A program made the position numbers and the translations under genes. This document shows, piece after piece, positions 1-64,000 of a DNA stretch of 64,000 nt. The DNA comes from Halanaerobiales bacterium. GTDB lineage: Bacteria > Bacillota > Halanaerobiia > Halanaerobiales > DTU029. The notes below the pieces were generated by a model that was given only the letters and a program-made list of their open reading frames with translations, did not search any database and was not told the origin of the DNA. Within the stretch, counting starts at the first letter, position 1. Each line of letters begins with the position of its first letter. The stretch lies in contig JAKSCG010000078.1 of NCBI GenBank assembly GCA_022360715.1, forward strand, positions 62,001 through 126,000, in the 5' to 3' direction.

Positions 1-201
1 GAATGTATAATCACTATCACCAGATCCCAGGATTTGCTCGATAATCGTCCAGGGATGGATCATCGTGCTCCCGACAGATAGCCCCAGAATTAGCAAAATA
101 AAAGATACCAGGAGTAGAGTTGGCAGGATAATTATGCTCTTCTTTTCGAGCGAAAAAGAAACCTGATCAGAGCTGCTTCGTAAAATCGTATGTTTATTCA
201 T
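1..201 (-). CDS. FecCD-family ABC permease, N-terminal part (runs off left edge)
   Basis: This is the first 67 codons of a second permease of the Fur-controlled importer; the gene continues beyond the left edge. The start ATG overlaps the stop of the preceding permease in an ATGA arrangement (4 bp), so the two are translationally coupled. The visible protein has a short charged N-terminus, a hydrophobic first helix (IIILPTLLLVSFILLILGLSVG) and the start of the first periplasmic stretch, as in FecCD/BtuC-family permeases. Paired permeases of this kind normally form a heterodimer. The ATPase of this importer is not in the window and probably follows to the left. Family assignment rests mainly on operon position and the first helix. 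Confidence 0.75.
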   Translation of the reverse strand, partial: MNKHTILRSSSDQVSFSLEKKSIIILPTLLLVSFILLILGLSVGSTMIHPWTIIEQILGSGDSDYTF

Positions 202-1211
202 GTCGTACGCCCCGCCCTCCTTGCAATGGAGATGAAGAAAGGAACTCCAATAAGCGCGGTCATCACTCCGATCGGCATTTCTTCCGGGATAATAACCAGC
301 CTTGCAATAACATCAGATAATAATAGGAGGATTCCGCCACAAACAGCACAATAGGGAATGATCCAACGATAGTCAATACCTACCAATAAACGAACCAAAT
401 GGGGGACAATTAAACCGATAAAACCGATCGATCCACCTACTGCAACTGAACTCCCAGCTAAAAGGATGATAACAATACTCATTAAAATTTTTACTAATAA
501 GACCCGTTGACCTAAGCCTTTAGCAATATCTTCTCCGGAAGTAAAAATATTGATCGAGTTTCCTAAAAACAAGGCGACAATACCGGCTCCGACGATGAAA
601 GGTAGTATTGTTTGCAACATCTCCAAATTTCGTCCTGCTACTGATCCACCCAGCCAAAATAACACCCCTTCTAAGCCTTGTTGATCAATGACAAGTAACC
701 CTTGGGTAAAAGAACTAAAAAAAGCGGTAATTGCCGCACCAGCCAGTACGATCTTAATCGGTGATAAACTGTCCTTACCGAGAGAGGCAAGGAAGAACAC
801 CATGATTGTAGCAATGGTACCACCTAAAAATGCAATCCACATCAGCTGGAGCAGCGAATTAGTTGAAAGGAATACAGTAGCAAAAACAACAAAAAACAGT
901 GCTCCGGAGTTTATGCCGAAAATGCTCGGCGAAGCCAGTGGATTTCTTGTTAAAGCCTGCATCAAAGCACCCGCTACTGCTAAGCTGGCCCCAATTACCA
1001 TTGCGATCGAAGACCTGGAAATCCGGGTGGTAGTAATAATAATGTGTTCAGTTGAAGCCGGGTTATAATTGGTAAAGGCTTCTATTACGGTTCTTATTGT
1101 TGTTTGTACTTGCCCTAGCGCCATACTTAAAACGAATGTCAGCCCTAAAATACACAGACCTATTACAAGGCCGGCTATCTTCAATCTATGCTGTATTAGC
1201 AATGGGTTCAT
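198..1211 (-). CDS. FecCD-family ABC transporter permease (iron/siderophore)
   Basis: A 337-residue integral membrane protein of the FecCD/BtuC family, which forms the channel of ABC importers for siderophores, haem or cobalamin. About nine to ten hydrophobic helices are visible. The family hallmarks are present: ASLAVAGALMQALTRNPLASPSIFGINSGA near residue 75 (the NPLA(S/D)P motif) and, toward the C-terminus, GGSIGFIGLIVPHLVR, the loop that contacts the ATPase. It lies 105 bp behind the binding-protein gene, with a hairpin in between, and overlaps the next permease by 4 bp. The perfect Fur box ahead of the binding-protein gene makes an iron chelate the likely cargo. The exact siderophore cannot be read from sequence. 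Confidence 0.92.
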   Translation of the reverse strand: MNPLLIQHRLKIAGLVIGLCILGLTFVLSMALGQVQTTIRTVIEAFTNYNPASTEHIIITTTRISRSSIAMVIGASLAVAGALMQALTRNPLASPSIFGINSGALFFVVFATVFLSTNSLLQLMWIAFLGGTIATIMVFFLASLGKDSLSPIKIVLAGAAITAFFSSFTQGLLVIDQQGLEGVLFWLGGSVAGRNLEMLQTILPFIVGAGIVALFLGNSINIFTSGEDIAKGLGQRVLLVKILMSIVIILLAGSSVAVGGSIGFIGLIVPHLVRLLVGIDYRWIIPYCAVCGGILLLLSDVIARLVIIPEEMPIGVMTALIGVPFFISIARRAGRTT

Positions 1212-1266
1212 AAAATCACACTTTCAAGTATTTATTATGAAGCTTTTATCCTCTATAAAGTAAAAT

Positions 1267-1292
1267 GGGGTAGAACTATCAAGTTTTACCCC
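1267..1292 (-). terminator. Intercistronic hairpin after binding-protein gene
   Basis: Read on the minus strand, GGGGTA-A-AACT pairs with AGTT-C-TACCCC around a 4-base loop (one A/C mismatch), followed by ATTTTAC. It sits between the binding-protein and permease genes. The U-tract is weak, so it probably acts as a leaky terminator or a 3' stabiliser that lets the binding protein be made in excess of the membrane subunits. Confidence 0.55.
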
Positions 1293-1315
1293 CACTCAAT
1301 ATAAAGGGTTACTTA

Positions 1316-2320
1316 CTATTTGTCCAAACCAAAGTGTTCATAAATCTGATCCAGCATTTTATTGGCAGCAATTGAACCGCCTCCCGCATTCCAAATGACG
1401 TCATTGACCATATAAGCACGGTCATTTTTAGCAGCATCCAAATTATTCCACAAAGGATGATTAGTCCAGGCATGATAAGTTCTTTGAGTAGCCTCATCTG
1501 CATTTTCCCCACCTGGAAGGAAAATGAAAAATACATCTGCATTCATCGATGGAATACTTTCCTTAGTCGTCAGTTTAAGTACTACATTTCCCTCTTCCGC
1601 TGCTTTTCGCTGGGATTCAGGCCTGATAAAGCCAAGCTCACTTAATATATCTCCGGCAAAACCGGTTACAAAAATACGGGCATGATCAGCTCTAAAGTTT
1701 AGAACAGCGACTTCAATTGGCCATTCATCACCTAGTCTGGTCGAAATTTTTTCTTTAAAATCAGCAACCCTATTATCCCAATCCGTCAGCAGTTTCCTGG
1801 CATCTTCTTCTTTATTAGTAGCCTGTCCAACTAATTCAACTGTTTCTTTAAATTTAAAAACCGTTTGATGAGTTACGGTTGGAGCAATTTGAGAAAGCTG
1901 CTCATAGACTTTCTCATGACGTAATTTAGATGCAATAATTAAATCCGGCTTAAGCTTGGCGATTTCTTCTAAATTAGGTTGAGTTTCCAGGCCCAAAATT
2001 GGGGTATTTCCCAGATCATCTCTCAGATATTGATAGATCGGCTTCTCAACCCAGGACTCAACAACCCCTACCGGTTTAATTCCTAAAGCAATTGCAACAT
2101 CCGTCGCCCCTTGATATAGGGTAACAATCCTTTCCGGTGTCCCCTTTACTTCGGTTTTACCCATAGCATGTTCAATAACTCTAATCTCTTTTTTTCCGAT
2201 TTTTTCCTCTTGACTAGATTCCGTAGAAGCACTTATAGTTTCATTGACTCCAAAACCTACAACAGATATAAGCATTACAATAGCTAAAAATTGTAATCGA
2301 GTTTTTCTTAAGCTTAACAT
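1316..2320 (-). CDS. Iron-siderophore ABC transporter substrate-binding protein
   Basis: A periplasmic-binding protein of the FepB/FhuD (TroA-like) class, about 334 residues. An N-terminal signal sequence (basic MLSLRKTR, then a hydrophobic core) is followed by VIEHAMGKTEVKGTPERIVTL, the usual opening of the family, and a long helix-rich body. There is no lipobox cysteine at the signal cleavage region. The start was set at the ATG at 2320 because AAGGAGG lies 7 bases upstream (complement at 2327-2333); an upstream in-frame ATG at 2386 would fall on the Fur box. A Fur box precedes it and two permeases follow, so it delivers an Fe(III) chelate. Ligand identity is not visible. Confidence 0.9.
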   Translation of the reverse strand: MLSLRKTRLQFLAIVMLISVVGFGVNETISASTESSQEEKIGKKEIRVIEHAMGKTEVKGTPERIVTLYQGATDVAIALGIKPVGVVESWVEKPIYQYLRDDLGNTPILGLETQPNLEEIAKLKPDLIIASKLRHEKVYEQLSQIAPTVTHQTVFKFKETVELVGQATNKEEDARKLLTDWDNRVADFKEKISTRLGDEWPIEVAVLNFRADHARIFVTGFAGDILSELGFIRPESQRKAAEEGNVVLKLTTKESIPSMNADVFFIFLPGGENADEATQRTYHAWTNHPLWNNLDAAKNDRAYMVNDVIWNAGGGSIAANKMLDQIYEHFGLDK

Positions 2321-2370
2321 TCTTTTCCTCCTTGCTAATCCAAAATATCTTTTTTTAAGCTTGTTCAAAA

Positions 2371-2385
2371 TGATAATCATTATCA
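2371..2385. promoter_or_regulatory. Perfect Fur box (7-1-7)
   Basis: TGATAAT-C-ATTATCA is an exact 15-base inverted repeat matching the 7-1-7 core of the Fur operator. It lies 51 bases upstream of the chosen start of the binding-protein gene. This places the 1-2320 operon under iron repression by Fur. The rest of the 2321-2643 interval shows no further gene that I can support. Confidence 0.85.
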
Positions 2386-2643
2386 AAATATATTTTAACC
2401 TATCTTATTTCTGCTGTCAAGGCTTTTTTGCAAGTTTAGTTAACTTGTGATAAGGTATAGGGAAAATATCTGGATAAAATGTCATTAGAAGAGGAAAAAA
2501 AATTATCTTTTGTCACAAAAACAACTGAATAGGTTTCATCTTCTTTCTATGGCCATTACTAATAACTTATTGGCAGGTGATGTCAAAGCATTATACTGGT
2601 AGAATGTGGGTAACGATCATTTTACGGCAAAATACTTAATCCG

Positions 2644-3414
2644 CTACTCCGGCAGAACCACTTCAATTCCCCGGTTGTTAGCATTAACCCTGATCCCGAT
2701 CCCATAAGCAGCAGATAAAACCTCCGTGGTTAGCACTTCAGCCGGATTCCCCCCGGCAATAATCTTGCCCTCTTTCAGTACAGCTATCCGGTCGGCAAAG
2801 CATTGGGCCAGGTTGGGATCATGGAGGGCTACGATTACCCCTTTCCCGGCCCGGGCCAGTTTTTTTAGCTCCTTCATCAGTAAATACCGGTTCTTAAAAT
2901 CGAGATGGGCGGTCGGCTCATCCATCACCAAAAATGTTGTCTCCTGCATTAAGGCCCGGGCGATCAAAACCAGCTGACGCTCTCCCCCACTTAAGCAATT
3001 ATAGTAACGCCGGGCCAGGTGTAAGATCCCCATTTTCCCTAAAATCCTTTCCGCCCTCTCCTCACTGGCCCGATCCGGTAGCTGCCCCAAGGATAAATAG
3101 GGGGTGATCCCCATTAGCACAATCTCAAATACCCGGTAAGCAAAAATAACTGCATGTTCCTGGGGAACCATACTGATATAACGGGCAATCTCCCCCTGTT
3201 TCATTTCTCCGATCGCCCGCTGACCCAGGTAGATCTTGCCCTGCTTGCTTCGATAAATCCCGTTCAAGCATTTGAGCAGGGTCGTCTTCCCGGAAGCATT
3301 AGGTCCGAGCAGACAGGTAAACTCCCCCGGTTTGAGTGCAAGATTAATCCCGGACAAAACGAGATTTTTTCGATAAGCAAAAGAAAGTTGCTCAATCTTC
3401 AAGATCAATTCCAC
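2644..3414 (-). CDS. ABC transporter ATPase, FhuC/BtuD type (predicted molybdate/tungstate import)
   Basis: A 256-residue ATPase with Walker A GPNASGKTT (residues 37-45), a Q-loop in SMVPQEH, signature LSGGERQL and Walker B FLVMDEPTAHLD, then the switch histidine in ALHDPN. It energises the FecCD-type permease encoded immediately upstream; the GTG start (3414) overlaps that gene by 10 bp. GGAGGGAG precedes the start. Sequence type is that of iron/B12 importers, but the ModE-like gene and ModE-like operator heading this operon point to molybdate or tungstate, as in the class that includes Haemophilus MolBCA. That substrate call is inference from context. Confidence 0.9.
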   Translation of the reverse strand: MELILKIEQLSFAYRKNLVLSGINLALKPGEFTCLLGPNASGKTTLLKCLNGIYRSKQGKIYLGQRAIGEMKQGEIARYISMVPQEHAVIFAYRVFEIVLMGITPYLSLGQLPDRASEERAERILGKMGILHLARRYYNCLSGGERQLVLIARALMQETTFLVMDEPTAHLDFKNRYLLMKELKKLARAGKGVIVALHDPNLAQCFADRIAVLKEGKIIAGGNPAEVLTTEVLSAAYGIGIRVNANNRGIEVVLPE

Positions 3415-4412
3415 CCACTCTCCCTCCGGTATAACAAAAGATAAATAAAAAACGGCGCCCCCAGAAAAGCGGAAATAATACTGATTGGGATCTCAGCCCC
3501 GCTCAAATTCCGGGCCAGGTCATCCATAATCAACAGCAAGGAGGAACCCAGCAGGGCTGCTGTCGGAATCATATAACGGTGATCTGCCCCGGCTAAATAG
3601 CGGGCCATATGTGGGATGAGCAAGCCAAACCAGGTTATTTGACCGGTCGTTGCCACTGCTGCCGATACCATCAGCGTACTGACCCCGATCATTACACCCC
3701 GGAGCAATCGTACATTTAACCCCAGGGCGAGGGCCTCCTCTTCCCCCATTGACATAATATTCAACACCCAGCGCAGCAAATAGATCAAACCGACCCCCAG
3801 TATGAGCAAAGGGAGGGTAAAGACTACTTCCGACCAGCCAACCCGGCTGAATCCCCCCATTAAGTAGAAAATGATCCCGGGTAACTGATCATAGGGATCA
3901 GCCAGGTATTTTAACAGGGAAATAGCGGCATTAAAAAGGGCACTGACCGCAATCCCGCCCAGAACCATGATCATCATCCCGCTCCCGGCCAGTTTGGCGA
4001 TCAAAAAGGTTAATCCCACCGCCAGAATCCCGCATATAAAGGCCAGCAGATAGACCAGGATATCTCCGGTAAGAAGCATCCCCAGTGCTACCCCAAACCC
4101 GGCTCCGGCCGATACCCCCAGAATATCTGGGGAAACCAGCGGATTACGAAAAACACTCTGGTAAGCTGCCCCGGTTACGGCAAGGGCAGCCCCCACTCCC
4201 GCCACCAGAATTACCCGGGGGAGGCGGAGATAATAGAAAACAGACCAGGCTTGACCCCCTTTATGGGGAGTATGCTCTCCTGACAAAAACCCTAATAAAA
4301 CCCGCCAGATTTGCCCGGGCGGGAGTGGGAAACGCCCGATAAATAGGGAGAAGATAAAGATGAACACAAACAGCAAAGCCATACTCAATACCACCAGCGA
4401 ATTTCGATTCAT
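3405..4412 (-). CDS. FecCD-family ABC permease (predicted molybdate/tungstate import)
   Basis: A 335-residue FecCD/BtuC-type permease with about ten hydrophobic helices. It shows the family motif GAAYQSVFRNPLVSPDILGVSAG (near residue 80) and the ATPase-contact loop GQITWFGLLIPHMAR near residue 265. Only one permease gene is present, so it would act as a homodimer, as in BtuC and MolB. Its ATG overlaps the stop of the binding-protein gene (ATGA, 4409-4412) and its end overlaps the ATPase start, giving a tight binding protein - permease - ATPase operon. Iron-chelate or cobalamin transport is possible from family alone; the ModE-type control region favours an oxyanion. Confidence 0.9.
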   Translation of the reverse strand: MNRNSLVVLSMALLFVFIFIFSLFIGRFPLPPGQIWRVLLGFLSGEHTPHKGGQAWSVFYYLRLPRVILVAGVGAALAVTGAAYQSVFRNPLVSPDILGVSAGAGFGVALGMLLTGDILVYLLAFICGILAVGLTFLIAKLAGSGMMIMVLGGIAVSALFNAAISLLKYLADPYDQLPGIIFYLMGGFSRVGWSEVVFTLPLLILGVGLIYLLRWVLNIMSMGEEEALALGLNVRLLRGVMIGVSTLMVSAAVATTGQITWFGLLIPHMARYLAGADHRYMIPTAALLGSSLLLIMDDLARNLSGAEIPISIISAFLGAPFFIYLLLYRRESGWN

Positions 4413-5428
4413 GGTGATAGCTGACCACCCAAAGCGGTAAAGCCTTTTCCGTATACTTCCCGATAAAACTCCTCGACCAGTGCCGGCAGATTAATATCAC
4501 GGTAGAGCTCAGGATAGAGCTTATCGGCCAGCCACAAGATCATCAAATAAGAGGCCGGGCCGGGGAAATCCCAGGCTTCCAGGTTAGCAGGAGTACGGTG
4601 GATCGCTTTGTTTTGGAAGGCCTTAATTCCTTGATAAGCAGGTGATTTAATTAGCTCGGTCAGTTCACCCCGAAACCGCTGTGAAGTAACGATCAGCTCA
4701 GGATTCCATTGATAGAGTTCTTCGGCCGAGATCTGAATAAAGCCCTGCTTGCTTCCCTTAGCCGGATTAATCCCCCCGGCCAGTTCAATTAAACTGCTCT
4801 GTAGCATCCCGTCCCCAACACTATCCAGCAGTTGGCTGTTGGCAAAATAAACGGTCGGACGGTCGGACGGGGAGATCGCTCTTGTCCGGGCGGCTAGTTC
4901 GAGAATTTTCTGGTACTGCTGATCTACCTGCTGGGCTTTTTCTTCCAGATTGAAGACCTGTCCCAATAGCAAATTGGTCTGACGAATTTGCCGGTAGCTT
5001 TCCGGCTGAATAATAACCGCGGCAATCCCCTGTTCAGCCAATTTTTCGGCGGCGGTCAGACCGTCATGATAGGGATAGAGGAGCACCAGCTCTGGCTCGG
5101 CGGCAATAATCTCTTCCAGGTTTAAACCCTTTCTTTTGGAACCAACCGTCGGTATTTCTTCAATCCCCGGTAAGAGCATCGCAAAGAGGCGGATCCGGGA
5201 AAAATCGGTTTCAGCGGCCACAATCCGTTTCTGGGCCCCCAGGGCAAAAACAAACTTGGAGGCAGTGTGATAGGTGGTCACAACCCGCTCGATCTCTGCC
5301 GGCAACTCAACCCTCCTCCCGGCCATATCGGTAATAACCCGCTCTCCGGCTCCCGACACCGACAGCTTACAACAGCTGAACAGCAAAATAATTATAATAA
5401 TACTGGCAAGCTTGCGCACTGATTTCAT
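4409..5428 (-). CDS. ABC substrate-binding protein, BtuF/MolA-like
   Basis: A 339-residue binding protein of the two-lobed, helix-linked class III type. The N-terminus is basic and then very hydrophobic (ASIIIIILLFS), followed by a CC pair that is not a canonical lipobox, then RVITDMAGRRVELPAEIERVV, the standard opening of this family. The central LELAARTRA helix is the rigid linker. It is first in the operon, 10 bases after a 34-base perfect inverted repeat resembling a ModE box, and the preceding gene encodes a ModE-like regulator. Known homologues bind Fe-chelates, cobalamin, or, for MolA-like members, molybdate/tungstate; the last is preferred on context. Confidence 0.82.
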   Translation of the reverse strand: MKSVRKLASIIIIILLFSCCKLSVSGAGERVITDMAGRRVELPAEIERVVTTYHTASKFVFALGAQKRIVAAETDFSRIRLFAMLLPGIEEIPTVGSKRKGLNLEEIIAAEPELVLLYPYHDGLTAAEKLAEQGIAAVIIQPESYRQIRQTNLLLGQVFNLEEKAQQVDQQYQKILELAARTRAISPSDRPTVYFANSQLLDSVGDGMLQSSLIELAGGINPAKGSKQGFIQISAEELYQWNPELIVTSQRFRGELTELIKSPAYQGIKAFQNKAIHRTPANLEAWDFPGPASYLMILWLADKLYPELYRDINLPALVEEFYREVYGKGFTALGGQLSP

Positions 5429-5438
5429 CCTTTCTCCA

Positions 5439-5472
5439 TTTTCCGTTATATTTATGTAAGTATAACGGAAAA
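5439..5472. promoter_or_regulatory. ModE-box-like perfect inverted repeat
   Basis: TTTTCCGTTATA - 10 bases - TATAACGGAAAA is a perfect 12-bp inverted repeat. The inner CGTTATA...TATAACG dyad is the signature of ModE operators. It lies between the ModE-like gene (ends 5482) and the importer start (5428), placed to control the transporter operon. Confidence 0.8.
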
Positions 5473-5481
5473 CTAATCAAT

Positions 5482-5844
5482 TTACTCGTACAAACTATCT
5501 CTAAATTGCTGACTAAACCATTTATTTTCCAGCCTCTCCAACTCCACTACCGCTTCCTGACGGAAGGAACGATAGGTCTTGATTAAATACCGACCCTGCC
5601 TGGTTAGAGTTGAGCCGCCCCCGGCGATCCCGCCACTCTTACTCTCAATCAGTTTAAAACCCCATCTGGCTTCCAGGCTTTTAATCAATTTCCAGGCCTG
5701 ACTGTAGGACATCTTAAGCTCCTCTGCCGCTTGGCGTAAAGAACCCAGCCGTTGCACTAACTGTAGAATCGCACAGGGGCCATCCCCAAATAGCTTTTCC
5801 TCATCGGCCAGCCATAGCTTGTATTTTAGCTTGATTATGGTCAC
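5482..5844 (-). CDS. ModE-like winged-helix regulator (DNA-binding domain only)
   Basis: About 120 residues matching the N-terminal LysR-type helix-turn-helix of ModE: KLKYKLWLADEEKLFGDGPCAILQLV, then SLRQAAEELKMSYSQAWKLIKSLE as the recognition region, and a wing with GGSTLTRQGRYLI. The C-terminal molybdate-binding MOP domains of E. coli ModE are absent; stand-alone HTH forms are common in Clostridia. The GTG at 5844 is chosen because AGAAGG lies just ahead of it and homologues begin near this point; an ATG at 5886 would add 14 residues but lies against a hairpin. It is followed by an inverted repeat and a FecCD-type importer, which it probably regulates. Confidence 0.85.
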   Translation of the reverse strand: MTIIKLKYKLWLADEEKLFGDGPCAILQLVQRLGSLRQAAEELKMSYSQAWKLIKSLEARWGFKLIESKSGGIAGGGSTLTRQGRYLIKTYRSFRQEAVVELERLENKWFSQQFRDSLYE

Positions 5845-5891
5845 TCCCCTTCTATTAAGCCGTTCACAGCGGAGACACCCGGGCATAAATC

Positions 5892-5917
5892 GGCAGGGCT
5901 CCGCTAAGAGCCCTGCC
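5892..5917 (-). terminator. Strong hairpin between permease and ModE-like gene
   Basis: GGCAGGGCTC and GAGCCCTGCC form a perfect 10-bp stem with a 6-base loop, 18 bases beyond the stop of the AzgA-type permease. No clear U-tract follows on either strand, so it may be an imperfect terminator of the purine operon or a transcript-stabilising end. Confidence 0.55.
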
Positions 5918-5934
5918 TGACTGTCTCTATCAAT

Positions 5935-7278
5935 TTACCCCGTTGTCTGCCAGACAAAATAGGCAATAAATAGAATACCCAGTAGGTAGACCAGCCAGTG
6001 TACTTTTTTACCTTGGCCGGTAAAGAGTTTTACCAGCGGATAAATAATGAATCCAAGGGCAATCCCATTAGAGATCGAATAGGTTAAGGGCATGGCAATC
6101 ATGGCAACAAAGGCCGGTAACACCTCGGTAAAATCCTTCCAGTCTAATTTAGTTATATTAGCCATCATCATTGTTCCCACTATGACCAAAGCGGGTGCTG
6201 TGGCCGCAGCAGGAACGATCCCGACCAATGGTTTGAAAAACAGGGCCAGCAAGAAAAGAATTGAGACCACGACTCCGGTTAAACCGGTCCGTCCGCCTTC
6301 AGCAACCCCAGCGGCTGATTCAACATAAGTAGTGACCGTACTGGTGCCAAATACGGCCCCACCGGTAGTACCGATTGCATCAGCCAGGAGAGCCCGATTG
6401 GCCCGGGGTAACTTGCCCTTTTCGTCAAGATACCCGGCCTGGTGGCTAACCCCGACCAGGGTTCCGGCCGTATCAAAGAGATCGACAAAGAGAAAAGCGA
6501 GCAATACCCCCAGTAACCCGATATTGAAAACAGCCGTAAAATCGAGCTGCCCGAGGACACCGGACCATTCAGCCATCGTGGGGAGAGCAACTACTCCGTC
6601 CAGTGGTGGAGTAACCCCGTTAACCCAGCCAAAGAGTGTCGCCAGAATAATCCCCCAGAGGAGAGCTCCCTTAATCTTGAGGGAATATAAAATACCGGTG
6701 ACAATCAAACCGACCACGGCAACCAGGGCTGTTCCGGAAAAAATATCCCCCATTTTAACCAGTGTTGCCGGGTCAGCCACCACAATTCCGGCGTTGGTTA
6801 ACCCGATAAAGGCGATAAAAAGCCCAATCCCGGCCGCAATCCCTGTCTTTAAAGCCAGCGGAATTGAATTTACGATCATCTCCCGCACCGGGGTTACACT
6901 TAAGATAATAAAGATAATCCCCTCGGCAAAAATAAGCCCTAAAGCAACCTGCCAGCTAACCCCCATCCCGATCACAACGGTGTAGGCAAAAAAAGCATTT
7001 AAACCCATCCCCGGGGCCAGGGCAAAAGGATAATTAGTCAAAAAAGCCATACAAAGTGTACCGAGAAGGATTCCGGCAATTGTAGCAATAAAGACCCCGC
7101 CAAATGGCATTCCGGCATCACTCAAAATCGTTGGGTTAACAAAAATTATGTAAGCCATCGTCATAAAAGTAGTAAACCCGGCCAATATTTCTGTCCTGAC
7201 ATTAGTCTTATTTTCCCTCAGTTTAAAGACCCGTTCCAGAAAGCCTGGATTAGCGCCAGTAGTAACTATTTCAGACAT
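5935..7278 (-). CDS. AzgA-type purine permease (NCS2 family; guanine/hypoxanthine/adenine)
   Basis: A 447-residue permease with about 12 to 14 membrane segments, of the AzgA/PbuG/PbuO branch of nucleobase transporters. The start FLERVFKLRENKTNVRTEILAGFTTFMTMAYIIFVNPTIL is highly typical, as are GMGLNAFFAY near residue 95 and DLFDTAGTLVGVSHQAG near residue 265, which contributes to the purine site. It takes up adenine, guanine or hypoxanthine with protons. It is the last gene of the purine cluster, 126 bp after adenine deaminase, and has its own plausible sigma-70 promoter, so it may be transcribed both alone and by read-through. No purine riboswitch is recognisable upstream. Confidence 0.93.
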   Translation of the reverse strand: MSEIVTTGANPGFLERVFKLRENKTNVRTEILAGFTTFMTMAYIIFVNPTILSDAGMPFGGVFIATIAGILLGTLCMAFLTNYPFALAPGMGLNAFFAYTVVIGMGVSWQVALGLIFAEGIIFIILSVTPVREMIVNSIPLALKTGIAAGIGLFIAFIGLTNAGIVVADPATLVKMGDIFSGTALVAVVGLIVTGILYSLKIKGALLWGIILATLFGWVNGVTPPLDGVVALPTMAEWSGVLGQLDFTAVFNIGLLGVLLAFLFVDLFDTAGTLVGVSHQAGYLDEKGKLPRANRALLADAIGTTGGAVFGTSTVTTYVESAAGVAEGGRTGLTGVVVSILFLLALFFKPLVGIVPAAATAPALVIVGTMMMANITKLDWKDFTEVLPAFVAMIAMPLTYSISNGIALGFIIYPLVKLFTGQGKKVHWLVYLLGILFIAYFVWQTTG

Positions 7279-7297
7279 TAACTTACCCCCTTAGTAT

Positions 7298-7326
7298 AAT
7301 ATACCGTCCTTTCCTGTCCGACTCAA
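7298..7326 (-). promoter_or_regulatory. Putative sigma-70 promoter for the purine permease
   Basis: On the minus strand, TTGAGT and TATATT are separated by 17 bases, upstream of the permease start (GGGGGTAAG as ribosome site). Only the element match supports it. Confidence 0.45.
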
Positions 7327-7404
7327 CCGTCCATTTGCTGCCTGCTTAAATCTACGCGGCCATGATCACCCCCTTTTCCTTTGACAGACTGCCCTCCCAC
7401 TTTT

Positions 7405-9117
7405 TCAATCAATGGTCAGAGTAACGAACCTCTTTTCCGTCAGATCATATAACCCCTGCTCCGTTAACTTTAACTCTGGAATTACCGGCAGGGCCATAAA
7501 CGAGAGCATCATAAAGGCCCCCTTGACTTTGACCCCCATCTCTTCGACCAACTGTTGCATCTCCTGCAATCGCCCGGCCACCTGCGGGAGCGGCTGTTCT
7601 GACAAAAGGCCGGCGATCGGTAGCGCCAGGCTTTGGGCGACCCGGCCTTTACGAATAATCACAATCCCGCCCTGCATCCTTTCAACCGCTTTAACGGCGG
7701 TCAACATCTCTTCAGCTGCTAAACCGGCCACGATAATGTTATGGGAGTCATGGCTGATCGAGGAAGCAATCGCCCCCTCGGTCAGACCGAAACCCTTTAA
7801 TAAAGCCAGTCCGACCTTGCCGGTCCGGTGATGTCGTTCCACCACAGCCAGCTTGACCAGGTCTCTCTTTTTTAAGTCCTCACTGTTATAATTCGTCGGC
7901 AACCAAATAAATCCTTTTTTTGTGACAACTTTCTCGGGAATTATTTCCATTACCCGGAATTGACGACCGGTCGGCAGTTTAAAAGCACTGACAGCCATTG
8001 GGCCTATGCGGACAGATTGAAAAATCAATGCTGGTCGATCTTCGACAACAGGATCGACGGCAAACAAGGCCTGACCGTCGGCAGCAACCAATTTCCCTTG
8101 CTGATAGACCTGTTTAATCTTCAACTGCTCCCAATCCTCGATGACCAACAGATCAGCCTGGTAACCGGGGGCCAGGGCCCCAATTCCGCGAAATCCGAGG
8201 GCCAGAGCGGCATTGATCGTAGCCAGCCGTAGCGCCCGCAGGGGAGGCAGACCTTCCGCAATCGATTTTCTCACCAAAAAATCAAGATGGCCCTCCTGCA
8301 TTAAATCACCCGGATGACGGTCATCCGTGGCGAAAAAAAAGCGGCTACAGTTACGGCTATTAACCACCGGGAGCAGATTACTCAAATCCCGGGTAATCGA
8401 ACCCTCTCTGATCATCACATACATCCCCTTACTGACCTTTTCCCGGGCCTCGGTCGGGGTAGTACACTCATGGTCGGCCATGATGCCCGCTAACAGATAG
8501 GCATTGAGGTCATACCCGCTAACTCCGGGGGCATGGCCATCTTTAAAACGGTCACCGACCAGTAAAATCTTCTCCCAGATTTCTTCCGCTCCCCGGATCA
8601 CACTATTAAAATCCATGACCTCACCCAGCCCCCAGATCCCTTTCTCCTTGAGCAGGGGAGCCAGTTCCCGGGCCCCCAGCTTAAAGCCGGAACTTTCCAG
8701 CGGGGTAGCCGGCACACAGGAAGGGAGCATCATCTTAAAATTCCAGGGAAGCGACCGCCCGGTCCGTAGCAGGTATTTAATCCCGACTATCCCGGCTACA
8801 TTGGCTATTTCATGGGGATCAGCCACGACAGTAGTCGTTCCGCGGGGAATTACCATCGCGGCCAACTCTTCCACCGGGACCATTGCACTCTCCAGATGGA
8901 GGTGGCCGTCAATCAGGCCGGGGGCGAGCAATTGACCCTTCAGATCAATTTCTTCTTCTCCCCGGTAAGAACCGGTACCGACGATGATCCCGTCAGCTAC
9001 CGCCAGGTCGGCCTGAGATAGTTCTTCCTGAAAAACATCGACTAAGCGGGCATTTTTGAAGACCAGATCAGCCTTCTGTTCGCCCCGGGCTTTAGCCAAT
9101 AATTCCTGGTATAACAT
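7405..9117 (-). CDS. ade: Adenine deaminase
   Basis: A 570-residue amidohydrolase-superfamily enzyme converting adenine to hypoxanthine and ammonia. The metal motif is GLIDGHLHLESAMV near residue 70, followed by PRGTTTVVADPHEIANV, GLGEVMDF, the FATDDRHPGDL block and the C-terminal SHDSHNIIVAG block, all diagnostic of bacterial Ade rather than of eukaryote-type adenosine deaminases. Length is typical (about 570-600). It lies 4 bases downstream of the PreA-like gene and upstream of the purine permease. It feeds hypoxanthine to the Mo-hydroxylases of the same cluster. Confidence 0.95.
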   Translation of the reverse strand: MLYQELLAKARGEQKADLVFKNARLVDVFQEELSQADLAVADGIIVGTGSYRGEEEIDLKGQLLAPGLIDGHLHLESAMVPVEELAAMVIPRGTTTVVADPHEIANVAGIVGIKYLLRTGRSLPWNFKMMLPSCVPATPLESSGFKLGARELAPLLKEKGIWGLGEVMDFNSVIRGAEEIWEKILLVGDRFKDGHAPGVSGYDLNAYLLAGIMADHECTTPTEAREKVSKGMYVMIREGSITRDLSNLLPVVNSRNCSRFFFATDDRHPGDLMQEGHLDFLVRKSIAEGLPPLRALRLATINAALALGFRGIGALAPGYQADLLVIEDWEQLKIKQVYQQGKLVAADGQALFAVDPVVEDRPALIFQSVRIGPMAVSAFKLPTGRQFRVMEIIPEKVVTKKGFIWLPTNYNSEDLKKRDLVKLAVVERHHRTGKVGLALLKGFGLTEGAIASSISHDSHNIIVAGLAAEEMLTAVKAVERMQGGIVIIRKGRVAQSLALPIAGLLSEQPLPQVAGRLQEMQQLVEEMGVKVKGAFMMLSFMALPVIPELKLTEQGLYDLTEKRFVTLTID

Positions 9118-9121
9118 CAGC

Positions 9122-10231
9122 TTACCACCCCCTTAATTCTCCGGAAAGGGACAGGGCCTGGAATTTACACCGGCTAACACATAAGCCACAACCGGCACAC
9201 TGATCTTGTTTAATCAGCACCGGTCCCCCCACCGCTTGTAGCTCAATTGCCTGGTAAACACAGCTACTCAGACAGATGCCACAGCCGTTACAATTCTCAT
9301 CCTTGACCAGTGGGACAACCGTCCGGAAATTAGCACTCCGGTTCGCCTGTTTTTGGGCCAGTCCCCTGATCTCTTCTAATCCCCGGTAACCGTGGTCAGT
9401 AAGGAATTGCTCGATCTCCCGGACAATCCGACCATAAATCATCGGACCATGCAAGATCGCCGCCGTACAAACCTGAACAGCCTGGGCCCCGGCCATGATC
9501 ATCTTGACGGCTTCCAACCCGCTGCTAATTCCCCCTACTCCCAGCACCGGGATTTGAACACTCCGGACCGCCTCAAAAACGGAGCGCAGCGCCAGGGGAA
9601 AGATCGCTTCCCCGGAGAGCCAACCATAACCATTGGCACTGCCCAGCAAGGGCGACCCTGTCTCCGGATCGATCTCCAGGGTCGGTCCCAGCGAGTTGAT
9701 TAAAACGAGCCCGTCAGCCCCCGCCTCTTCCGCCGCCCGGCTCAAAGAAGGGATATCTCCCTGGGGACTGAGCTTAACCAGCACCGGAAGATCAACCAGG
9801 GCTTTGGCTGCTTTGATACTTTCCAGCAGCGGGGTGGGGTCATTACCGAGGTAATGGGTTGACAGCTCCAGGGCATCGGCAAATCGTTCCACCTGTGGGG
9901 CCAATTCCGTAATTTCCCGGGCTGTATAGCCCAGTCCGATCACTACGGGCAGACCGGTCTCCCGCACCCGGGGGTATTCCTCTTTGATCCAGCTGGCCGG
10001 GGATAGTTCAGACCATAGTTCCGCATTCAAAAAGCCGGCCTTGACCCGGACCATATTCGGTCGGGGGACACGGGCCGCTTTAGTCGAGATCGTCTTGGTA
10101 ACAAGTGCTCCGGCCCCACCCTGTTTAGCAGCATGGGCGGCCGCCCCATCTTTAACCGGCGGACCGGCAGCCGGCATCACCGGGTTTTTCAGTTCCAACT
10201 GAAATAACTTAACACTTAGATCTGCGATCAC
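9122..10231 (-). CDS. PreA-like flavoprotein with C-terminal 2x[4Fe-4S] domain, altered active site
   Basis: About 369 residues: a dihydroorotate/dihydropyrimidine-dehydrogenase-like FMN barrel (opening LELKNPVMPAAGPP; GVGGISSGLEAVKMIMAGAQAVQVCTA for the FMN phosphate near residue 235) and two ferredoxin motifs, CNGCGICLSSC and CAGCGLCVSRC, at the C-terminus. In PreA and related dehydrogenases the barrel carries an N-x-S-C-P segment with the catalytic cysteine nearby; here the equivalent position reads ELSTHYLGND, so both Asn and Cys-Pro are replaced. It is therefore probably a redox enzyme of the purine route with a different substrate or an electron-transfer role. The second GTG (10231) is preferred since the first lies inside the AAGGAG ribosome site. 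Confidence 0.82.
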   Translation of the reverse strand: MIADLSVKLFQLELKNPVMPAAGPPVKDGAAAHAAKQGGAGALVTKTISTKAARVPRPNMVRVKAGFLNAELWSELSPASWIKEEYPRVRETGLPVVIGLGYTAREITELAPQVERFADALELSTHYLGNDPTPLLESIKAAKALVDLPVLVKLSPQGDIPSLSRAAEEAGADGLVLINSLGPTLEIDPETGSPLLGSANGYGWLSGEAIFPLALRSVFEAVRSVQIPVLGVGGISSGLEAVKMIMAGAQAVQVCTAAILHGPMIYGRIVREIEQFLTDHGYRGLEEIRGLAQKQANRSANFRTVVPLVKDENCNGCGICLSSCVYQAIELQAVGGPVLIKQDQCAGCGLCVSRCKFQALSLSGELRGW

Positions 10232-10233
10232 AA

Positions 10234-10794
10234 TCACTCCTTTGCCGCTAATAGTAATAACTCAATTACCTGACGATAAGCCCAATTTTGATTAGTCTGG
10301 TCAACCCAGATCACCTCAACCCGCTGATCATCCCAGATCCTTTTAACAAAGCGGTTCCGTTCATATTTAAGCACTCCCAACACCGGACGGGGACTGGCCA
10401 GGACCTTGATTACCTGCTGTTGGAACCGGTTCGCCCCCAGTTCGAAGCGGCCCAGTTCATCCATAATCAGTAGTTCACTCTCCCTTAACCCCTGTTCGAG
10501 CAGTTCTACCCCATACATATTAAAAGTCAAGTTCTTGACCTGCCAGACTTGATACCGGTTTCGACGGAAGGCAAAGACCTGTCCGCCGCTACCCGGAATC
10601 CGTTCCTGATAACTGCCCTGTTTATTAAAACAACTGCCGGCCGCCAGCAGTCGGAATGAGACCCAACCACCTGCCCTGCTTTGCCGGCTGGTCATAAATC
10701 CCCCCGGTTTAAGTTGCAGTTCCTGGACAGCCTTTTTAATAAGCATTGTCTTGCTGGCCCCGGAAAAGCCGGTTAAAAAGATGTTATTAACCAT
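10234..10794 (-). CDS. THEP1-like P-loop NTPase in Mo-hydroxylase operon
   Basis: About 186 residues resembling the NTPase_1/THEP1 family: N-terminal P-loop FLTGFSGASKT, then LKPGGFMTSR (the GGF.T.E-like segment of THEP1), and Walker B ELLIMDELGRFEL. The P-loop is atypical: the usual GKT is SKT. The ATG at 10794 overlaps the stop of the split hydroxylase subunit by 8 bp and has CAGGAG upstream; longer in-frame starts lie wholly inside that gene. THEP1 enzymes hydrolyse nucleoside triphosphates in vitro and have no settled role. Its position directly behind a Mo-hydroxylase suggests involvement in cofactor insertion or enzyme maturation, which is inference. Confidence 0.72.
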   Translation of the reverse strand: MVNNIFLTGFSGASKTMLIKKAVQELQLKPGGFMTSRQSRAGGWVSFRLLAAGSCFNKQGSYQERIPGSGGQVFAFRRNRYQVWQVKNLTFNMYGVELLEQGLRESELLIMDELGRFELGANRFQQQVIKVLASPRPVLGVLKYERNRFVKRIWDDQRVEVIWVDQTNQNWAYRQVIELLLLAAKE

Positions 10795-11788
10795 TAGTAC
10801 CCTGCTCCTGCCGAAGGGCTTTGATAATCTTATCCGGGGTAATCGGCAGCTCGAAAAATCTAATCCCGATCGCAGCATAGATCGCATTAGCCAGCGCCGG
10901 GGTAGCCCCGATAGTGACCGGTTCCCCGATCCCTTTAGCCCCAAAAGGACCGGCCGCATCCTTATTCTCGACCAGGCGGGAATAAAACGGGGGACAATCG
11001 AGCGCAGTCGGAATCAGATATCCGGTCAGATCGGGATTTAGGGTAATCCCGGCTTTAATTACCTGCTCTTCCATTAAGGCCATCCCCATTCCCATCACCG
11101 TTCCTCCCTCGATCTGCCCTTCCACTGCCTGAGGATTGAGCGCCTTACCCAGGTCCAGAGCGGTATCAAACCTTAACACCTCAACCAGACCGGTCGCAGT
11201 ATCCACTTCCACCTCGGCGATCTGGGTCATAAAAGTATAAGCAACATAAACCCGTTCTCCCTGGCCTGTCTCCGGGTCCGGGGCATCGGTTCTCGGAAAG
11301 AAGGAGGCCTCCGCCTGGAGCAATTCCCCTTTCTCGTGGGCGAGCCGGGCCAGTTCCTGATAACTCATAAAGTGGTCGGGCCGGTCATACCGATAGACGC
11401 GCCCGTCCTTTACCACCAGTTCCGGATGATTGCAGTGCAAGGCCAGGCTGCCATAGTGATAGAGCAAGGCCAGTACTCCCTCGGCGGCCTTTTGGACGGC
11501 ACTACCGGTAAAATAAGTCTGCCGGGTTGCTGAAGTGGAACCGGCATTTTTGGTCAAAGCAGTATCCCCCGCACTGAGCACAATCCGGTCCGGAGCTACC
11601 CGTAAAACCTCGGCAGCGATTTGGGTAAGCACCGTTAGAACACCCTGTCCGACATCAGCCGCCGCTGTCTTGACCAATATTGGGCCCTGCTCTTTGATCT
11701 CAATGGCGGCAATTGAATGGTCGGGAAAGCCTTCCCCATAACCAAAACCAAACATGATGGTGGCAATCCCTCTCCCCCGCTTTTTCAT
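10787..11788 (-). CDS. Mo-hydroxylase, C-terminal molybdopterin fragment as separate subunit (NdhM-like)
   Basis: A 333-residue protein equal to the second Mo-cofactor half of xanthine dehydrogenase-family large subunits. It contains AAADVGQGVLTVLTQIAAEVL, SATRQTYFTGSAVQ, a GxGxALMEE segment and the catalytic-glutamate block GPFGAKGIGEP near residue 285. The first half is encoded by the gene just before it, and the two overlap by ATGA. The split falls between natural domains, and each part has its own ribosome site (GGGAGGAG here), so this is a two-gene large subunit rather than a broken gene. Nicotinate dehydrogenase of Eubacterium barkeri has the same arrangement. Confidence 0.88.
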   Translation of the reverse strand: MKKRGRGIATIMFGFGYGEGFPDHSIAAIEIKEQGPILVKTAAADVGQGVLTVLTQIAAEVLRVAPDRIVLSAGDTALTKNAGSTSATRQTYFTGSAVQKAAEGVLALLYHYGSLALHCNHPELVVKDGRVYRYDRPDHFMSYQELARLAHEKGELLQAEASFFPRTDAPDPETGQGERVYVAYTFMTQIAEVEVDTATGLVEVLRFDTALDLGKALNPQAVEGQIEGGTVMGMGMALMEEQVIKAGITLNPDLTGYLIPTALDCPPFYSRLVENKDAAGPFGAKGIGEPVTIGATPALANAIYAAIGIRFFELPITPDKIIKALRQEQGTNG

Positions 11789-13059
11789 AACTCCACTCCT
11801 CCCGGCCAGTTCGACATCTGAACTGCCTCCTTAATCGTCTCCCGGACATTAACACTATCGGTTAAGACCTGACCATTAGGGGTGGAAGAACCCGGTCGAT
11901 AGGCATTCTGGTAACGGAAGCGGGCCGGATCTATCCTTAAGCGGTGGGCCAGAATATCGATCTGGGACTCATAGGCAAAAGCCAGTTGGGTCGCCCCAAA
12001 GCCCCTCATTGCCCCGGAGTAAGTATTATTGGTATAAACCGTATAGGCAATCCCGCGGACATTTTCCACATTATAGGGGCCGGTACAGTGATATAAACCT
12101 TTATGGACCACAGCCGGTCCGCTGGAGGCATAAGCACCGGTATCACCAATTATCTCGACCTGCCAGGCGGTGAGATAGCCATCCCTGGTTGCCCCGCTTT
12201 TAGCCCTGATGATCATCGGATGGCGTTTGGACTGGGTAATCATTGATTCTTCCCTGGTATAGGTCAGTTTGACCGGTCGCCTGGTCGCCAAAGCAGCCAG
12301 GGCCAGGTGAATATGAACAGAAATATCCTCCCTTTTACCAAAAGCCCCTCCGATCACCGGCTGGATAATCCGGACCCGCTCCGGGGGAATACCGAGTGCT
12401 TGGGCAATATCAGCCTGGGTATCATGTAACCACTGGGTAGCTACCCACAGTTTGAGCACCCCGGTCTCCTGATCATAAACACAAACCCCGGCCTCCGGTT
12501 GCAGCGGCAACTGTTCGACCCGGTTGGTTTTATATTCCTGTTCAATAATAAGGTCCGCCGCGGCCAATCCCCGTTCCAGCTCACCTTTATTTAACTGATG
12601 ACGACACAGAATATTACCATCCGGATGAAGCAGGGGAGCCTGTTCCTCCATGGCCCGCCGGGGATCATCAATTACCTCCAGTTCTTCTACCTCAACCCTG
12701 ATCTGAGCCAGCGCTTGCCCGGCCGCCTCCTTACTCTCCGCCACCACAATTGCCAGGGCATCACCCAAATAGCGCATCTTTTCGCCAATTCCGACCAGTA
12801 CCGGCTGGTCTTTGATGATTAAACCGAAATTATTCAGCTCGGGATAATCAGCCGCAGTGATAATTTTAACTACTCCCGGCAGTTGTTGGGCTCTGCTGAT
12901 CTCCAGTTTACGTAAAATCGCATGGGGATGGACCGCCCGTTTAACCTTAACATATAACATCTCGGCAAAGTAAAGGTCATCCGGGTAGAGCGCTCTTCCC
13001 GTCACCTTAGCCCGGGCATCAACCTTGACCAAATTTTTCCCGATAATGCGCTCATTCAT
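11785..13059 (-). CDS. Mo-hydroxylase, N-terminal molybdopterin fragment as separate subunit (NdhL-like)
   Basis: About 424 residues matching the first half of xanthine dehydrogenase-type large subunits: NLVKVDARAKVTGRALYPDDL at the start, an a/b-hammerhead domain, IQPVIGGAFGKRED near residue 235 and NTYSGAMRGFGATQ near residue 345, which shapes the substrate pocket. It ends at VQMSNW, where single-chain enzymes continue into the second half. The ATG at 13059 is chosen (AAGGAAAAG upstream; homologues begin here) and overlaps the Fe-S subunit by 8 bp; the longer frame to 13113 is inside that gene. The substrate is a purine or another N-heterocycle; genome context favours a purine. Confidence 0.88.
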   Translation of the reverse strand: MNERIIGKNLVKVDARAKVTGRALYPDDLYFAEMLYVKVKRAVHPHAILRKLEISRAQQLPGVVKIITAADYPELNNFGLIIKDQPVLVGIGEKMRYLGDALAIVVAESKEAAGQALAQIRVEVEELEVIDDPRRAMEEQAPLLHPDGNILCRHQLNKGELERGLAAADLIIEQEYKTNRVEQLPLQPEAGVCVYDQETGVLKLWVATQWLHDTQADIAQALGIPPERVRIIQPVIGGAFGKREDISVHIHLALAALATRRPVKLTYTREESMITQSKRHPMIIRAKSGATRDGYLTAWQVEIIGDTGAYASSGPAVVHKGLYHCTGPYNVENVRGIAYTVYTNNTYSGAMRGFGATQLAFAYESQIDILAHRLRIDPARFRYQNAYRPGSSTPNGQVLTDSVNVRETIKEAVQMSNWPGGVEL

Positions 13060-13537
13060 CTTTTCCTTCCCCCTTATCAGCCATTTTTTGGGCTGAGAGT
13101 CGAACCGCAGCAATGATCTTGTGATAACCGGTACAACGGCACAGATTACCGGAAAGTCCCCGCCTGATCTCCTCCACCGTTGGCCGGGGGTTTTCCTCCA
13201 GCAGCTTTTTGCTGGCCAGGATCATCCCGGGGGTACAGAAACCACACTGTACCGCTCCGGCCTCCAGATATGACTCCTGAATCGGGTCTAACCCCTCCGC
13301 ACTCCCGATCCCTTCAATCGTAATAATTTCTGCACGGTCGGCCTGCGGGGCCAGCAGCAAACAGGAGGCGACTAACTGGCCATTGAGCAATACAGTACAG
13401 GCCCCACACTCTCCTTTGCCACAACCCTCTTTAGTTCCGGTCAACTTAAGGTCGGTGCGGAGCAAGTCGAGCAAACGGGTTGTCGCCGTTGTCTCGACTA
13501 CCCTTTCTTCCCCGTTAACAGTCAGCCTGATCTGCAA
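13052..13537 (-). CDS. Mo-hydroxylase [2Fe-2S] subunit (NdhS/XdhC-type small subunit)
   Basis: A 161-residue two-cluster iron-sulfur protein. The plant-type ferredoxin cluster is held by CGKGECGACTVLLNGQLVASC (residues about 39-59) and the second cluster by CGFCTPGMI and CRCTGYHKI near residues 98 and 133. It carries electrons from the Mo centre to the FAD subunit. It overlaps the FAD-subunit gene upstream by 23 bp and the NdhL-like gene downstream by 8 bp. Size matches small subunits of three- and four-subunit hydroxylases. Confidence 0.93.
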   Translation of the reverse strand: MQIRLTVNGEERVVETTATTRLLDLLRTDLKLTGTKEGCGKGECGACTVLLNGQLVASCLLLAPQADRAEIITIEGIGSAEGLDPIQESYLEAGAVQCGFCTPGMILASKKLLEENPRPTVEEIRRGLSGNLCRCTGYHKIIAAVRLSAQKMADKGEGKDE

Positions 13538-14456
13538 TTATTTCACCCCCGGTGCTCTGTACTTTTTCCAGCGCCTGAATGAGCAGCTCCCGGGCCACAT
13601 TACGCCGGTATGCTGCCGTACCACGGAGATCATCAATCGGGGCGATCCCGGCTGCTGCTAACTCTCCGACCTGGCTAAAATCGAGTTGCTCCAGTCGCTT
13701 GCCGCCGGCCAGTCTCCGTACTGCTTTAATCTCCAGGGGGGTAGGGGCCACCGCTCCAAAACAGGCCCGGATATCTGCAATAACTCCCCCTTTAGCCAGG
13801 CGCACCACCAGGGCCAGGCTGATACTGGCAATGACCAGGGCCTTGCGCTTACCGATCTTGATCCAGCAACCGATTGTCCCGGAGCTAGGCCGGGGAATGA
13901 GTACCCTGGACAGGAGCTGTCCCCTTTTCATTATCGTTTGCTTGGGACCACAGAAAAAATCCCCGGCCGGGACCCGGCTTACTCCGTCTTTCCCCACAAG
14001 TTCCAAGACGGCATTATAAGCGATTAACGGGGCCAACAGATCACCGGCCGGTGAAGCCGTAACAACATTCCCGCCAATGGTCCCCCGGTTCCTGATCTGG
14101 GGTGAACCGATCTCAGCCGCAGCCGCGGCCAGCACCGGTAATGTTTTTTTGATATTTTCTGACTTTTCCAGTTGGGCATGGGTCACCATTGCTCCAATCT
14201 CAATCTGCTCGGCCCTGACCTTGATCTCCCGTAATTCAGGAATTAAGCCCAGGTCCAGCCAACCCTCCACCTCGATTAAACGTTCATAAAGATCGACCAG
14301 CAGATCTGTCCCCCCGGCCAGCACTTTAAGTCCTTCCCCTGCTTGTCCTAAGAGGTTGACCGCCTCAGCCAGGCTCTCCGGCAAAAAATAACCGTTAGAA
14401 TCTCTGCCAGAAATCAGCGGCCTGTTCCCTTGTTTTCCGGCTAATTTCCTCTTCAT
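13515..14456 (-). CDS. Mo-hydroxylase FAD-binding subunit (NdhF-like)
   Basis: A 313-residue FAD subunit of the xanthine dehydrogenase family. YFLPESLAEAVNLL opens the conserved region, followed by the FAD-pyrophosphate motif LKVLAGGTDLLVDL near residue 42 and IGSPQIRNRGTIGGNVVTASPAGDLLAPLIA near residue 117. It is first of four overlapping genes in the order F-S-L-M, identical to the reported nicotinate dehydrogenase operon order. Its ATG lies 62 bases inside the end of ssnA, with GAAGG upstream; the first ~20 residues have no family match, so a later non-ATG start is possible. Confidence 0.88.
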   Translation of the reverse strand: MKRKLAGKQGNRPLISGRDSNGYFLPESLAEAVNLLGQAGEGLKVLAGGTDLLVDLYERLIEVEGWLDLGLIPELREIKVRAEQIEIGAMVTHAQLEKSENIKKTLPVLAAAAAEIGSPQIRNRGTIGGNVVTASPAGDLLAPLIAYNAVLELVGKDGVSRVPAGDFFCGPKQTIMKRGQLLSRVLIPRPSSGTIGCWIKIGKRKALVIASISLALVVRLAKGGVIADIRACFGAVAPTPLEIKAVRRLAGGKRLEQLDFSQVGELAAAGIAPIDDLRGTAAYRRNVARELLIQALEKVQSTGGEIIADQADC

Positions 14457-15729
14457 CTAAAACCTTCACCTCCCGGCCTTCCATTAAGACCTTTCCCCCG
14501 ACAATCGTTGTATCAACCTGATCCCCGCTCAGCCCAAAGAGCAGATGGCTAAGGGCATTAGCCGTCGTGAATGGGGTCGGTGGGGAGTAATCAAGCAGCA
14601 GCAGGTCGGCAGCGGCTCCCGGGCGCAGGCTCCCCAGCTCACACTGGAAACAACGGCTGGCAATTTGCCGATTATGGAGCAAAGCCATCGTCCGGACCTC
14701 ATTTCCCCCCACCCGGGGATCACCCTGCCGGTGTTTCTGGAGGAGATTAGCTGCTTTGATACTGGCAAAGAGATCAGCCGTATAACCGTCAGTACCCAGC
14801 CCAACGGTTACCCCTTCCCGCAGTGCTTCGGCAACCGGAGCTGCTCCGACAGCGTTTCCCATATTTGATTCCGGATTATGGATCAGGTATGAACCTGTTT
14901 CGGCCAGGACCTGCAGTTCTTCCCGTTGTAAATGGACCCCGTGAATAGCCAGGGTGCCGGGCCGCCAGATCCGGTATTGATTCAATCGATCGATTACCCC
15001 CTGGTAGCCCCGCTCCCGGCTGTCGACCTGGTCAATCCTTCCTTCGGCAGTATGAAGATGAAAAGGCACTCCCAGTTGATCAGCCAGGGCTGTTGCTTGT
15101 TCCAGGGTTTGGTCCTCCAGGGTAAAAGCGGCATGCAATCCGATCCTTCCCCCCAGGTAATCCTGCTCTGCTCCGGCCTGAATCATTTTAATAAACCGTT
15201 CGTTCTCGCGCAGGGCGGCCTGACCCTTTACCCTTCCCTGCCGGTCCGATACCTCATAAGACAGATTAGCCCTGACCCCGGCTTGCTGAACCGCCTCGGC
15301 AATCAGGTCGAGACTGCCGTCAATCACGGCAAAACTGGCATGGTGGTCAAAGATTGTGGTCGTACCCTTTTTAATCCCGGCCAGGAGGGCGGCCAGGGCA
15401 CTATAATAGATATCGGCTTGGTTCAATCGGTTGTCCAGTCGCCACCATAACTGTTGTAAAATCTCCAGAAAATTACGCGGGGCCGCATTGGTCTTGAGAT
15501 CCATTCCCCGGGCAAAGGTACTGTAAAGGTGCATATGGGTGTTGATCATCCCGGGCATGACCACCTTTCCGCCCGCATCCTTATAGCTGGCCCCCGGGTA
15601 TTGTTCTTTCAGTTGATCGGTCTTCCCTACCGCTACTATTTTTTCCCGCTCAATTAACACTCCCCCGTCGCTGATCACGCCTAATTCCTCCGTACAGGTA
15701 AAAACCAGCCCATTTCCGATCAGCAGCAT
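14395..15729 (-). CDS. ssnA: SsnA-like amidohydrolase
   Basis: A 444-residue member of the COG0402 aminohydrolases, closest by eye to SsnA, which occurs in selenium-dependent Mo-hydroxylase and anaerobic purine-degradation clusters. Metal ligands are visible: NTHMHLYS near residue 65, LHTAEG near residue 225, HGVHL near residue 265 and GLGTDGYTADLF near residue 317. The opening MLLIGNGLVFTCTEE and the phrase FARGMDLK are typical of SsnA. Its precise reaction is unsettled; a role in deaminating or opening a purine product is inferred from context. It overlaps the preceding deaminase gene by one base (TGATG). Confidence 0.88.
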   Translation of the reverse strand: MLLIGNGLVFTCTEELGVISDGGVLIEREKIVAVGKTDQLKEQYPGASYKDAGGKVVMPGMINTHMHLYSTFARGMDLKTNAAPRNFLEILQQLWWRLDNRLNQADIYYSALAALLAGIKKGTTTIFDHHASFAVIDGSLDLIAEAVQQAGVRANLSYEVSDRQGRVKGQAALRENERFIKMIQAGAEQDYLGGRIGLHAAFTLEDQTLEQATALADQLGVPFHLHTAEGRIDQVDSRERGYQGVIDRLNQYRIWRPGTLAIHGVHLQREELQVLAETGSYLIHNPESNMGNAVGAAPVAEALREGVTVGLGTDGYTADLFASIKAANLLQKHRQGDPRVGGNEVRTMALLHNRQIASRCFQCELGSLRPGAAADLLLLDYSPPTPFTTANALSHLLFGLSGDQVDTTIVGGKVLMEGREVKVLDEEEISRKTREQAADFWQRF

Positions 15730-17099
15730 CAGGCACCACCAACCATTTCCCGGGAAATCCGGTTGGCTGCTGCAATGATTAATTCCTCAGCTACATTAAC
15801 CAACCTCCCCTCCCGTACAACAACTTTACCATTAACGATCGTCAGGTCAACCAACTGGCTATTGCCGGTATTAATCAGGGCAGAGACGGGATCGCTCAGA
15901 CCGCCGGCCCAATCGAGGCGTTGACAGTTGACTAAAAACAGATCGGCCGCCTGGCCTTCGGCAATACTACCAATCTCCGGTTGATTTAAAATCCGGCTCC
16001 CCCCGTTGGTCGCTATTGCCAGCACATCCTCAGCACTAATACTGGAAATACCGGCCAGCAGGCGGTGCATTAAAAAGGCCGCCCGCATCTCCAGAATCAG
16101 ATTAGAGGAATCATTACTGGCACTACCGTCAACAGCCAATCCCACCGGCAGATTATGGCTGAGCATGGTCGGTACCGGAGCGGCACCGGAAGCCAATTTC
16201 TGGTTAGAAACCGGACAATGGGCCACCCCGGTTCCACTGGCCGCCATGCGCTTAATCTCGGCCGTAGTCAGGTGAACCCCGTGGGCAAACCAGACATCAG
16301 CCCCCAACCAACCCAACTCTTCCATATAATCCAACGGTCTGACTCCAAACCTTTCCCGACAAAACCTTTCTTCATCTTTGGTCTCGGCCAGATGGGTATG
16401 GCTTCTGACCTGATAACTCCGGGCCAGTTTAATTGATTCCCGCAATAAATCCCTGCTCACCGAAAACGGTGAACAGGGGGCAAGCACTACCCGCTGCATG
16501 GCAAACGGTTTACGGTCATGATACTTTTCAATCACCCGGACCGAATCAGCCAGGATCTCCTCCGCACTCTGGACCACTTCGTCCGGGGGTAGCCCCCCCT
16601 CCTTCTGCCCCAGGGACATGCTCCCCCTGCTCCCGTGGAAACGGATCCCGATCTCGGCGGCTGCCCGGAATTCCTGATCAAGCAGTTCGGCGCTTTGGTG
16701 GCCGGGAAAGACGTAAAAATGGTCACAGGCAGTAGTACACCCGGTTTTCAGCAACTCACCGGCCGCAACCAGGGTGCTGTAATAAACCGCTTCCGGGGTT
16801 AAGCGGGCCCAGATCGGATAAAGATACTGCAACCAGCCAAAGAGTTCCAGACCCTGGACTTCCGGTAGATTCCTGGTCAAGACCTGGTAAAAATGGTGGT
16901 GGGTATTAATCAAGCCCGGATAAAGAAAATAATTCCGCCCATCAATCACTTCATCTAGTGCTAAGGGCTGCTCTTCGATCTCCCGGGCCAGCCGTTCAAT
17001 CCGATTACCCCTGATCAAAAGGCTATACCCCTTTAGCCTTCGCCGCTCTTGGTCCATTGTAATGATCTCTCTAATATTCTTAATTAAAATACCTGCCAT
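15729..17099 (-). CDS. 8-oxoguanine-deaminase-like amidohydrolase
   Basis: A 456-residue COG0402 amidohydrolase with the mononuclear-metal motifs NTHHHFYQVLTRNLP near residue 65, HLAETKDE near residue 235, HGVHL near residue 271 and AVDGSASNDSSNL near residue 322. The combination, with CPVSNQKLASG, is that of 8-oxoguanine deaminase and the related hydroxyatrazine-type enzymes, which remove the exocyclic amino group; 8-oxoguanine would give urate. It lies 4 bp after a [2Fe-2S] subunit and one base over ssnA. Guanine deaminase activity is an alternative; sequence alone does not settle this. Confidence 0.82.
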   Translation of the reverse strand: MAGILIKNIREIITMDQERRRLKGYSLLIRGNRIERLAREIEEQPLALDEVIDGRNYFLYPGLINTHHHFYQVLTRNLPEVQGLELFGWLQYLYPIWARLTPEAVYYSTLVAAGELLKTGCTTACDHFYVFPGHQSAELLDQEFRAAAEIGIRFHGSRGSMSLGQKEGGLPPDEVVQSAEEILADSVRVIEKYHDRKPFAMQRVVLAPCSPFSVSRDLLRESIKLARSYQVRSHTHLAETKDEERFCRERFGVRPLDYMEELGWLGADVWFAHGVHLTTAEIKRMAASGTGVAHCPVSNQKLASGAAPVPTMLSHNLPVGLAVDGSASNDSSNLILEMRAAFLMHRLLAGISSISAEDVLAIATNGGSRILNQPEIGSIAEGQAADLFLVNCQRLDWAGGLSDPVSALINTGNSQLVDLTIVNGKVVVREGRLVNVAEELIIAAANRISREMVGGA

Positions 17100-17103
17100 T
17101 AGC

Positions 17104-17577
17104 TCACTCCCGCTCCGGACCAGTTAGACTCTCGATCGCCTCAATAATCTGTTGATAACCGGTACAACGGCATAGATTACCCTCCAGGGCCGTTTTGATC
17201 TGCTCCCGTCCGGGGTGAGGGTCTTTCATCAGCAAGGCTTTCGCCGACATCAGCATCCCGGGGGTACAGAAGCCACATTGGACGGCATGATGATCAATAA
17301 AGGCCTGTTGCAGCGGCTCAAGCCGCCCGTCCTGCGCCAAACCTTCCACCGTCACTACCTCACTCTGGTCAAGTTGTCCGGTCAGGACCAGACATGAATT
17401 GACTGCTTCCCCGTTCAGGATAACCGTACAGGCCCCGCATTCCCCGATACTACAACCCTCTTTCACTCCGGTCAGTCTTAACTGTTCCCTTAGTGTATCA
17501 AGCAGTCGCTCTTTAGCTCCCACCTCTAAACAAAAGCTGTTTCCGTTTACGGTAAGTCTTACTTTAACCTTTTCCAT
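17104..17577 (-). CDS. Second Mo-hydroxylase, [2Fe-2S] subunit
   Basis: A 157-residue small subunit with both cluster motifs: CSIGECGACTVILNGEAVNSC near residue 39 and CGFCTPGM plus CRCTGYQQII in the C-terminal half. It belongs to the complete hydroxylase encoded upstream (Mo subunit, FAD subunit, then this), overlapping the FAD gene by 14 bp. It is about half identical by eye to the small subunit at 13052-13537, so the two hydroxylases are paralogues with independent small subunits. Role: electron relay to FAD. Confidence 0.93.
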   Translation of the reverse strand: MEKVKVRLTVNGNSFCLEVGAKERLLDTLREQLRLTGVKEGCSIGECGACTVILNGEAVNSCLVLTGQLDQSEVVTVEGLAQDGRLEPLQQAFIDHHAVQCGFCTPGMLMSAKALLMKDPHPGREQIKTALEGNLCRCTGYQQIIEAIESLTGPERE

Positions 17578-18445
17578 CGGCGGCCACCTCCTCCATTATC
17601 GCCAGTAATGCCTTTTTGACCAGACTGGCCAGGGCCGGTTTTTTATAAGGGGTAGACCAGCGTTCCCCACTGAGCGCCACCATCTCCTCCCCGGCCAGCC
17701 GACCCATTTCTTCCAGGTCCAGCATCGCCACCGCTTGATTATTGAGGGCTGCTTCCACCCGAGCCAGGGGCTGCGGGTAGGGGGTCGCCGACCCGGGGAC
17801 CAGCCGGCTATCCTGGAAAAGACCGTTAGTTACCCGCACAACCAGGGCCAGGCTCAAGCGGGCAATCGTTACGGCCTTGCGCCGCCCGATCCGCTGGAAA
17901 CTCCCGTAATAATCCGGGGACGGGAGCGGCAGACGGAGAGTGGTCAACAACTCATCGGGCCGGAGACAGGTTTGATAAGGACCGGTAACAAACTGACTAA
18001 GCGGTAATACCCTGCTCCCTCCCTGGGCGGTCAGTTCAACTTCGCTCCGCAGGGCCAAGAGGGGCGGTAAGAGATCAGCAGCCGGTGAGGCATGATTGAT
18101 ATTGCCCCCCACCGTCCCCCGGTTCCTGATCTGGGTAGAACCGATCACCCGGGCTGCCTGGACCAACATGGGAAAATAGCGCCGAGTCAGCGGATTTTCG
18201 CTCAAGTCGGTATGGGTAACCAGGCTCCCGATCTCCAGCCGGTTATCCCGTACCCGGATCAACTTTAACTCCTTAATCTGGCTAATATCCAGCAGATAAT
18301 CAATTCCGGCCAAACGGTGACTCTTTTGAGCAAGATCGACCAGTAAATCGGTCCCCCCGGCCAGTAATTTCACCTTAGACCCGCTGGCCAGGTATTGTAG
18401 GGCCGCACTCAATTCCCGGGTCGTCAACAACTGAAAATCCTTCAC
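17564..18445 (-). CDS. Second Mo-hydroxylase, FAD-binding subunit
   Basis: A 293-residue FAD subunit with VKLLAGGTDLLVDLAQ near residue 23 and IGSTQIRNRGTVGGNINHASPAADLLPPLLAL near residue 97. GTG is the start; it overlaps the Mo-subunit stop in a GTGA arrangement, and no ATG is available at the right place. Electrons from the Fe-S subunit are passed here and on to an acceptor such as NAD or a ferredoxin-like protein; the conserved NAD-site features cannot be judged by eye. Part of the second hydroxylase operon. Confidence 0.93.
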   Translation of the reverse strand: MKDFQLLTTRELSAALQYLASGSKVKLLAGGTDLLVDLAQKSHRLAGIDYLLDISQIKELKLIRVRDNRLEIGSLVTHTDLSENPLTRRYFPMLVQAARVIGSTQIRNRGTVGGNINHASPAADLLPPLLALRSEVELTAQGGSRVLPLSQFVTGPYQTCLRPDELLTTLRLPLPSPDYYGSFQRIGRRKAVTIARLSLALVVRVTNGLFQDSRLVPGSATPYPQPLARVEAALNNQAVAMLDLEEMGRLAGEEMVALSGERWSTPYKKPALASLVKKALLAIMEEVAADGKG

Positions 18446-20739
18446 TTGCTCCTACCCCCTTTCCGTAAAGAACTACCAATTAGCACCCTTTCCAGATTAA
18501 GGGGCAGCGACCTAATCCGCTTACCGGTAGCCTGACAAACAGCATTGGCAATGGCGGCCCCGGCCAGTTCCAGGGTTGGTTCCCCAATCGACTTGGCCCC
18601 GAACGGGCCGTTAGGATCAGGGTTTTCGACAATAATCGGAATAATTTCCGGCAGGTCTTTAATCGTCGGGATCAAATAATCATCAAAATTGGTATTGCTG
18701 ATATAGCCGTCTTCAGTCTCAACCTCTTCCATCAGCCCATAGCCCAATCCCATCATCACCCCGCCATAGATCTGGCCCCGGACACCGGCCGGATTAATCG
18801 CCCTTCCGACATCATGGGCAGCCGTTATCCGCAACACACTAATCTCACCTGTTCCGATATCGACCTCAACTTCAGCGATCTGACAACCATAAACATAAGT
18901 AAAATAAGGGTTTCCGCTCCCTGTCTCTTCATCCCAGGAGATATCCGGGCTAAGATACCAGCCGGTTGCATTGAGCAGGACTCCCTGATAAAAAGCTGCT
19001 GCCGCTGCTTCACTAAAAGAGGTTACCGCTTTCCCCGGCCCGTTATAAATCTGTTCATCCCGAAAGACCAGCTCAGCTCCGGTTGTTTCGTACTCCCGGG
19101 CGACAAAATCAGCAAAGGTCTTTTTCAGCTTTTCGGCCGCATTCTTAACCGCATTCCCCCCGACCATAGTACTACGCGAAGCCACTGTGGCCCCACTATC
19201 CGGCACCGCGGAGGTGTCGACCGGCAGGTAGTTAATTCTCTCCGGGTCCACCCCCAGAATTTCGGCCGCGATCTGGCTGAAGATCGTCTTTAAGCCCTGG
19301 CCATTTTCGGCCAGGCCGCAGGAAAGCGTGATACTGCCGTCATTCAGGATCGCGATATTGGCTGCCGCCGCATCTATTGCCTCCGCCCCCAGGCTACAGC
19401 CCCGGTAACTTATGGCCAGACCGATCCCCCGTTTCTTCTCACCGGGCTGGCGCTGGCTGTACTCCCGGTATTTAGCCTTATATTCACTGGCGGTCAAGGC
19501 CCGCTCGAGCACCTCTTTCAGGCTGACCTGGTGATTATCGAGTCTTTGACCACTGGCGGTAATTGAATTATTATGGTAGATATTCTGCAGGCGCAATTCG
19601 ACCGGATCGATCTTCAGCTCCCGGGCCAGTTCATCAAGTAGTGACTCCTGGGCAAAAATAACCTGGGGTGAACCATAGCCGCGCATCGCACCGGTATAGA
19701 CATTATTAGTATAAAACCCATAGGTATCGGTCTTAACATGGGGTATCTCATAGGGACCGGTCGCCTGAACCACCGAGCGCCAGGTAACAAAAGGGGTCTG
19801 ACAGGCATAAGCCCCACTATCGGCCTCAGCCTTGATCTCCATCGCCAGAATTTTCCCCTCTTTGCTCGCCCCCACCTTGTATTTCATCTGATAGGGGTGT
19901 CTTTTATAACTCTCCAGCATCGACTCAACACGATCATTAACCATCTTGACTGCTTTACCTGTTTTTAAAGCAAGCAGGGCTGCCCGGGCCGCCATGGCCG
20001 ATACATTCTCATCTTTTCCCCCAAAAGAACCGCCCAGGTGATCCTGGATGACCTTAATCTGTGCTAAGGGGACCTGTAACACCCCGGCCACCGCCCGCCG
20101 GGTCGCATAGGGGTTCTGGACCGAGCCGTAAATAGTAAGCAGTGTACTATGCTGAGCGGGAACAGCAATCACCGCTTCCGGTTCCAGATAAGCGTGTTCA
20201 ATCAACTGGGTGCTGTATTCCCGTTCGAGAATAATCTCCGCTTCAGCAAAGCCAAGCTTAACATCCCCTTTGCGCAGGGTGTGGTGTGCGACCTGGTTAT
20301 CGGCCATCTCCGGGTGGACCGGCTTAACCGGTTCATCCCTGGCCTCTTCCAGCCGATAAATCCCGGGCAATTCCTCATATTCAACTTCGATCAATTCCCG
20401 GGCCTGCTCGGCTGCCTCTCTGGTCCGGGCTGCAACCACTGCTATTCCGTCACCAATATAGTAAGTCTCTCGCTCGGCCAGCACCTGCTGATTATGGATA
20501 ATCACCCCAAAGAGGTTATTCGGGATATCTTTAGCAGTCAAAACAGCCTCTACTCCCGGGTATTCCAGGGCTTTCTCCGGATTAATCCCTTTGATCCGGG
20601 CATGGGGATATTTGCTCCTCAAGACCTTGCCATACAACATATCAGGAAAGGTTAAATCAGCTCCAAATTTGGCCTGACCGGTTACCTTGGCATAGGCATC
20701 AACCCGGGTAAGCGATTTATTTACCTGACAATAACTCAA
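18442..20739 (-). CDS. Second Mo-hydroxylase, single-chain molybdopterin subunit (xanthine-dehydrogenase-like)
   Basis: About 765 residues, the usual full length for XdhA/XdhD-type catalytic subunits. Motifs in order: DAYAKVTGQAKFGADL, HLGGSFGGKDEN near residue 235, NVYTGAMRGYGSPQ near residue 350, SCGLAENGQGLKTIF near residue 480, and the catalytic-glutamate block GPFGAKSIGEP near residue 720. It hydroxylates a purine such as hypoxanthine or xanthine. The TTG at 20739 is preferred because GGAGG lies 8 bases upstream; a GTG at 20748 overlaps that ribosome site. It heads the operon after a 115-bp gap containing a palindrome. Selenium dependence, common in such clusters, is not visible from sequence. 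Confidence 0.92.
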   Translation of the reverse strand: MSYCQVNKSLTRVDAYAKVTGQAKFGADLTFPDMLYGKVLRSKYPHARIKGINPEKALEYPGVEAVLTAKDIPNNLFGVIIHNQQVLAERETYYIGDGIAVVAARTREAAEQARELIEVEYEELPGIYRLEEARDEPVKPVHPEMADNQVAHHTLRKGDVKLGFAEAEIILEREYSTQLIEHAYLEPEAVIAVPAQHSTLLTIYGSVQNPYATRRAVAGVLQVPLAQIKVIQDHLGGSFGGKDENVSAMAARAALLALKTGKAVKMVNDRVESMLESYKRHPYQMKYKVGASKEGKILAMEIKAEADSGAYACQTPFVTWRSVVQATGPYEIPHVKTDTYGFYTNNVYTGAMRGYGSPQVIFAQESLLDELARELKIDPVELRLQNIYHNNSITASGQRLDNHQVSLKEVLERALTASEYKAKYREYSQRQPGEKKRGIGLAISYRGCSLGAEAIDAAAANIAILNDGSITLSCGLAENGQGLKTIFSQIAAEILGVDPERINYLPVDTSAVPDSGATVASRSTMVGGNAVKNAAEKLKKTFADFVAREYETTGAELVFRDEQIYNGPGKAVTSFSEAAAAAFYQGVLLNATGWYLSPDISWDEETGSGNPYFTYVYGCQIAEVEVDIGTGEISVLRITAAHDVGRAINPAGVRGQIYGGVMMGLGYGLMEEVETEDGYISNTNFDDYLIPTIKDLPEIIPIIVENPDPNGPFGAKSIGEPTLELAGAAIANAVCQATGKRIRSLPLNLERVLIGSSLRKGGRSK

Positions 20740-20787
20740 TCCAGTCACCTCCAGATTTTCCTTTTCCCGGTCTTACAATTGGCTATT

Positions 20788-20811
20788 CACTAAATTTTCA
20801 AAAGTTTAGTG
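20788..20811. promoter_or_regulatory. Palindrome upstream of Mo-hydroxylase operon
   Basis: CACTAAA - 10 bases - TTTAGTG, with a partly self-complementary centre (TTTTCAAAA). It lies about 50 bp before the Mo-subunit start and could be an operator or a transcript hairpin. No U-tract follows. Confidence 0.4.
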
Positions 20812-20863
20812 TAATTGCCGCCGGTTTTATACTATTTTATCCTTTTCTAAACCTGTACCAAGG

Positions 20864-21709
20864 CTACAATTTAAACAGCCGCCGGGCATTCCCTCCCCGA
20901 ATCAGCTCTTGTTCGGCCCCGCTAAGACCTGTTTTCTCCAGTTCTTCCAGATAGACCGCCGGGGAAAGTAGTGGGTAATCACTCCCCAGTAATATCTTAT
21001 CGGTTAGCCCCATTTCTTTAATTAATCGGTATATTTTTCGATCATAAAGAAAGGGGGAAGCCGCTGTATCATAATAAACGTTTTGCAGGTCTGCTCTTAA
21101 CTCCGGCATTAACTCATAAAAAATTAATCCCCCTCCCCAGTGGGCATAAATAAACTTCACCTCCGGGAAATTTTTGGCCAGAACTTCTCCCTGTTTAATT
21201 GAATCTCTGCTCTTTCCAGGGTAATAATGGCCAACCGGTTCATTAAGATGAACCAATAAAGGCCAGTCCTGTTCCCGGCAAAAAGTACAGAGAGGCTTCA
21301 GCTGTTCCTGGTCGGTCAGATCTACCTCCTGACCTGTCGCCATTAGTTCACCAACCCCCCGCAAACCGGCGGCCCGGCATCTGGCCAGCTCTTCAGTCAA
21401 GTTGTCGGCAAGGGGATTTACGGTGGCCAGACCGAGTAACCGCTCCGGAAAACGTTGCACTGACTCAATTGTATAATCATTGACTTTCTGACATAATTCC
21501 ATGCTCTGAAAACTAAAACCAAAAACAACCGCTTTCTCCAGTCCGATGCGATCCATCTGCCGGACCAGTTCATCAGCTGTTATATAGCTATTTTTCGGAC
21601 TACTGCTCAACAGGTCAAAATAGGGTTCATCTTTCCGGTATTTTTTAGCCTGGGCAATAATTTCCGGTGGTGTAATATGGATATGACAGTCAATTGTTAG
21701 CTTCTCCAT
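20864..21709 (-). CDS. Amidohydrolase (ACMSD/amidohydrolase-2 type)
   Basis: A 281-residue metal-dependent hydrolase of the amidohydrolase_2 family. Metal and active-site motifs: DCHIHITP at residue 8, LLVHLNEPVGHYYP near residue 155, FIYAHWGGG near residue 190 and ILLGSDYPLL near residue 240. Family members act as decarboxylases or as hydrolases of cyclic or amide substrates. It lies 30 bp downstream of the hydantoinase gene, so a role on a ring-opened purine intermediate is likely, but the reaction is not predictable. AGAAAGGATG precedes the ATG. Confidence 0.82.
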   Translation of the reverse strand: MEKLTIDCHIHITPPEIIAQAKKYRKDEPYFDLLSSSPKNSYITADELVRQMDRIGLEKAVVFGFSFQSMELCQKVNDYTIESVQRFPERLLGLATVNPLADNLTEELARCRAAGLRGVGELMATGQEVDLTDQEQLKPLCTFCREQDWPLLVHLNEPVGHYYPGKSRDSIKQGEVLAKNFPEVKFIYAHWGGGLIFYELMPELRADLQNVYYDTAASPFLYDRKIYRLIKEMGLTDKILLGSDYPLLSPAVYLEELEKTGLSGAEQELIRGGNARRLFKL

Positions 21710-21739
21710 TAAATTAACATCCTTTCTGCAGCCAAATCT

Positions 21740-23134
21740 TTACCCCTGATCAAAACTTGATTCCTGGGCCGGAAGGAATTGACCACTCCCCCTTTTTCCA
21801 TAAAAATTACCGTCTTTGATTATAACCTTACCCCGGACAATCGTGATCAGCGGATACCCCTGAAGCTCAATCCCGGTATAAGGGGTGTATCCTGCTGCCG
21901 AATGTTGCTGGGCATCAGCCAGTCTTACCTCTTTTTTCGGATCAAAGACCACCAGATCGGCATCTGTTCCTACTTGCAAACTCCCCTTTTCCGGGTAAAG
22001 GCCGAATACTTTAGCCGGACGAGTAGATAGTAAATCGACCATCCGCCGGACATCAAAATAACCGGCCCGGACCCCTTTACTGAAGATTAACGGGAGCAAA
22101 GTCTCTGATCCCGGAATACCCGGTAAGATCTCCCGGCAATGATTGGAGCGTAATTTCTGTTCAACAGTAAAGGAACAATGATCGGTAGCAATCAGATCAA
22201 TGCCTTTCTCCTGCAAGCCCTGCCAGAGGGCCTGCCGATCGGCTTCTTCCCTTAACGGGGGAGTCATTATGTATTTCTGGGCCTGTCTTTCTTGCAGCAA
22301 GTCCTTGTTCAGCAGTAAATAATGGGGAACTGTTTCGACAATCAAGCGGCCACCACTCGCCCGGATCTCTTTAACGGCCTGATAACCTTCCCGTGAGGAG
22401 AGATGAACAATATAAATCGGCATCTTCAGCTGACCGGCCAGCCGGCCTAATTTAATAATAGCACGATACTCGGTCTGGGGCGGTCGTAAAATCGGATGGA
22501 AATGAGGCGGAACCTCGGTACGGGATTGGTGACCAGCCCAGATCTCTTCAATCAACTGATTATCTTCGGCATGAACGGTAATTAGTAGTTTTAATTCCCG
22601 GGCCAGCCTAAATAGTTCCTCCCAGCTCTCTTCGGCCAGCATATACCCTTCTTTTCGGTAAGTGGTAAAGATCTTCAGATTATTGATTGAGCTTTGTTTT
22701 AGCTCCGCTAATTCGTCTTTGATCCCGGGATGTAATGAATAGACACACTGGTGAAGCGAAAAATCTAAGACCGTCTCCCCCTCGGCTTGCTCACGTCTCC
22801 TTTGGTTGGCCTCAGCTAAAGTAAGTCCGGTAAACTGGCCGGCATAATCGATAAAACTGGTTACTCCGCCAAAAGCGGCCGAAACCGAACCGGTATAAAA
22901 ATCATCGGCGGTGGTACTATTGCGCGATTGTAGAAAATAATGGGTATGGGCATCAATTATTCCCGGAAAAACATATTTACCCTCAGCTTCAATTACCGTA
23001 CATCCGGCCGGGATCTCTTCCGCAGTAAAGCTATCTTTGATCTCCTTTATTTTCTCGCCAACAACTAAAAGATCCTTTTGCTGTACCTGCTCAACTGTCA
23101 CCAATCTCCCGTTTTTAATTAGCAAACTGCCCAT
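21740..23134 (-). CDS. Dihydropyrimidinase/hydantoinase-family enzyme
   Basis: A 464-residue cyclic amidohydrolase. HxH is in FPGIIDAHTHYFL near residue 61, the probable carbamylated lysine in INNLKIFTTY near residue 152, further ligands in TVHAEDN and YIVHLSSREG, and the metal aspartate in IATDHCSF near residue 318. Enzymes of this family open hydantoin, dihydropyrimidine or allantoin-like rings; HyuA-type members accompany SsnA and Mo-hydroxylases in anaerobic purine-degradation clusters. AAGGAG precedes the ATG. Substrate among ureide rings is undetermined. Confidence 0.88.
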   Translation of the reverse strand: MGSLLIKNGRLVTVEQVQQKDLLVVGEKIKEIKDSFTAEEIPAGCTVIEAEGKYVFPGIIDAHTHYFLQSRNSTTADDFYTGSVSAAFGGVTSFIDYAGQFTGLTLAEANQRRREQAEGETVLDFSLHQCVYSLHPGIKDELAELKQSSINNLKIFTTYRKEGYMLAEESWEELFRLARELKLLITVHAEDNQLIEEIWAGHQSRTEVPPHFHPILRPPQTEYRAIIKLGRLAGQLKMPIYIVHLSSREGYQAVKEIRASGGRLIVETVPHYLLLNKDLLQERQAQKYIMTPPLREEADRQALWQGLQEKGIDLIATDHCSFTVEQKLRSNHCREILPGIPGSETLLPLIFSKGVRAGYFDVRRMVDLLSTRPAKVFGLYPEKGSLQVGTDADLVVFDPKKEVRLADAQQHSAAGYTPYTGIELQGYPLITIVRGKVIIKDGNFYGKRGSGQFLPAQESSFDQG

Positions 23135-23168
23135 TGACTCAGCTCCTTCATCTTTTAATAATCCCGCC

Positions 23169-23723
23169 CTAGAAATTAGGCGGTGTTATCGCGGAAATAA
23201 AGACTAACTCTCCCTCACCGATATTGGTAATTCGATGGGGAATACTGGCTTGATAATAAATGCTGTCCCCGCGCTCCAGGGTATAAAATTGCTCCCCCAC
23301 CTGAATCTCCATCTCTCCCTCCAGGACGAGGGAACACTCTTCGCCAGAGTGACTCTGGGGGGTTGGGCCGGTACTGGCCCCCGGTTTTAAATGGAATTCA
23401 ATCAACTCCATCTGGTGGTTAATATCCGGAGAAATAAGCTCAAAAGAGATCTTTGCATCCGGGAAATTCAAGACCCGGCGCTGCTCTTTGCGCACTAAAG
23501 CACTCTGTTGCCGGTCATCAACGAGGAAATAAAAGAGCGGGACCTCCAGAGCACGACAGATCTCCCTTAAAGCCGTGATTGAGGGTTCGGCCAATCCCCG
23601 CTCGACCTGGCTGAGGTAACTGGGCGTCTTCTTAATCATAGCTGCCAGACCGGCCAGCTTTAATCCCTTGTTTTGCCGCATTTTCCTGATCTTCTGGCCC
23701 AGTTTTTCATTTTCATTGCTCAA
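23169..23723 (-). CDS. XRE-family regulator with C-terminal cupin
   Basis: A 184-residue regulator. Residues 8-62 form the helix-turn-helix (IRKMRQNKGLKLAGLAAMIKKTPSYLSQVERG), and residues about 105-180 form a single cupin (HSGEECSLVLEGEMEIQVGEQFYTLERGDSIYY...PHRITN) that usually binds a small effector. The ATG overlaps the stop of the threonine-synthase-like gene... its own start lies at 23723 and shares ATGA with that gene's end. As the only regulator inside the purine cluster, it is the likely local controller, sensing a pathway metabolite. The effector is unknown. Confidence 0.88.
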   Translation of the reverse strand: MSNENEKLGQKIRKMRQNKGLKLAGLAAMIKKTPSYLSQVERGLAEPSITALREICRALEVPLFYFLVDDRQQSALVRKEQRRVLNFPDAKISFELISPDINHQMELIEFHLKPGASTGPTPQSHSGEECSLVLEGEMEIQVGEQFYTLERGDSIYYQASIPHRITNIGEGELVFISAITPPNF

Positions 23724-24970
23724 ATTAAATTACCCTCCTTAACAATTCTCTCTAAAATCTGGAAATCAGGTTCAACCCTGAAAGGTTTTCCGGTCGCCAG
23801 TTGTGCATTCTTGCTATCTTTGAGACCATTACCGGTTATTACTGCTACTACTTGCTCCCCTGCTTTAATCAGCCCCCGAGCTGTCATTTTTCTCAATCCG
23901 GCTAATCCGGCCACCCCGGCCGGCTCACCAAATACACCGGTCTTTTCGGCCAGTAGTTGAATCATCTCCAGTATTTCCTGATCAGTGACATTAACCATAT
24001 CACCGCCGGATGCCCGAATAGCCCGGAGTGCCTTGACATGGTTACGGGGGTTTCCGACCGCAATACTGTCGGCCAGGGTATCTTCCTCGCTCACCTCTAA
24101 AGCTTTTCCGCTTTTAAATGCTTTGGTAATCGGGGCACTGCCCTCAGCCTGCACTCCTAATAACCTGGGAAGCCGTTCAATAAAACCGAGTTGTTTCAGG
24201 TCAACTAATCCCTTCCAGGCCCCGGCGATCGTACAGCCATCCCCCACCGAAAAAACTAACCAATCCGGTAGCTCCCAATTAAGCTGTTCAGCCAGTTCCA
24301 GGGTGACTGTTTTTTTACCTTCAACCAGATAGGGATTAATCGCTGCATTCCGATTATACCAACCCCATTGCCGGATAGCCCGTTCGGACAACCGATATGC
24401 ATCCTGGTATGAACCCTGAACCGAGACAACTACTGCTCCATAAACCAGGAGCTGGGTAAGCTTACCGAGCGGTGCCCGGGCCGGTATAAAAATAACCGCT
24501 CGCATCTTTCCCCCCATTGAGGCAATATTACCGGCCAGTGATGAGGCTGCATTACCGGTGGAAGCACAGGCCACAATATCAGCTCCGGCCTCCTGCCCTT
24601 TGACAACGGCGAGCGCCGAGGCCCGGTCTTTTAAAGAACCGGTTGGATTTAAACCATCGTCTTTAATGTAGATATTATTTAGTCCCAATCTTTCGGCCAG
24701 GGCTTTACTCTGGTAAAGAGGGGTCATCCCTATCCTTAAGCGGGGGCGAGGGGTCTGGGGTCGGACCGGCAATAAGGGGGCATAGCGCCAGATTGAGGGA
24801 TCGGGATTCTGTTTTAACTGCTCACGTGACCATTCTTTCTTCAGGACCGGGTAATCATACCCTACCTCCAAAATACCCTGCTCCCCACAATCACCACACA
24901 AATACTGTTCCGGTCGAGGCTGATAGCTTCGACCACAATTAATACAGAGCAAATCACTGACATATTCCAC
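23720..24970 (-). CDS. Threonine-synthase-like PLP enzyme with N-terminal zinc ribbon
   Basis: A 416-residue fold-type II PLP enzyme. The N-terminus holds a zinc ribbon (CINCGRSY and CGDCGEQG, residues 9-32). The PLP lysine is in NPTGSLKDRA near residue 115, with CASTGNAASSLA as the substrate loop and ITGNGLKD near residue 385. It resembles threonine synthase, but no threonine-pathway gene is nearby; the gene lies between another PLP enzyme and the XRE regulator inside the purine cluster. It may instead be a beta-eliminating ammonia-lyase acting on an amino acid such as 2,3-diaminopropionate from purine breakdown. That function is inference. Confidence 0.8.
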   Translation of the reverse strand: MEYVSDLLCINCGRSYQPRPEQYLCGDCGEQGILEVGYDYPVLKKEWSREQLKQNPDPSIWRYAPLLPVRPQTPRPRLRIGMTPLYQSKALAERLGLNNIYIKDDGLNPTGSLKDRASALAVVKGQEAGADIVACASTGNAASSLAGNIASMGGKMRAVIFIPARAPLGKLTQLLVYGAVVVSVQGSYQDAYRLSERAIRQWGWYNRNAAINPYLVEGKKTVTLELAEQLNWELPDWLVFSVGDGCTIAGAWKGLVDLKQLGFIERLPRLLGVQAEGSAPITKAFKSGKALEVSEEDTLADSIAVGNPRNHVKALRAIRASGGDMVNVTDQEILEMIQLLAEKTGVFGEPAGVAGLAGLRKMTARGLIKAGEQVVAVITGNGLKDSKNAQLATGKPFRVEPDFQILERIVKEGNLI

Positions 24971-24991
24971 TTTAATCCCCCCCCTGCCTGG

Positions 24992-26464
24992 TTAGAGTTG
25001 AGCCAGCAGACCGGTCTGCTCGTTGAATTGCTCAATTAATTGATCGAGTTGAGCGGCCTGGCGATGTATACTTCCCCAGTAATGGTCATAATCATACCAC
25101 TGGGCATTTAGTTCCGCTAAATCCTTGCCTTGCTGTTCGATCCAGGTATAATACTTTAGGTTGTGAATCCGCTTTTTCTCCCGGTAAGTTAACTCGCTCA
25201 AATAATCAGTAGTTAATGAACAAATACTTTGATGGAAATCGACTGCTGCCTTGATTTTATTGTAAGGACCTGACTTTTCCCGCATCTCTTTCAGTCTTGA
25301 ATCATATAGTTCGGCCGAATCGGTCAATACGGTCAAAATACAATCATGTTTGGTTAGCTCATAGTATTTAGCAAACTTAATCGCCGCTATGACATTAGCT
25401 ATCCCGGAAATCCCGAGCAAGGGTAATTGCTCAATTAAGTCCGGCGCAATACCCTGTTCTACCAGGTATTCCCGGCCGGCCGCTTCATTAAACAAGCGAA
25501 GCCAGGCCATACAATTAGAATCATCAACCGCAATCACCAGATCAGTATTTTTGACATTATGGATCCAGGGAACATGCTTATCCCCAATCCCCTCAATTCT
25601 GTGTCCGCCAAAACCATTATCGTAAAGGGTCGGACACTGTAATGCCTCCCCTACCGCAATCTTACTGGTGGGATAAAGTTCCTTTAGATAATCACCACAA
25701 CCTAAGGTCCCGGAAGAGCCGGAAGTTAATACCACCCCGACAAAATGATCAGCCGGACCCATCACCTGCTTGAGCACCGCTTCCATGGCATGACCAGTGA
25801 CCTCATAGTGCCAGAGATGGTTGCCCAATTCTTCAAACTGATTAAAGATAACCACCCGCTCCCTGGTCTTTCTTAATTCCCAGGTCTGATCAAAGATTTC
25901 CTTAACATTACTCTCACAACCAGGGGTAGTGATTACTTCACCTGCTATCCGGGCTAACCAATCAAAGCGTTCTCGGCTCATCTCCGCCGGGAGAATTGCA
26001 ATTGATTGGCAGGATAATAAGGCGGAATTATAAGCCCCTCCCCGACAAAAGTTGCCGGTTGAAGGCCAGACTGCCTGATCTGTCGTCGGATCAAACTGCC
26101 CGGTTACCAACTTGGGGACCAGACAACCAAAGGTAGCCCCCACTTTATGCGAGCCGGTCGGAAACCACTTCCCGACCAGGGCAAAAATCCGTGCTTCTAC
26201 TCCGGTTAACCGGCTAGGGAGTTCCAGATAGTTAACTCCGTTATACAATCCACCCCTTTTGAGCGGTTCATTCTGCCAGGTGATCCGGAAGAGATTATAA
26301 GAATCAAGATCCCATAAACCGATCTTTTGCAGCTTCTCCTTAACCTGCTCAGGTATAATTGCCGGATTTTTCATTGCTTTAAAGGTCGGGATAATAATAT
26401 TCCTGGCGCGGGCCCGGGCCACTGTCCTTTGCAATTGCTGCTGATTAATCGATAAATCGATCAT
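24992..26464 (-). CDS. Unusual fold-type II PLP enzyme (tryptophan-synthase-beta-like), function unknown
   Basis: A 490-residue PLP enzyme. KWFPTGSHKVGATFG near residue 105 holds the Schiff-base lysine, WPSTGNFCRGGAYNSALL the substrate loop, and LTSGSSGTLGCGDYL near residue 250 the phosphate cup. A C-terminal extension of about 130 residues, rich in Trp, Tyr and His, goes beyond typical cysteine-synthase-like enzymes. It is the first gene of the purine cluster (AAAGGGGATG upstream) and is paired with the threonine-synthase-like gene 22 bp away. I do not recognise a characterised homologue; YgeX-type diaminopropionate ammonia-lyase is shorter and differs around the lysine. An eliminase or lyase role in nitrogen release fits context only. 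Confidence 0.75.
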   Translation of the reverse strand: MIDLSINQQQLQRTVARARARNIIIPTFKAMKNPAIIPEQVKEKLQKIGLWDLDSYNLFRITWQNEPLKRGGLYNGVNYLELPSRLTGVEARIFALVGKWFPTGSHKVGATFGCLVPKLVTGQFDPTTDQAVWPSTGNFCRGGAYNSALLSCQSIAILPAEMSRERFDWLARIAGEVITTPGCESNVKEIFDQTWELRKTRERVVIFNQFEELGNHLWHYEVTGHAMEAVLKQVMGPADHFVGVVLTSGSSGTLGCGDYLKELYPTSKIAVGEALQCPTLYDNGFGGHRIEGIGDKHVPWIHNVKNTDLVIAVDDSNCMAWLRLFNEAAGREYLVEQGIAPDLIEQLPLLGISGIANVIAAIKFAKYYELTKHDCILTVLTDSAELYDSRLKEMREKSGPYNKIKAAVDFHQSICSLTTDYLSELTYREKKRIHNLKYYTWIEQQGKDLAELNAQWYDYDHYWGSIHRQAAQLDQLIEQFNEQTGLLAQL

Positions 26465-26591
26465 CTATTCATCCCCTTTGCAAACTAATTAAATTTAAAT
26501 TAATTATTACCATCTATATTCAATTTAATTTAATAAAATCCTGCCTAAAAATTTAAAATATTAAAATTATTTTTTTGAAGAATGCCAAAAG

Positions 26592-26613
26592 GAAGTAGCC
26601 GAGAGACTACTTC
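26592..26613 (-). terminator. Hairpin after secreted-protein gene
   Basis: GAAGTAG - 8 bases - CTACTTC, read on the minus strand 20 bases after the stop of the 26633-28024 gene and followed by CCTTTTGG. Moderate stem and poor U-tract. Confidence 0.5.
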
Positions 26614-26632
26614 AAATTATTGATTTAAGGTA

Positions 26633-28024
26633 CTAAATAGAATAAGATGCAAACCAGGTTATTATTTCCGGGTATAAATCACTTATCTTCTTATTACCCC
26701 TATTTTGGTATAATTCCAGATAGAAATCAGCAAAATGATCAAAACGAATAAAAGCCCGGTTAAAAGTCATTTGTCTGACTACTCTTTCTTTGACCTTTAA
26801 AAATAAATCTTGTTCATAGTGATCATAGGCATAGAGCAAGAATGTCCCCCAAGTTACATATTCGTTAAAGGTAGCATATGGCGACTGGTAATAATGATAT
26901 TTTTGTTTATTCCACTTTTTAATATTTTTTATAGCACTATTTACATTTGATCTATATTTATCCGTTGTTGGATTTACATAGTTATGAACGACTTCAGTAA
27001 ATAAAGCCCTTGATAGAAGTGCCTCTTCTAGCGAACCAATATCAGCACTACCTATTGATGGGACAAACATAAAACACTTTTTAAATCCTGCTTGTACTAA
27101 TCTATAGGTATTGTTTGTTGGGCTTCTTACCGGAGAGATAATAATTTTATATGTATCATACTTTATTGGGAACTGTTCTTCCAGCCAGACCCACATTTGC
27201 TCTACAGGTATAGTAGTTTTATATAACTGTATTGCCGTATTATAAACTTCCTTGTTTTTATTATAAAAGCTTCTAAAATTACTAACTTTGGCAAAGTCCT
27301 CTATTAAATCTATATTTTCTAAAAATATTTCGTTTGCCATTATTTTAAAATAAACTTCATTTTTAACTATTTTGTCTTCATTAAAGTGATACGCTAGCGA
27401 ATTGCTTCTTAAGGCCAAATAGTTAAACATATTTTCACGAGAAAAATTTATTTTAGTAAACAAGGGATGATTACGATACTTTGTAAAATGTTTAATAATT
27501 TGATTATAATATACTCCCCTTTTATTAAAATAAGTGGGATCTTTTATCCCAAAATCGGTCATAACAAGTATAATATTAGTTAATTCAAAAACCTCAGGGG
27601 TTTGAACCAATACTTTTCCTTTGTTTTCTCTAATATACTTTTTTGAATAGATACTATCTTCTACATAGGGATTCACATCAATTTGGGTTGATATTATTAT
27701 ATTATCTTCATTAAAAAAGAACGTCATATATACAGTTTGCTTTTCAAATGCTAATGTTGCTTCGACTGTATTACTTTTAGATTTGTTTTTTTCCATTTGA
27801 TAATTAATTAAATCACCAAAATTATCAGTAATGTCCTTCCAATTTAACCTTAGTTCTTCGCTTTTTTCCTCACATAATCTTGCTGCCTCTATAAATTGCC
27901 CGTTTTGCAAATAGTTAATAAACTTTTCGCTGATTACTAAAATATCTTGATCATTTGCACCAGCGTTTATAGAGAATAAAATAATATAAAGCAATAAATA
28001 GACTATAAGTATGGTTTTTTTCAT
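26633..28024 (-). CDS. Secreted DUF3887 / DUF4932-like protein with degenerate metalloprotease motif
   Basis: About 463 residues. A clear signal peptide (MKKTILIVYLLLYIILFSINAGA) is followed by a DUF3887-like repeat region (FINYLQNGQFIEAARLCEE, residues ~33-100) and then a body resembling DUF4932: TPEVFELTNIILVMTDFGIKDP and later ALFTEVVHNYVNP. In DUF4932 the last segment is HEFSHSFVNP, a gluzincin-like zinc motif; here the first His is Thr (codon ACT), so catalysis is doubtful, although a downstream NEYVTW could be the glutamate ligand. The ATG at 28024 has AAGGAGG upstream. The gene is strongly AT-rich against its neighbours and is preceded by a dispersed repeat, suggesting acquisition. Confidence 0.7.
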   Translation of the reverse strand: MKKTILIVYLLLYIILFSINAGANDQDILVISEKFINYLQNGQFIEAARLCEEKSEELRLNWKDITDNFGDLINYQMEKNKSKSNTVEATLAFEKQTVYMTFFFNEDNIIISTQIDVNPYVEDSIYSKKYIRENKGKVLVQTPEVFELTNIILVMTDFGIKDPTYFNKRGVYYNQIIKHFTKYRNHPLFTKINFSRENMFNYLALRSNSLAYHFNEDKIVKNEVYFKIMANEIFLENIDLIEDFAKVSNFRSFYNKNKEVYNTAIQLYKTTIPVEQMWVWLEEQFPIKYDTYKIIISPVRSPTNNTYRLVQAGFKKCFMFVPSIGSADIGSLEEALLSRALFTEVVHNYVNPTTDKYRSNVNSAIKNIKKWNKQKYHYYQSPYATFNEYVTWGTFLLYAYDHYEQDLFLKVKERVVRQMTFNRAFIRFDHFADFYLELYQNRGNKKISDLYPEIITWFASYSI

Positions 28025-28045
28025 TAGCAAAATACCTCCTTGATA

Positions 28046-28066
28046 GTTAACCTCTCCCACTAAATC
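28046..28066 (-). repeat. Dispersed GATTTAGTGGGAGAGGTT repeat, copy A
   Basis: On the minus strand GATTTAGTGGGAGAGGTTAAC sits directly upstream of the ribosome site of the secreted-protein gene. Related copies are at 41528, 42419, 43286 and 44434. The 28067-28270 interval holds nothing else I can support. Confidence 0.6.
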
Positions 28067-28270
28067 AAAGTTTTTGAAAACTAATTTTTAGTAACAAGAC
28101 TTATAGTAAGTATATATGTCCTATAAAGTACTCCAACTCTGCTAGGGGGCTAAATAGAACAATATAAACTTTTTTTCGGCATTTTTCTTCTTTTAACTTA
28201 AATTCTATTTTATTCCTTTATTTAATTAAATTCATCACCTAACTATAAAACTCCTTCAAAATTTTTTTTA

Positions 28271-28296
28271 AAGCCAGGGAAATAAATCCCCGGCTT
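28271..28296 (-). terminator. Hairpin after threonine aldolase gene
   Basis: AAGCCAGGGA and TCCCCGGCTT pair around a 6-base loop, 25 bases after the aldolase stop. The downstream T-tract is offset, so terminator function is likely but not certain. Confidence 0.55.
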
Positions 28297-28321
28297 CCTT
28301 TCAAAAAACTACAGTTATCCT

Positions 28322-29362
28322 TTATTTCTCCTCTAAAAGATCCCTGATCACCGTAACGGCAAAATCAATATCATTGCTGGAAATATCGAGATGGGTCACT
28401 GCTCTGAGCAGGTTTTCTCCCATAATTGATAATCTGATCCCCCGGCTTAATAGCCGGTCGGCCAATTCTTCCCCATTCATGCTATTGACTTCAAATAAGA
28501 CAATATTAGTCTCCACCCTGGCCGGGTCCAGGCTAATTTGGGCCAGATCAGCAATCCCCTCGGCAAACCGTCGGGCATTGTGATGATCCTCGCTCAGTCT
28601 CTCCAGGTTATTTTCCAGGGCATAGATACCGCCGGCAGCGATAATCCCGGCCTGGCGCATTGCTCCACCTAATCGTTGTTTCCAGTAACGGGCCTGCTCA
28701 ATAAACTGCTCAGAACCAGCCAGTACCGAACCGACCGGAGCCCCCAACCCCTTACTCAGGTCAATCCAGACCGAATCAAAGGTTTCAGCATATTCCCTGG
28801 CAGGAATACCGGTTGCGGCAACAGCATTGAGTAACCTTGCTCCATCCATATGGGTTGATAATCGACTTTCTTTAGCAACCCGGCAGATCTCTTTGATAGT
28901 CTCCAGCGGCCAGACAGCACCTCCCCCCAGATTGGAGGTCTGTTCAATTGATACTACACGAGTTTGGGGGTCATGGTAATCCGGGGTCCGGATAGCCTCC
29001 CTGACCTGTTCCGCTGTAAAAATACCCCTTTCCCCGGCCAGGGGATTAATCGAAGCCCCACTGATTACAGCTACTGCCCCTCCTTCATAATGGATCGGGT
29101 GGGCAGTCTGATCCATAATAATTTCATCGCCCGGACGACAATGAACCGCAAAGGAGATCTGATTAGCCATTAAGCCCGATGGGAGATAAATTGCCGCTTC
29201 TTTCCCCAGCAATTCGGCTACCAGCTGATTAAGCCGATTAACACTGGGATCTTCCCCTAATTGTTCATCACCCACTTCCGCCCGGGCCATAAATTCCCTC
29301 ATCTCTGCTGAGGGCCTTGTCCCGGTATCACTAAATAGATCTACTTTTATTTCCACAAGCAT
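28322..29362 (-). CDS. ltaE: Low-specificity L-threonine aldolase
   Basis: A 346-residue fold-type I PLP enzyme splitting L-threonine or L-allo-threonine to glycine and acetaldehyde. Typical motifs: DLFSDTGTRPSAEMREFMARAEVGDEQLGEDPSVNRL at the start, TAHPIHYEGGAVAVISG near residue 87, HMDGARLLNA near residue 172 and the PLP lysine in WIDLSKGLGAPVGS near residue 205. Length is normal. AAAGGAG precedes the start; the GTG two codons in has better spacing than the ATG. It stands alone between the secreted protein and the lar operon. Confidence 0.93.
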   Translation of the reverse strand: MLVEIKVDLFSDTGTRPSAEMREFMARAEVGDEQLGEDPSVNRLNQLVAELLGKEAAIYLPSGLMANQISFAVHCRPGDEIIMDQTAHPIHYEGGAVAVISGASINPLAGERGIFTAEQVREAIRTPDYHDPQTRVVSIEQTSNLGGGAVWPLETIKEICRVAKESRLSTHMDGARLLNAVAATGIPAREYAETFDSVWIDLSKGLGAPVGSVLAGSEQFIEQARYWKQRLGGAMRQAGIIAAGGIYALENNLERLSEDHHNARRFAEGIADLAQISLDPARVETNIVLFEVNSMNGEELADRLLSRGIRLSIMGENLLRAVTHLDISSNDIDFAVTVIRDLLEEK

Positions 29363-29430
29363 CGCTCCTTTCTGCTGGCGATTTAATTTACATACTATCC
29401 AAGCAAGCGGGAATTAAGCAAAATTACCGA

Positions 29431-29853
29431 CTAATCTAAATATGCTTTGAGGGCAGCCTGATAGACCTCCCGCAAAGGTACTTGATGTTGCAAGGCTGCT
29501 CGCTTGCAGTCCTCATATTCCGGCGCTCCCTTTCGAACAACCCCATTTTCGACGGTTTTCATCGCGATGGGACCAAAAGGTGTTTCTACCGTAACCAGCT
29601 TTCTTGCTAAAATTTGCCTGGTAGCCGAATAACTTCGAACCCCCAGGGTGGTAGTTTCCTTGAGCAGCACCTGCCTCAGCCGGTCTTCATTCTCTACTTC
29701 ACAAAGGACACTGATCTGAACACCCGGCCGGTTTTTTTTCATATAAACAGGTGTATACCAGACATCAAGGGCTTTCTCCTGTAGGAGCTGCTCGATCAGG
29801 AAACCAAAGATTTCACCACTCATATCATCAATATTGCTTTCCAGGATTTTCAC
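29431..29853 (-). CDS. larC: LarC C-terminal part (LarC2)
   Basis: 140 residues equal to the C-terminal domain of LarC, the enzyme that inserts nickel into the pincer nucleotide cofactor using CTP. It begins KILESNIDDMSGEIFGFLIEQLL, which in fused LarC proteins follows the N-terminal part directly. It overlaps LarC1 by 26 bp in the +1 frame, and the two frames meet at an A11 run. Its own GTG start lacks a properly spaced ribosome site, so it is more likely made as a fusion by slippage or frameshift, or the split is a homopolymer error. Confidence 0.85.
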   Translation of the reverse strand: MKILESNIDDMSGEIFGFLIEQLLQEKALDVWYTPVYMKKNRPGVQISVLCEVENEDRLRQVLLKETTTLGVRSYSATRQILARKLVTVETPFGPIAMKTVENGVVRKGAPEYEDCKRAALQHQVPLREVYQAALKAYLD

Positions 29854-30664
29854 CTCTGCGGTGGCCGGTTTTTTTTTTTACGGATTCCCCCTGCCAAACC
29901 CGCAGGCAGTTGGGTAGCTCATAATCCCTTTTCCCGATTCCATAGCCAATTTCCCGGATTACCATGTCGGGCATAGCGGTAAACTCACTACTGAGTGCAG
30001 CTAGAATAGCGGCACCGGTTGGTGTCACCAATTCAAACTGATGCCCACTGGTATACACCGGAATACCCTTTAAAAGCTCCAGGGTAGCCGGAGCTGGTAC
30101 CGGATAGAGTCCATGTTGACATTTAACCATACCACCCCCGACATTGACCGGAGAAGATATAATCTTGTCCGGGGAAAGCAGATCAAGACAGATCGCGACA
30201 CCGACAATATCCACGATCGAATCTACCGCCCCTACTTCATGGAAGTGCACCTCTTCATAAGAAATACCATGGATCTTACCCTCGGCCCGGGCCAGCTTTT
30301 CGAAGATCACCAGGGCCAGTTCTTTAGCTTTCCGGCTGATTCCACTATCTTCAATCAGTTTCCTGATCTCCCGGAAATTCCTTTGTCCGGCATGATGGTG
30401 AGAATGTCCATGGTTGTGACTATCTTGATCATCTTGAACGTGACGGTGAGCGGAATCGGCCTGCTCCAGCTCAACAAAAACATCGGTACCACTGATCCCC
30501 TTTTTGATTCCTTCCTTGATTTCAAGCCGGTAGCCGGTTAGCTTTAGTTTCTTCATCTCCTCCCGCCAGTGCTTACGATCAATCCCCAGGTCCAACAGCG
30601 CCCCCAGGGTCATATCTCCGCTAATCCCGGAAAAACAGTCAAAGTATAAAATCTTCATCTGCAT
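29828..30664 (-). CDS. larC: LarC N-terminal part (LarC1), nickel insertase
   Basis: About 278 residues of LarC. MKILYFDCFSGISGDMTLGALLDLG is the unmistakable start; a His-rich linker (HNHGHSHHHAG, near residue 85) is a probable nickel store; FHEVGAVDSIVDIVG and VTPTGAAILAALS follow. The reading frame then runs into an A11 run at 29869-29879, after which it becomes unrelated sequence and stops. Dropping one A (a +1 shift) joins it to LarC2 in frame. ATG at 30664 has AAAGGG upstream. It lies 35 bp after larB. Confidence 0.9.
   Translation of the reverse strand: MQMKILYFDCFSGISGDMTLGALLDLGIDRKHWREEMKKLKLTGYRLEIKEGIKKGISGTDVFVELEQADSAHRHVQDDQDSHNHGHSHHHAGQRNFREIRKLIEDSGISRKAKELALVIFEKLARAEGKIHGISYEEVHFHEVGAVDSIVDIVGVAICLDLLSPDKIISSPVNVGGGMVKCQHGLYPVPAPATLELLKGIPVYTSGHQFELVTPTGAAILAALSSEFTAMPDMVIREIGYGIGKRDYELPNCLRVWQGESVKKKTGHRRGENPGKQY
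29869..29879 (-). other. A11 homopolymer at the larC1/larC2 junction (candidate slippage site)
   Basis: Eleven consecutive A on the coding strand. In the as-read frame translation ends 17 codons later; with 10 A (or a +1 shift) the frame continues as PATAEVKILESN into LarC2. A -1 shift runs into TGA within about seven codons. It could be transcriptional slippage, programmed frameshifting as known for larC in Lactiplantibacillus, or a read/assembly error. Confidence 0.7.
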
Positions 30665-30699
30665 CAATTCCCTTTCCCTATTTGTTACAGTCTGCAAGC

Positions 30700-31452
30700 T
30701 TACTTAAGCTGGTTGATAATACTGGCCATGTATCCGGCACCAAAGCCATTATCAATATTAACCACAGCAATCCCGCTGGCACAACTGTTTAACATGGTTA
30801 ACAGAGCGGACAGTCCACCAAAATTAGCGCCATAACCTACACTGGTCGGCACGGCGATCACCGGTTTATCGACCAATCCCCCCACCACACTGGGCAGGGC
30901 TCCTTCCATCCCGGCCACGGCAATGATCACATTGGCTTGATCCAGGGCCCTTGTATTAGCCAATAACCTATGGATTCCGGCCACCCCTACGTCATACAGC
31001 CGTTCGACCGGATTTCCCAGCACTTCGGCCGTAATCGCCGCTTCTTCAGCCACCGCAAGATCGGAAGTTCCACCGGTAACTACCAGGATAGAACGATCAG
31101 TCACCGCAATCTCCTGTCTTTTGACCACGACAATCTTAGCTATTTCATGGTATTCCGCTTCCGGACTAATGGCCCGGATCGCCTCATATATTTCCTTTTC
31201 AGCGAGAGTAGCCAGAATATTGCGATTACCCTTGGCCAGCATGTGTTTGACAATGCTTTGGATGTGGGCAAGGGCCTTCCCCCGGCAATAGATGACTTCG
31301 GGATAACCGTTGCGGAGCTCCCGATGGTGATCCACCTTGGCAAAGCCTAAATCTTCAAAAGGAAGATGTTTTAAATCCTTTAGGGCTTCTTCCACTGTCT
31401 TATTTCCTTCCCGAATGTTCTCCAAAATCCCGCGCAGACGATCAGTATCCAT
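30700..31452 (-). CDS. larB: LarB, nickel pincer cofactor biosynthesis carboxylase/hydrolase
   Basis: 250 residues of the PurE-like LarB family, which carboxylates nicotinic acid adenine dinucleotide and cleaves its phosphoanhydride as the first step of nickel-pincer cofactor synthesis. The C-terminal two-thirds is AIR-carboxylase-like: ILVVTGGTSDLAVAEEAAITAEVLG near residue 122, VAGMEGALPSVVGGLVDKPVIAVPTSVGYG near residue 180, and LNSCASGIAVVNIDNG with the key cysteine near residue 226. It overlaps larE by 11 bp. Confidence 0.93.
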   Translation of the reverse strand: MDTDRLRGILENIREGNKTVEEALKDLKHLPFEDLGFAKVDHHRELRNGYPEVIYCRGKALAHIQSIVKHMLAKGNRNILATLAEKEIYEAIRAISPEAEYHEIAKIVVVKRQEIAVTDRSILVVTGGTSDLAVAEEAAITAEVLGNPVERLYDVGVAGIHRLLANTRALDQANVIIAVAGMEGALPSVVGGLVDKPVIAVPTSVGYGANFGGLSALLTMLNSCASGIAVVNIDNGFGAGYMASIINQLK

Positions 31453-32272
31453 TCCGCTCTCCTCCCATTATTAAAACTTGATTCATACTTCCGGTACGAT
31501 AACCCCCCAGTTCCAGGGTCACATAAACAAAGCCGATCTCCTTCAGCCGGTTAGAAATCCGGTCGAGCAAATCAGTTGAAAAGAACTTCTCCCTTTCTTC
31601 AGCTGCTACCTCAATTCTGGCAATCTCGCCATGAACGCGGACCCGCAACTGCTTAAATCCCAGTTCACGCAAAAAGTCTTCCGCCACCTCTACCCTTTTC
31701 AGCTTTTCCCGGGTAATTTCCTGACCATAGTTGATACGAGAGGCCAGACAGGCAAAGGAGGGCTGATCCCAGGTCGGCAGTCCCATTTCTTTAGAAAAAA
31801 AGCGGACCTCCGCTTTGGTCATCCCCGTTTCTTCCAGGGGACTGAGGATGCCCAGTTCCCGGGCTGCTTTCCTTCCAGGACGAAAATCTTGCAAGTCGTC
31901 ATAATTGGAGCCATCAGCCACATAGGAGATACCCTTTTCCCGGGCAATTTCTAATATCCTGGAAAAACGGTATTGTTTACAATAATAACAACGGTCGGCT
32001 CCGTTCCGGGAAAATTCCTGAATATTCAACTCATCCCCCCGGATCTCCAACTGGGAGCTCCCGATCAGCCGGGCCAGATGGCGGGCCTGCTCCGCTTCCC
32101 AGCCAGGGGAAAGCTCGGAAACGGCCGTAACAGCGATGACCCGCTCCCCCAGGACTTGATAGGCTATCTTCAGCAGAAAGGTGCTATCCACTCCCCCCGA
32201 AAAAGCAATAGCCACCCTGTCCAATTTCCTGATGTATTGCTTCAACTGCTCCAGCTTATCTTCCCTCTTCAT
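31442..32272 (-). CDS. larE: LarE, ATP-dependent sulfur transferase for nickel pincer cofactor
   Basis: About 276 residues of the PP-loop LarE family. VAIAFSGGVDSTFLLKIAYQVLG near residue 20 is the adenylation P-loop. Cysteines occur as CYYC (near 110) and CLASR (near 177); the last matches the sacrificial-sulfur cysteine of LarE, and the extra CxxC resembles LarE proteins that use a [4Fe-4S] cluster instead. ATG at 32272 is chosen (GAAGGAG upstream); a longer frame to 32323 runs into the preceding gene. It follows the aldo/keto reductase by 34 bp. Confidence 0.93.
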   Translation of the reverse strand: MKREDKLEQLKQYIRKLDRVAIAFSGGVDSTFLLKIAYQVLGERVIAVTAVSELSPGWEAEQARHLARLIGSSQLEIRGDELNIQEFSRNGADRCYYCKQYRFSRILEIAREKGISYVADGSNYDDLQDFRPGRKAARELGILSPLEETGMTKAEVRFFSKEMGLPTWDQPSFACLASRINYGQEITREKLKRVEVAEDFLRELGFKQLRVRVHGEIARIEVAAEEREKFFSTDLLDRISNRLKEIGFVYVTLELGGYRTGSMNQVLIMGGERNGY

Positions 32273-32306
32273 CCTATGCTCCTTCTGTTTTTCCCTGTTA
32301 GATGCG

Positions 32307-33395
32307 CTAACATTTTTCAGCAATCATTTTCAGTCGATCAATAATCGGCAACTTCTGTGTACACTTGGCCTCACAGACCCCGCATTCGATACATTCTCCG
32401 GCCTTTTCGGCCGGAAGTCGCCAATGCCATTTCAAGCGATCAGTGATTCCCTGGGTATTTTTTTGTAAAATATACATATTATAGGCGTCCAGGTATTTGG
32501 GAATGGGAATATCGACCGGACATCCTTTACAGTAACCACAGCCGGTACACAGTTGGTTCATCGCTTCATTCAGCTGGGATTTAATTTGAGCCATCTTTTG
32601 GTCGGACATGGGCCGAATCTCTGCCCCGACCTGCACATTCTCCACCACTTCCTCAATGCTGCCCATTCCGGCCAGTACTGTGCTAATTTCCTGATGGGAG
32701 GCATTAAAGCGAAGGGCTGCTTGGACCACTGTCTCATCCCCAAATTCCTGGAGGAACTTAAAATAGTCGGGATTCTGAGGAATCAGTCCTCCCCCCAGGG
32801 GATTCATCGTGGCTATACCCAAACCCATTTTGGCAGCTGCCTGCAACCCCTTTTCCCGGAAAGGAAAATTGATTGCATTGTATCCCACCGTCATTCCTTC
32901 AAAGTATCCTTCCTGCACAATCGCTTCTATCTCATCCCCGTCACAATGGGTAGAAAAAACGATATGTTCAACCAGGCCTTCTTCCTGGGCCTGCCTGGCT
33001 CCCTGGTAGGGTCCTCCCGGAGCAATCACCTGCCGATACTGTTCCAGATTCAGAATATTCCACATGTGAAAAAAATCAATCTTCTCCACGCCCAGACGTT
33101 GCAATGACTTATCCAGACGCTTACGAACTGCGTCGGCATCCGGTTCATGGCTAATCATACTTTTGGTCGATATATAGAATTGCCCGGGCATATCTTGAAA
33201 GGCCAGCCCGAAGATCTCCTCGCTTTTATCATCACAGTACAAAGGAGCGGTATCAAAATAGTTAATGCCCAATTCACTGGCCTTCCGAACCACCAGGGCC
33301 GCCTTTTCTCCGTAGTCTTCCTTGCGGAAACGCATCCCGCCGAATCCGATCACCGATACTTTTTTACCAGTTCTTCCATACTCCCTGTAGATCAA
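32307..33395 (-). CDS. Aldo/keto reductase with C-terminal ferredoxin-like domain
   Basis: A 362-residue aldo/keto reductase-family protein: IGFGGMRF, the catalytic tetrad around YFDTAPLY, ISTK and DFFHMWN in the barrel, and a C-terminal cysteine-rich domain (CTGCGYCKGCPVDIPIPKYLD and CIECGVCEAKCTQKLPI) that would hold Fe-S clusters. Fused AKR-ferredoxin proteins are common in anaerobes and poorly characterised. It starts in an ATGA overlap with the ArsR gene and precedes larE, so it may reduce a hydroxy- or keto-acid linked to the nickel-pincer enzyme; that is inference. Confidence 0.88.
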   Translation of the reverse strand: MIYREYGRTGKKVSVIGFGGMRFRKEDYGEKAALVVRKASELGINYFDTAPLYCDDKSEEIFGLAFQDMPGQFYISTKSMISHEPDADAVRKRLDKSLQRLGVEKIDFFHMWNILNLEQYRQVIAPGGPYQGARQAQEEGLVEHIVFSTHCDGDEIEAIVQEGYFEGMTVGYNAINFPFREKGLQAAAKMGLGIATMNPLGGGLIPQNPDYFKFLQEFGDETVVQAALRFNASHQEISTVLAGMGSIEEVVENVQVGAEIRPMSDQKMAQIKSQLNEAMNQLCTGCGYCKGCPVDIPIPKYLDAYNMYILQKNTQGITDRLKWHWRLPAEKAGECIECGVCEAKCTQKLPIIDRLKMIAEKC

Positions 33396-33709
33396 AGAAT
33401 TCCTCCCCTTCCTGAGCAGCTCGCACTCAATAATTTATCCTTCAATTCCGGCAACAAAACTTCCAATCTGTCCATATTCACTACATAATAGGAATAGCCG
33501 TCATACTTCTGACATTTAATCAAACCGACCGATTTGAGGATCTTCAGGTGGTGAGATACATTAGGCTGTGAGATCCCCAACTCCTCCGCCAAACCACCGA
33601 CACAAAACTCCTTGCACCGGTTTTGTTTGGTCAGTAGCTTTAAGAGCCTCAAGCGGAGGGGATCACTCAATGCCTTAAAAACCTGGGCCAATTCCTCCAA
33701 ATTAGCCAT
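33392..33709 (-). CDS. ArsR/SmtB-family repressor
   Basis: A 105-residue winged-helix regulator: FKALSDPLRLRLLKLLTKQNRCKEFCVGGLAEELGISQPNVSHHLKILKSVGLI, with DNA-recognition helix in QPNVSHHL. A CKEFC pair near residue 32 sits where ArsR proteins often carry thiol metal ligands, and the C-terminus has another cysteine (SASCSGR). It heads the AKR-lar operon and has an AT-rich palindrome upstream. Nickel or thiol-reactive sensing is possible; the ligand is not known. Confidence 0.88.
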   Translation of the reverse strand: MANLEELAQVFKALSDPLRLRLLKLLTKQNRCKEFCVGGLAEELGISQPNVSHHLKILKSVGLIKCQKYDGYSYYVVNMDRLEVLLPELKDKLLSASCSGRGGIL

Positions 33710-33750
33710 TTGCTCTTTCCCCTGCCATCACCGTCTCCTCCTCATTATAA

Positions 33751-33768
33751 TATTTAAATATTTAAATA
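33751..33768. promoter_or_regulatory. AT-rich palindromic operator upstream of arsR-lar operon
   Basis: Two overlapping TATTTAAATA palindromes (33751-33760 and 33759-33768), 42 bases before the ArsR start, in the style of ArsR/SmtB operators. Confidence 0.5.
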
Positions 33769-33880
33769 CTTTTATATTGTAACACAACTCTGCCCTGATA
33801 ACCAGAGAAAAAATGAATAAAAGAATTAAGCGGATGTTACTAAACTTAAGATTTGATAAATTTCATTAGCTGCCCCTAAT

Positions 33881-35383
33881 TTATCTTATTACCTGGGCAC
33901 AAGTATAACCGACACCCATGGCTTCCGGTACACCACCATATGGAGTAGCCCAACCTGAAGATATATAGAGATGCTTCACCGGGGTATCAATCTTCATCGT
34001 TGTCCCGCTTGAATAATAACTTTTCCTGGAATCAATGCTCCATGAAGTGTGGGCACCACCCGTATTATGTGTGTACCTTTCATATGTAAGTGGTGTAGCC
34101 GCATCTGCATAATCAATATAATTAAATAAATTAGGTATAATTGCCTCTGTTCTTTTAATAAAGGTTTCCATAACACGTTGCTTTAAGGATGCATATTTCT
34201 CCTTATTTCCGCCTCCCCAGTTATCCATCCAACCATGAGGCGCTATCGCCTGAATCATTAGCGAGGATTTCCCATCCGGGGTAAGTTGTTCATTAATCAT
34301 CGAAGGAGAATAGATAACAAGTGGATATTTATCAAAAAAGTCTTCATCAAAAGGGTTTTCCGCATCTCCTTGCTTCAGTGTATTGAATAACATGATTGCG
34401 GCAACTTGCATATTTTTCCTAAGTATATCATTTGGTAAATTGAGTCCGAGATATGCAGTAAAGAAAGGCTTAGATACAGGAGCCTCTTTTATTCTGTTCA
34501 ACATCTCATTCGGGATCAGCGATTTATTATCCAGGAGCTTAAGAAAGGTTTTTTTATAATCGCCTGCCGAAAGCACATAATCTGCCCGGTAGGTCTGGTT
34601 CCCGACTTTAACACCTACGGCAGTGCCATTCTTTGTAATAATCTTATCTACATAAGCATTAAGTTTTAAATCTCCGCCGAGCTGTTTAAAATTGGCTGCC
34701 AATACATCCGCCCAGGATTGCAGGCCATCCTTAACTGTCCAAAAATCTGTAAACATTTCCATCATCCCTGCCAGCCCAATTGAGCTCATCTCGGGATAAC
34801 CTAATGTGGAAAGGAAATTGAAAATTCGTGTATCTTTTTTAAAAAATTGGCTAACGAACTCCAGTACCGTTACCGGACCATACTTGTTAAACAGTTTCAT
34901 AAACCTGCCTCCCTTAAGGAGGAATAATAATCCCAGAAATAATTTCTTGATGCCTTTGGCATATGTTGGTGAGGGAATTGATGAAATCGTTTTAAGTTCT
35001 TTTATAATAGGGTCCAGCACAGCAAAATACGAGTTAATATTTTCTTTTTGATCAGAATAAGATGAATAGAGTAGTTGTTTCATATCACCCCAACTATCAA
35101 TAGTCGAATCAAACTCATCCGAAACAAACCGGAATGGTTCCTTTTTGACAAAATTGATTTTATCGTAAACACCTATTTTCTTCATAACATGAAAAACCTG
35201 AGAACTTGATTCAAATGACAAGGTACCGCTTTCAAAATAATATCCCCGGCGGCTAAATCCGGCAATATATCCTCCCGGAGTTGAATGCGCTTCAAATAGT
35301 GTTACTTGATGGCCTTTTTTTGCCAGTAGATTCCCGGCAGTCAACCCACCAATACCGGCGCCAATGATAACTATTTTTTTCAT
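33881..35383 (-). CDS. CrtI/retinol-saturase-like FAD-dependent oxidoreductase
   Basis: A 500-residue FAD oxidoreductase. The dinucleotide fold is at the extreme N-terminus (IVIIGAGIGGLTAGNLLAKKGHQVTLFE), followed by PGGYIAGFSRRGYYFESGT; the C-terminal PVKHLYISSGWATPYGGVPEAMGVGY is the conserved FAD-binding end of phytoene-desaturase-like enzymes. Relatives act on polyisoprenoids or fatty acids, but many are uncharacterised. It is 46 bp downstream of a TetR gene, which probably controls it. Composition is AT-rich compared with the purine cluster. Confidence 0.85.
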   Translation of the reverse strand: MKKIVIIGAGIGGLTAGNLLAKKGHQVTLFEAHSTPGGYIAGFSRRGYYFESGTLSFESSSQVFHVMKKIGVYDKINFVKKEPFRFVSDEFDSTIDSWGDMKQLLYSSYSDQKENINSYFAVLDPIIKELKTISSIPSPTYAKGIKKLFLGLLFLLKGGRFMKLFNKYGPVTVLEFVSQFFKKDTRIFNFLSTLGYPEMSSIGLAGMMEMFTDFWTVKDGLQSWADVLAANFKQLGGDLKLNAYVDKIITKNGTAVGVKVGNQTYRADYVLSAGDYKKTFLKLLDNKSLIPNEMLNRIKEAPVSKPFFTAYLGLNLPNDILRKNMQVAAIMLFNTLKQGDAENPFDEDFFDKYPLVIYSPSMINEQLTPDGKSSLMIQAIAPHGWMDNWGGGNKEKYASLKQRVMETFIKRTEAIIPNLFNYIDYADAATPLTYERYTHNTGGAHTSWSIDSRKSYYSSGTTMKIDTPVKHLYISSGWATPYGGVPEAMGVGYTCAQVIR

Positions 35384-35429
35384 TTGGTAATCACTCCTTT
35401 GCTAATGATAATAACTTCTTTGTTTTGAA

Positions 35430-36041
35430 CTACCCTCTGTTGCGTAATACGTCAGTAAATGTCGCAGGAGTAATTTTCTTTACTATATCTTTGTCCTGGA
35501 ATAAACAGAGTGTATAACCCTGAAACAGGGCTAAATATGTAGTGGACAAAATAACCGGATCACCCGGCACTGCATCGCCGGCTTTCTGGGCGGTGCGGAT
35601 GAGTGGCGGAAGTAAATCAAAATGTGCTCCACCTTCCGTCATATATTCCATTAATCCCGGTATTCCTTTTCCCTGGGTAGTGGCTTGCACCATGATCAGA
35701 AAATAAAGCGAAGATTCGTTGGTAAATGAAATCTTAAAAAGAATCTCCGAAAGTTTCTCAATTTTCTGCCACGCAGTTCCGGAAATATTTAAAGCCTCAG
35801 TCCAGGCGTTTTTAGATATTTCAAGGGCCGATTCCACCAGATGAAAGAATATTTTTTCTTTGGAAGGAAAATAATGATATACCAGACCTTTACTTAGTCC
35901 TGAAACTTGCATAATATGTTTCATGGTAGCACCATAGTAACCGTATTCAGCAAATACTTCTAAGGCTGCTCCGGTTATTTTGGCTATAGCCTTGGTACGC
36001 ATTTGCTGATTCTGTTCTTGCCCACGCGGAGACATGTTCAT
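35430..36041 (-). CDS. TetR/AcrR-family regulator
   Basis: A 203-residue TetR-type repressor. The N-terminal HTH covers TKAIAKITGAALEVFAEYGYYGATMKHIMQVSGLSKGLVYHYFPSKEKIFFHLVE (residues ~16-70); the rest is the usual helical ligand domain. AAAGGA precedes the ATG; a second ATG two codons on is equally usable. A 16-base inverted repeat lies just upstream. It likely represses itself and the CrtI-like oxidoreductase behind it. Ligand unknown, probably a hydrophobic compound. Confidence 0.88.
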   Translation of the reverse strand: MNMSPRGQEQNQQMRTKAIAKITGAALEVFAEYGYYGATMKHIMQVSGLSKGLVYHYFPSKEKIFFHLVESALEISKNAWTEALNISGTAWQKIEKLSEILFKISFTNESSLYFLIMVQATTQGKGIPGLMEYMTEGGAHFDLLPPLIRTAQKAGDAVPGDPVILSTTYLALFQGYTLCLFQDKDIVKKITPATFTDVLRNRG

Positions 36042-36059
36042 TCACTTCCTTTCAATTGG

Positions 36060-36075
36060 TTGAACGGTTAGTCAA
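36060..36075. promoter_or_regulatory. Candidate TetR operator
   Basis: TTGAACGGTTAGTCAA: TTGA and TCAA ends with a near-symmetric centre, typical of TetR-family operators, 19 bases before the regulator start. Confidence 0.5.
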
Positions 36076-36227
36076 TGATAGTTTATAACGTAATTACTTA
36101 TTTGTCAAGCCTTTTTTATTGCGGCCTATGTCAAGTAACCTCATCATATTACTTATTGAAGTAGGATAAAAATGCTTTGACGGTCTATAGTCAAGCATGA
36201 TATAATTATCACAATCTGTCAATTATT

Positions 36228-36425
36228 TCACTTTATCGGAATTAATGATTCTATAAATAAGTTAATGTTTTCTCTAATCTTGCCTACACTTTCATAAAAG
36301 ACATTATATATTATACTTTGTTTTAACCATTTCCATAGTCCCTCAATTAAGTTCAAGTTTGGACTATAGGTAAAAATATAAGTTCAAGATGGTTTTTATT
36401 TTTTTCTAAAAAAGGTTGAATTAAT
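36228..36425 (-). pseudogene. IS630-type transposase remnant (C-terminal)
   Basis: The minus strand encodes FLEKNKNHLELIFLP in one frame and, after a -1 shift at about 36378, YSPNLNLIEGLWKWLKQ and about 30 further residues to a stop at 36228. YSPxLNxIExxW is the C-terminal DDE-glutamate block of IS630-family transposases. The N-terminal two-thirds is absent. It is non-functional. Confidence 0.8.
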
Positions 36426-36802
36426 TTTGCGTCATATTTATTACTTTCAGTACAAAAGATTTCTCCTGTTTCATAATTCCACCAAAAAGGTGACCAAATA
36501 TGTACTCGGCTTTTGAGGAATTCTCAGATTCTTGATGCAATCTCTTTACACCAGGCATCTTTCTAGCTTCCTTGGATTGGTTAACGCCGTCACCTACAAG
36601 AACGGTCATATCATCCTCTTTATAGACAGGAAAAATATCACGTACACTGTTCATCCATTGGTTAAGTATATCTTCTAGACCCCAAGCTTTAGATCTAACG
36701 GATCATTAAGCCAACTATAAGTACCACAAACCAATTAAAAGTAACTTCTCTATTAAAACATTTACGAAACGCTGTAAGAACTTGATCTAGTAATTTCCAC
36801 AT
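36421..36802 (-). pseudogene. DDE transposase remnant (IS701/ISNCY-like), internally deleted
   Basis: Two pieces of one transposase: MWKLLDQVLTAFRKCF and NWFVVLIVGLMIR ending in a stop (near 36693), then in another frame SKAWGLEDILNQW and MTVLVGDGVNQSKEARKMPGVK, with QESENSSKAEYIFGHLFGGI to 36421. GDGV is probably the first catalytic aspartate region. Frame breaks and deletion leave no intact gene. It abuts the IS630 remnant, so two elements were nested or recombined here. Confidence 0.72.
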
Positions 36803-36846
36803 AATTTTTTATGGTCAAATCAGGGAGAGTATGCTAAACTATATAA

Positions 36847-36928
36847 GATAACTCTCCACTGATGACGTATCTCCTTTTTAGTTTCAGCGCTTTAAAGGAT
36901 ACCGCAAAATCAGGTTGGAGTGTTATCT
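36847..36928. repeat. Inverted repeat with T-tract near the island's left side
   Basis: AGATAACTCTCCA (36847) and TGGAGTGTTATCT (to 36928) are complementary with one mismatch, about 55 bases apart, with T7 after the right arm on the plus strand. It could be element ends or an unusual terminator; the interval 36803-37215 otherwise holds only a small ORF. Confidence 0.4.
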
Positions 36929-36985
36929 TTTTTTAAATTTATTAGAGAACTTTTGATATAAGAAACATCATAAATTTCTTATAGG

Positions 36986-37099
36986 ATGTCGTATCAATAT
37001 AAAGTTTATGACACCCTAAAAAGCTATAAAAATTACAGCATTAAACAAGATGTATATTGTAGTAGCAGTATTTTGCTTGTCCATTATTGCAAGGGCTGA
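36986..37099 (+). CDS. Small ORF, candidate precursor peptide (37 aa)
   Basis: A 37-residue plus-strand ORF 116 bp before the ABC exporter of a radical SAM locus. It is Lys/Tyr-rich in the first two-thirds and ends in VYCSSSILLVHYCKG with two cysteines, which could be a leader-core layout for a modified peptide. The ribosome site is weak (TAGG adjoining the ATG) and there is no homologue I recognise. It may be chance. Confidence 0.25.
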   Translation: MSYQYKVYDTLKSYKNYSIKQDVYCSSSILLVHYCKG

Positions 37100-37215
37100 G
37101 ATATAGAAAGGTCTGCTTAACCATATGGGGGAGGTAAGCAATAAACTGAAATCTAATCAGAAAGTACTCAATTATTAAATAATATGGTGCTATATAAAAA
37201 AAGAAGGGACAAAGG

Positions 37216-38775
37216 ATGAATAAATATTTATTAAAAATAAAGTGGCACATAATAATTAGTTTGTTAATATATACTTTGGAGACAATCGTAACATCTATAA
37301 TACTACTTCTACCCGGTTATTTAGTTGATCACTATATAGAAGGTATTTCGTCTATTTACTATATGGTTATGGTGTATTTCATTTCTTTTAATGTCTATTT
37401 GTTAATATGTTTCTTTTCAAACAGGCTTTCAGATTATAGGCGAGTAAAATTTGAAAAGTATATTAAGAAAGATTTTTTTAACGCCATTATTGAGAAAAAT
37501 TATTATGAATTTGGTAAATACGACATAGGAGAATATCTGTCAATGCAGGCAAACGATATTACAATGATGTGTCAAAATTATTTGAGTCCACTATTATCAG
37601 TTTACCGCTCGTTAATTATGGTCATTGTATATGGTGTTTCTTTAGTTATATTTGTTGACGCTTCTATTGCATTAGCTATTCTATTAGGGTCTCTCATGGC
37701 AGTGTGTGTACCTAGGTTAACCGCAAAAGAATTATCAAAAAGAAATAGCAACTATCTTAAGAACATAGGGAAATACACATCAAGTATTAAGAGATATTTT
37801 GAATCACGTGACATATTGGACAAAAGAAGTATTAAGCGAATAGAAAGCATTCATGAAAAGGAACTCGATTCAGTATTAGCAGATAATATGTATTTTCGCA
37901 AGCTAAACAGTTTCGCAATGGTTCTAAATGGTGGTGCAGTTGAATTTATTTCAGTTGTGACGTTTATTTTAGTTGCGATTTTACTCTATTCAGGAGAAAT
38001 AACAATTGGTATGGCTACTGCAGCTTTTATATATAGTACCAAGTTTATGGACCCTATTCATGAGTTAAACATAAATATTGGTAGAATTAAATCGATAAAA
38101 GGAATTATCAAAAAACTAATGACTATTATGCAAGAAAAGAATAATGATCCATTAAGATGTCCCAGTAATATAAAGAAAATAGACATACGAAATGTAACAA
38201 AAAAATTCAAGGAGCTTGAAATTGCCATTCCAAATATGCAATTTATTTATCCCAATAAGTATCTAATAATTGGTGATAATGGAGCTGGTAAAAGTGTTTT
38301 GCTACGAATGTTAATGGGATTTTATAAGTCTGATAGTGGAGACATATTATATGATGGATTAACGGATAATAACATCGATCGATTAAATGCTTATGTTCCC
38401 CAACATCCTGTTATATTTGAAGCAAGCTATTATGATAATATTACATTATACGGAACTTATGATGACCAAAATTTAATGCTATACGAGTCATATTTTCCAT
38501 TGGATTTAATTGAGCGTGTTAAAAGTAACATTATGAGTAAAAATTTAAGTGGTGGAGAAAAACAAGTCATTGGATTACTAAGAGCATTATGCAGCAAAAA
38601 ACCCGTTCTTTTACTTGATGAACCATTTTCTGCTATGAACAACAAAGCAATAATAAAATTTTTATCATATATGGATCAAATCAATTGTATGATGATAGTT
38701 ATTGCACATAATATCAATGATTATTCTTGCTTTAAAAGCGTACATACTATTGAGAGGTTAAATAAAAAAGAATAG
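37216..38775 (+). CDS. ABC exporter, fused membrane and ATPase domains
   Basis: A 519-residue half-transporter. Residues ~1-290 contain about six membrane helices of the exporter type; the ATPase domain follows with Walker A GDNGAGKSVLLR, signature LSGGEKQV, Walker B PVLLLDEPF and H-loop IVIAHN. There is no C39 peptidase domain at the N-terminus, so any leader would be removed elsewhere. GAAGG precedes the ATG. It is followed 12 bp later by a radical SAM/SPASM gene, which suggests export of a modified peptide. It is intact although its downstream partners are broken. Strongly AT-rich codon usage. Confidence 0.88.
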   Translation: MNKYLLKIKWHIIISLLIYTLETIVTSIILLLPGYLVDHYIEGISSIYYMVMVYFISFNVYLLICFFSNRLSDYRRVKFEKYIKKDFFNAIIEKNYYEFGKYDIGEYLSMQANDITMMCQNYLSPLLSVYRSLIMVIVYGVSLVIFVDASIALAILLGSLMAVCVPRLTAKELSKRNSNYLKNIGKYTSSIKRYFESRDILDKRSIKRIESIHEKELDSVLADNMYFRKLNSFAMVLNGGAVEFISVVTFILVAILLYSGEITIGMATAAFIYSTKFMDPIHELNINIGRIKSIKGIIKKLMTIMQEKNNDPLRCPSNIKKIDIRNVTKKFKELEIAIPNMQFIYPNKYLIIGDNGAGKSVLLRMLMGFYKSDSGDILYDGLTDNNIDRLNAYVPQHPVIFEASYYDNITLYGTYDDQNLMLYESYFPLDLIERVKSNIMSKNLSGGEKQVIGLLRALCSKKPVLLLDEPFSAMNNKAIIKFLSYMDQINCMMIVIAHNINDYSCFKSVHTIERLNKKE

Positions 38776-38787
38776 AAAGGTGATAAG

Positions 38788-39816
38788 ATGTTGAGTCTAT
38801 CTTACATTGAAAATAAATATAAAGAAAATAAGATATTACATACAATTACAATTGAGTTACTTAATCATTGTAATTGGAATTGTATGCATTGTTATCTTGA
38901 TAGAGATAAAATAGTTATGCAAAACATAAAATTTTTGAACTTATTGATGAGTCTAGGAATTTAGGAGCATTTGAAGTAAAATTATCAGGTGGTGAAATCA
39001 CAACAAGAGACGATTTAGCAGAAATAGTTGAGTATGCTAGAAAAAAATATTTAAATGTTGTTTTGATTACAAATATGTCTAGATTAAGTGATGATTTATA
39101 TAATTGCATTAATAAATATGGTGTTAGTAGAATAGAGGTTACACTATTTTCATTGAATGAAGATATACATGATAAATTTGTTGGTGTTAAAGGAGCTCTT
39201 AATAAAACACTACAAAATATTAGTATGCTTAAGTCTTTAGGTGTGGATATTCTAATAAAAATTTGGGTGATTAAAAGTAATATAAATGAGCTTGATGAAA
39301 TGATAGATTATTTTCAAACGGAAAGGGTATGGTTTTAATATACATACACAAATTTATAAAGATATACATGGAAGTTTTAAATTACCATCGGTACTGCAAT
39401 TAACAAATAAAGAGTATGCTAAAGCATTATATTTAAGTGATAAGAGTCTACGAAGGGCTTTCCCCCTTAATAACATGGAAGGTAACATGCTTTGTGAGGA
39501 ATTTCTAAATTCATTCTATATTACATCTAATGGAAATGTTATACCTTGTGCTAAGTTTAGGAAAGCTATTGATAATATTTATAATAATAGTTTATCACAT
39601 ATTTGGAATACTTCTGAAAGATGGCATTGTATACAAAAGTATTCCTGGGCTGATGCAAAGGATTGCAAAGGATGCATAGACAAACCGTATTGTGTTAGAT
39701 GTGGAGCTATGTCTTTCATCGAAGGGCTAGATTCTTTAGATAACTGCAATGAAACATGTAAATTAGCAAAGATTAGACATTTAAAATATTGTGTAGGAGA
39801 TGAAAGTAATGAGTAA
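38788..39816 (+). pseudogene. Radical SAM/SPASM peptide-modifying enzyme, two frameshifts
   Basis: Three frames together encode one radical SAM/SPASM protein. Part one (from the ATG at 38788, GAAAGGTG upstream) contains CNWNCMHC, the CxxxCxxC [4Fe-4S] motif. A single-base loss near 38918 shifts to the frame reading KHKIFELIDESRNLG and LSGGEITTRDDL. A second shift near 39325 leads to GYGFNIHTQIYKDIHG and a C-terminal SPASM-type domain with CAKFR, CKGCIDKPYCVRC and CNETC cysteines. Such enzymes install thioether or carbon-carbon links in peptides. Two independent lesions plus a truncated next gene favour real decay over sequencing error. Confidence 0.82.
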
Positions 39817-39920
39817 ATTAACATTATCCAATCATATTTCATGGCAGATGATACCGAAAGAGAATTTTGCATTTGTATATAATATTAGGACATGCAAATA
39901 CTATAGGCTCAATGTGGCAC
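39809..39920 (+). pseudogene. PqqD-like (RRE) protein, truncated
   Basis: The frame begins MSKLTLSNHISWQMIPKEN, then FAFVYNIRTCKYYRLN, which fits the start of PqqD-type precursor-recognition domains (the GKYYRLN strand). It overlaps the end of the radical SAM gene by 8 bp. After YYRLN at about 39920 the sequence becomes the antisense of the next gene, so the last half is missing, probably removed by recombination. Supports a RiPP-type pathway. Confidence 0.62.
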
Positions 39921-39929
39921 GGAAGCACC

Positions 39930-40196
39930 TTAATTTTTCCATCGCTCTAATTTTGGGATCCCACGAGTGGCCAGCCAGGCAAAAATTCCGTTAATTCCAT
40001 CTTTTTTCATTTCTCGAATGCAATACTCTTGCATTTTTTTAGCATTGTCAACTTCCGGCGGAGTTAAAAATTCCCCATTTTCGTAACACATGGAACAATA
40101 CTTCGTACTGATCGAACCATCTTTTTCTGTGCCACCGCCTTTTTTATCATTTTTCATTGGAAAACCACAACTCTGACAAAACTTATATTCTTCCAT
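39930..40196 (-). CDS. Small zinc-ribbon protein
   Basis: An 88-residue protein with a four-cysteine ribbon: CQSCGFPM (residues 7-14) and KYCSMCYENGEF (residues ~32-43), matching the putative zinc-ribbon family found alone or beside methyltransferases and transcription regulators. The C-terminus (AWLATRGIPKLERW) is typical of it. Function unknown; perhaps a transcription or protein-interaction factor. GGAGG precedes the ATG. Its 3' end touches the break in the PqqD-like gene. Confidence 0.82.
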   Translation of the reverse strand: MEEYKFCQSCGFPMKNDKKGGGTEKDGSISTKYCSMCYENGEFLTPPEVDNAKKMQEYCIREMKKDGINGIFAWLATRGIPKLERWKN

Positions 40197-40318
40197 AATT
40201 TAATTCCCTCCTGATTTAAAGTATATTATATTTTTAAAATACCTATTTGGGGATGTTTAATTTCCATATTGAGACCTCTTCCGTATCGTTTTATTATAAA
40301 CTACTAATTAATAAGAAC

Positions 40319-40470
40319 TATCCGCTCGTCAGAACAAGGGGCATAGCTTGTTCGTTCTGTCGTCTAACGTTTGCGGTGACCCGAAGTTGGCGACCATCGG
40401 AGCCAATTTGGGTGAAGCATCGAAGGAGCGGACCCGGGTAATCGCTGTTGTGCGGTGAAGCGAGCTATTT
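40319..40470. other. GC-rich patch with hairpin potential, origin unknown
   Basis: About 150 bases of markedly higher GC inside very AT-rich DNA. It contains a perfect hairpin (GAACAAG - 8 bases - CTTGTTC) and a run of GC-rich short blocks (GTCTAACGTTTGCGG, GGAGCGGACCCGGG). No convincing protein is encoded. It may be a dispersed repeat, a structured RNA or a recombination-site remnant. The gap 40197-40473 holds nothing else. Confidence 0.45.
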
Positions 40471-40473
40471 ATT

Positions 40474-41244
40474 TCATCTTCTTTTTATTACCAAAGTTGT
40501 ACATACTACTTTATCTTCAAGCACTTCATTTTCTTCTTCTTGTTTTTGTATATAATTCTCGAATAAGTCTTTTTTATCTGGGTGTTTATCAATTAACTCC
40601 ATACATCGCTTTCTCAAATTATCAAAAATATAGTCATCAGAGTCTTTAATTCTATCACTTTGCATGATATCATCTTCGATTAAATTCATTCCCGCTGCAT
40701 TTATCTGATGAAGAAGTTCTTGCTTTGTTAACATCAATGGATGAATATAATCGCTATTATCTTCTATGTACCCATCGTCAATTATAATTATTCCTGAATT
40801 ATTGAGGTGTTTAGATAATGTTGACAATGTTGAATAATAATTTCCAAAAACAGGTCCTATGGCACCAAGAATAATAATGTCATATGTTTTTAAATCTTTT
40901 ATTTTTTCTCTGATATCGCCTATTTCAAATTTACAAAAATGTTCTACATCATATTCAATTGCTTTCTCTTGAGCATACGAAATAAATTCAGGTATTGCAT
41001 CAATGCCATAACATTTACAGCTGAATTGATGAGCGACTTTTATGGAAACTGCTCCTTTTCCACAACCTAAATCAAGAACTTCCAAATTGTCATATCTATT
41101 GAAATGCTTGCCTATCAGTTTAATTATAGCCTCTGGATCTGAGCCTATTTCCCAAATATCTTGTAATATATAAGGTAAGAATGGGAATAAATCTTTATTA
41201 GAACCATCCATTGCGATTACAACGCTTTCTTCGACAGATTTCAT
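40474..41244 (-). CDS. Class I SAM-dependent methyltransferase
   Basis: A 256-residue Rossmann methyltransferase. Motif I is LEVLDLGCGKGAVSIKVA near residue 55, followed by YGIDAIPEFI, FEIGDIRE (acidic SAM contact) and YDIIILGAIG (motif IV region). N- and C-terminal extensions are long and charged, and the substrate is unknown. It lies in the accessory island beside toxin-antitoxin remnants and is AT-rich, likely acquired. Confidence 0.85.
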   Translation of the reverse strand: MKSVEESVVIAMDGSNKDLFPFLPYILQDIWEIGSDPEAIIKLIGKHFNRYDNLEVLDLGCGKGAVSIKVAHQFSCKCYGIDAIPEFISYAQEKAIEYDVEHFCKFEIGDIREKIKDLKTYDIIILGAIGPVFGNYYSTLSTLSKHLNNSGIIIIDDGYIEDNSDYIHPLMLTKQELLHQINAAGMNLIEDDIMQSDRIKDSDDYIFDNLRKRCMELIDKHPDKKDLFENYIQKQEEENEVLEDKVVCTTLVIKRR

Positions 41245-41287
41245 TTACTCTTTCTCCTTTCTTGGCTCGCTCTTTCGCACAACAAAA

Positions 41288-41353
41288 TATTAATGTAATA
41301 ATTTCTTCTGTCGCATCTAGCATATGGTGCAGTCTTAATAGATCATGTTTCAT
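41288..41353 (-). pseudogene. HepT-like HEPN toxin remnant (N-terminus)
   Basis: MKHDLLRLHHMLDATEEIITLI resembles the opening of HepT/DUF86 HEPN proteins (…YLxHILEAIEEI). It starts inside the end of the MNT remnant, as in intact mntA-hepT pairs, but about 22 codons later the similarity stops at 41288 and the frame runs into the methyltransferase start. Short, so moderate confidence. Confidence 0.5.
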
Positions 41354-41489
41354 TATAGAGCACCTCTGCTTCCTTGAGCACATCATTTCTTAAAGCTGAT
41401 CCAAATAAAGATAATTTCGTGATATGATGTCTGAGACAATATTCTTTTATTTTTTTCATTGACACCTTTTTGTTATCAATTAATCGCAT
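41343..41489 (-). pseudogene. MntA-type nucleotidyltransferase remnant
   Basis: A 48-residue frame with CACGGAGG upstream. KIKEYCLRHHITKLSLFGSALRNDV matches the N-terminus of minimal nucleotidyltransferases (helix, then F-GSALR-D). The sequence stops before the DxD catalytic pair. With the HepT remnant it marks a deleted antitoxin/toxin module. Confidence 0.6.
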
Positions 41490-41527
41490 GCTATGCCTCC
41501 GTGAATTTTTATTTTCTCAAAATCTTC

Positions 41528-41548
41528 GATTTAGTGGGAGAGGTTCAC
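41528..41548 (+). repeat. Dispersed GATTTAGTGGGAGAGG repeat, copy D
   Basis: GATTTAGTGGGAGAGGTTCAC at the end of the flavin-reductase-like gene. The surrounding ~60 bases (41489-41549) are duplicated at 42379-42440 in the same orientation, with CCTCCGTGAAT at the left end. Confidence 0.65.
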
Positions 41549-42186
41549 TTATATTTTTCTAGTGCTCCAAAACAATCGGGAGTAACTTCGCCTGTTTCGG
41601 GATTTCTTGGTGAGTGGATGTTATACATATATCCACTCTTGCCATATCGTCCAATAGTATTTTCATCACACTTATCCACGTCCATACAAATATGTTTCGC
41701 TCTTAGTGCTACTGTTACATCACGGCTTTTTTCGAAATGTTCATGTTCCCATAAATACTCACACTCAATGTTTAAAAAACACTCTTTAATTCTTGGAGCA
41801 TTAACCGAAACTGCCTTTTCAACAGTTAAACCTGATTTTGTAATTTCATCATCATCAAAATTATTATTTTTTATTGTTTCTGAGCATTTGTCATAGATAT
41901 CTCTTGATGGAAAGTTAAGAACGCAACATTTTGTATCCTTAAGAGTTTGATACAAATGACTTCTTTTGGAAACAGACCCAATTATACAAATAAATTCACC
42001 CTTATCACCAACAAAGGTTGACCAAGACTGTAAACAGGCATTCTCCTTTCCATTTGATTTATAAGAAGTTATTAAAAATAATACAGATGGAATAGCTGTT
42101 AAAAAGTCATGCCATGCAAATCCCTCAAATTCTCCCGCCCAAACCTCTTTAAATGTTTCTGGCATCTGTGAAAATTCCTTCTTCAT
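41545..42186 (-). CDS. Flavin-reductase-like / flavoredoxin-type protein
   Basis: About 213 residues resembling flavin-reductase-domain proteins that bind FMN: WHDFLTAIPSVLFLITSYKSNGKENACLQSWSTFVGDKGEFICIIG (residues ~25-70) has the P-x-x-(V/L)-x-x-I-T opening, and SHLYQTLKDTKCCVLNFP follows. The ATG at 42186 is chosen for spacing from AAAGGGAG; two earlier in-frame starts exist. Probable role: small redox protein or sensor of reductive chemistry. Very AT-rich, in the accessory island. Confidence 0.72.
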   Translation of the reverse strand: MKKEFSQMPETFKEVWAGEFEGFAWHDFLTAIPSVLFLITSYKSNGKENACLQSWSTFVGDKGEFICIIGSVSKRSHLYQTLKDTKCCVLNFPSRDIYDKCSETIKNNNFDDDEITKSGLTVEKAVSVNAPRIKECFLNIECEYLWEHEHFEKSRDVTVALRAKHICMDVDKCDENTIGRYGKSGYMYNIHSPRNPETGEVTPDCFGALEKYK

Positions 42187-42244
42187 AATCATTTCTCCCT
42201 TTAAATAAATTTCTGATGTACTACCCAAAACTAAAAAGCCTTTA

Positions 42245-42342
42245 GAACAAACTGGCCTAACGGCATAATCGTAATAAGGTAAATTTCTTGATATATAGGA
42301 AATAGTAAGTTATCTATCTACTATAGTTTCCTAATATATCAA
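42245..42342. repeat. Palindromic dispersed repeat R2, copy 1
   Basis: Opens with GGCCTAACGG, then CATAATCGTAATAAGG and TTCTTGATATATAGGAAA; the right half repeats inverted as TTTCCTAATATATCAA, making a long hairpin. A second copy is at 44571-44660. MITE-like in size and structure, without a coding region. Confidence 0.65.
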
Positions 42343-42418
42343 ATAGCCGTGTAAGCTGGGCCAAATAAGGCTAATCGCCTGCTATCCTCCGTGAATCTTT
42401 TATTTTTTTAAAATCTTC

Positions 42419-42439
42419 TATTTAGTGGGAGAGGGTCAC
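42419..42439 (+). repeat. Dispersed GATTTAGTGGGAGAGG repeat, copy E
   Basis: TATTTAGTGGGAGAGGGTCAC, part of a ~60-base duplication of the region at 41489-41549. It lies between R2 and the HEPN gene. Confidence 0.65.
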
Positions 42440-42483
42440 ATTAAACAGAACTTCTTAGCCTGATTAGGGTAAAGTTCACTTTA

Positions 42484-42861
42484 CTATAATAGTTCAACAA
42501 CTAACAATTTGAATTCCTTAATAAATTTTTCAACTTCTACAGCTTGTTCTTTTACTACATCTTTGTCAAATTCGACAAAGGGTGTATAGTCAGCTTGATA
42601 TCGCGTATTAAATAATTCATCATATATTCTTCCGGTTTCTTTATTTATCTTTCCCGTTTTCACAAAATCTCTATGAAGAGCAGCTCTTACCCCAGAATGT
42701 TTTCTATAACTTTCTCCTTTTGCTGTTAAAATTGCTGTTATTGCATAAAACATTGCATAATATAAACGATTAACTGCAAATGATAATCTTCCATAGCTGA
42801 TCTCACTTTTAGCGGATGCTATACTTTCTTCAGATTTTTCAAGCCAATACTTTATTAATTG
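42484..42861 (-). pseudogene. HEPN-domain protein without a recognisable start codon
   Basis: The frame encodes a full HEPN domain: YWLEKSEESIASAKSEISYGRLSFAVNRLYYAMFYAITAI, then RKHSGVRAALHRDFVKTGKI and ETGRIYDELFNTRYQADY. The first ATG (42753) lies in the middle of the domain, at the AMFYA helix; ahead of it the frame runs to CAA-TTA-ATA after an AAGGAA site with no ATG, GTG or TTG. So the start appears mutated. It follows an MNT gene, as in MntA-HepT-type modules. Treated as likely inactive. Confidence 0.65.
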
Positions 42862-42873
42862 TTTTTTTCCTTA

Positions 42874-43230
42874 TTATAGATACTCACTTAAAAATACACC
42901 TTCTTTCTGAATTTCTTGATAAAAAGGTGTAATTTTCATTAATCCTTCCCACTTTTCCCGTTCTAAAACAACTATGCTTATATTAGTATCATATTTTAAA
43001 TTGATTTCAAATACCAGGTCTGATATATTATTTCTGATGCGATGTGTTGCTTTTTCTTTGATCAAGATTAACAGATCTAAATCCGATTCTTCATCAGCGT
43101 CTTGACGTACAAAAGACCCAAAAACAGCCATGTTATAAATAATGTAACTTTTTTTTATTTTTGTGTTCAACTCTTTTAAAGCTTTTATCTGATTGTCAGT
43201 TAATAAATAGTCTAAAGATAACTTTGCCAA
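42874..43230 (-). CDS. Minimal nucleotidyltransferase (MNT, MntA-like antitoxin)
   Basis: About 118 residues with the core motif YNMAVFGSFVRQDADEESDLDLLILI (residues ~33-58: GSxxR, then DxD), typical of minimal nucleotidyltransferases that AMPylate HEPN toxins. The TTG at 43230 is chosen: AGGAG is 8 bases upstream, while a GTG at 43239 lies in that site. It ends 12 bases before the HEPN frame. Its toxin seems to have lost its start codon. Confidence 0.82.
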   Translation of the reverse strand: MAKLSLDYLLTDNQIKALKELNTKIKKSYIIYNMAVFGSFVRQDADEESDLDLLILIKEKATHRIRNNISDLVFEINLKYDTNISIVVLEREKWEGLMKITPFYQEIQKEGVFLSEYL

Positions 43231-43285
43231 AATAAACACTCCTTTCTTTCAGCAAAAGTTTTGACTTTTATAGTTATAGTATACA

Positions 43286-43304
43286 GCGAACCTCTCCCTA
43301 AATC
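43286..43304 (-). repeat. Dispersed GATTTAGTGGGAGAGG repeat, copy B
   Basis: On the minus strand GATTTAGGGAGAGGTTCGC (two bases shorter than other copies), 56 bases upstream of the MNT gene. The rest of 43305-43596 shows no gene I can support. Confidence 0.5.
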
Positions 43305-43616
43305 TAATTTTTTGAGGAAGTCTTCTTTGGAGGTTTTACATTTTTTTAGGTATTTCAACATCTGAGGATAGTTCAAATTTATCAGTACTTTTCTGTAATA
43401 TATCGGGAAGAGTTGACGGATATTTAACTTCCATTTTGTTCATCATAAATAATCCCCTGCTTATACCTCTATATTATAAGATTTTATAATCAAATGTACA
43501 CTTTATTCTTTTTTTAAAAATTATTTCTAATTTAAAAATGAGTAAAGTGCTGTTTTTTATAAGATGTTCCTATTCCTTTCCGGGATTAGTTCATTTTTAG
43601 TGAGAGAAAAAAACAG

Positions 43617-44417
43617 TCATAAATGGCGGCTCAAAAACTCGCTTGCAATTTTATTAAATTCTTTATAATTATCAACATTTGAATTGTGCGCAGCATTACT
43701 AATGATTTTTAAGGGATAACCATCATGTCTTGACCATTTTTGGTTATATTTTCTAACATATCCCGTCTGGTCACTATCGCCAAGTACTAATAGAACTGGA
43801 AAATCAAATTTAACGGTATCTGTTCTTTTAAGAAAGTCCCCGTATGCTAAATCAATAATATTAATGATTTCCTTTTTGCTTAATTTGGAAACTGCTGCAT
43901 ACAGATTTTCATATGCATACCTGGTTTTGGTCGCATTTTTAGCAATACTTTTAACCAATAAATTATAGGGATACCATGAGGATATTAATCCTACTTTGGT
44001 TAAAATAAACCTTTCCCATTTAGAATAATAATAATGTCCAAAAGGAGTAGTATCCACAGCAATAAAAGCCTCCACCTGCTCAGGATATTGGATAGCGAAT
44101 TCTTGACACACATATCCTCCCATCGACTGACCTACCAAAACTACTTTGTTAATATGCTCATCCTCTAAAATTTCTTGCAGTTTACTCGCCACTTTTTTAT
44201 AGGAAAAGCCTTGATAGGGACGTGATTCTCCATGCAAAGGGATATCCCACGTTATTATTTTATATTCTTTGCGGAAGTACTCAACTTGCTGATCAAACAT
44301 AGTATGATCAGCAGTCATTCCATGAGTAAATACAATACACTTTGCATCTTCACTCTGATTCCCGCCAAACCAATAACATATAGTTCCATCTTCCAGCTGT
44401 TTCTTTTTCTTTTTCAT
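43617..44417 (-). CDS. Alpha/beta hydrolase
   Basis: A 266-residue alpha/beta hydrolase. The oxyanion region is VFTHGMTADHTMF near residue 30, the nucleophile VVLVGQSMGGYVCQEFA (Ser in GQSMGG) near residue 96, the acid likely LGDSDQTG near residue 216 and the histidine NAAHNSN near residue 240. Family fits carboxylesterases, haloalkane-dehalogenase-like or epoxide-hydrolase-like enzymes; substrate unknown. AAAGGAG precedes the ATG. Copy C of the dispersed repeat sits immediately upstream. Confidence 0.88.
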   Translation of the reverse strand: MKKKKKQLEDGTICYWFGGNQSEDAKCIVFTHGMTADHTMFDQQVEYFRKEYKIITWDIPLHGESRPYQGFSYKKVASKLQEILEDEHINKVVLVGQSMGGYVCQEFAIQYPEQVEAFIAVDTTPFGHYYYSKWERFILTKVGLISSWYPYNLLVKSIAKNATKTRYAYENLYAAVSKLSKKEIINIIDLAYGDFLKRTDTVKFDFPVLLVLGDSDQTGYVRKYNQKWSRHDGYPLKIISNAAHNSNVDNYKEFNKIASEFLSRHL

Positions 44418-44433
44418 AAAATTACTCCTTTTT

Positions 44434-44454
44434 GCTAACCTCTCCCGTTAAATC
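44434..44454 (-). repeat. Dispersed GATTTAGTGGGAGAGG repeat, copy C
   Basis: On the minus strand GATTTAACGGGAGAGGTTAGC, directly upstream of the ribosome site of the alpha/beta hydrolase gene. Confidence 0.55.
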
Positions 44455-44570
44455 TTGTTAGCCAGCCCAAAAATTAATAATGTTTCGCATATTCTTACTA
44501 TTATATATTATACTATATAACCATTAAAAAAACAGATTCTCAGCCTACTTATATTATACCAGGTATGAAA

Positions 44571-44660
44571 CAAATTGGCCTAACGGCCATAATCGTAATA
44601 AGATAAACTTCTTGATATATAGGAAACAGTAAGTTATCTACATTATAATTTCCTATAGAT
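44571..44660. repeat. Palindromic dispersed repeat R2, copy 2
   Basis: About 90 bases closely matching 42245-42342 (GGCCTAACGG, CATAATCGTAATAAG, CTTGATATATAGGAAA). The right arm is shorter than in copy 1. Ends just before the glutamate dehydrogenase terminator. Confidence 0.65.
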
Positions 44661-44665
44661 TAAAA

Positions 44666-44700
44666 AAGCTGTTGACAAAAAATTACTTTGCCAACAGCTT
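44666..44700 (-). terminator. Rho-independent terminator of glutamate dehydrogenase gene
   Basis: Minus strand AAGCTGTTG - 17 bases - CAACAGCTT followed by TTTTT. A perfect 9-bp stem with a U-tract, 24 bases after the stop. Confidence 0.8.
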
Positions 44701-44723
44701 GACCGGGTTTTACCCGTTTTATC

Positions 44724-45995
44724 TTACGGAAAGACCCCACGGAGTTTTTTAGTTTCAGCTGTTCTCTGTAAGGCAATCATATAAGCAGCAATTCTGGGAG
44801 ACACTTGATAGTCCTGATATACTTTCCAGACCTCAGCAAAGGCTTCTTCCATGATCACTGCTAATTTTTCTTTTACCTCTGCTTCCTGCCATTTAAAGGA
44901 CTCTTTATTTTGTACCCACTCAAAATAAGATACAACGACCCCACCGGCATTGGCTAAAATATCAGGTATTGCCAGGATACCCTTTTCTTCCAGAATCATA
45001 TCAGCAGCACTAGTTGTCGGTCCATTAGCCCCTTCGACAATGATTCTGGCCTGTGTTTTCCGGGCAATATCTTCAGTAATTTGATTTTCAATAGCTGCTG
45101 GAATCAGGATGTCAGCTTTCATCGTTAATAATTCCTGGTTATTGATATGTTTTACCCCTTCTTCCTGATAATCTTTCAGGAGATTACCCTTAGCATTTAC
45201 ATATTTAATTAATTGATCAACATCCAACCCCTGCTCCTGATAAATACCACTGGAGGCATCGCTTACGGCAGTAATCTTACAACCTTTTTCCTGAAGTAAT
45301 CGGGCAGCAGCATTGCCAACCTTACCAAAGCCTTGAATAGCAACTGTCTGACCAGCCAATGGTTGACCTAATTTTTTATATAAATTAACTATCGTTAACA
45401 TTACACCACGTCCGGTTGCTTCACCCCGGCCAAGACATCCTTCTAATAATAATGGTTTACCGGTAACAACAGCCGGATTATTATACCCTTTAATCATACT
45501 ATAGGTATCCATGATCCAACTCATAATCTTGGCATCAGTATTAACGTCAGGGGCCGGAATATCTATTTCCGGACCAATTATTGGTGAAATCATTGCTGTA
45601 TATCTTCTGGTCAGGCTCCTTAACTCCCTTTCCGAAAGCACAGCGGGATTACAGTGGACCCCTCCCTTGGCACCACCAAAGGGGATATTGACCAAAGCAC
45701 ATTTGAGAGTCATCCAGGCAGCCAGAGCCCTGACTTCATCTAAATCAACCTCAGGACTAAACCTGACTCCACCTTTACACGGTCCCCTGGAACTACTATG
45801 CTGCACTCGATAACCAGTAAAAACCTTAATACTACCATCATCCATCTCTACCGGAATTGATACCCGCAATTCCCGTTCCGAGTAGCGCAAAGCTTCATAG
45901 TCATTTTTGCTTAACTTTAGTTTCTCAGCAGCCAGATCAAGTATTTTTAATACTTCCTGATAAGGATTATAGCTTTTATCTGTTTCCACGCTCAT
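44724..45995 (-). CDS. gdhA: Glutamate dehydrogenase (Glu/Leu/Phe/Val family)
   Basis: A 423-residue hexameric-type amino acid dehydrogenase interconverting glutamate with 2-oxoglutarate and ammonia. YRVQHSSSRGPCKGGVRFSPEVDLDEVRALAAWMTLKCALVNIPFGGAKGGVHCNP (residues ~53-108) has the substrate lysines, and TVAIQGFGKVGNAAARLL the NAD(P) fold near residue 210. Length and motifs match clostridial GdhA. Its own terminator follows and it is monocistronic. It may assimilate or release ammonia from purine breakdown. Confidence 0.94.
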   Translation of the reverse strand: MSVETDKSYNPYQEVLKILDLAAEKLKLSKNDYEALRYSERELRVSIPVEMDDGSIKVFTGYRVQHSSSRGPCKGGVRFSPEVDLDEVRALAAWMTLKCALVNIPFGGAKGGVHCNPAVLSERELRSLTRRYTAMISPIIGPEIDIPAPDVNTDAKIMSWIMDTYSMIKGYNNPAVVTGKPLLLEGCLGRGEATGRGVMLTIVNLYKKLGQPLAGQTVAIQGFGKVGNAAARLLQEKGCKITAVSDASSGIYQEQGLDVDQLIKYVNAKGNLLKDYQEEGVKHINNQELLTMKADILIPAAIENQITEDIARKTQARIIVEGANGPTTSAADMILEEKGILAIPDILANAGGVVVSYFEWVQNKESFKWQEAEVKEKLAVIMEEAFAEVWKVYQDYQVSPRIAAYMIALQRTAETKKLRGVFP

Positions 45996-46261
45996 TCATC
46001 CATCCCCCCTAGATTGTAAAATTTACAGTGCTATTATAAATAATTGCATCTTTTTTGTCAATGTAATTACTTGTTATTTATCATAAAAAAAAAGCAAAAT
46101 TATGCTACTGCTTTTCTGAACTCCGACTGATTCTTTTTCTGCCAATGGGTATAATAATATTAATAAAAAGATTACTGGTAACAATAATTAATCTTAAGAA
46201 GGATTTTGGCCTTTAGTATAGAATTATATTAAATAAACTACATAAATGAGGAGGGTTGATC

Positions 46262-46777
46262 ATGCTATCGGAAAGATTACAGAGTGAATTAAATGAGCAG
46301 ATTAAACATGAATTATTTTCTGCTTATTACTATCTGGCTATGGCTGCTTATCTGGATAATGAAGGACTAGAAGGTTTCGCCAACTTTTTCAAGGTCCAGG
46401 CTGAAGAAGAAAAATTTCATGCGATGAAGATCTACAACTTTATTAATGAAAAGGGTGGTCGGGTTTTATTTCAGGCGATCGAACAACCAGAAAATCAGTT
46501 TGAATCAATTATTGACACCTTCAAAAAATCGCTTGAACATGAACAGTTTGTAACAAAAAGGATCTATTATTTAATGGAACTGGCCATTGAAGAAAAAGAA
46601 CATGCTACGATCAGTTTTTTAAACTGGTTTGTAGATGAACAAGTCGAAGAAGAAAACCTGATGGAAACGCATATACAAAAATTAGCAAGAGTAGGGGAAG
46701 AAGGACCAGGCATTATAATGCTTGATACGGAACTGGCTCAACGCACTTTTGTCCCACCAGCAGAAGGAGAAGCGTAA
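46262..46777 (+). CDS. ftn: Ferritin (non-haem)
   Basis: A 171-residue ferritin-like cage protein. The ferroxidase residues are in KHELFSAYYYLAMAAYL (Glu17 region), QAEEEKFHAMKIY (Glu-x-x-His) and IEEKEHATISFLNWFVDEQVEEE; this is the bacterial Ftn pattern, not bacterioferritin (no haem methionine). It stores iron and detoxifies Fe(II). ATG at 46262 has GAGGAGG upstream; a TTG at 46256 lies inside that site. Single gene ended by a strong terminator. Confidence 0.94.
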   Translation: MLSERLQSELNEQIKHELFSAYYYLAMAAYLDNEGLEGFANFFKVQAEEEKFHAMKIYNFINEKGGRVLFQAIEQPENQFESIIDTFKKSLEHEQFVTKRIYYLMELAIEEKEHATISFLNWFVDEQVEEENLMETHIQKLARVGEEGPGIIMLDTELAQRTFVPPAEGEA

Positions 46778-46784
46778 GTAAATT

Positions 46785-46817
46785 AAAACAACCCGGCACC
46801 CAATGGGCCGGGTTGTT
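46785..46817. terminator. Bidirectional terminator between ferritin and kinase genes
   Basis: AAACAACCCGGC - 9 bases - GCCGGGTTGTTT, a perfect 12-bp stem, 7 bases after the ferritin stop and touching the convergent kinase gene. A/T ends on both sides make it usable in both directions. Confidence 0.85.
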
Positions 46818-47807
46818 TCAGCTTGATAAGCCAATCCTCTTTTCTTCTTCCTTTAAAACTTCAATAATCATCTTATCTTGCACTAACTTTTGCTCCAGCA
46901 TGAAAGCATATAAAGCCGCACCAACTACCGGCTGTAAAATTGGTTTGAACAACCTGATATTACTCTGGTCGATATATTCAACTAGCGGATTCAGGATATA
47001 TGAACCGCCCTTAAAAACCCCACCGGAATAAGAAATCAAAATCTCCTGCTCAGGGGAAAAGTTTAATTTTTTCAGGAGTGCTTTTACGGTCAGGCTGTGT
47101 TCATAGGCTGCCTCCCGATAGAGCCGAACTGCGTTGGGGTCCCCCTCTTCAGCCGCTCGATAGAGCAGCAAAGCCAGTTCTGCAATTCTATCTCTTTTCA
47201 TTTCCAGGGTATTATATATAATTGAAATTAAATCGAAATCCCTGGTCAGTTTAAATTTTTCCCTTACGATATCATAGAGGGGAGTTTTTTCTTCCCGCCC
47301 ATCCGCCTCTTTTCCAAAAAGGGAGAGCACTTTCCGACCGAGCCAATAAGCAGAGCCTTCGTCTCCGCAAAAATAGCCCCAACCACTGGCCCGGGCAGTA
47401 TTACCATCTTGATCCCGACCAAAGCCGATCGCCCCGGTTCCACCTACCAGATTAATACCGGGTTGGACGGCTAGTGAACCGGCCCAGCCGGCCTCAACAT
47501 CATTCCCACATCTAAACCGCTCACTCTGTAAAATATTGGCGATAATCTTTTCCAGTACAGCAAGATCATCCTTTATTTCTCCGTAACCGGGTAAGCCCAA
47601 GAAAGAATAAGCCAGGTCTCTGACTGATATCCCGATCTGTTGACAGAGCTCAGTTATCCCATCTCTTAAAATAGCTTCAAAGGAAGCAAATCCAATCTGA
47701 ATATAGTGGCAAGTAGATTTGGTCAGATATGCATGAATCTTTCCTTTGCCATCTGTAATCACAAAAGCCGTTTTACTGCCGCCTCCATCTACCCCCAAAT
47801 AAAACAA
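46818..47807 (-). CDS. BadF/NagK-type sugar kinase (N-acetylhexosamine kinase)
   Basis: A 329-residue ASKHA-fold kinase of the BadF/BadG/BcrA/BcrD superfamily. The phosphate loops are YLGVDGGGSKTAFVITDGKG (residues 3-22) and INLVGGTGAIGFG near residue 120, with GWGYFCGDEGSAYWLGRK following; these are typical of N-acetylglucosamine kinases. Last gene of the sugar-uptake operon, 23 bp after the DUF5107 gene. A GlcNAc/GalNAc-type substrate is the best guess and would fit the GatZ-like gene, but is unproven. Confidence 0.85.
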   Translation of the reverse strand: MFYLGVDGGGSKTAFVITDGKGKIHAYLTKSTCHYIQIGFASFEAILRDGITELCQQIGISVRDLAYSFLGLPGYGEIKDDLAVLEKIIANILQSERFRCGNDVEAGWAGSLAVQPGINLVGGTGAIGFGRDQDGNTARASGWGYFCGDEGSAYWLGRKVLSLFGKEADGREEKTPLYDIVREKFKLTRDFDLISIIYNTLEMKRDRIAELALLLYRAAEEGDPNAVRLYREAAYEHSLTVKALLKKLNFSPEQEILISYSGGVFKGGSYILNPLVEYIDQSNIRLFKPILQPVVGAALYAFMLEQKLVQDKMIIEVLKEEEKRIGLSS

Positions 47808-47830
47808 ATTAATCGCTCCTTTTCTAATTA

Positions 47831-50752
47831 TTACTTTATTCCGACCCAGTTTAATTTGACCATTCTATGTGCTGCTTTAACATAATACGGATAGTTGTAC
47901 TGATCATCCCTGCTAATATTCTCAGCAAATATTTTCTGATAGTATTGGAGCGCCTGACTGAACTCACCAGTTTTTTCGTTAATTAACCCGGCATAAAAAT
48001 ATATCTCGGCAAATTTTTCTTCATACCTTTTTTCCATTGTTAAGCATTTCTCTATTGCTTCCCGGGCCTTCGGGTAATCCTTTTCTCTTAATCCCTCTCT
48101 AGTCAAACCGAGGTAAGTCTCTTTGTATATTTTAGAATAGGGAATAAGGTTTTCCGGATCGTGTTCATATAGATTAAAAACAGAATTTTCTAAGAGCCGG
48201 GCTGCTTTTTGGTGTTGATTAAAATTATTTAACAGATCAATCCAGACCCGAATACAGGGCTCTGATTTGGTGTCTAATTCCTCAATTAGCTGTAGCAAGG
48301 ACAAGAGTTTATCCTGGCGATTCAGAATCTGATATGACTGATACAACAGATAGAAAAAATCATTATTAATAGGTTCTCTGGAAAATCCCTTTTCGGCCAG
48401 CTCCATACTCCGGGCATAATCATTTTCATATTTTTGATAGTAATAAGCCAGGTTTCTGTAGAGCACTGAATAATGGAAATCCTGTTCGGCTAGTTCCCCC
48501 CATAATTGCTTGACCTCTTGATAGTTTTCAGCCCTATATTGTAATAAGCCATATAAATATTTGGCATTTTGCGATTGATCAAGGATACCCCCCAGAATTT
48601 TTATATCAATCGGATGATTGGGAAAAAGACAATCCAAATTCAGCTGGTCTACCGCTTGCACTAACTGTTCCCGCTTGCCGCCCTCAATCAGCTCAAGATA
48701 GTAATAACGATATGCCGATAGTAGCGAGAACGGGTTACTGCGTGCTAAATAGCTCACAATAATATCCAAACAACAGGGCCAATCCTTTATTTGATCAAAA
48801 AACCCTAATAACTGGTAAACATTCTGTTTCTGTCCCAAAATAAGTGTTTGATAGCTACTCTTTTGATTAATATGATCAAGAAGATACATAGCAATATAAT
48901 CCATCGGATGATCCTGTAAAAAATCCTCCAGAAAAGATTTAGCCTGTGCTTTTTTATCCGCTTTTAGCAAAGCATAAGCATAAAGGAGAAAACCTTTATA
49001 GTGAAACGGCTGTTGTTGCATCGCATATTCAAGTTTTGGTAATGCCTTGTCATACTTCTTCTCAATTACATAATAAAGCGCAATAAAATAGGAGGCAGTT
49101 GCAAAGTATTTAGAAGAATTGGGTACTTTAAAGAAATATTTTAAGGCTTTTTTGAGCTGTCCATTATGCCATAAGGCCACCGCGTAATAATAAATAAGTT
49201 CCCTGTCCTCGGGGTTTTCTTTAATCACCTCTGCCAGTGTCGCTAAGGCCCTTTTAAAATCATGTTTTTTCAGATAACAATTACTTTTGCGGATATAAGC
49301 CTGAATATACTCCGGATTATCATCAATAATCTGAGTATAGAGGTGCAAGGCATTATTATAAAATCTCCTCTTTTCAAAAAACAGGGCCTGAGCAAACCTT
49401 GATTCTCTGCTTTCGTCCTCACTTATATATTCTTCCCGGTCAATCATTTCCAGGGCTTGCTGATTTGTCAGGATTGTCTCCCTGATTAAAACATCTTCTC
49501 CTCTTTTCACGATAAACTCTATATCGTGGTCCATCCAGTCAAGATGAAACGGAGTCTCTACTTGATTACTATTTACAGGACTAATGTCGAGTGCGGTACT
49601 ATATACCTCTTTGTTATCAATCACAATTGCAAGCATAACCCCCGCAAAGCTGTCGGTTCCGATCAGCTTAAACTTAATTATAGAATCCTTTATTTGATAG
49701 GAAGCTATTATATCTTTGCTAGCTGCACATAGCGGCCCATTATTACCGGAATATAACCAATATTCTTTGTATAGCAACTGATTATGGGGGTCAATTAAAT
49801 TGAACTCGTTCTGAGTTTCTACTGCTCCCGTTTGTAATTCAACATAACGATCATCATTATCGGTTAACCTTTGGCACCATAATTTCCCGGCCGAAGCATT
49901 TCCCCAGGCCCAGACCTTCTTACCGGGAACCTCTCTATAATCTGCAACATGAACAACCCCACCATCTTCATCGGGATAGTATAACCCCATATAATCGTTT
50001 AAAACTTCACAACCAAAAGGTAAGGTGAAGGGTTTCATTGTATCGGTATATCGAAGATCTACTCCCTCTCCGGCAAAAGGACTATTTTCCGGGAAAGGCC
50101 AAAGGTATTTTTTTCTGCTTTCCTCCTCAATATGCCAGAGGAAAGGGTACCTAAACTCTAAACCCTCTTTTTCCAACTCAGCACTGGTCGTCCAGAAATA
50201 GTAAGAGTCAGTGTAGTCATTTGGATTATACATTCTGACTATTTGTTCTATGTATGCTTTTTCAGGAGACAATTTAATTTCAACGGAAAACCTCTGCCAT
50301 GATATCATATCAATATCATTAATAATCACCGAAGCTGAGCCATCCTGATATTCCTTGGTTATTGTATCGGTATAGTCTGCCGCAGTCGGACGGTGACCAC
50401 GGTTGGGAAAGTTAAACTCAATTCCCCCTGATGTCCAGGCGCCTGTACACCCAACCAGTCGTGGCTTAATCACTGGGTTACAATAAAAAATATCTTTCTG
50501 ATAGCGTTTATCAAAAGCTGAATATAGTTTTCCACCGAAATCGGGTAAAAAGCTGACCTTGAAGTAATCATTTTCCAAACAAAACAAACTATAATCAATT
50601 ATTTTCGCCTCATCCGATACCTTATCTTTTAACGGATAAGGATAAAAAAGTAGACTTCCCAAATACTCACTAATAAAGGGATTAAAATCAGGTTCTCCGA
50701 CCAAATAAGTCTTGATCGGTTTTGTTTCTTTATAAACCAATACCTTGTTCAT
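47831..50752 (-). CDS. DUF5107-TPR protein
   Basis: A 973-residue cytosolic protein. Residues ~30-330 match DUF5107, a galactose-mutarotase-like sugar-binding fold (FCLENDYFKVSFLPDFGGKLYSAFDKRYQKD and WTSGGIEFNFPNRGHRPTAADY). From ~450 onward tetratricopeptide repeats dominate (ALHLYTQIIDDNPEYIQAYIRKSNCYLKKHDFKRAL and similar). No signal peptide. Such proteins occur in sugar-catabolism loci and may epimerise or hydrolyse a glycoside, with the TPR part as scaffold. A 20-bp palindrome precedes it. Exact activity unknown. Confidence 0.82.
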   Translation of the reverse strand: MNKVLVYKETKPIKTYLVGEPDFNPFISEYLGSLLFYPYPLKDKVSDEAKIIDYSLFCLENDYFKVSFLPDFGGKLYSAFDKRYQKDIFYCNPVIKPRLVGCTGAWTSGGIEFNFPNRGHRPTAADYTDTITKEYQDGSASVIINDIDMISWQRFSVEIKLSPEKAYIEQIVRMYNPNDYTDSYYFWTTSAELEKEGLEFRYPFLWHIEEESRKKYLWPFPENSPFAGEGVDLRYTDTMKPFTLPFGCEVLNDYMGLYYPDEDGGVVHVADYREVPGKKVWAWGNASAGKLWCQRLTDNDDRYVELQTGAVETQNEFNLIDPHNQLLYKEYWLYSGNNGPLCAASKDIIASYQIKDSIIKFKLIGTDSFAGVMLAIVIDNKEVYSTALDISPVNSNQVETPFHLDWMDHDIEFIVKRGEDVLIRETILTNQQALEMIDREEYISEDESRESRFAQALFFEKRRFYNNALHLYTQIIDDNPEYIQAYIRKSNCYLKKHDFKRALATLAEVIKENPEDRELIYYYAVALWHNGQLKKALKYFFKVPNSSKYFATASYFIALYYVIEKKYDKALPKLEYAMQQQPFHYKGFLLYAYALLKADKKAQAKSFLEDFLQDHPMDYIAMYLLDHINQKSSYQTLILGQKQNVYQLLGFFDQIKDWPCCLDIIVSYLARSNPFSLLSAYRYYYLELIEGGKREQLVQAVDQLNLDCLFPNHPIDIKILGGILDQSQNAKYLYGLLQYRAENYQEVKQLWGELAEQDFHYSVLYRNLAYYYQKYENDYARSMELAEKGFSREPINNDFFYLLYQSYQILNRQDKLLSLLQLIEELDTKSEPCIRVWIDLLNNFNQHQKAARLLENSVFNLYEHDPENLIPYSKIYKETYLGLTREGLREKDYPKAREAIEKCLTMEKRYEEKFAEIYFYAGLINEKTGEFSQALQYYQKIFAENISRDDQYNYPYYVKAAHRMVKLNWVGIK

Positions 50753-50780
50753 TATTATTCTTAACCTCCTTATTTCTAAT

Positions 50781-50800
50781 TTATTACAATATTGTAATAA
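50781..50800. promoter_or_regulatory. Perfect 20-bp palindrome upstream of DUF5107 gene
   Basis: TTATTACAATATTGTAATAA, in the 55-bp gap between the GntR and DUF5107 genes. Its half-site ATTGTAATAA resembles the ATTGTACTAA core at 51577 and 56446, so it is a candidate GntR operator. Confidence 0.5.
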
Positions 50801-50807
50801 TATTTAA

Positions 50808-51542
50808 CTACTTTTGCAAAACAACATGGTATTTAAACTTATCACCCCGGGCAATACTCTTGGTGTACTCAATTATTTGCTGATTATTATTATAAGTTAG
50901 TCTTTCCAGTAGCATAGCTGGCCCACCTTTGATATAACCCAGAATTTCTGCCTCTTCCTCTTTCAGTAGGGTAGAGCGAAACATCTCCTCCGCTTTGCAA
51001 AAAATAGTATTATATTTGTTAATTAATAAATCATAGAGCGGGGTAATCTCCAGATCACTCTTCGATATACCCGGAAATAAGTCATAAGGGATATAGGTAG
51101 TTTCTAAGATCATTGGTTCTTGATCAGCTAAGCGCAACCGGGTAAACTCATAAACCTGCTGACCCGGCTGAATTCTCAGTAATTCGATTATTTTGGAATT
51201 GGGTTCAATAATCTTAAAATTAAGCACACGGGAAACAGGGACTTTTCCGATTTTTTTCATCTCATCCGTAAAACTATAAAACTTCAACAAATCCTGCTGA
51301 AACTTTTTGGGGGAAACAAAAGTTCCCTTCCCCTGGATCTTATAAATATAATCTTCATTTTCCAGTTCCTGTAGGGCTTGCCTGACTGTAGCCCTACTAA
51401 TATCGTATTGCTCACAGAACTCTTTTTCCGTAAGCAGCCGATCATTCTCTTTCAATTCACGGTTTTCTATCATTGCAATAATAATCTGTTTTAGCTGATA
51501 GTAATAAGACAAAGGACTATTTCGATCAATTATTCTATTCAT
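50808..51542 (-). CDS. GntR/HutC-family sugar operon repressor
   Basis: About 244 residues. The winged helix is PLSYYYQLKQIIIAMIENRELKENDRLLTEKEFCEQYDISRATVRQALQELENEDYIYKIQGKGTFV (residues ~10-75); the UTRA ligand domain follows (ETTYIPYDLFPGISKSDLE). The ATG at 51542 begins the conserved region; an in-frame ATG at 51563 would fall about 7 bases after the -10 and could be leaderless. Operator-like TTGTTAGTACAA lies in its own promoter and in the promoter of the operon, so it probably represses both until a sugar (phosphate) effector binds. Confidence 0.88.
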   Translation of the reverse strand: MNRIIDRNSPLSYYYQLKQIIIAMIENRELKENDRLLTEKEFCEQYDISRATVRQALQELENEDYIYKIQGKGTFVSPKKFQQDLLKFYSFTDEMKKIGKVPVSRVLNFKIIEPNSKIIELLRIQPGQQVYEFTRLRLADQEPMILETTYIPYDLFPGISKSDLEITPLYDLLINKYNTIFCKAEEMFRSTLLKEEEAEILGYIKGGPAMLLERLTYNNNQQIIEYTKSIARGDKFKYHVVLQK

Positions 51543-51570
51543 GCTAATTTCACATCCCATCATAAAATTT

Positions 51571-51599
51571 ATTATATTGTACTAACAAATCTGAGTTAA
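51571..51599 (-). promoter_or_regulatory. GntR promoter with internal operator
   Basis: Minus strand: TTAACT, 17 bases, TATAAT. The spacer holds TTGTTAGTACAA (51577-51588), identical to the copy at 56446-56457, so RNA polymerase and the repressor would compete. Confidence 0.6.
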
Positions 51600-51648
51600 T
51601 CTTAATTTTATTACTACGATATCCCTTTGTCAAGTAAATCAGTAAACA

Positions 51649-52488
51649 TTAACCCTTACCAATTCCCATAGTCAAACCCGCAATAAATTTCCGGGCTAAA
51701 CAACTATAAAATACTACTGATGGAAGTATTACCAGGACAACACCGGCAAATAAACCACCCCAGTCACCGGTATAAGTCAATTTGGTAACCAAAGAATATA
51801 ACCCGAGTGAAATTGTCTGCTTACTCTCAGCGCTAATAAATACTAAAGCAAGCAGAAACTCTTTCCAAAGCATCACAAAAACAAATATACCTGATGAAAT
51901 AATCCCTGACCGGGCCATTGGTAACATTATCTTGATAAAACTCTGACTAGCCGTAGCTCCATCGATCATCGCTGCTTCTTCAAGTGTTGAGGGAATTGTT
52001 TTAAAAAAGCCGATCAATAGATAAACGGTAAACGGTAAAGAAGTGATTGTATATAGCCAGACCAGTCCGATTAACGAATCTGTCGCATTTATTTTACTCA
52101 TCATCAGGTAAAGGGGAATAAAGATAGTCTGAATCGGGATACCGATCCCGATGATAAAACTGATCGTAATAGCAGCTGAACCAGGAAATTTTAGTTTGCT
52201 CAAAACATAAGAAATAGGTGTAGAGAGGATTAAAACCAATAAGGTTGAAGAAAGAACTACTATTAGACTATTCCACATAAAACGAAGCAAGCCAAAATCA
52301 GTTAATACCCTGAAATAATTATCAAACTTAAAGGTTTTTGGTAAAGCCCAAACCCCACGGTAAATTTCCCGGGTAGATTTAAAAGAAGACAGGATTAGCC
52401 AGACAAACATAAACAAGGTAAAAAGAATCCATAAAACAAGAAAGGTATTTATAATGTATTTAGGAATCTCGGCAGCTTTAAATCTCAA
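51649..52488 (-). CDS. Sugar ABC permease (MalG/UgpE-like)
   Basis: About 279 residues with six membrane helices and the EAA loop EEAAMIDGATASQSFIKIMLPMARSGI near residue 180, which contacts the ATPase. It is the second permease of a CUT1 sugar importer. The TTG at 52488 is taken for its 8-base spacing from AAGG; a GTG at 52497 lies too close to the site. The ATPase for this importer is not encoded nearby, as is common for CUT1 systems sharing a multi-sugar ATPase. Confidence 0.92.
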   Translation of the reverse strand: MRFKAAEIPKYIINTFLVLWILFTLFMFVWLILSSFKSTREIYRGVWALPKTFKFDNYFRVLTDFGLLRFMWNSLIVVLSSTLLVLILSTPISYVLSKLKFPGSAAITISFIIGIGIPIQTIFIPLYLMMSKINATDSLIGLVWLYTITSLPFTVYLLIGFFKTIPSTLEEAAMIDGATASQSFIKIMLPMARSGIISSGIFVFVMLWKEFLLALVFISAESKQTISLGLYSLVTKLTYTGDWGGLFAGVVLVILPSVVFYSCLARKFIAGLTMGIGKG

Positions 52489-52503
52489 TATTATCACCTT
52501 CCT

Positions 52504-53430
52504 TTAATATTCAATAACTTCTGCTTTAAATAATTTCCTGATTATGTACACCAATAAGGCAAGCATTATTAATAATACTATCGCCATAGCACTACCGTAA
52601 GCCAGTCGGTTAATCGGCGTTCGTTTGCCAAAAGAAGTCAAAAATAATTGGACTGAAATGTTCCTGATAGCTGGCGGTGCATCACTACCTGCTCCCCCTG
52701 TACTAAATACATAAAGATAACCAAAAATTTTAAAAGAAAAGATTGTCCATAATACCAGACTTGTTTCAATGATATCAGTGATCAAAGGAATAGTAATCTT
52801 AACAAATTGTTTCCAACTAGTTGCCCCGTCGATCTTGGCCGATTCGTAAAGACTATCCGGTATTCGAGCAGCAGCAGCCAGATAAATCACTATAAAAAAG
52901 CCGACATGAATCCAGACTAATAAAGATAAAGCAGCTCCAAAAATATAGTCTTCACCCATCCACCCCCGGGCTAAAAAACCCAGTCCCAGACCCTTTAAAA
53001 TACTATTTAATAATCCCCATCTTGTATTTAGGACAAAACTCCATAACAATGCCAATGCAACCGGTGATATAGTATTGGGGACAAAGAGGATCATCTGGAC
53101 AAAGTCTTTTAGTTTCCTGGATTTATAATTTGTGATTGCATAAGTAAATAGTAAAGTGATTCCCAAGATGACCACACTACCCAGCCCAACATATTTAAAC
53201 GAATTCCAGACGGTCTGTAAGAATAAATTATCACTGCTTAATTCAAGGTAGTTACCTAAACCTTTAAACTCCATTTCCGCCGTAAAACCTGACCAATCAA
53301 ACAAGCTGTAATACAAAGATTCCAAAATCGGGAAAATCATAAATATAAAATAGAATGATAAAATGGGAATCGTAGTAATCAAAATTAGACTTTTATATCT
53401 TCTCTTGAAAATCTGACTATTATAATCCAT
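52504..53430 (-). CDS. Sugar ABC permease (MalF/UgpA-like)
   Basis: About 308 residues, six or more membrane helices, and the ATPase-contact loop YESAKIDGATSWKQFVKITIPLITDII near residue 205. Pairs with the MalG-like permease downstream. The ATG at 53430 has AAGGAGGG upstream. It follows the binding-protein gene, with a hairpin in between. Substrate probably a mono- or disaccharide or aminosugar. Confidence 0.92.
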   Translation of the reverse strand: MDYNSQIFKRRYKSLILITTIPILSFYFIFMIFPILESLYYSLFDWSGFTAEMEFKGLGNYLELSSDNLFLQTVWNSFKYVGLGSVVILGITLLFTYAITNYKSRKLKDFVQMILFVPNTISPVALALLWSFVLNTRWGLLNSILKGLGLGFLARGWMGEDYIFGAALSLLVWIHVGFFIVIYLAAAARIPDSLYESAKIDGATSWKQFVKITIPLITDIIETSLVLWTIFSFKIFGYLYVFSTGGAGSDAPPAIRNISVQLFLTSFGKRTPINRLAYGSAMAIVLLIMLALLVYIIRKLFKAEVIEY

Positions 53431-53455
53431 TACTGCTCCCTCCTTGATCAATCTA

Positions 53456-53507
53456 ACCCGGAAGAAACTGTTCTCCTTATTAATAATTTTTAATACTTCT
53501 TCCGGGT
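53456..53507 (-). terminator. Intercistronic hairpin after sugar-binding-protein gene
   Basis: ACCCGGAAGAA and TTCTTCCGGGT form a perfect 11-bp stem around a 30-base loop between the binding protein and the first permease. No U-tract; more likely mRNA protection or partial termination than a full terminator. Confidence 0.55.
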
Positions 53508-53524
53508 CTCCCTTCTATTTCATT

Positions 53525-54826
53525 CTATTCTCCCCTTTTTTCCCAGTAATCGACCGTTTGCTCACTCAACATTTCGGCAAATTGCTCTCCGGTAATTTTA
53601 CCGAGAAGAATCTTCGAGCATAAAGGTAAATATACTTTAGCATACCATTCAGGGTAATCGGCTTGAACACCGTCATTTAATCTAAAAGTAGAATTGGCAT
53701 TATCTAAAGCAGCTTTAGCATCCTTTAAATCGGCTGGTGCGGCAATTCCAATTCTGGGGGTCATATTCATCGTATCATCAACCCAGGCCTGAGCATATTC
53801 TTCACGGAGGAAGAAAGCTACAAATTTCTTGGCTAAGTCTGAATTATCGGAATCTTTCAGTATACTAAAGCCAATCGGGTAAGTTTCAACAGCGGTTGGA
53901 TCTCCTTCTCCATCTTCAAATGCCGGAAAGATAAAAGCTCCATATTCAAAATCGGGACCGGCTGCCTGTTTGGTTTCAACCGGAATCCATGAGCCACAGT
54001 AGAAAGTACCGGCCAATCCCATTATCCAGTCCATTTGTGGTGCCGGCCAAACACTCGATCCATAACCCTCCATGAACAGATTGTTACCTTCTTTACTAAA
54101 TGTGTATAAAACATTACCAACTTCTATCCAGCGGGGATCTCTAAAAAGTTGACCGGTGTGATCACGGGCTGCAGCATTTAGGGCTCCTGCTCCCAGTATC
54201 CGGGCAGCTGTTAAATAAGGAATATATCCCCGATATACTTCTGTCTGGATACCAAAGGCCACCGGGTCTAGGCCATTTTCCTTTAAAGTCGCGGCCATCT
54301 GTAAAAACTCTTGCCAGGTCGTTGGTGGTTCAATCCCTAGCTCTTGATAGAGATTCTTGTCATACCAGAAAGCCGATGTAATAAAGTTATAGGGAATTAT
54401 ATATAGCGCGCCATCATCACGCACATATGCACTATAAGACTCCTCAATTAATAGATCTTTAATCTGTTTACTTTCGCCCGGAACCTCCATTTCTAAAAGA
54501 TCATTCATTTTGCCAGCTATTTTATTAGCAACCAGAGCACCATATAGTTCTTCACCAGACTGGTCGACTAAATCAATATTTTCACCGGCCAGCAGTCTTG
54601 GCTTGAGTGCAGTTACAACAGCACGACCAACCCAATTAACCTTAACTTCAACCCCAAATTCTTCCTCAAAATCCTTAATTGCCTGTTCCAGTACCTGTTG
54701 CTGCGGTTCACCTTTTTCCCACATCGACCAGTAGGTAAAACTTTCTTTAGCTAAAATATTGATAGAACCTAGAAAAACTATCCCGATCATTATTCCAATA
54801 ACCAACAATATCTTGCTAGATTTCAT
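53525..54826 (-). CDS. Sugar ABC transporter extracellular substrate-binding protein
   Basis: A 433-residue family-1 solute-binding protein. Signal sequence MKSSKILLVIGIMIGIVFLG, ending without a lipobox cysteine; then FTYWSMWEKGEPQQQVLEQAIKDFEEEFGVEVKVNW, the usual opening, and a C-terminal lobe with KKFVAFFLREEYAQAW. It captures sugar for the two permeases behind it. First transport gene of the operon after the GatZ-like gene. Confidence 0.92.
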   Translation of the reverse strand: MKSSKILLVIGIMIGIVFLGSINILAKESFTYWSMWEKGEPQQQVLEQAIKDFEEEFGVEVKVNWVGRAVVTALKPRLLAGENIDLVDQSGEELYGALVANKIAGKMNDLLEMEVPGESKQIKDLLIEESYSAYVRDDGALYIIPYNFITSAFWYDKNLYQELGIEPPTTWQEFLQMAATLKENGLDPVAFGIQTEVYRGYIPYLTAARILGAGALNAAARDHTGQLFRDPRWIEVGNVLYTFSKEGNNLFMEGYGSSVWPAPQMDWIMGLAGTFYCGSWIPVETKQAAGPDFEYGAFIFPAFEDGEGDPTAVETYPIGFSILKDSDNSDLAKKFVAFFLREEYAQAWVDDTMNMTPRIGIAAPADLKDAKAALDNANSTFRLNDGVQADYPEWYAKVYLPLCSKILLGKITGEQFAEMLSEQTVDYWEKRGE

Positions 54827-54896
54827 GATTATCCCCCTTCTTATAATCCTATTACTGCCATAATTTATAATCTTCTTTTTTATCCCTCCTTTAATC

Positions 54897-56225
54897 TTAA
54901 TTTACTAATCTTTGACAATTAACCGCTTTAGCATAACTATCCAGTACATTTAAAATTCTATCTTTTATTAAAGAGTGAGGTTGATTCTTTAATTCACCTT
55001 CCCTGATCTTTTTATACTGTTCAGGCATATATTGACTGAGTACTGATAAAGGTATCTTATGTTTGCATAGATTGTCAAGCAATTGACCAACCGATCTCTT
55101 TACTTCCGGAAACTCCCAATAATACCTGATCCGGTCTGATAAGCTAAACTTTCGTGCTAACCTTATTTCCTGTTCATTTCCATTATAATAACTCTTCCAG
55201 TTGGCTGGATTCTTGACCATGACCGCATCCAGCGTACTAATCAAATTAGAGCATTTTTCCCTATTACCTTGTAGGAGTTCCTCTTCGATCCGGTTTAACA
55301 AAAAAAGGGCTTCTCGCAGCGCAAAAGTCAAAGCCGGTCCAACCTTTAATATGGCAAATCCGTCTTCAACCAAATTCCTTAAGGCAGCATCTTTCTGGTA
55401 ATCCGTGGAATGGGCTTCAAAGACTAATCCGGGGTATTCTCTTAAAGATTGGCTTAATTCCCTGGCTTGCTCGCGTTGATAATCATGGACTGAATAAGCA
55501 TCAAATTCAACCCCGGGTTGAACTACTACCGCAATAACCCTGGCCCAGGCGTCACCCAGATTATTTTTGGCGAAATAATCTTTAAAAACAGCCACCGTTT
55601 CTTTAAGATCTACCGTCTTGGTAACTTGCAGTCCGGTTTCCGAAGAGTCAGCACCCCCTGGTATGGGAACCTCAGATCCGATAACATAAACCGGGGCTGC
55701 TACCGCTGTATTTTGTTTTTTTCGTTTTTGATATGCTTTTTCAGCAGTCAGGGCTAGGCGAGCTGCCCGCTCTGCAATCACTTCCATCTCCAGCGCCTTG
55801 ATACCGAGCAGATCATCGCCTAAACCCATACTGGTATCTAAATGGATTTTTAAGTATCCGCTCAGAACATACTCTTCAATTAATTGCTCGGCCTGATTCA
55901 TTGCCGATTCGGCCGATTGATCCTGCCAGGGATTAGGGCCAAGGTGGTCTCCCCCCAGAATCAAACGTTCCAGGGGAAAGCCGATTTGTTTAGCCTCAGT
56001 ATAAACATACTTCTTAAAATCCGCCGGCTTCATCCCACTATATCCACCATACTGATTCACCTGATTACAGGTAGATTCAATTAAAACAAATGAATGATCA
56101 TTGAGCCCTTTCTCCAGAGCCGTTTGGATCACAAATTGATTAGCTGTACAAACCGCATAGACCCCACTAGCATAACCCCTTTTTTGCCTTTCAACAATTT
56201 CCGTTAGTAATTTAGTCTTTGGCAA
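54897..56225 (-). CDS. GatZ/KbaZ-like protein (tagatose-bisphosphate aldolase non-catalytic subunit family)
   Basis: A 442-residue member of the GatZ/KbaZ family. VYAVCTANQFVIQTALEKG near residue 22, LIESTCNQVNQYGGYSGMKP near residue 48 and LGGDHLGPNPWQ near residue 90 are characteristic, with HLDTSMGLGDD and EVPIPGGADSS following. In Gat/Kba systems it assists the class II aldolase that cleaves tagatose-1,6-bisphosphate; recent work suggests some members act as epimerases. No catalytic GatY/KbaY partner is visible here. First gene of the sugar operon. Confidence 0.87.
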   Translation of the reverse strand: MPKTKLLTEIVERQKRGYASGVYAVCTANQFVIQTALEKGLNDHSFVLIESTCNQVNQYGGYSGMKPADFKKYVYTEAKQIGFPLERLILGGDHLGPNPWQDQSAESAMNQAEQLIEEYVLSGYLKIHLDTSMGLGDDLLGIKALEMEVIAERAARLALTAEKAYQKRKKQNTAVAAPVYVIGSEVPIPGGADSSETGLQVTKTVDLKETVAVFKDYFAKNNLGDAWARVIAVVVQPGVEFDAYSVHDYQREQARELSQSLREYPGLVFEAHSTDYQKDAALRNLVEDGFAILKVGPALTFALREALFLLNRIEEELLQGNREKCSNLISTLDAVMVKNPANWKSYYNGNEQEIRLARKFSLSDRIRYYWEFPEVKRSVGQLLDNLCKHKIPLSVLSQYMPEQYKKIREGELKNQPHSLIKDRILNVLDSYAKAVNCQRLVN

Positions 56226-56428
56226 TTAGTCCACCTCCTAGTAAGTTTTATCCCATTAAATATTATCCTTACCACCTGGGCCAGCAGGCAAGTCCCTCTT
56301 GGTTAATAACTTTTATTGTTAATGTTATTATGTTGTTATTATAAATTTATTGAATAAAAGCTAATATGTTAGTATGTTATTTATAGCCTCCACTATACTA
56401 CTAAAGCAACATGACTAAATTTATTTAT

Positions 56429-56457
56429 ATTATAATATTATTATGTTGTACTAACAA
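56429..56457 (-). promoter_or_regulatory. Sugar-operon promoter with overlapping GntR operator
   Basis: Minus strand: TTGTTA, 17 bases, TATAAT. TTGTTAGTACAA overlaps the -35 box. Upstream and downstream in 56226-56513 are several related TTATTATGTT/TATGTTAGTATG segments, so multiple operator sites are possible. No gene is visible in this 288-bp gap. Confidence 0.65.
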
Positions 56458-56513
56458 CTATTATTTTACCTTAACCAAAGACTCTTTGTCAAGTCAGCTG
56501 AAAATTATTTTGT

Positions 56514-57311
56514 TTATTTGCTCAGTAAAACCCGATCATCAGTTAATTCGTGACCGCTCTTTTCAGTAAACATCTTTAACAGACCAGGTACCGTTGTCTT
56601 TTCCCGTTCTTCACCCCTAAGGTCAAGAATAATTTTACCCTTATCCATCATGATCGTCCGATTCCCCAGGGACAGGGCCTGTTTCAGGTCATGGGTAACC
56701 ATCAAGACGGTTAGCTCATGCTCGGCGACGACCTGCTCGGTAATTTCCATAATTTGAATAGCTGTTTTGGGGTCCAGGGCAGCTGTATGCTCATCAAGGA
56801 GTAAAACCTTGGGAGCACCCAGGGTAGCCATCAAGAGAGTCAAGGCCTGGCGCTGACCGCCGGAGAGGAGTTTAACCGGTGATTCAAGCCTGTTCTCCAG
56901 ACCCAGTTCCAGCTTAGCCAGTAGTTCTTTAAAAGATACCCGTTGCCGCTGATTGAGACCAGGGCGTAACCCCCTTTTTTTGCCCCTTTTTCCGGCCATT
57001 GAAAGGTTTTCTTCGATCGTCATCTCGGAAGCAGTCCCCTTTAACGGGTCCTGAAATACCCTGCCAACCAGGTAAGCCCTTTTATGAACCGACCAATTGG
57101 TGACATCGGTTGGACCTATATTGATCCGTCCAATTTCAGGAGGATAAGTCCCGGCTACCATATTTAAAAGGGTTGATTTCCCGGCACCATTACTCCCGAT
57201 AATTGTAATAAAATCACCTCGGGATACACTTAATTCAATCCCCCGCAGGGCATAATTTTGATTAACCTTTCCGTAGTTAAAGACCTTATGAAGGTTAACG
57301 ATTTCCAGCAT
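56514..57311 (-). CDS. ABC transporter ATPase (TrpXYZ-like)
   Basis: About 265 residues: LEIVNLHKVFNYGKVNQNYALRGIELSVSRGDF, Walker A IIGSNGAGKSTLLN, signature LLSGGQRQALTLL, Walker B LLLDEHTAALDP and switch VTHDLKQAL. It powers the permease encoded just upstream, overlapping it by about 17 bp. The DEHTAALDP variant of Walker B is the one seen in the PF04392-associated ABC importers. ATG at 57311 preferred to the GTG at 57314. Confidence 0.9.
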   Translation of the reverse strand: MLEIVNLHKVFNYGKVNQNYALRGIELSVSRGDFITIIGSNGAGKSTLLNMVAGTYPPEIGRINIGPTDVTNWSVHKRAYLVGRVFQDPLKGTASEMTIEENLSMAGKRGKKRGLRPGLNQRQRVSFKELLAKLELGLENRLESPVKLLSGGQRQALTLLMATLGAPKVLLLDEHTAALDPKTAIQIMEITEQVVAEHELTVLMVTHDLKQALSLGNRTIMMDKGKIILDLRGEEREKTTVPGLLKMFTEKSGHELTDDRVLLSK

Positions 57312-58218
57312 CACTGTTTCCCCCCTCCATCAGGTGTTCGGCAAATTCATCCTGGATCATAAACCTCCGCAAAGAAGGAGCTCCCAGGGCCAGAATAACC
57401 AATACTGCTGTTACTACCTTTAAATCAGTTGGGGCAAAGCCCAATTGTAAGGCAATGGCGATCGCCATCCGGTAAATAATCGACCCAATAATTACCCCGA
57501 AGGTCGCCAGAGGAATTCTACTGGTTCTAATGACAACCTCCCCGATAATTACGGAAGCCAGGCCGATTACAATCATTCCGATCCCCATCCCGATATCGGT
57601 GAACCCTTGATACTGGGCGACCAGACCGCCGGAAAGGGCAACCAGGCCATTGGCCAGAGCCAGACCCATTATTTTAACATAATCGGTATTTACCCCCAGA
57701 CTTTCAATCATAACCGGGTTATCGCCGGTAGCCCGAATAGCCATCCCTATCTCTGTATAAAGAAAATAATCCAGGATAAATTTAATTAAAAAAACGATGA
57801 GTACAAAAGAGATTAAAGTAATATAGCGAGGATTCAAGTTCCAGTCCTTCAGGATGGTAATAATTGTCTCTTCTCTTAGCAAGGGAATATTAGACCGACC
57901 CATGATCCTTAGATTAATCGAATATAAAGAAGTCATTGTTAAAATTCCGGCTAACAGACCGGCGATCCTTAACTTGGTATTAATTACCCCGGTGATCATC
58001 CCGGCCATTGCCCCGGCCAGAAAGGCCAAAAATGTTGCCAAAAAAGGATTGGTCCCAAGCACGATTGCCTGGGCGGTTATAGCTGCTCCCAGCGGAAAAC
58101 TTCCCTCAACGGTCAGGTCAGGAAAATCCAAGATCCGAAAGGTTAAATAAACCCCTAGGGCTAAAAGGCCAAAGGCCAGACCCTGTTCCATTGTTCTTAA
58201 AAATAGTGTCAACCACAT
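57295..58218 (-). CDS. ABC transporter permease (TrpXYZ-like)
   Basis: A 307-residue permease of the branched-chain-amino-acid/ribose-type fold (EQGLAFGLLALGVYLTFRILDFPDLTVEGSFPLGAAI), with about eight helices. GVNTDYVKIMGLALANGLVALSGGLVAQYQGFTDIGMGIGMIVIGLASVIIGE is typical of the PF04392-linked systems. It lies between the binding-protein gene and the ATPase. Confidence 0.9.
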   Translation of the reverse strand: MWLTLFLRTMEQGLAFGLLALGVYLTFRILDFPDLTVEGSFPLGAAITAQAIVLGTNPFLATFLAFLAGAMAGMITGVINTKLRIAGLLAGILTMTSLYSINLRIMGRSNIPLLREETIITILKDWNLNPRYITLISFVLIVFLIKFILDYFLYTEIGMAIRATGDNPVMIESLGVNTDYVKIMGLALANGLVALSGGLVAQYQGFTDIGMGIGMIVIGLASVIIGEVVIRTSRIPLATFGVIIGSIIYRMAIAIALQLGFAPTDLKVVTAVLVILALGAPSLRRFMIQDEFAEHLMEGGNSDAGNR

Positions 58219-58247
58219 CAGTAAGTCATCTCCCGACTAATTGCTTA

Positions 58248-58268
58248 ACCTCGCCCCACGGGCGAGGT
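58248..58268 (-). terminator. Intercistronic hairpin after TrpX-like gene
   Basis: ACCTCGCCC - CAC - GGGCGAGGT, a perfect 9-bp GC-rich stem between the binding-protein and permease genes. Without a U-tract, so probably partial termination or message stabilisation. Confidence 0.55.
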
Positions 58269-58284
58269 ATGATCTGCTCGCATA

Positions 58285-59271
58285 TTATTGATTAATGATT
58301 TGATCAGCGGCTTCTGTTAACTGAGCCGGGATTTTAATCCCCATTTTGGCAGCTGCCGCAGCATTAATAACCAGTTTGGTTGTTTGCTGACTCTCAATCG
58401 GTAGGTTTTCAACCCGGGTTTCCCCCCGCAGTACCTTCAGAGCCATCTCTCCGGTCTGACGGCCTAAGGAATAATAACTCAGTCCCTCGGTGGCCAGACC
58501 ACCCCGTTCAACCGAGTCAGCTTCACCGACAATTAAAGGCAGGTCGTAATCTTCAGCGACCATCACTACCGACTCAATCGCCGAAACAACGGTATTATCA
58601 GTCGGTACATAAAATGCATCTACCCTTCCGGCCAGCGACTGGGCGGCTTGCAGGACATTGGAACTCGTATCAGCCGTTACTTCAACCAACTTTAACCCCT
58701 TTTCTTGACAGACCCTTCTGGCAATCTCAACCTGGACCAACGAATTAACCTCTCCGGCATTATAAATAATACCGACTTTACCGGTATCCGGTTGAAATTT
58801 CAATAAGAGTTCTATTTGTTTGGCTACCGGGGTCAGATCAGTTGTCCCGCTGACATTGGTATTAGGTAATTCCATACTCTCGACCAATCCGGCGGCAACC
58901 GGATCGGTGACCGCGGTAATCAAAATTGGTATGTCGGTTATAACATTAGCCACTGCCTGGGCTGTCGGGGTAGCAATTGCCAGAATTAAATCCGGTCTCT
59001 CCACCAGGAACTTCTGAGCAATCGTATTGGCAATCGAAATATCCCCCTGGGCATTCTGTAGGTCATAACTTACCTTCTCTCCGGCAACATAGCCCTTTTC
59101 GGTCAGTAGATCGATAAAGCCCTGTCGTGCCGCATCAAGTGACGGATGTTCTACGATCTGGATTACTCCGATCCGCATGACCTGATTGGCCCTTACCGGA
59201 AAAACAAGCATTAACAAAACTAACATTATCCCTAAACCACTTAAAACTACTCTGCTCCTCAACTTCTCCAT
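58285..59271 (-). CDS. ABC substrate-binding protein, PF04392/TrpX-like
   Basis: A 328-residue binding protein. Signal MEKLRSRVVLSGLGIMLVLLMLVFPVRANQ, no lipobox cysteine, then RIGVIQIVEHPSLDAARQGFIDLLTEKGY, the diagnostic opening of the family that includes TrpX, where the ligand is an aromatic amino acid. IAIATPTAQAVANVITDIPILITAVTDPVAAGLV follows near residue 95. Ligand not fixed: tryptophan/tyrosine or another small compound. Preceded by a near-consensus promoter; no T-box is recognisable. Confidence 0.88.
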   Translation of the reverse strand: MEKLRSRVVLSGLGIMLVLLMLVFPVRANQVMRIGVIQIVEHPSLDAARQGFIDLLTEKGYVAGEKVSYDLQNAQGDISIANTIAQKFLVERPDLILAIATPTAQAVANVITDIPILITAVTDPVAAGLVESMELPNTNVSGTTDLTPVAKQIELLLKFQPDTGKVGIIYNAGEVNSLVQVEIARRVCQEKGLKLVEVTADTSSNVLQAAQSLAGRVDAFYVPTDNTVVSAIESVVMVAEDYDLPLIVGEADSVERGGLATEGLSYYSLGRQTGEMALKVLRGETRVENLPIESQQTTKLVINAAAAAKMGIKIPAQLTEAADQIINQ

Positions 59272-59311
59272 GGTTTAATTTTACCTCCCAGATTAAATTA
59301 ATATTGCTAAA

Positions 59312-59341
59312 ATTATAACATGTGGACAAATCAGATGTCAA
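59312..59341 (-). promoter_or_regulatory. Near-consensus sigma-70 promoter of the TrpX-like operon
   Basis: Minus strand TTGACA - 18 bases - TATAAT, 40 bases before the start. Both hexamers are consensus. Confidence 0.8.
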
Positions 59342-59359
59342 ACTTGAATCAATCATATC

Positions 59360-59770
59360 TCAGCCATTACTAAACTGATAAGTATATTCAATCTCCGCAT
59401 TCAGGGAATTAACGGCCGAGCAGTATTTATCAAGGGAAAGTTCAATCGCCCTTTTTACATTTTTGTCGGTTAATCCCTTACCTTGCAAGAAGTAGTGCAG
59501 CTTAATTTTGGTAAAACGCTGAGGATATTGCTCAGCTCTACTGGCCTCTACCTCCATTCGAAAATCTTCCAGCTCTGCTTTCATTTTCTTTAATATTAAG
59601 ACAATATCGATCGCACTACAGCCGGCAGTCCCGTGCAGTAATAACTCCATCGGTCTGGCTCCCCGGTCCTTACCGCCGCTTTCCGGTGCTACATCCATTG
59701 TCAGCCGGTGCCCGGACTCTCCTTTAGCCGTAAACTCCAGTCCCTTTTCCCAGACTAATTCCGACTTCAT
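59360..59770 (-). CDS. OsmC-family protein
   Basis: A 136-residue OsmC/YhfA-type protein. The two conserved cysteines are in GTAGCSAIDIVLIL (near residue 51) and SLDKYCSAVNSLNAE (near residue 115). OsmC-type members use them to reduce hydroperoxides, YhfA-type roles are unknown. Monocistronic; separated from the aminotransferase by a divergent 104-bp gap. Confidence 0.9.
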   Translation of the reverse strand: MKSELVWEKGLEFTAKGESGHRLTMDVAPESGGKDRGARPMELLLHGTAGCSAIDIVLILKKMKAELEDFRMEVEASRAEQYPQRFTKIKLHYFLQGKGLTDKNVKRAIELSLDKYCSAVNSLNAEIEYTYQFSNG

Positions 59771-59874
59771 CTAAACAACCCCTTTCTCTTATCTTATTAA
59801 TCAATATTATATACAAAAAAGGCCATTTTAACAAATCGACTGTTTCTGCATAAAATAGTAGTTGAGGTGATCAG

Positions 59875-61191
59875 ATGGAATTAAAAAGTGCTTCTCCTTA
59901 CCGGAAATATCTAACCGGGCTGGATACTGAAATCCCCCTCGGCAACGGCCAATTTACTACATATATTAATTTCGATAATGCGGCTACTACTCCACCGCTA
60001 AAGTCCGTCCTCCAGGCAATCAATAATTTTGCTCCCTGGTATTCTTCGATCCATCGGGGTAAAGGCTATAAATCCCGGCTATCTTCTGATTTTTATGAAG
60101 AGTCCCGCCGAATCATCCTTAAATTCATCGGTGGTGATCCAGCTGCTCATAATGTTATCTATGTTAAAAATACCAGTGAAGCAATCAATAAACTGGCTAA
60201 TCGGCTTGTTCAGATCAATGATCAGCAAAGCCTGGTCTTATCTACCGAAATGGAACACCATTCCAATGATCTCCCCTGGCGAAAAAATTTTCCGGTTGAT
60301 TTTATTGCCGTTAATCAACAGGGCCAGCTTTGCCTGGCCGACCTGGAAGCAAAATTAATCAAATATCGCGGTCGGGTAAAGCTGGTCGTGCTAACCGGCG
60401 CCTCCAATGTTACCGGATACATCAACCCAATCCATCAAGCTGCCGGCCTATCACACCAATATGGCGCGCAAATAATGGTAGACGGAGCCCAATTAGTCCC
60501 CCATTATCCAGTTGATATTAAACCAATCGATCACCCGGAACATATTGATTATCTGGTCTTTTCTGCCCATAAAATGTATGCCCCCTTTGGCAGCGGAGTA
60601 CTGATCGGACCTTGCGCCACTTTTAAGCGAGGAACTCCTGATCATGTCGGAGGAGGTACGATCAAAGTAGTAACTACCAACTCAGTTTACTGGGCTGATC
60701 CCCCCCAGAAAGATGAAGTCGGCACACCCAATATCATGGGAGTAGTGGCCCTGGTCGAGGCCATTAAAACCTTGCAAAGGCTAAATTTAAAGGAGATTGC
60801 CGCTTATGAGCAGGCTTTAACTGAATATGCCATTAAGCAGCTAAAAAATTTACCCGGGATACAAATCTTCAACGATCAGTCAAATAATTGTTCTTGCCGT
60901 AACAACCCTGAAAAAGTAAGTATAATCCCGATTAATCTCCGCAATATATCACACCAAAACCTGGCTCAATTACTGGCCGAACGGGCAGGTATCGCTGTTC
61001 GCAACGGTTGCTTCTGTGCTCAGCCCTATATCCAGAAGCTTTTAAATCTATCAGCTTCGGAAATAAAGCGATATCTTAGCCAGCCTGATTTAGTCCGACC
61101 GGGACTGGTCAGAATAAGTTTCGGGATGTACAACCAAACCTCTGAAGTCGATCAGCTAATCAATTCCCTGGAAGGGATCATAAAATTGTGA
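59875..61191 (+). CDS. Cysteine-desulfurase-like class V aminotransferase
   Basis: A 438-residue class V PLP protein: INFDNAATTPPLKSV (residues ~30-45), VLSTEMEHHSNDLPWR, VLTGASNVTGYINPI, the PLP lysine in VFSAHKMYAPFGSG near residue 240, and a cysteine-containing segment RNGCFCAQPY near residue 378 as sulfur-acceptor loop. Resembles CsdA/SufS-type cysteine desulfurases or selenocysteine lyases. It is coupled to a DsrE-like gene, so sulfur or selenium transfer is plausible. GAGGTG precedes the ATG. Confidence 0.83.
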   Translation: MELKSASPYRKYLTGLDTEIPLGNGQFTTYINFDNAATTPPLKSVLQAINNFAPWYSSIHRGKGYKSRLSSDFYEESRRIILKFIGGDPAAHNVIYVKNTSEAINKLANRLVQINDQQSLVLSTEMEHHSNDLPWRKNFPVDFIAVNQQGQLCLADLEAKLIKYRGRVKLVVLTGASNVTGYINPIHQAAGLSHQYGAQIMVDGAQLVPHYPVDIKPIDHPEHIDYLVFSAHKMYAPFGSGVLIGPCATFKRGTPDHVGGGTIKVVTTNSVYWADPPQKDEVGTPNIMGVVALVEAIKTLQRLNLKEIAAYEQALTEYAIKQLKNLPGIQIFNDQSNNCSCRNNPEKVSIIPINLRNISHQNLAQLLAERAGIAVRNGCFCAQPYIQKLLNLSASEIKRYLSQPDLVRPGLVRISFGMYNQTSEVDQLINSLEGIIKL

Positions 61192-61244
61192 ATAAGAAAG
61201 CTAGCTTTTGCTCAAAATATTTAATAGTAAGGAGGAATGGGGCT

Positions 61245-61733
61245 GTGGATCATCCGGTCGACAAGAAAATAAACATCTTAATGTTCAGTGGGGATTATGA
61301 TAAAGCCTTAACTGCCTTGATCCTGGCTAATTCGGCCCAGGCAATGGGGGTTCAAGCAACGATCTTTTTCGCTTTCTGGGGCTTATTCCTCCTTAGGGAC
61401 CCCAAACACTTTTCCCTTGATCATAAAAGCTATTATGAGAAAATGTTTGGTCTGGTTACCCCCAAGGGTCCGGAGGAATTAACGATCTCCCGGATGAATA
61501 TGAGTGGGCTGGGCAAGCTGATGCTCGAGAAGATGATGGATAATGAGCAAACACCACATCTGTCCGCTTTTCTTCAGGAAGCCCGGGACAAAGGAGTTAA
61601 ATTTTACGGATGTCAGCTATCCGTCGAGGTAATGGGCTTTCACAAGGAAGAGTTAATTCCGGAAGTAGAGATCATGACCGCGCAGGATTACTTGAAAAAT
61701 GCCCTGGAATCAGATATCCAACTTTTTATCTAA
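61245..61733 (+). CDS. DsrE/DrsH-like family protein
   Basis: About 162 residues of the DsrE/DsrF/DrsH-like family: KINILMFSGDYDKALTALILANSAQAMGVQATIFFAFWGLFLLRD (residues ~8-52) and GVKFYGCQLSVEVMGF near residue 120 with its conserved cysteine. These proteins handle sulfur as persulfide carriers. The GTG at 61245 is chosen for its AAGGAGG; a GTG at 61188, overlapping the aminotransferase stop, would add 19 residues without family match. Likely partner of the upstream desulfurase. Confidence 0.85.
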   Translation: MDHPVDKKINILMFSGDYDKALTALILANSAQAMGVQATIFFAFWGLFLLRDPKHFSLDHKSYYEKMFGLVTPKGPEELTISRMNMSGLGKLMLEKMMDNEQTPHLSAFLQEARDKGVKFYGCQLSVEVMGFHKEELIPEVEIMTAQDYLKNALESDIQLFI

Positions 61734-61894
61734 ACAAATCACGCTAAGTTCTTAATTTCACAGGAACAAGCGACTCTTTTCCTTTAATTTACTTAACAGT
61801 CTCGTTTGTCAACCAGATTATTCCGGAAAAGAAAAGACTAATCAGCAAATTAGGTCGATATTACCAATTTTTTTTAGATTTTTTGTGAAATACC

Positions 61895-61923
61895 TTTACA
61901 AAGTCAATGATTGATTGTATAAT
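61895..61923 (+). promoter_or_regulatory. Near-consensus promoter of an orphan transcript
   Basis: TTTACA - 17 bases - TATAAT on the plus strand, in a 345-bp interval between two genes that converge here. The predicted start is near 61930. Confidence 0.7.
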
Positions 61924-61929
61924 ATAGAT

Positions 61930-62015
61930 AACCCCTTATAAGAACATAATGCTATAAGAAAGGCCAACTAAAAGTCGAAAAGACTTAAATATTTTATAAG
62001 GGGATAATATAAACT
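61930..62015 (+). ncRNA. Candidate small structured RNA
   Basis: From the predicted start, CCCCTTATAA (61932) pairs with TTATAAGGGG (to 62003), closing about 70 nt that contain a small hairpin AAGTC-GAAAA-GACTT. The closing stem is followed by a T7 tract, which would terminate it. No ORF over a few codons is present on this strand. Class not recognised. The preceding 61734-61894 shows nothing else. Confidence 0.4.
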
Positions 62016-62024
62016 TTTTTTCAT
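61968..62024 (-). CDS. 18-residue ORF with a perfect ribosome site (candidate)
   Basis: Minus-strand ATG at 62024 with AAGGAGG seven bases upstream; encodes 18 residues beginning MKKSLYYPLIKYLSLF and ends TAG. It overlaps the candidate RNA in antisense and lies after the kinase's hairpin. Possibly a leader-type peptide, possibly chance. Confidence 0.25.
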   Translation of the reverse strand: MKKSLYYPLIKYLSLFDF

Positions 62025-62041
62025 TTTTTATCCTCCTTTTT

Positions 62042-62074
62042 AGAGAACCAACTGTTGAAGACAGTTGGTTCTCT
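62042..62074. terminator. Strong hairpin after histidine-kinase gene
   Basis: AGAGAACCAACTGT - 5 bases - ACAGTTGGTTCTCT, a perfect 14-bp stem just after the kinase stop. No real U-tract on either strand, but stem strength suggests transcript ending for the two-component operon. Confidence 0.65.
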
Positions 62075-62078
62075 TCGC

Positions 62079-63437
62079 TTACAGGCCCTCTTTCGGCAGA
62101 GTGACATAAACCCCGGTTCCCACACCCGGTTGGCTTTCGATCCTTAATTCTCCCTGGTGATTGTCGATAATCATTTTGGCAATAGCCAGACCCAAACCGG
62201 TTCCTTTTTTGACGGAACGGGCTTTATCTACGCGATAAAACCTCTCTAAAATACAAGGCAGGTCTTGTTCCGGGATCCCAATCCCGGTATCTAACACCCT
62301 CAATTCAATCAAATCCTGGCGCTCAAATGAATTAATCGTAATTTCTCCACCAGCCGGTGTATATTTTATGCTATTATCAATAAAGGCCCGCAACATCTGT
62401 TTAATTAATTTGCGATCACCGGCAAATTGCACCGGGGCATTATTGTCACACTTAACCTTTATTCCTTCGGCCAGCATCTCTGTTTCCCGGAGCACTTCTT
62501 CGATCAGCTCCTCTAAACGGAAAAAGACCCGTTTAATCTCCAGGCTTTTAATATCACCCCGGGCCAGAAAGAGCAGATTTTCTACTAATGACCCCATATT
62601 GTCAATCTCATTTTTAATCGCTTCGATCCCTTCATCCCGGATCTCCTCTTTTTCCTTACCCCAACGGTGGAGTAGATTAATATAGCCCTGGATGACGGAA
62701 ATAGGGGTCCTTAATTCATGTGAAGCATCAGCGACAAATTGTTGTTGACCGGCAAAAGCCTCTTCAAGTCGATCTAGCATCGAATTAAAAGTCTGGGCCA
62801 GGTCGGTCAGCTCATCCTCCGGTCCTTTTATCTCCAGTCGTTGACCCAGATCAGAGATACTGATACTACGCGCCGTATTGGTTAACAGACTAATTGGTTT
62901 CAGCATCCTGCGGGTTAAGGTATACCCGGTAATAATCGCGCCGATTATCCCGAGGAGGCTGGTCAGGAAAAGAGTCTTGGACAGGGTATTTAAAAACTGG
63001 TATTCCCTGGTCATATCGAGTACTACCTGGAGGTAACCAATAAAGTTCCCCCGGTTGATCAGAAAAACACTTCGATAAATAAAGGCCCGCTCAGCCATAA
63101 TCAGTTCATTATACCCCTGTTTTAGCGGAATATCGATCTCCCGTAAAGACCTGGATTGGACGACAATACTCTTATTAGTGGAAAGGATCCGGAAATAAAG
63201 ATTTTTATTGTCAAGTTCACCGATTAACTCATCAGTTAATTCTTCCCCACGATTCATCCGGTTTAATATTAACTCAATACTGTTATTAAGGGAATTCTGG
63301 GTACTAATCAGTACAAAATAGCGGATACCGAAAAAAGCAGCCCCATTAATCACTAATAAAACCATAATAAACATAACGGCAAAGATCGTTGTTAATTTAC
63401 CGGAGATTGTTCTCCACCAGACAATAATATTCTTCAT
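62079..63437 (-). CDS. Sensor histidine kinase
   Basis: A 452-residue membrane histidine kinase. Transmembrane helices at about residues 15-37 and 155-180 bracket an extracytoplasmic sensor region; HAMP at ~180-235; the H-box is FVADASHELRTPISVIQGY near residue 240; N-box FIDNSIKYTPAGG, G1 DTGIGIPEQDL and G2 GTGLGLAIAK complete the ATPase domain. Partner of the overlapping response regulator. Signal unknown. Confidence 0.93.
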   Translation of the reverse strand: MKNIIVWWRTISGKLTTIFAVMFIMVLLVINGAAFFGIRYFVLISTQNSLNNSIELILNRMNRGEELTDELIGELDNKNLYFRILSTNKSIVVQSRSLREIDIPLKQGYNELIMAERAFIYRSVFLINRGNFIGYLQVVLDMTREYQFLNTLSKTLFLTSLLGIIGAIITGYTLTRRMLKPISLLTNTARSISISDLGQRLEIKGPEDELTDLAQTFNSMLDRLEEAFAGQQQFVADASHELRTPISVIQGYINLLHRWGKEKEEIRDEGIEAIKNEIDNMGSLVENLLFLARGDIKSLEIKRVFFRLEELIEEVLRETEMLAEGIKVKCDNNAPVQFAGDRKLIKQMLRAFIDNSIKYTPAGGEITINSFERQDLIELRVLDTGIGIPEQDLPCILERFYRVDKARSVKKGTGLGLAIAKMIIDNHQGELRIESQPGVGTGVYVTLPKEGL

Positions 63438-64000
63438 TATCGATCATCTCGCAGCACATAGCCTACTCCCCGAACCGTATGAATTAGCTTTTGCGCAAAG
63501 GGTTCATCGATCTTACTCCTTAAATAACGGATATAAACGTCAACTACATTGGTTTCACCGATATAATCATAACCCCATATTTTATTTAATATTTCTTCCC
63601 TGGGTAAAACAATTCCTTTGTTTCTCAGCAGATAAGCCAAGAGGTCAAACTCCTTTTTGGTCAGCTCAATTAGTTCGCCCTTTCTTTTAACCTGGTATTT
63701 ATTCAGATCAACTATCAGGTTTTGGGCCTGCAAAATATTGTCTTCCCGCTCCTGTTTGTCCCGTCTTCGCAAGTGGACCCTGATTCTGGCCAGTAGTTCC
63801 TCAATGGCAAAAGGCTTAGTAATATAATCATCAGCACCAATATCCAGTCCCTCTACTTTATCAAAAACAGCATCTCTGGCTGTGACCATAATAACCGGCA
63901 GATCAGAAATTTTCCTGATTTCACGACAAACCTCACGACCATCCATCTCCGGTAACATGATATCCAGCAGAACCAGGTCAAAATCCTCTTCTGCTACCCT
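63437..64000 (-). CDS. OmpR-family response regulator (cut by right edge)
   Basis: The C-terminal ~187 residues of an OmpR/PhoB-type regulator; the start lies beyond 64000. The last visible receiver part has EEDFDLVLLDIMLPEMDGREV (phospho-acceptor Asp in LLDIMLPEMDG), MVTARD and the lysine DYITKPFAIEELLARI. The winged helix covers LTKKEFDLLAYLLRNKGIVLPREEILNKIWGYDY and VDVYIRYLRSKID. The stop overlaps the kinase start (TAATG). Confidence 0.93.
   Translation of the reverse strand, partial: RVAEEDFDLVLLDIMLPEMDGREVCREIRKISDLPVIMVTARDAVFDKVEGLDIGADDYITKPFAIEELLARIRVHLRRRDKQEREDNILQAQNLIVDLNKYQVKRKGELIELTKKEFDLLAYLLRNKGIVLPREEILNKIWGYDYIGETNVVDVYIRYLRSKIDEPFAQKLIHTVRGVGYVLRDDR

Follow-up and report, generated by a model that had tools for sequence, protein, structure and literature searches.

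In the window, by which is meant the whole 64 kb stretch of DNA that was analysed, an ABC exporter gene, a radical SAM (rSAM)/SPASM gene and the beginning of a PqqD-type gene follow one another in that order (Table 1). The host assembly is a draft of 4.03 Mb in 256 contigs with a completeness of about 92%. A sequence-only reading had seen here a decaying locus with the three-part set of RiPP pathways, and both points are borne out: the domain types of exporter, rSAM/SPASM enzyme and PqqD recognition protein were all recovered, and the locus is damaged, with the rSAM gene in three frame pieces and the PqqD-type gene lost at a junction after about 35 codons. G+C content is 0.291 in the exporter, 0.278 in the rSAM gene and 0.286 in the PqqD-type gene, against flanks of 40-45% (0.454 left, 0.395 right), and on this compositional ground the locus is probably an acquired, foreign cluster that has since decayed. 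A decayed transposase-like stretch lies upstream (weak DDE_3 match, 0.06), the sequence at 40340-40470 occurs once in the host genome, and an Rfam search of the AT-rich island returned no match. Integron cassettes were considered as the source of the junction and rejected, as no match to an integron integrase passed the cut-off of the model.

Table 1. Features of the exporter-rSAM-PqqD locus and its right-hand border (window coordinates).
Feature	Position	Strand	Evidence and state
ABC exporter (permease + ATPase, 519 aa)	37216-38775	+	intact frame; Pfam ABC_membrane, ABC_tran
rSAM piece 1, CxxxCxxC motif	38788-38964	+	CNWNCMHC; 56% identity over 36 aa to Defluviitaleaceae enzyme
rSAM piece 2, barrel	38913-39338	+	Pfam Radical_SAM 4e-16; frame differs from piece 1
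rSAM piece 3, SPASM domain	39325-39816	+	Pfam SPASM 2.2e-9; piece 1 frame resumed
PqqD-type gene, first ~35 codons	39809-39913	+	SSH-cluster PqqD profile E 6.5e-6; rest lost
Junction, PqqD frame lost	39914-39929		adjoins 3' end of zinc-ribbon gene
Zinc-ribbon gene	39930-40196	-	PF12674 1.6e-20

The same AT-rich island also holds a HEPN (PF05168) and nucleotidyltransferase (PF01909) gene pair on the reverse strand (42484-43239), likely an MNT/HEPN toxin-antitoxin system. A palindrome (GGCCTAACGGC..., about 90-116 bp) occurs at 42250-42365 and 44573-44664; it has 11 matches in the genome and resembles a small mobile repeat of the non-autonomous kind. A 68-bp direct repeat, 79% identical between its copies (41481-41548 and 42372-42439), flanks a flavin-reductase-like gene.

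The three pieces of the rSAM gene (38788-39816) lie in frames 1, 0 and 1, and the two shifts therefore cancel. Homology in the first piece, which carries the CNWNCMHC motif, stops near 38930, after which the frame continues to a stop. The two frameshifts noted earlier are thus present in the sequence as assembled, and Pfam models recover the Radical_SAM domain on the middle piece and the SPASM domain on the last. All Fe-S cluster-binding cysteines are retained in the alignment, including those of the SPASM piece. For searches and trees the broken gene was read through with X at both joins, its bases being left unrepaired. At 51 positions common to eight other compared enzymes the window enzyme deviates ten times and the others 0-3 times each, a pattern compatible with relaxed constraint, with a distinct lineage or with the two combined.

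The PqqD-type gene overlaps the rSAM stop, reads MSKLTLSNHISWQMIPKENFAFVYNIRTCKYYRLN, and is non-homologous from about 39914, with the zinc-ribbon gene's 3' end following within some 16 nt. The Pfam PqqD model does not detect this fragment because the surviving part precedes most of the model. A custom profile of nine PqqDs from the SSH-related clusters described below, searched against all six-frame pieces of the window, picks out the fragment at E 6.5e-6, the next best piece having an E of 0.9. The alignment starts close to the N-terminus, extends over some 40% of the profile and then meets the junction, and the earlier description of a PqqD-like gene cut in half is a fair one. In tblastn the 35 residues find the start of a Defluviitaleaceae PqqD gene (41% over 29 aa, 1e-5); a pairwise comparison with the Macrococcoides PqqD gave no alignment, and the PqqD link thus comes from the profile and the Defluviitaleaceae sequence only. 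Pfam confirms the intact relatives of the fragment as true PqqDs.

Five-gene clusters, composed of a PqqD, two rSAMs, a precursor of about 40 aa and an ABC exporter, contain the closest relatives of both the rSAM and the PqqD pieces; these clusters occur in Streptococcus, in two clostridial MAGs and on a plasmid of Macrococcoides. The sole match in a plasmid search with the SPASM piece was in Macrococcoides bohemicum, where the rSAM adjoins a PqqD, a second rSAM, an ABC exporter and a 40-aa peptide that belongs to NCBIfam NF050043, "SSH motif RaS-RiPP peptide" (7e-25), as do the Streptococcus precursors. A three-sequence profile of window and Macrococcoides rSAMs, applied to 84,980 genomes (one per species), gave 13 loci, the scan using short exact peptide patterns and therefore missing relatives without them. 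The eight top-ranking loci all have the SSH-type make-up, two rSAMs together with a PqqD, a precursor and an exporter, and comprise six from Streptococcus, one from a Defluviitaleaceae MAG (L012) and one from a Clostridium MAG (L013). A class can thus be named where the sequence-only reading recognised none: the closest relatives form the SSH family of RaS-RiPPs, to which NF050043, the tree and the PqqD profile all point and whose entry in a 2026 review reads "Function not characterized" (PMC13361665). The same reading had suggested that an intact copy in related strains could represent a new peptide family. Unbroken homologues with a precursor do exist, but in distant Bacillota: no close rSAM relative was found in 60 related genomes (only weak SPASM matches at 26-36%), in a class-level search (two matches at 28-29%) or, with a threshold of 1e-30, among 399 genomes from the phylum, and among viral contigs only distant rSAMs matched the profile.

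Gene order is PqqD-rSAM-precursor-rSAM-exporter in Streptococcus and Macrococcoides and rSAM-precursor-PqqD-rSAM-exporter in the two clostridial clusters (L012:7956-12127 and L013:6447-10760). The precursor cores are QCSGSSSH in Macrococcoides, LCSGGS(S/A)H in Streptococcus, and NCSGSSTH and ACSGCSTH in the clostridial pair; the Defluviitaleaceae precursor has 36 aa and ends NCSGSSTHSMSAN. Against NF050043 the clostridial precursors score 13.7 and 20 bits with a cut-off of 45, which places them by score outside the curated family though they share its enzymes and core, and the family model looks too narrow. In the Clostridium cluster rSAM A is full length apart from an in-frame TAG (L013:6849-6851), which is either a second broken copy of the family or a sequence error.

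Read through, the window rSAM is 29-34% identical to full-length SSH rSAMs and groups with them in the tree with support of 98/96, or 93/95 when rSAMs from other plasmid loci are added; very long-branched rows (L067_y, L007) were left out of interpretation. In the enlarged tree the SSH rows without the window have support of 53/87, and the window enzyme may lie either within the SSH enzymes or immediately beside them. Its likeness to the Streptococcus and Macrococcoides clusters extends to the PqqD N-terminus (ISWQMIP in the window, AWQMxP in SSH) and to the layout of the ABC exporter. The differences are that those clusters have two rSAMs and a precursor of about 40 aa with CSG(S/G)S(S/A)H, whereas the window has one broken rSAM and no precursor, at about 30% identity and in a different gene order. 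The closest single match is rSAM A of the Defluviitaleaceae cluster (34%), and the clostridial clusters likewise combine rSAM, PqqD and exporter, although with two rSAMs, in another order and with precursors present (CSGSSTH, CSGCSTH). SkfB makes thioethers and YydG epimerises; these two are among the solved structures nearest to the Defluviitaleaceae relative (E 6e-14 and 1e-6), though distant from it.

The placement admits another reading, in which the locus once formed a separate RiPP system, a sister of SSH with a single rSAM and a core peptide unlike that of SSH, and its likeness to SSH reflects nothing more than common ancestry. The long branch of the window rSAM, the modest support for the SSH enzymes without it, the changes at ten otherwise invariant positions and a gene order absent from all intact clusters seen would each agree with such a system. 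Decay alone can lengthen a branch, however, the PqqD fragment matches the SSH set too, and the homologues found include none with a different precursor; an independent sister system is judged rather unlikely.

The exporter had been called intact, and it is open for 519 codons with both ABC domains (Pfam ABC_membrane 4e-7, ABC_tran 1e-20); no peptidase domain was found in it. With the exporter from the SSH cluster of Macrococcoides it shares 28% identity across 496 aa, but stand-alone exporters in Clostridia, without any rSAM, are equally close or closer, and it was rejected as an SSH marker because its best relatives there stand alone. Viral contigs gave no exporter match. Against the streptosactin system the exporter matches GggC at 92 bits and the N-terminal rSAM piece matches GggB at 20 bits, far under the curated cut-offs of 750 and 650. 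Given such solitary relatives in Clostridia, the exporter may persist longer than the rest of the cluster, and it might still work by itself, having been retained in some other role once the peptide genes were dead, an idea compatible with the main explanation. Its intact frame would agree with this, but recent decay would also leave an intact frame, and continued service of the exporter is considered rather doubtful. One clostridial genome carries two stand-alone exporters of the window type (L038, G542:C24; L039, G542:C33), the first surrounded by four similar proteins of about 500-590 aa with a near-identical lipoprotein-like start.

The partners expected of an SSH cluster are missing. A precursor profile found no SSH-type precursor in the 64 kb window, and in the host genome the best match to NF050043 reaches 15.4 bits (cut-off 45) in an unrelated place. 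A short frame that precedes the exporter (36986-37099, 37 aa, ending YCSSSILLVHYCKG) was examined as a precursor and set aside, having no family match and being absent from the precursor-profile matches; a precursor of another type in the truncated locus is possible. Beyond the window copy the host genome holds no rSAM of this kind, a second enzyme having been either lost or absent from the start, and no PqqD domain over threshold elsewhere. With an assembly about 92% complete, missing parts could sit in gaps.

It is improbable that the rSAM is really intact, with both frameshifts being assembly or sequencing errors and the damage confined to the PqqD end. The cancelling shifts, the retained Fe-S cysteines and the draft of 256 contigs would be in keeping with such errors, as would a similarly split gene elsewhere in the window, the reverse-strand xanthine dehydrogenase large subunit (10787-13113). 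Its two frames share an ATGA overlap, and compared with the paralogue at 18442-20748 it lacks about 14 residues; it represents a natural split, a frameshift or an assembly error. The majority of large genes in the window are uninterrupted, however, partner genes are missing, and the junction that truncates the PqqD-type gene is beyond what indel errors can produce. We infer that both frameshifts are real; the PqqD truncation and the missing partner genes are independent of that question. That the rSAM comes from a pathway not concerned with peptides, for instance haem synthesis (AhbD/NirJ-like), is extremely improbable, for although TIGR04545 is the top NCBIfam match of the second piece, it scores 72 bits against a curated cut-off of 500 and is also the top match of SSH rSAMs (about 100 bits), and the exporter and PqqD neighbours and the tree position with SSH rSAMs speak against it.

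Taken together, the locus is probably what is left, in inactive form, of an RaS-RiPP cluster that was gained by horizontal transfer and is related to the SSH family, and as a RiPP cluster it is almost certainly dead in this host genome. Assignment to the SSH subfamily itself is tentative because no precursor is left, and with 29-34% identity and deviations at 10 of 51 positions the window may instead represent a sister lineage with different chemistry. In the general RaS-RiPP scheme one or more RaS enzymes modify a precursor, which is then trimmed and exported, and an operon may encode two RaS enzymes as well as an RRE; sactionine, beta-thioether, ether and Lys-Trp links are among the known RaS modifications (PMC13361665). 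In the intact acquired cluster a PqqD-type protein would have bound a short precursor through its leader, one or two radical SAM/SPASM enzymes would have modified a short Cys/Ser/Gly/His core, and the modified peptide would have been trimmed and then exported by the ABC transporter. In the window the rSAM gene carries two frameshifts, the PqqD stops after about 35 residues, and a precursor and a second rSAM are missing. We infer this order of the pathway, and likewise the appearance of the lost precursor. A Cys-centred link on SSH cores would be plausible because the Cys is conserved in every core found.

The dead copy tells little by itself, and its value is that it points to two-enzyme clusters in Clostridia with a Cys-Ser-Gly-x-Ser-x-His core. 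More speculatively, and with fairly low confidence, the window and the two clostridial clusters could belong to a wider and older SSH-like family outside the streptococci, whose enzymes modify a CSGxSxH core in a way not yet described, the window lineage having had its own core sequence. The clostridial clusters suggest that SSH peptides are not solely a streptococcal invention, and diverse enzyme-precursor pairs are now at hand for testing SSH chemistry.
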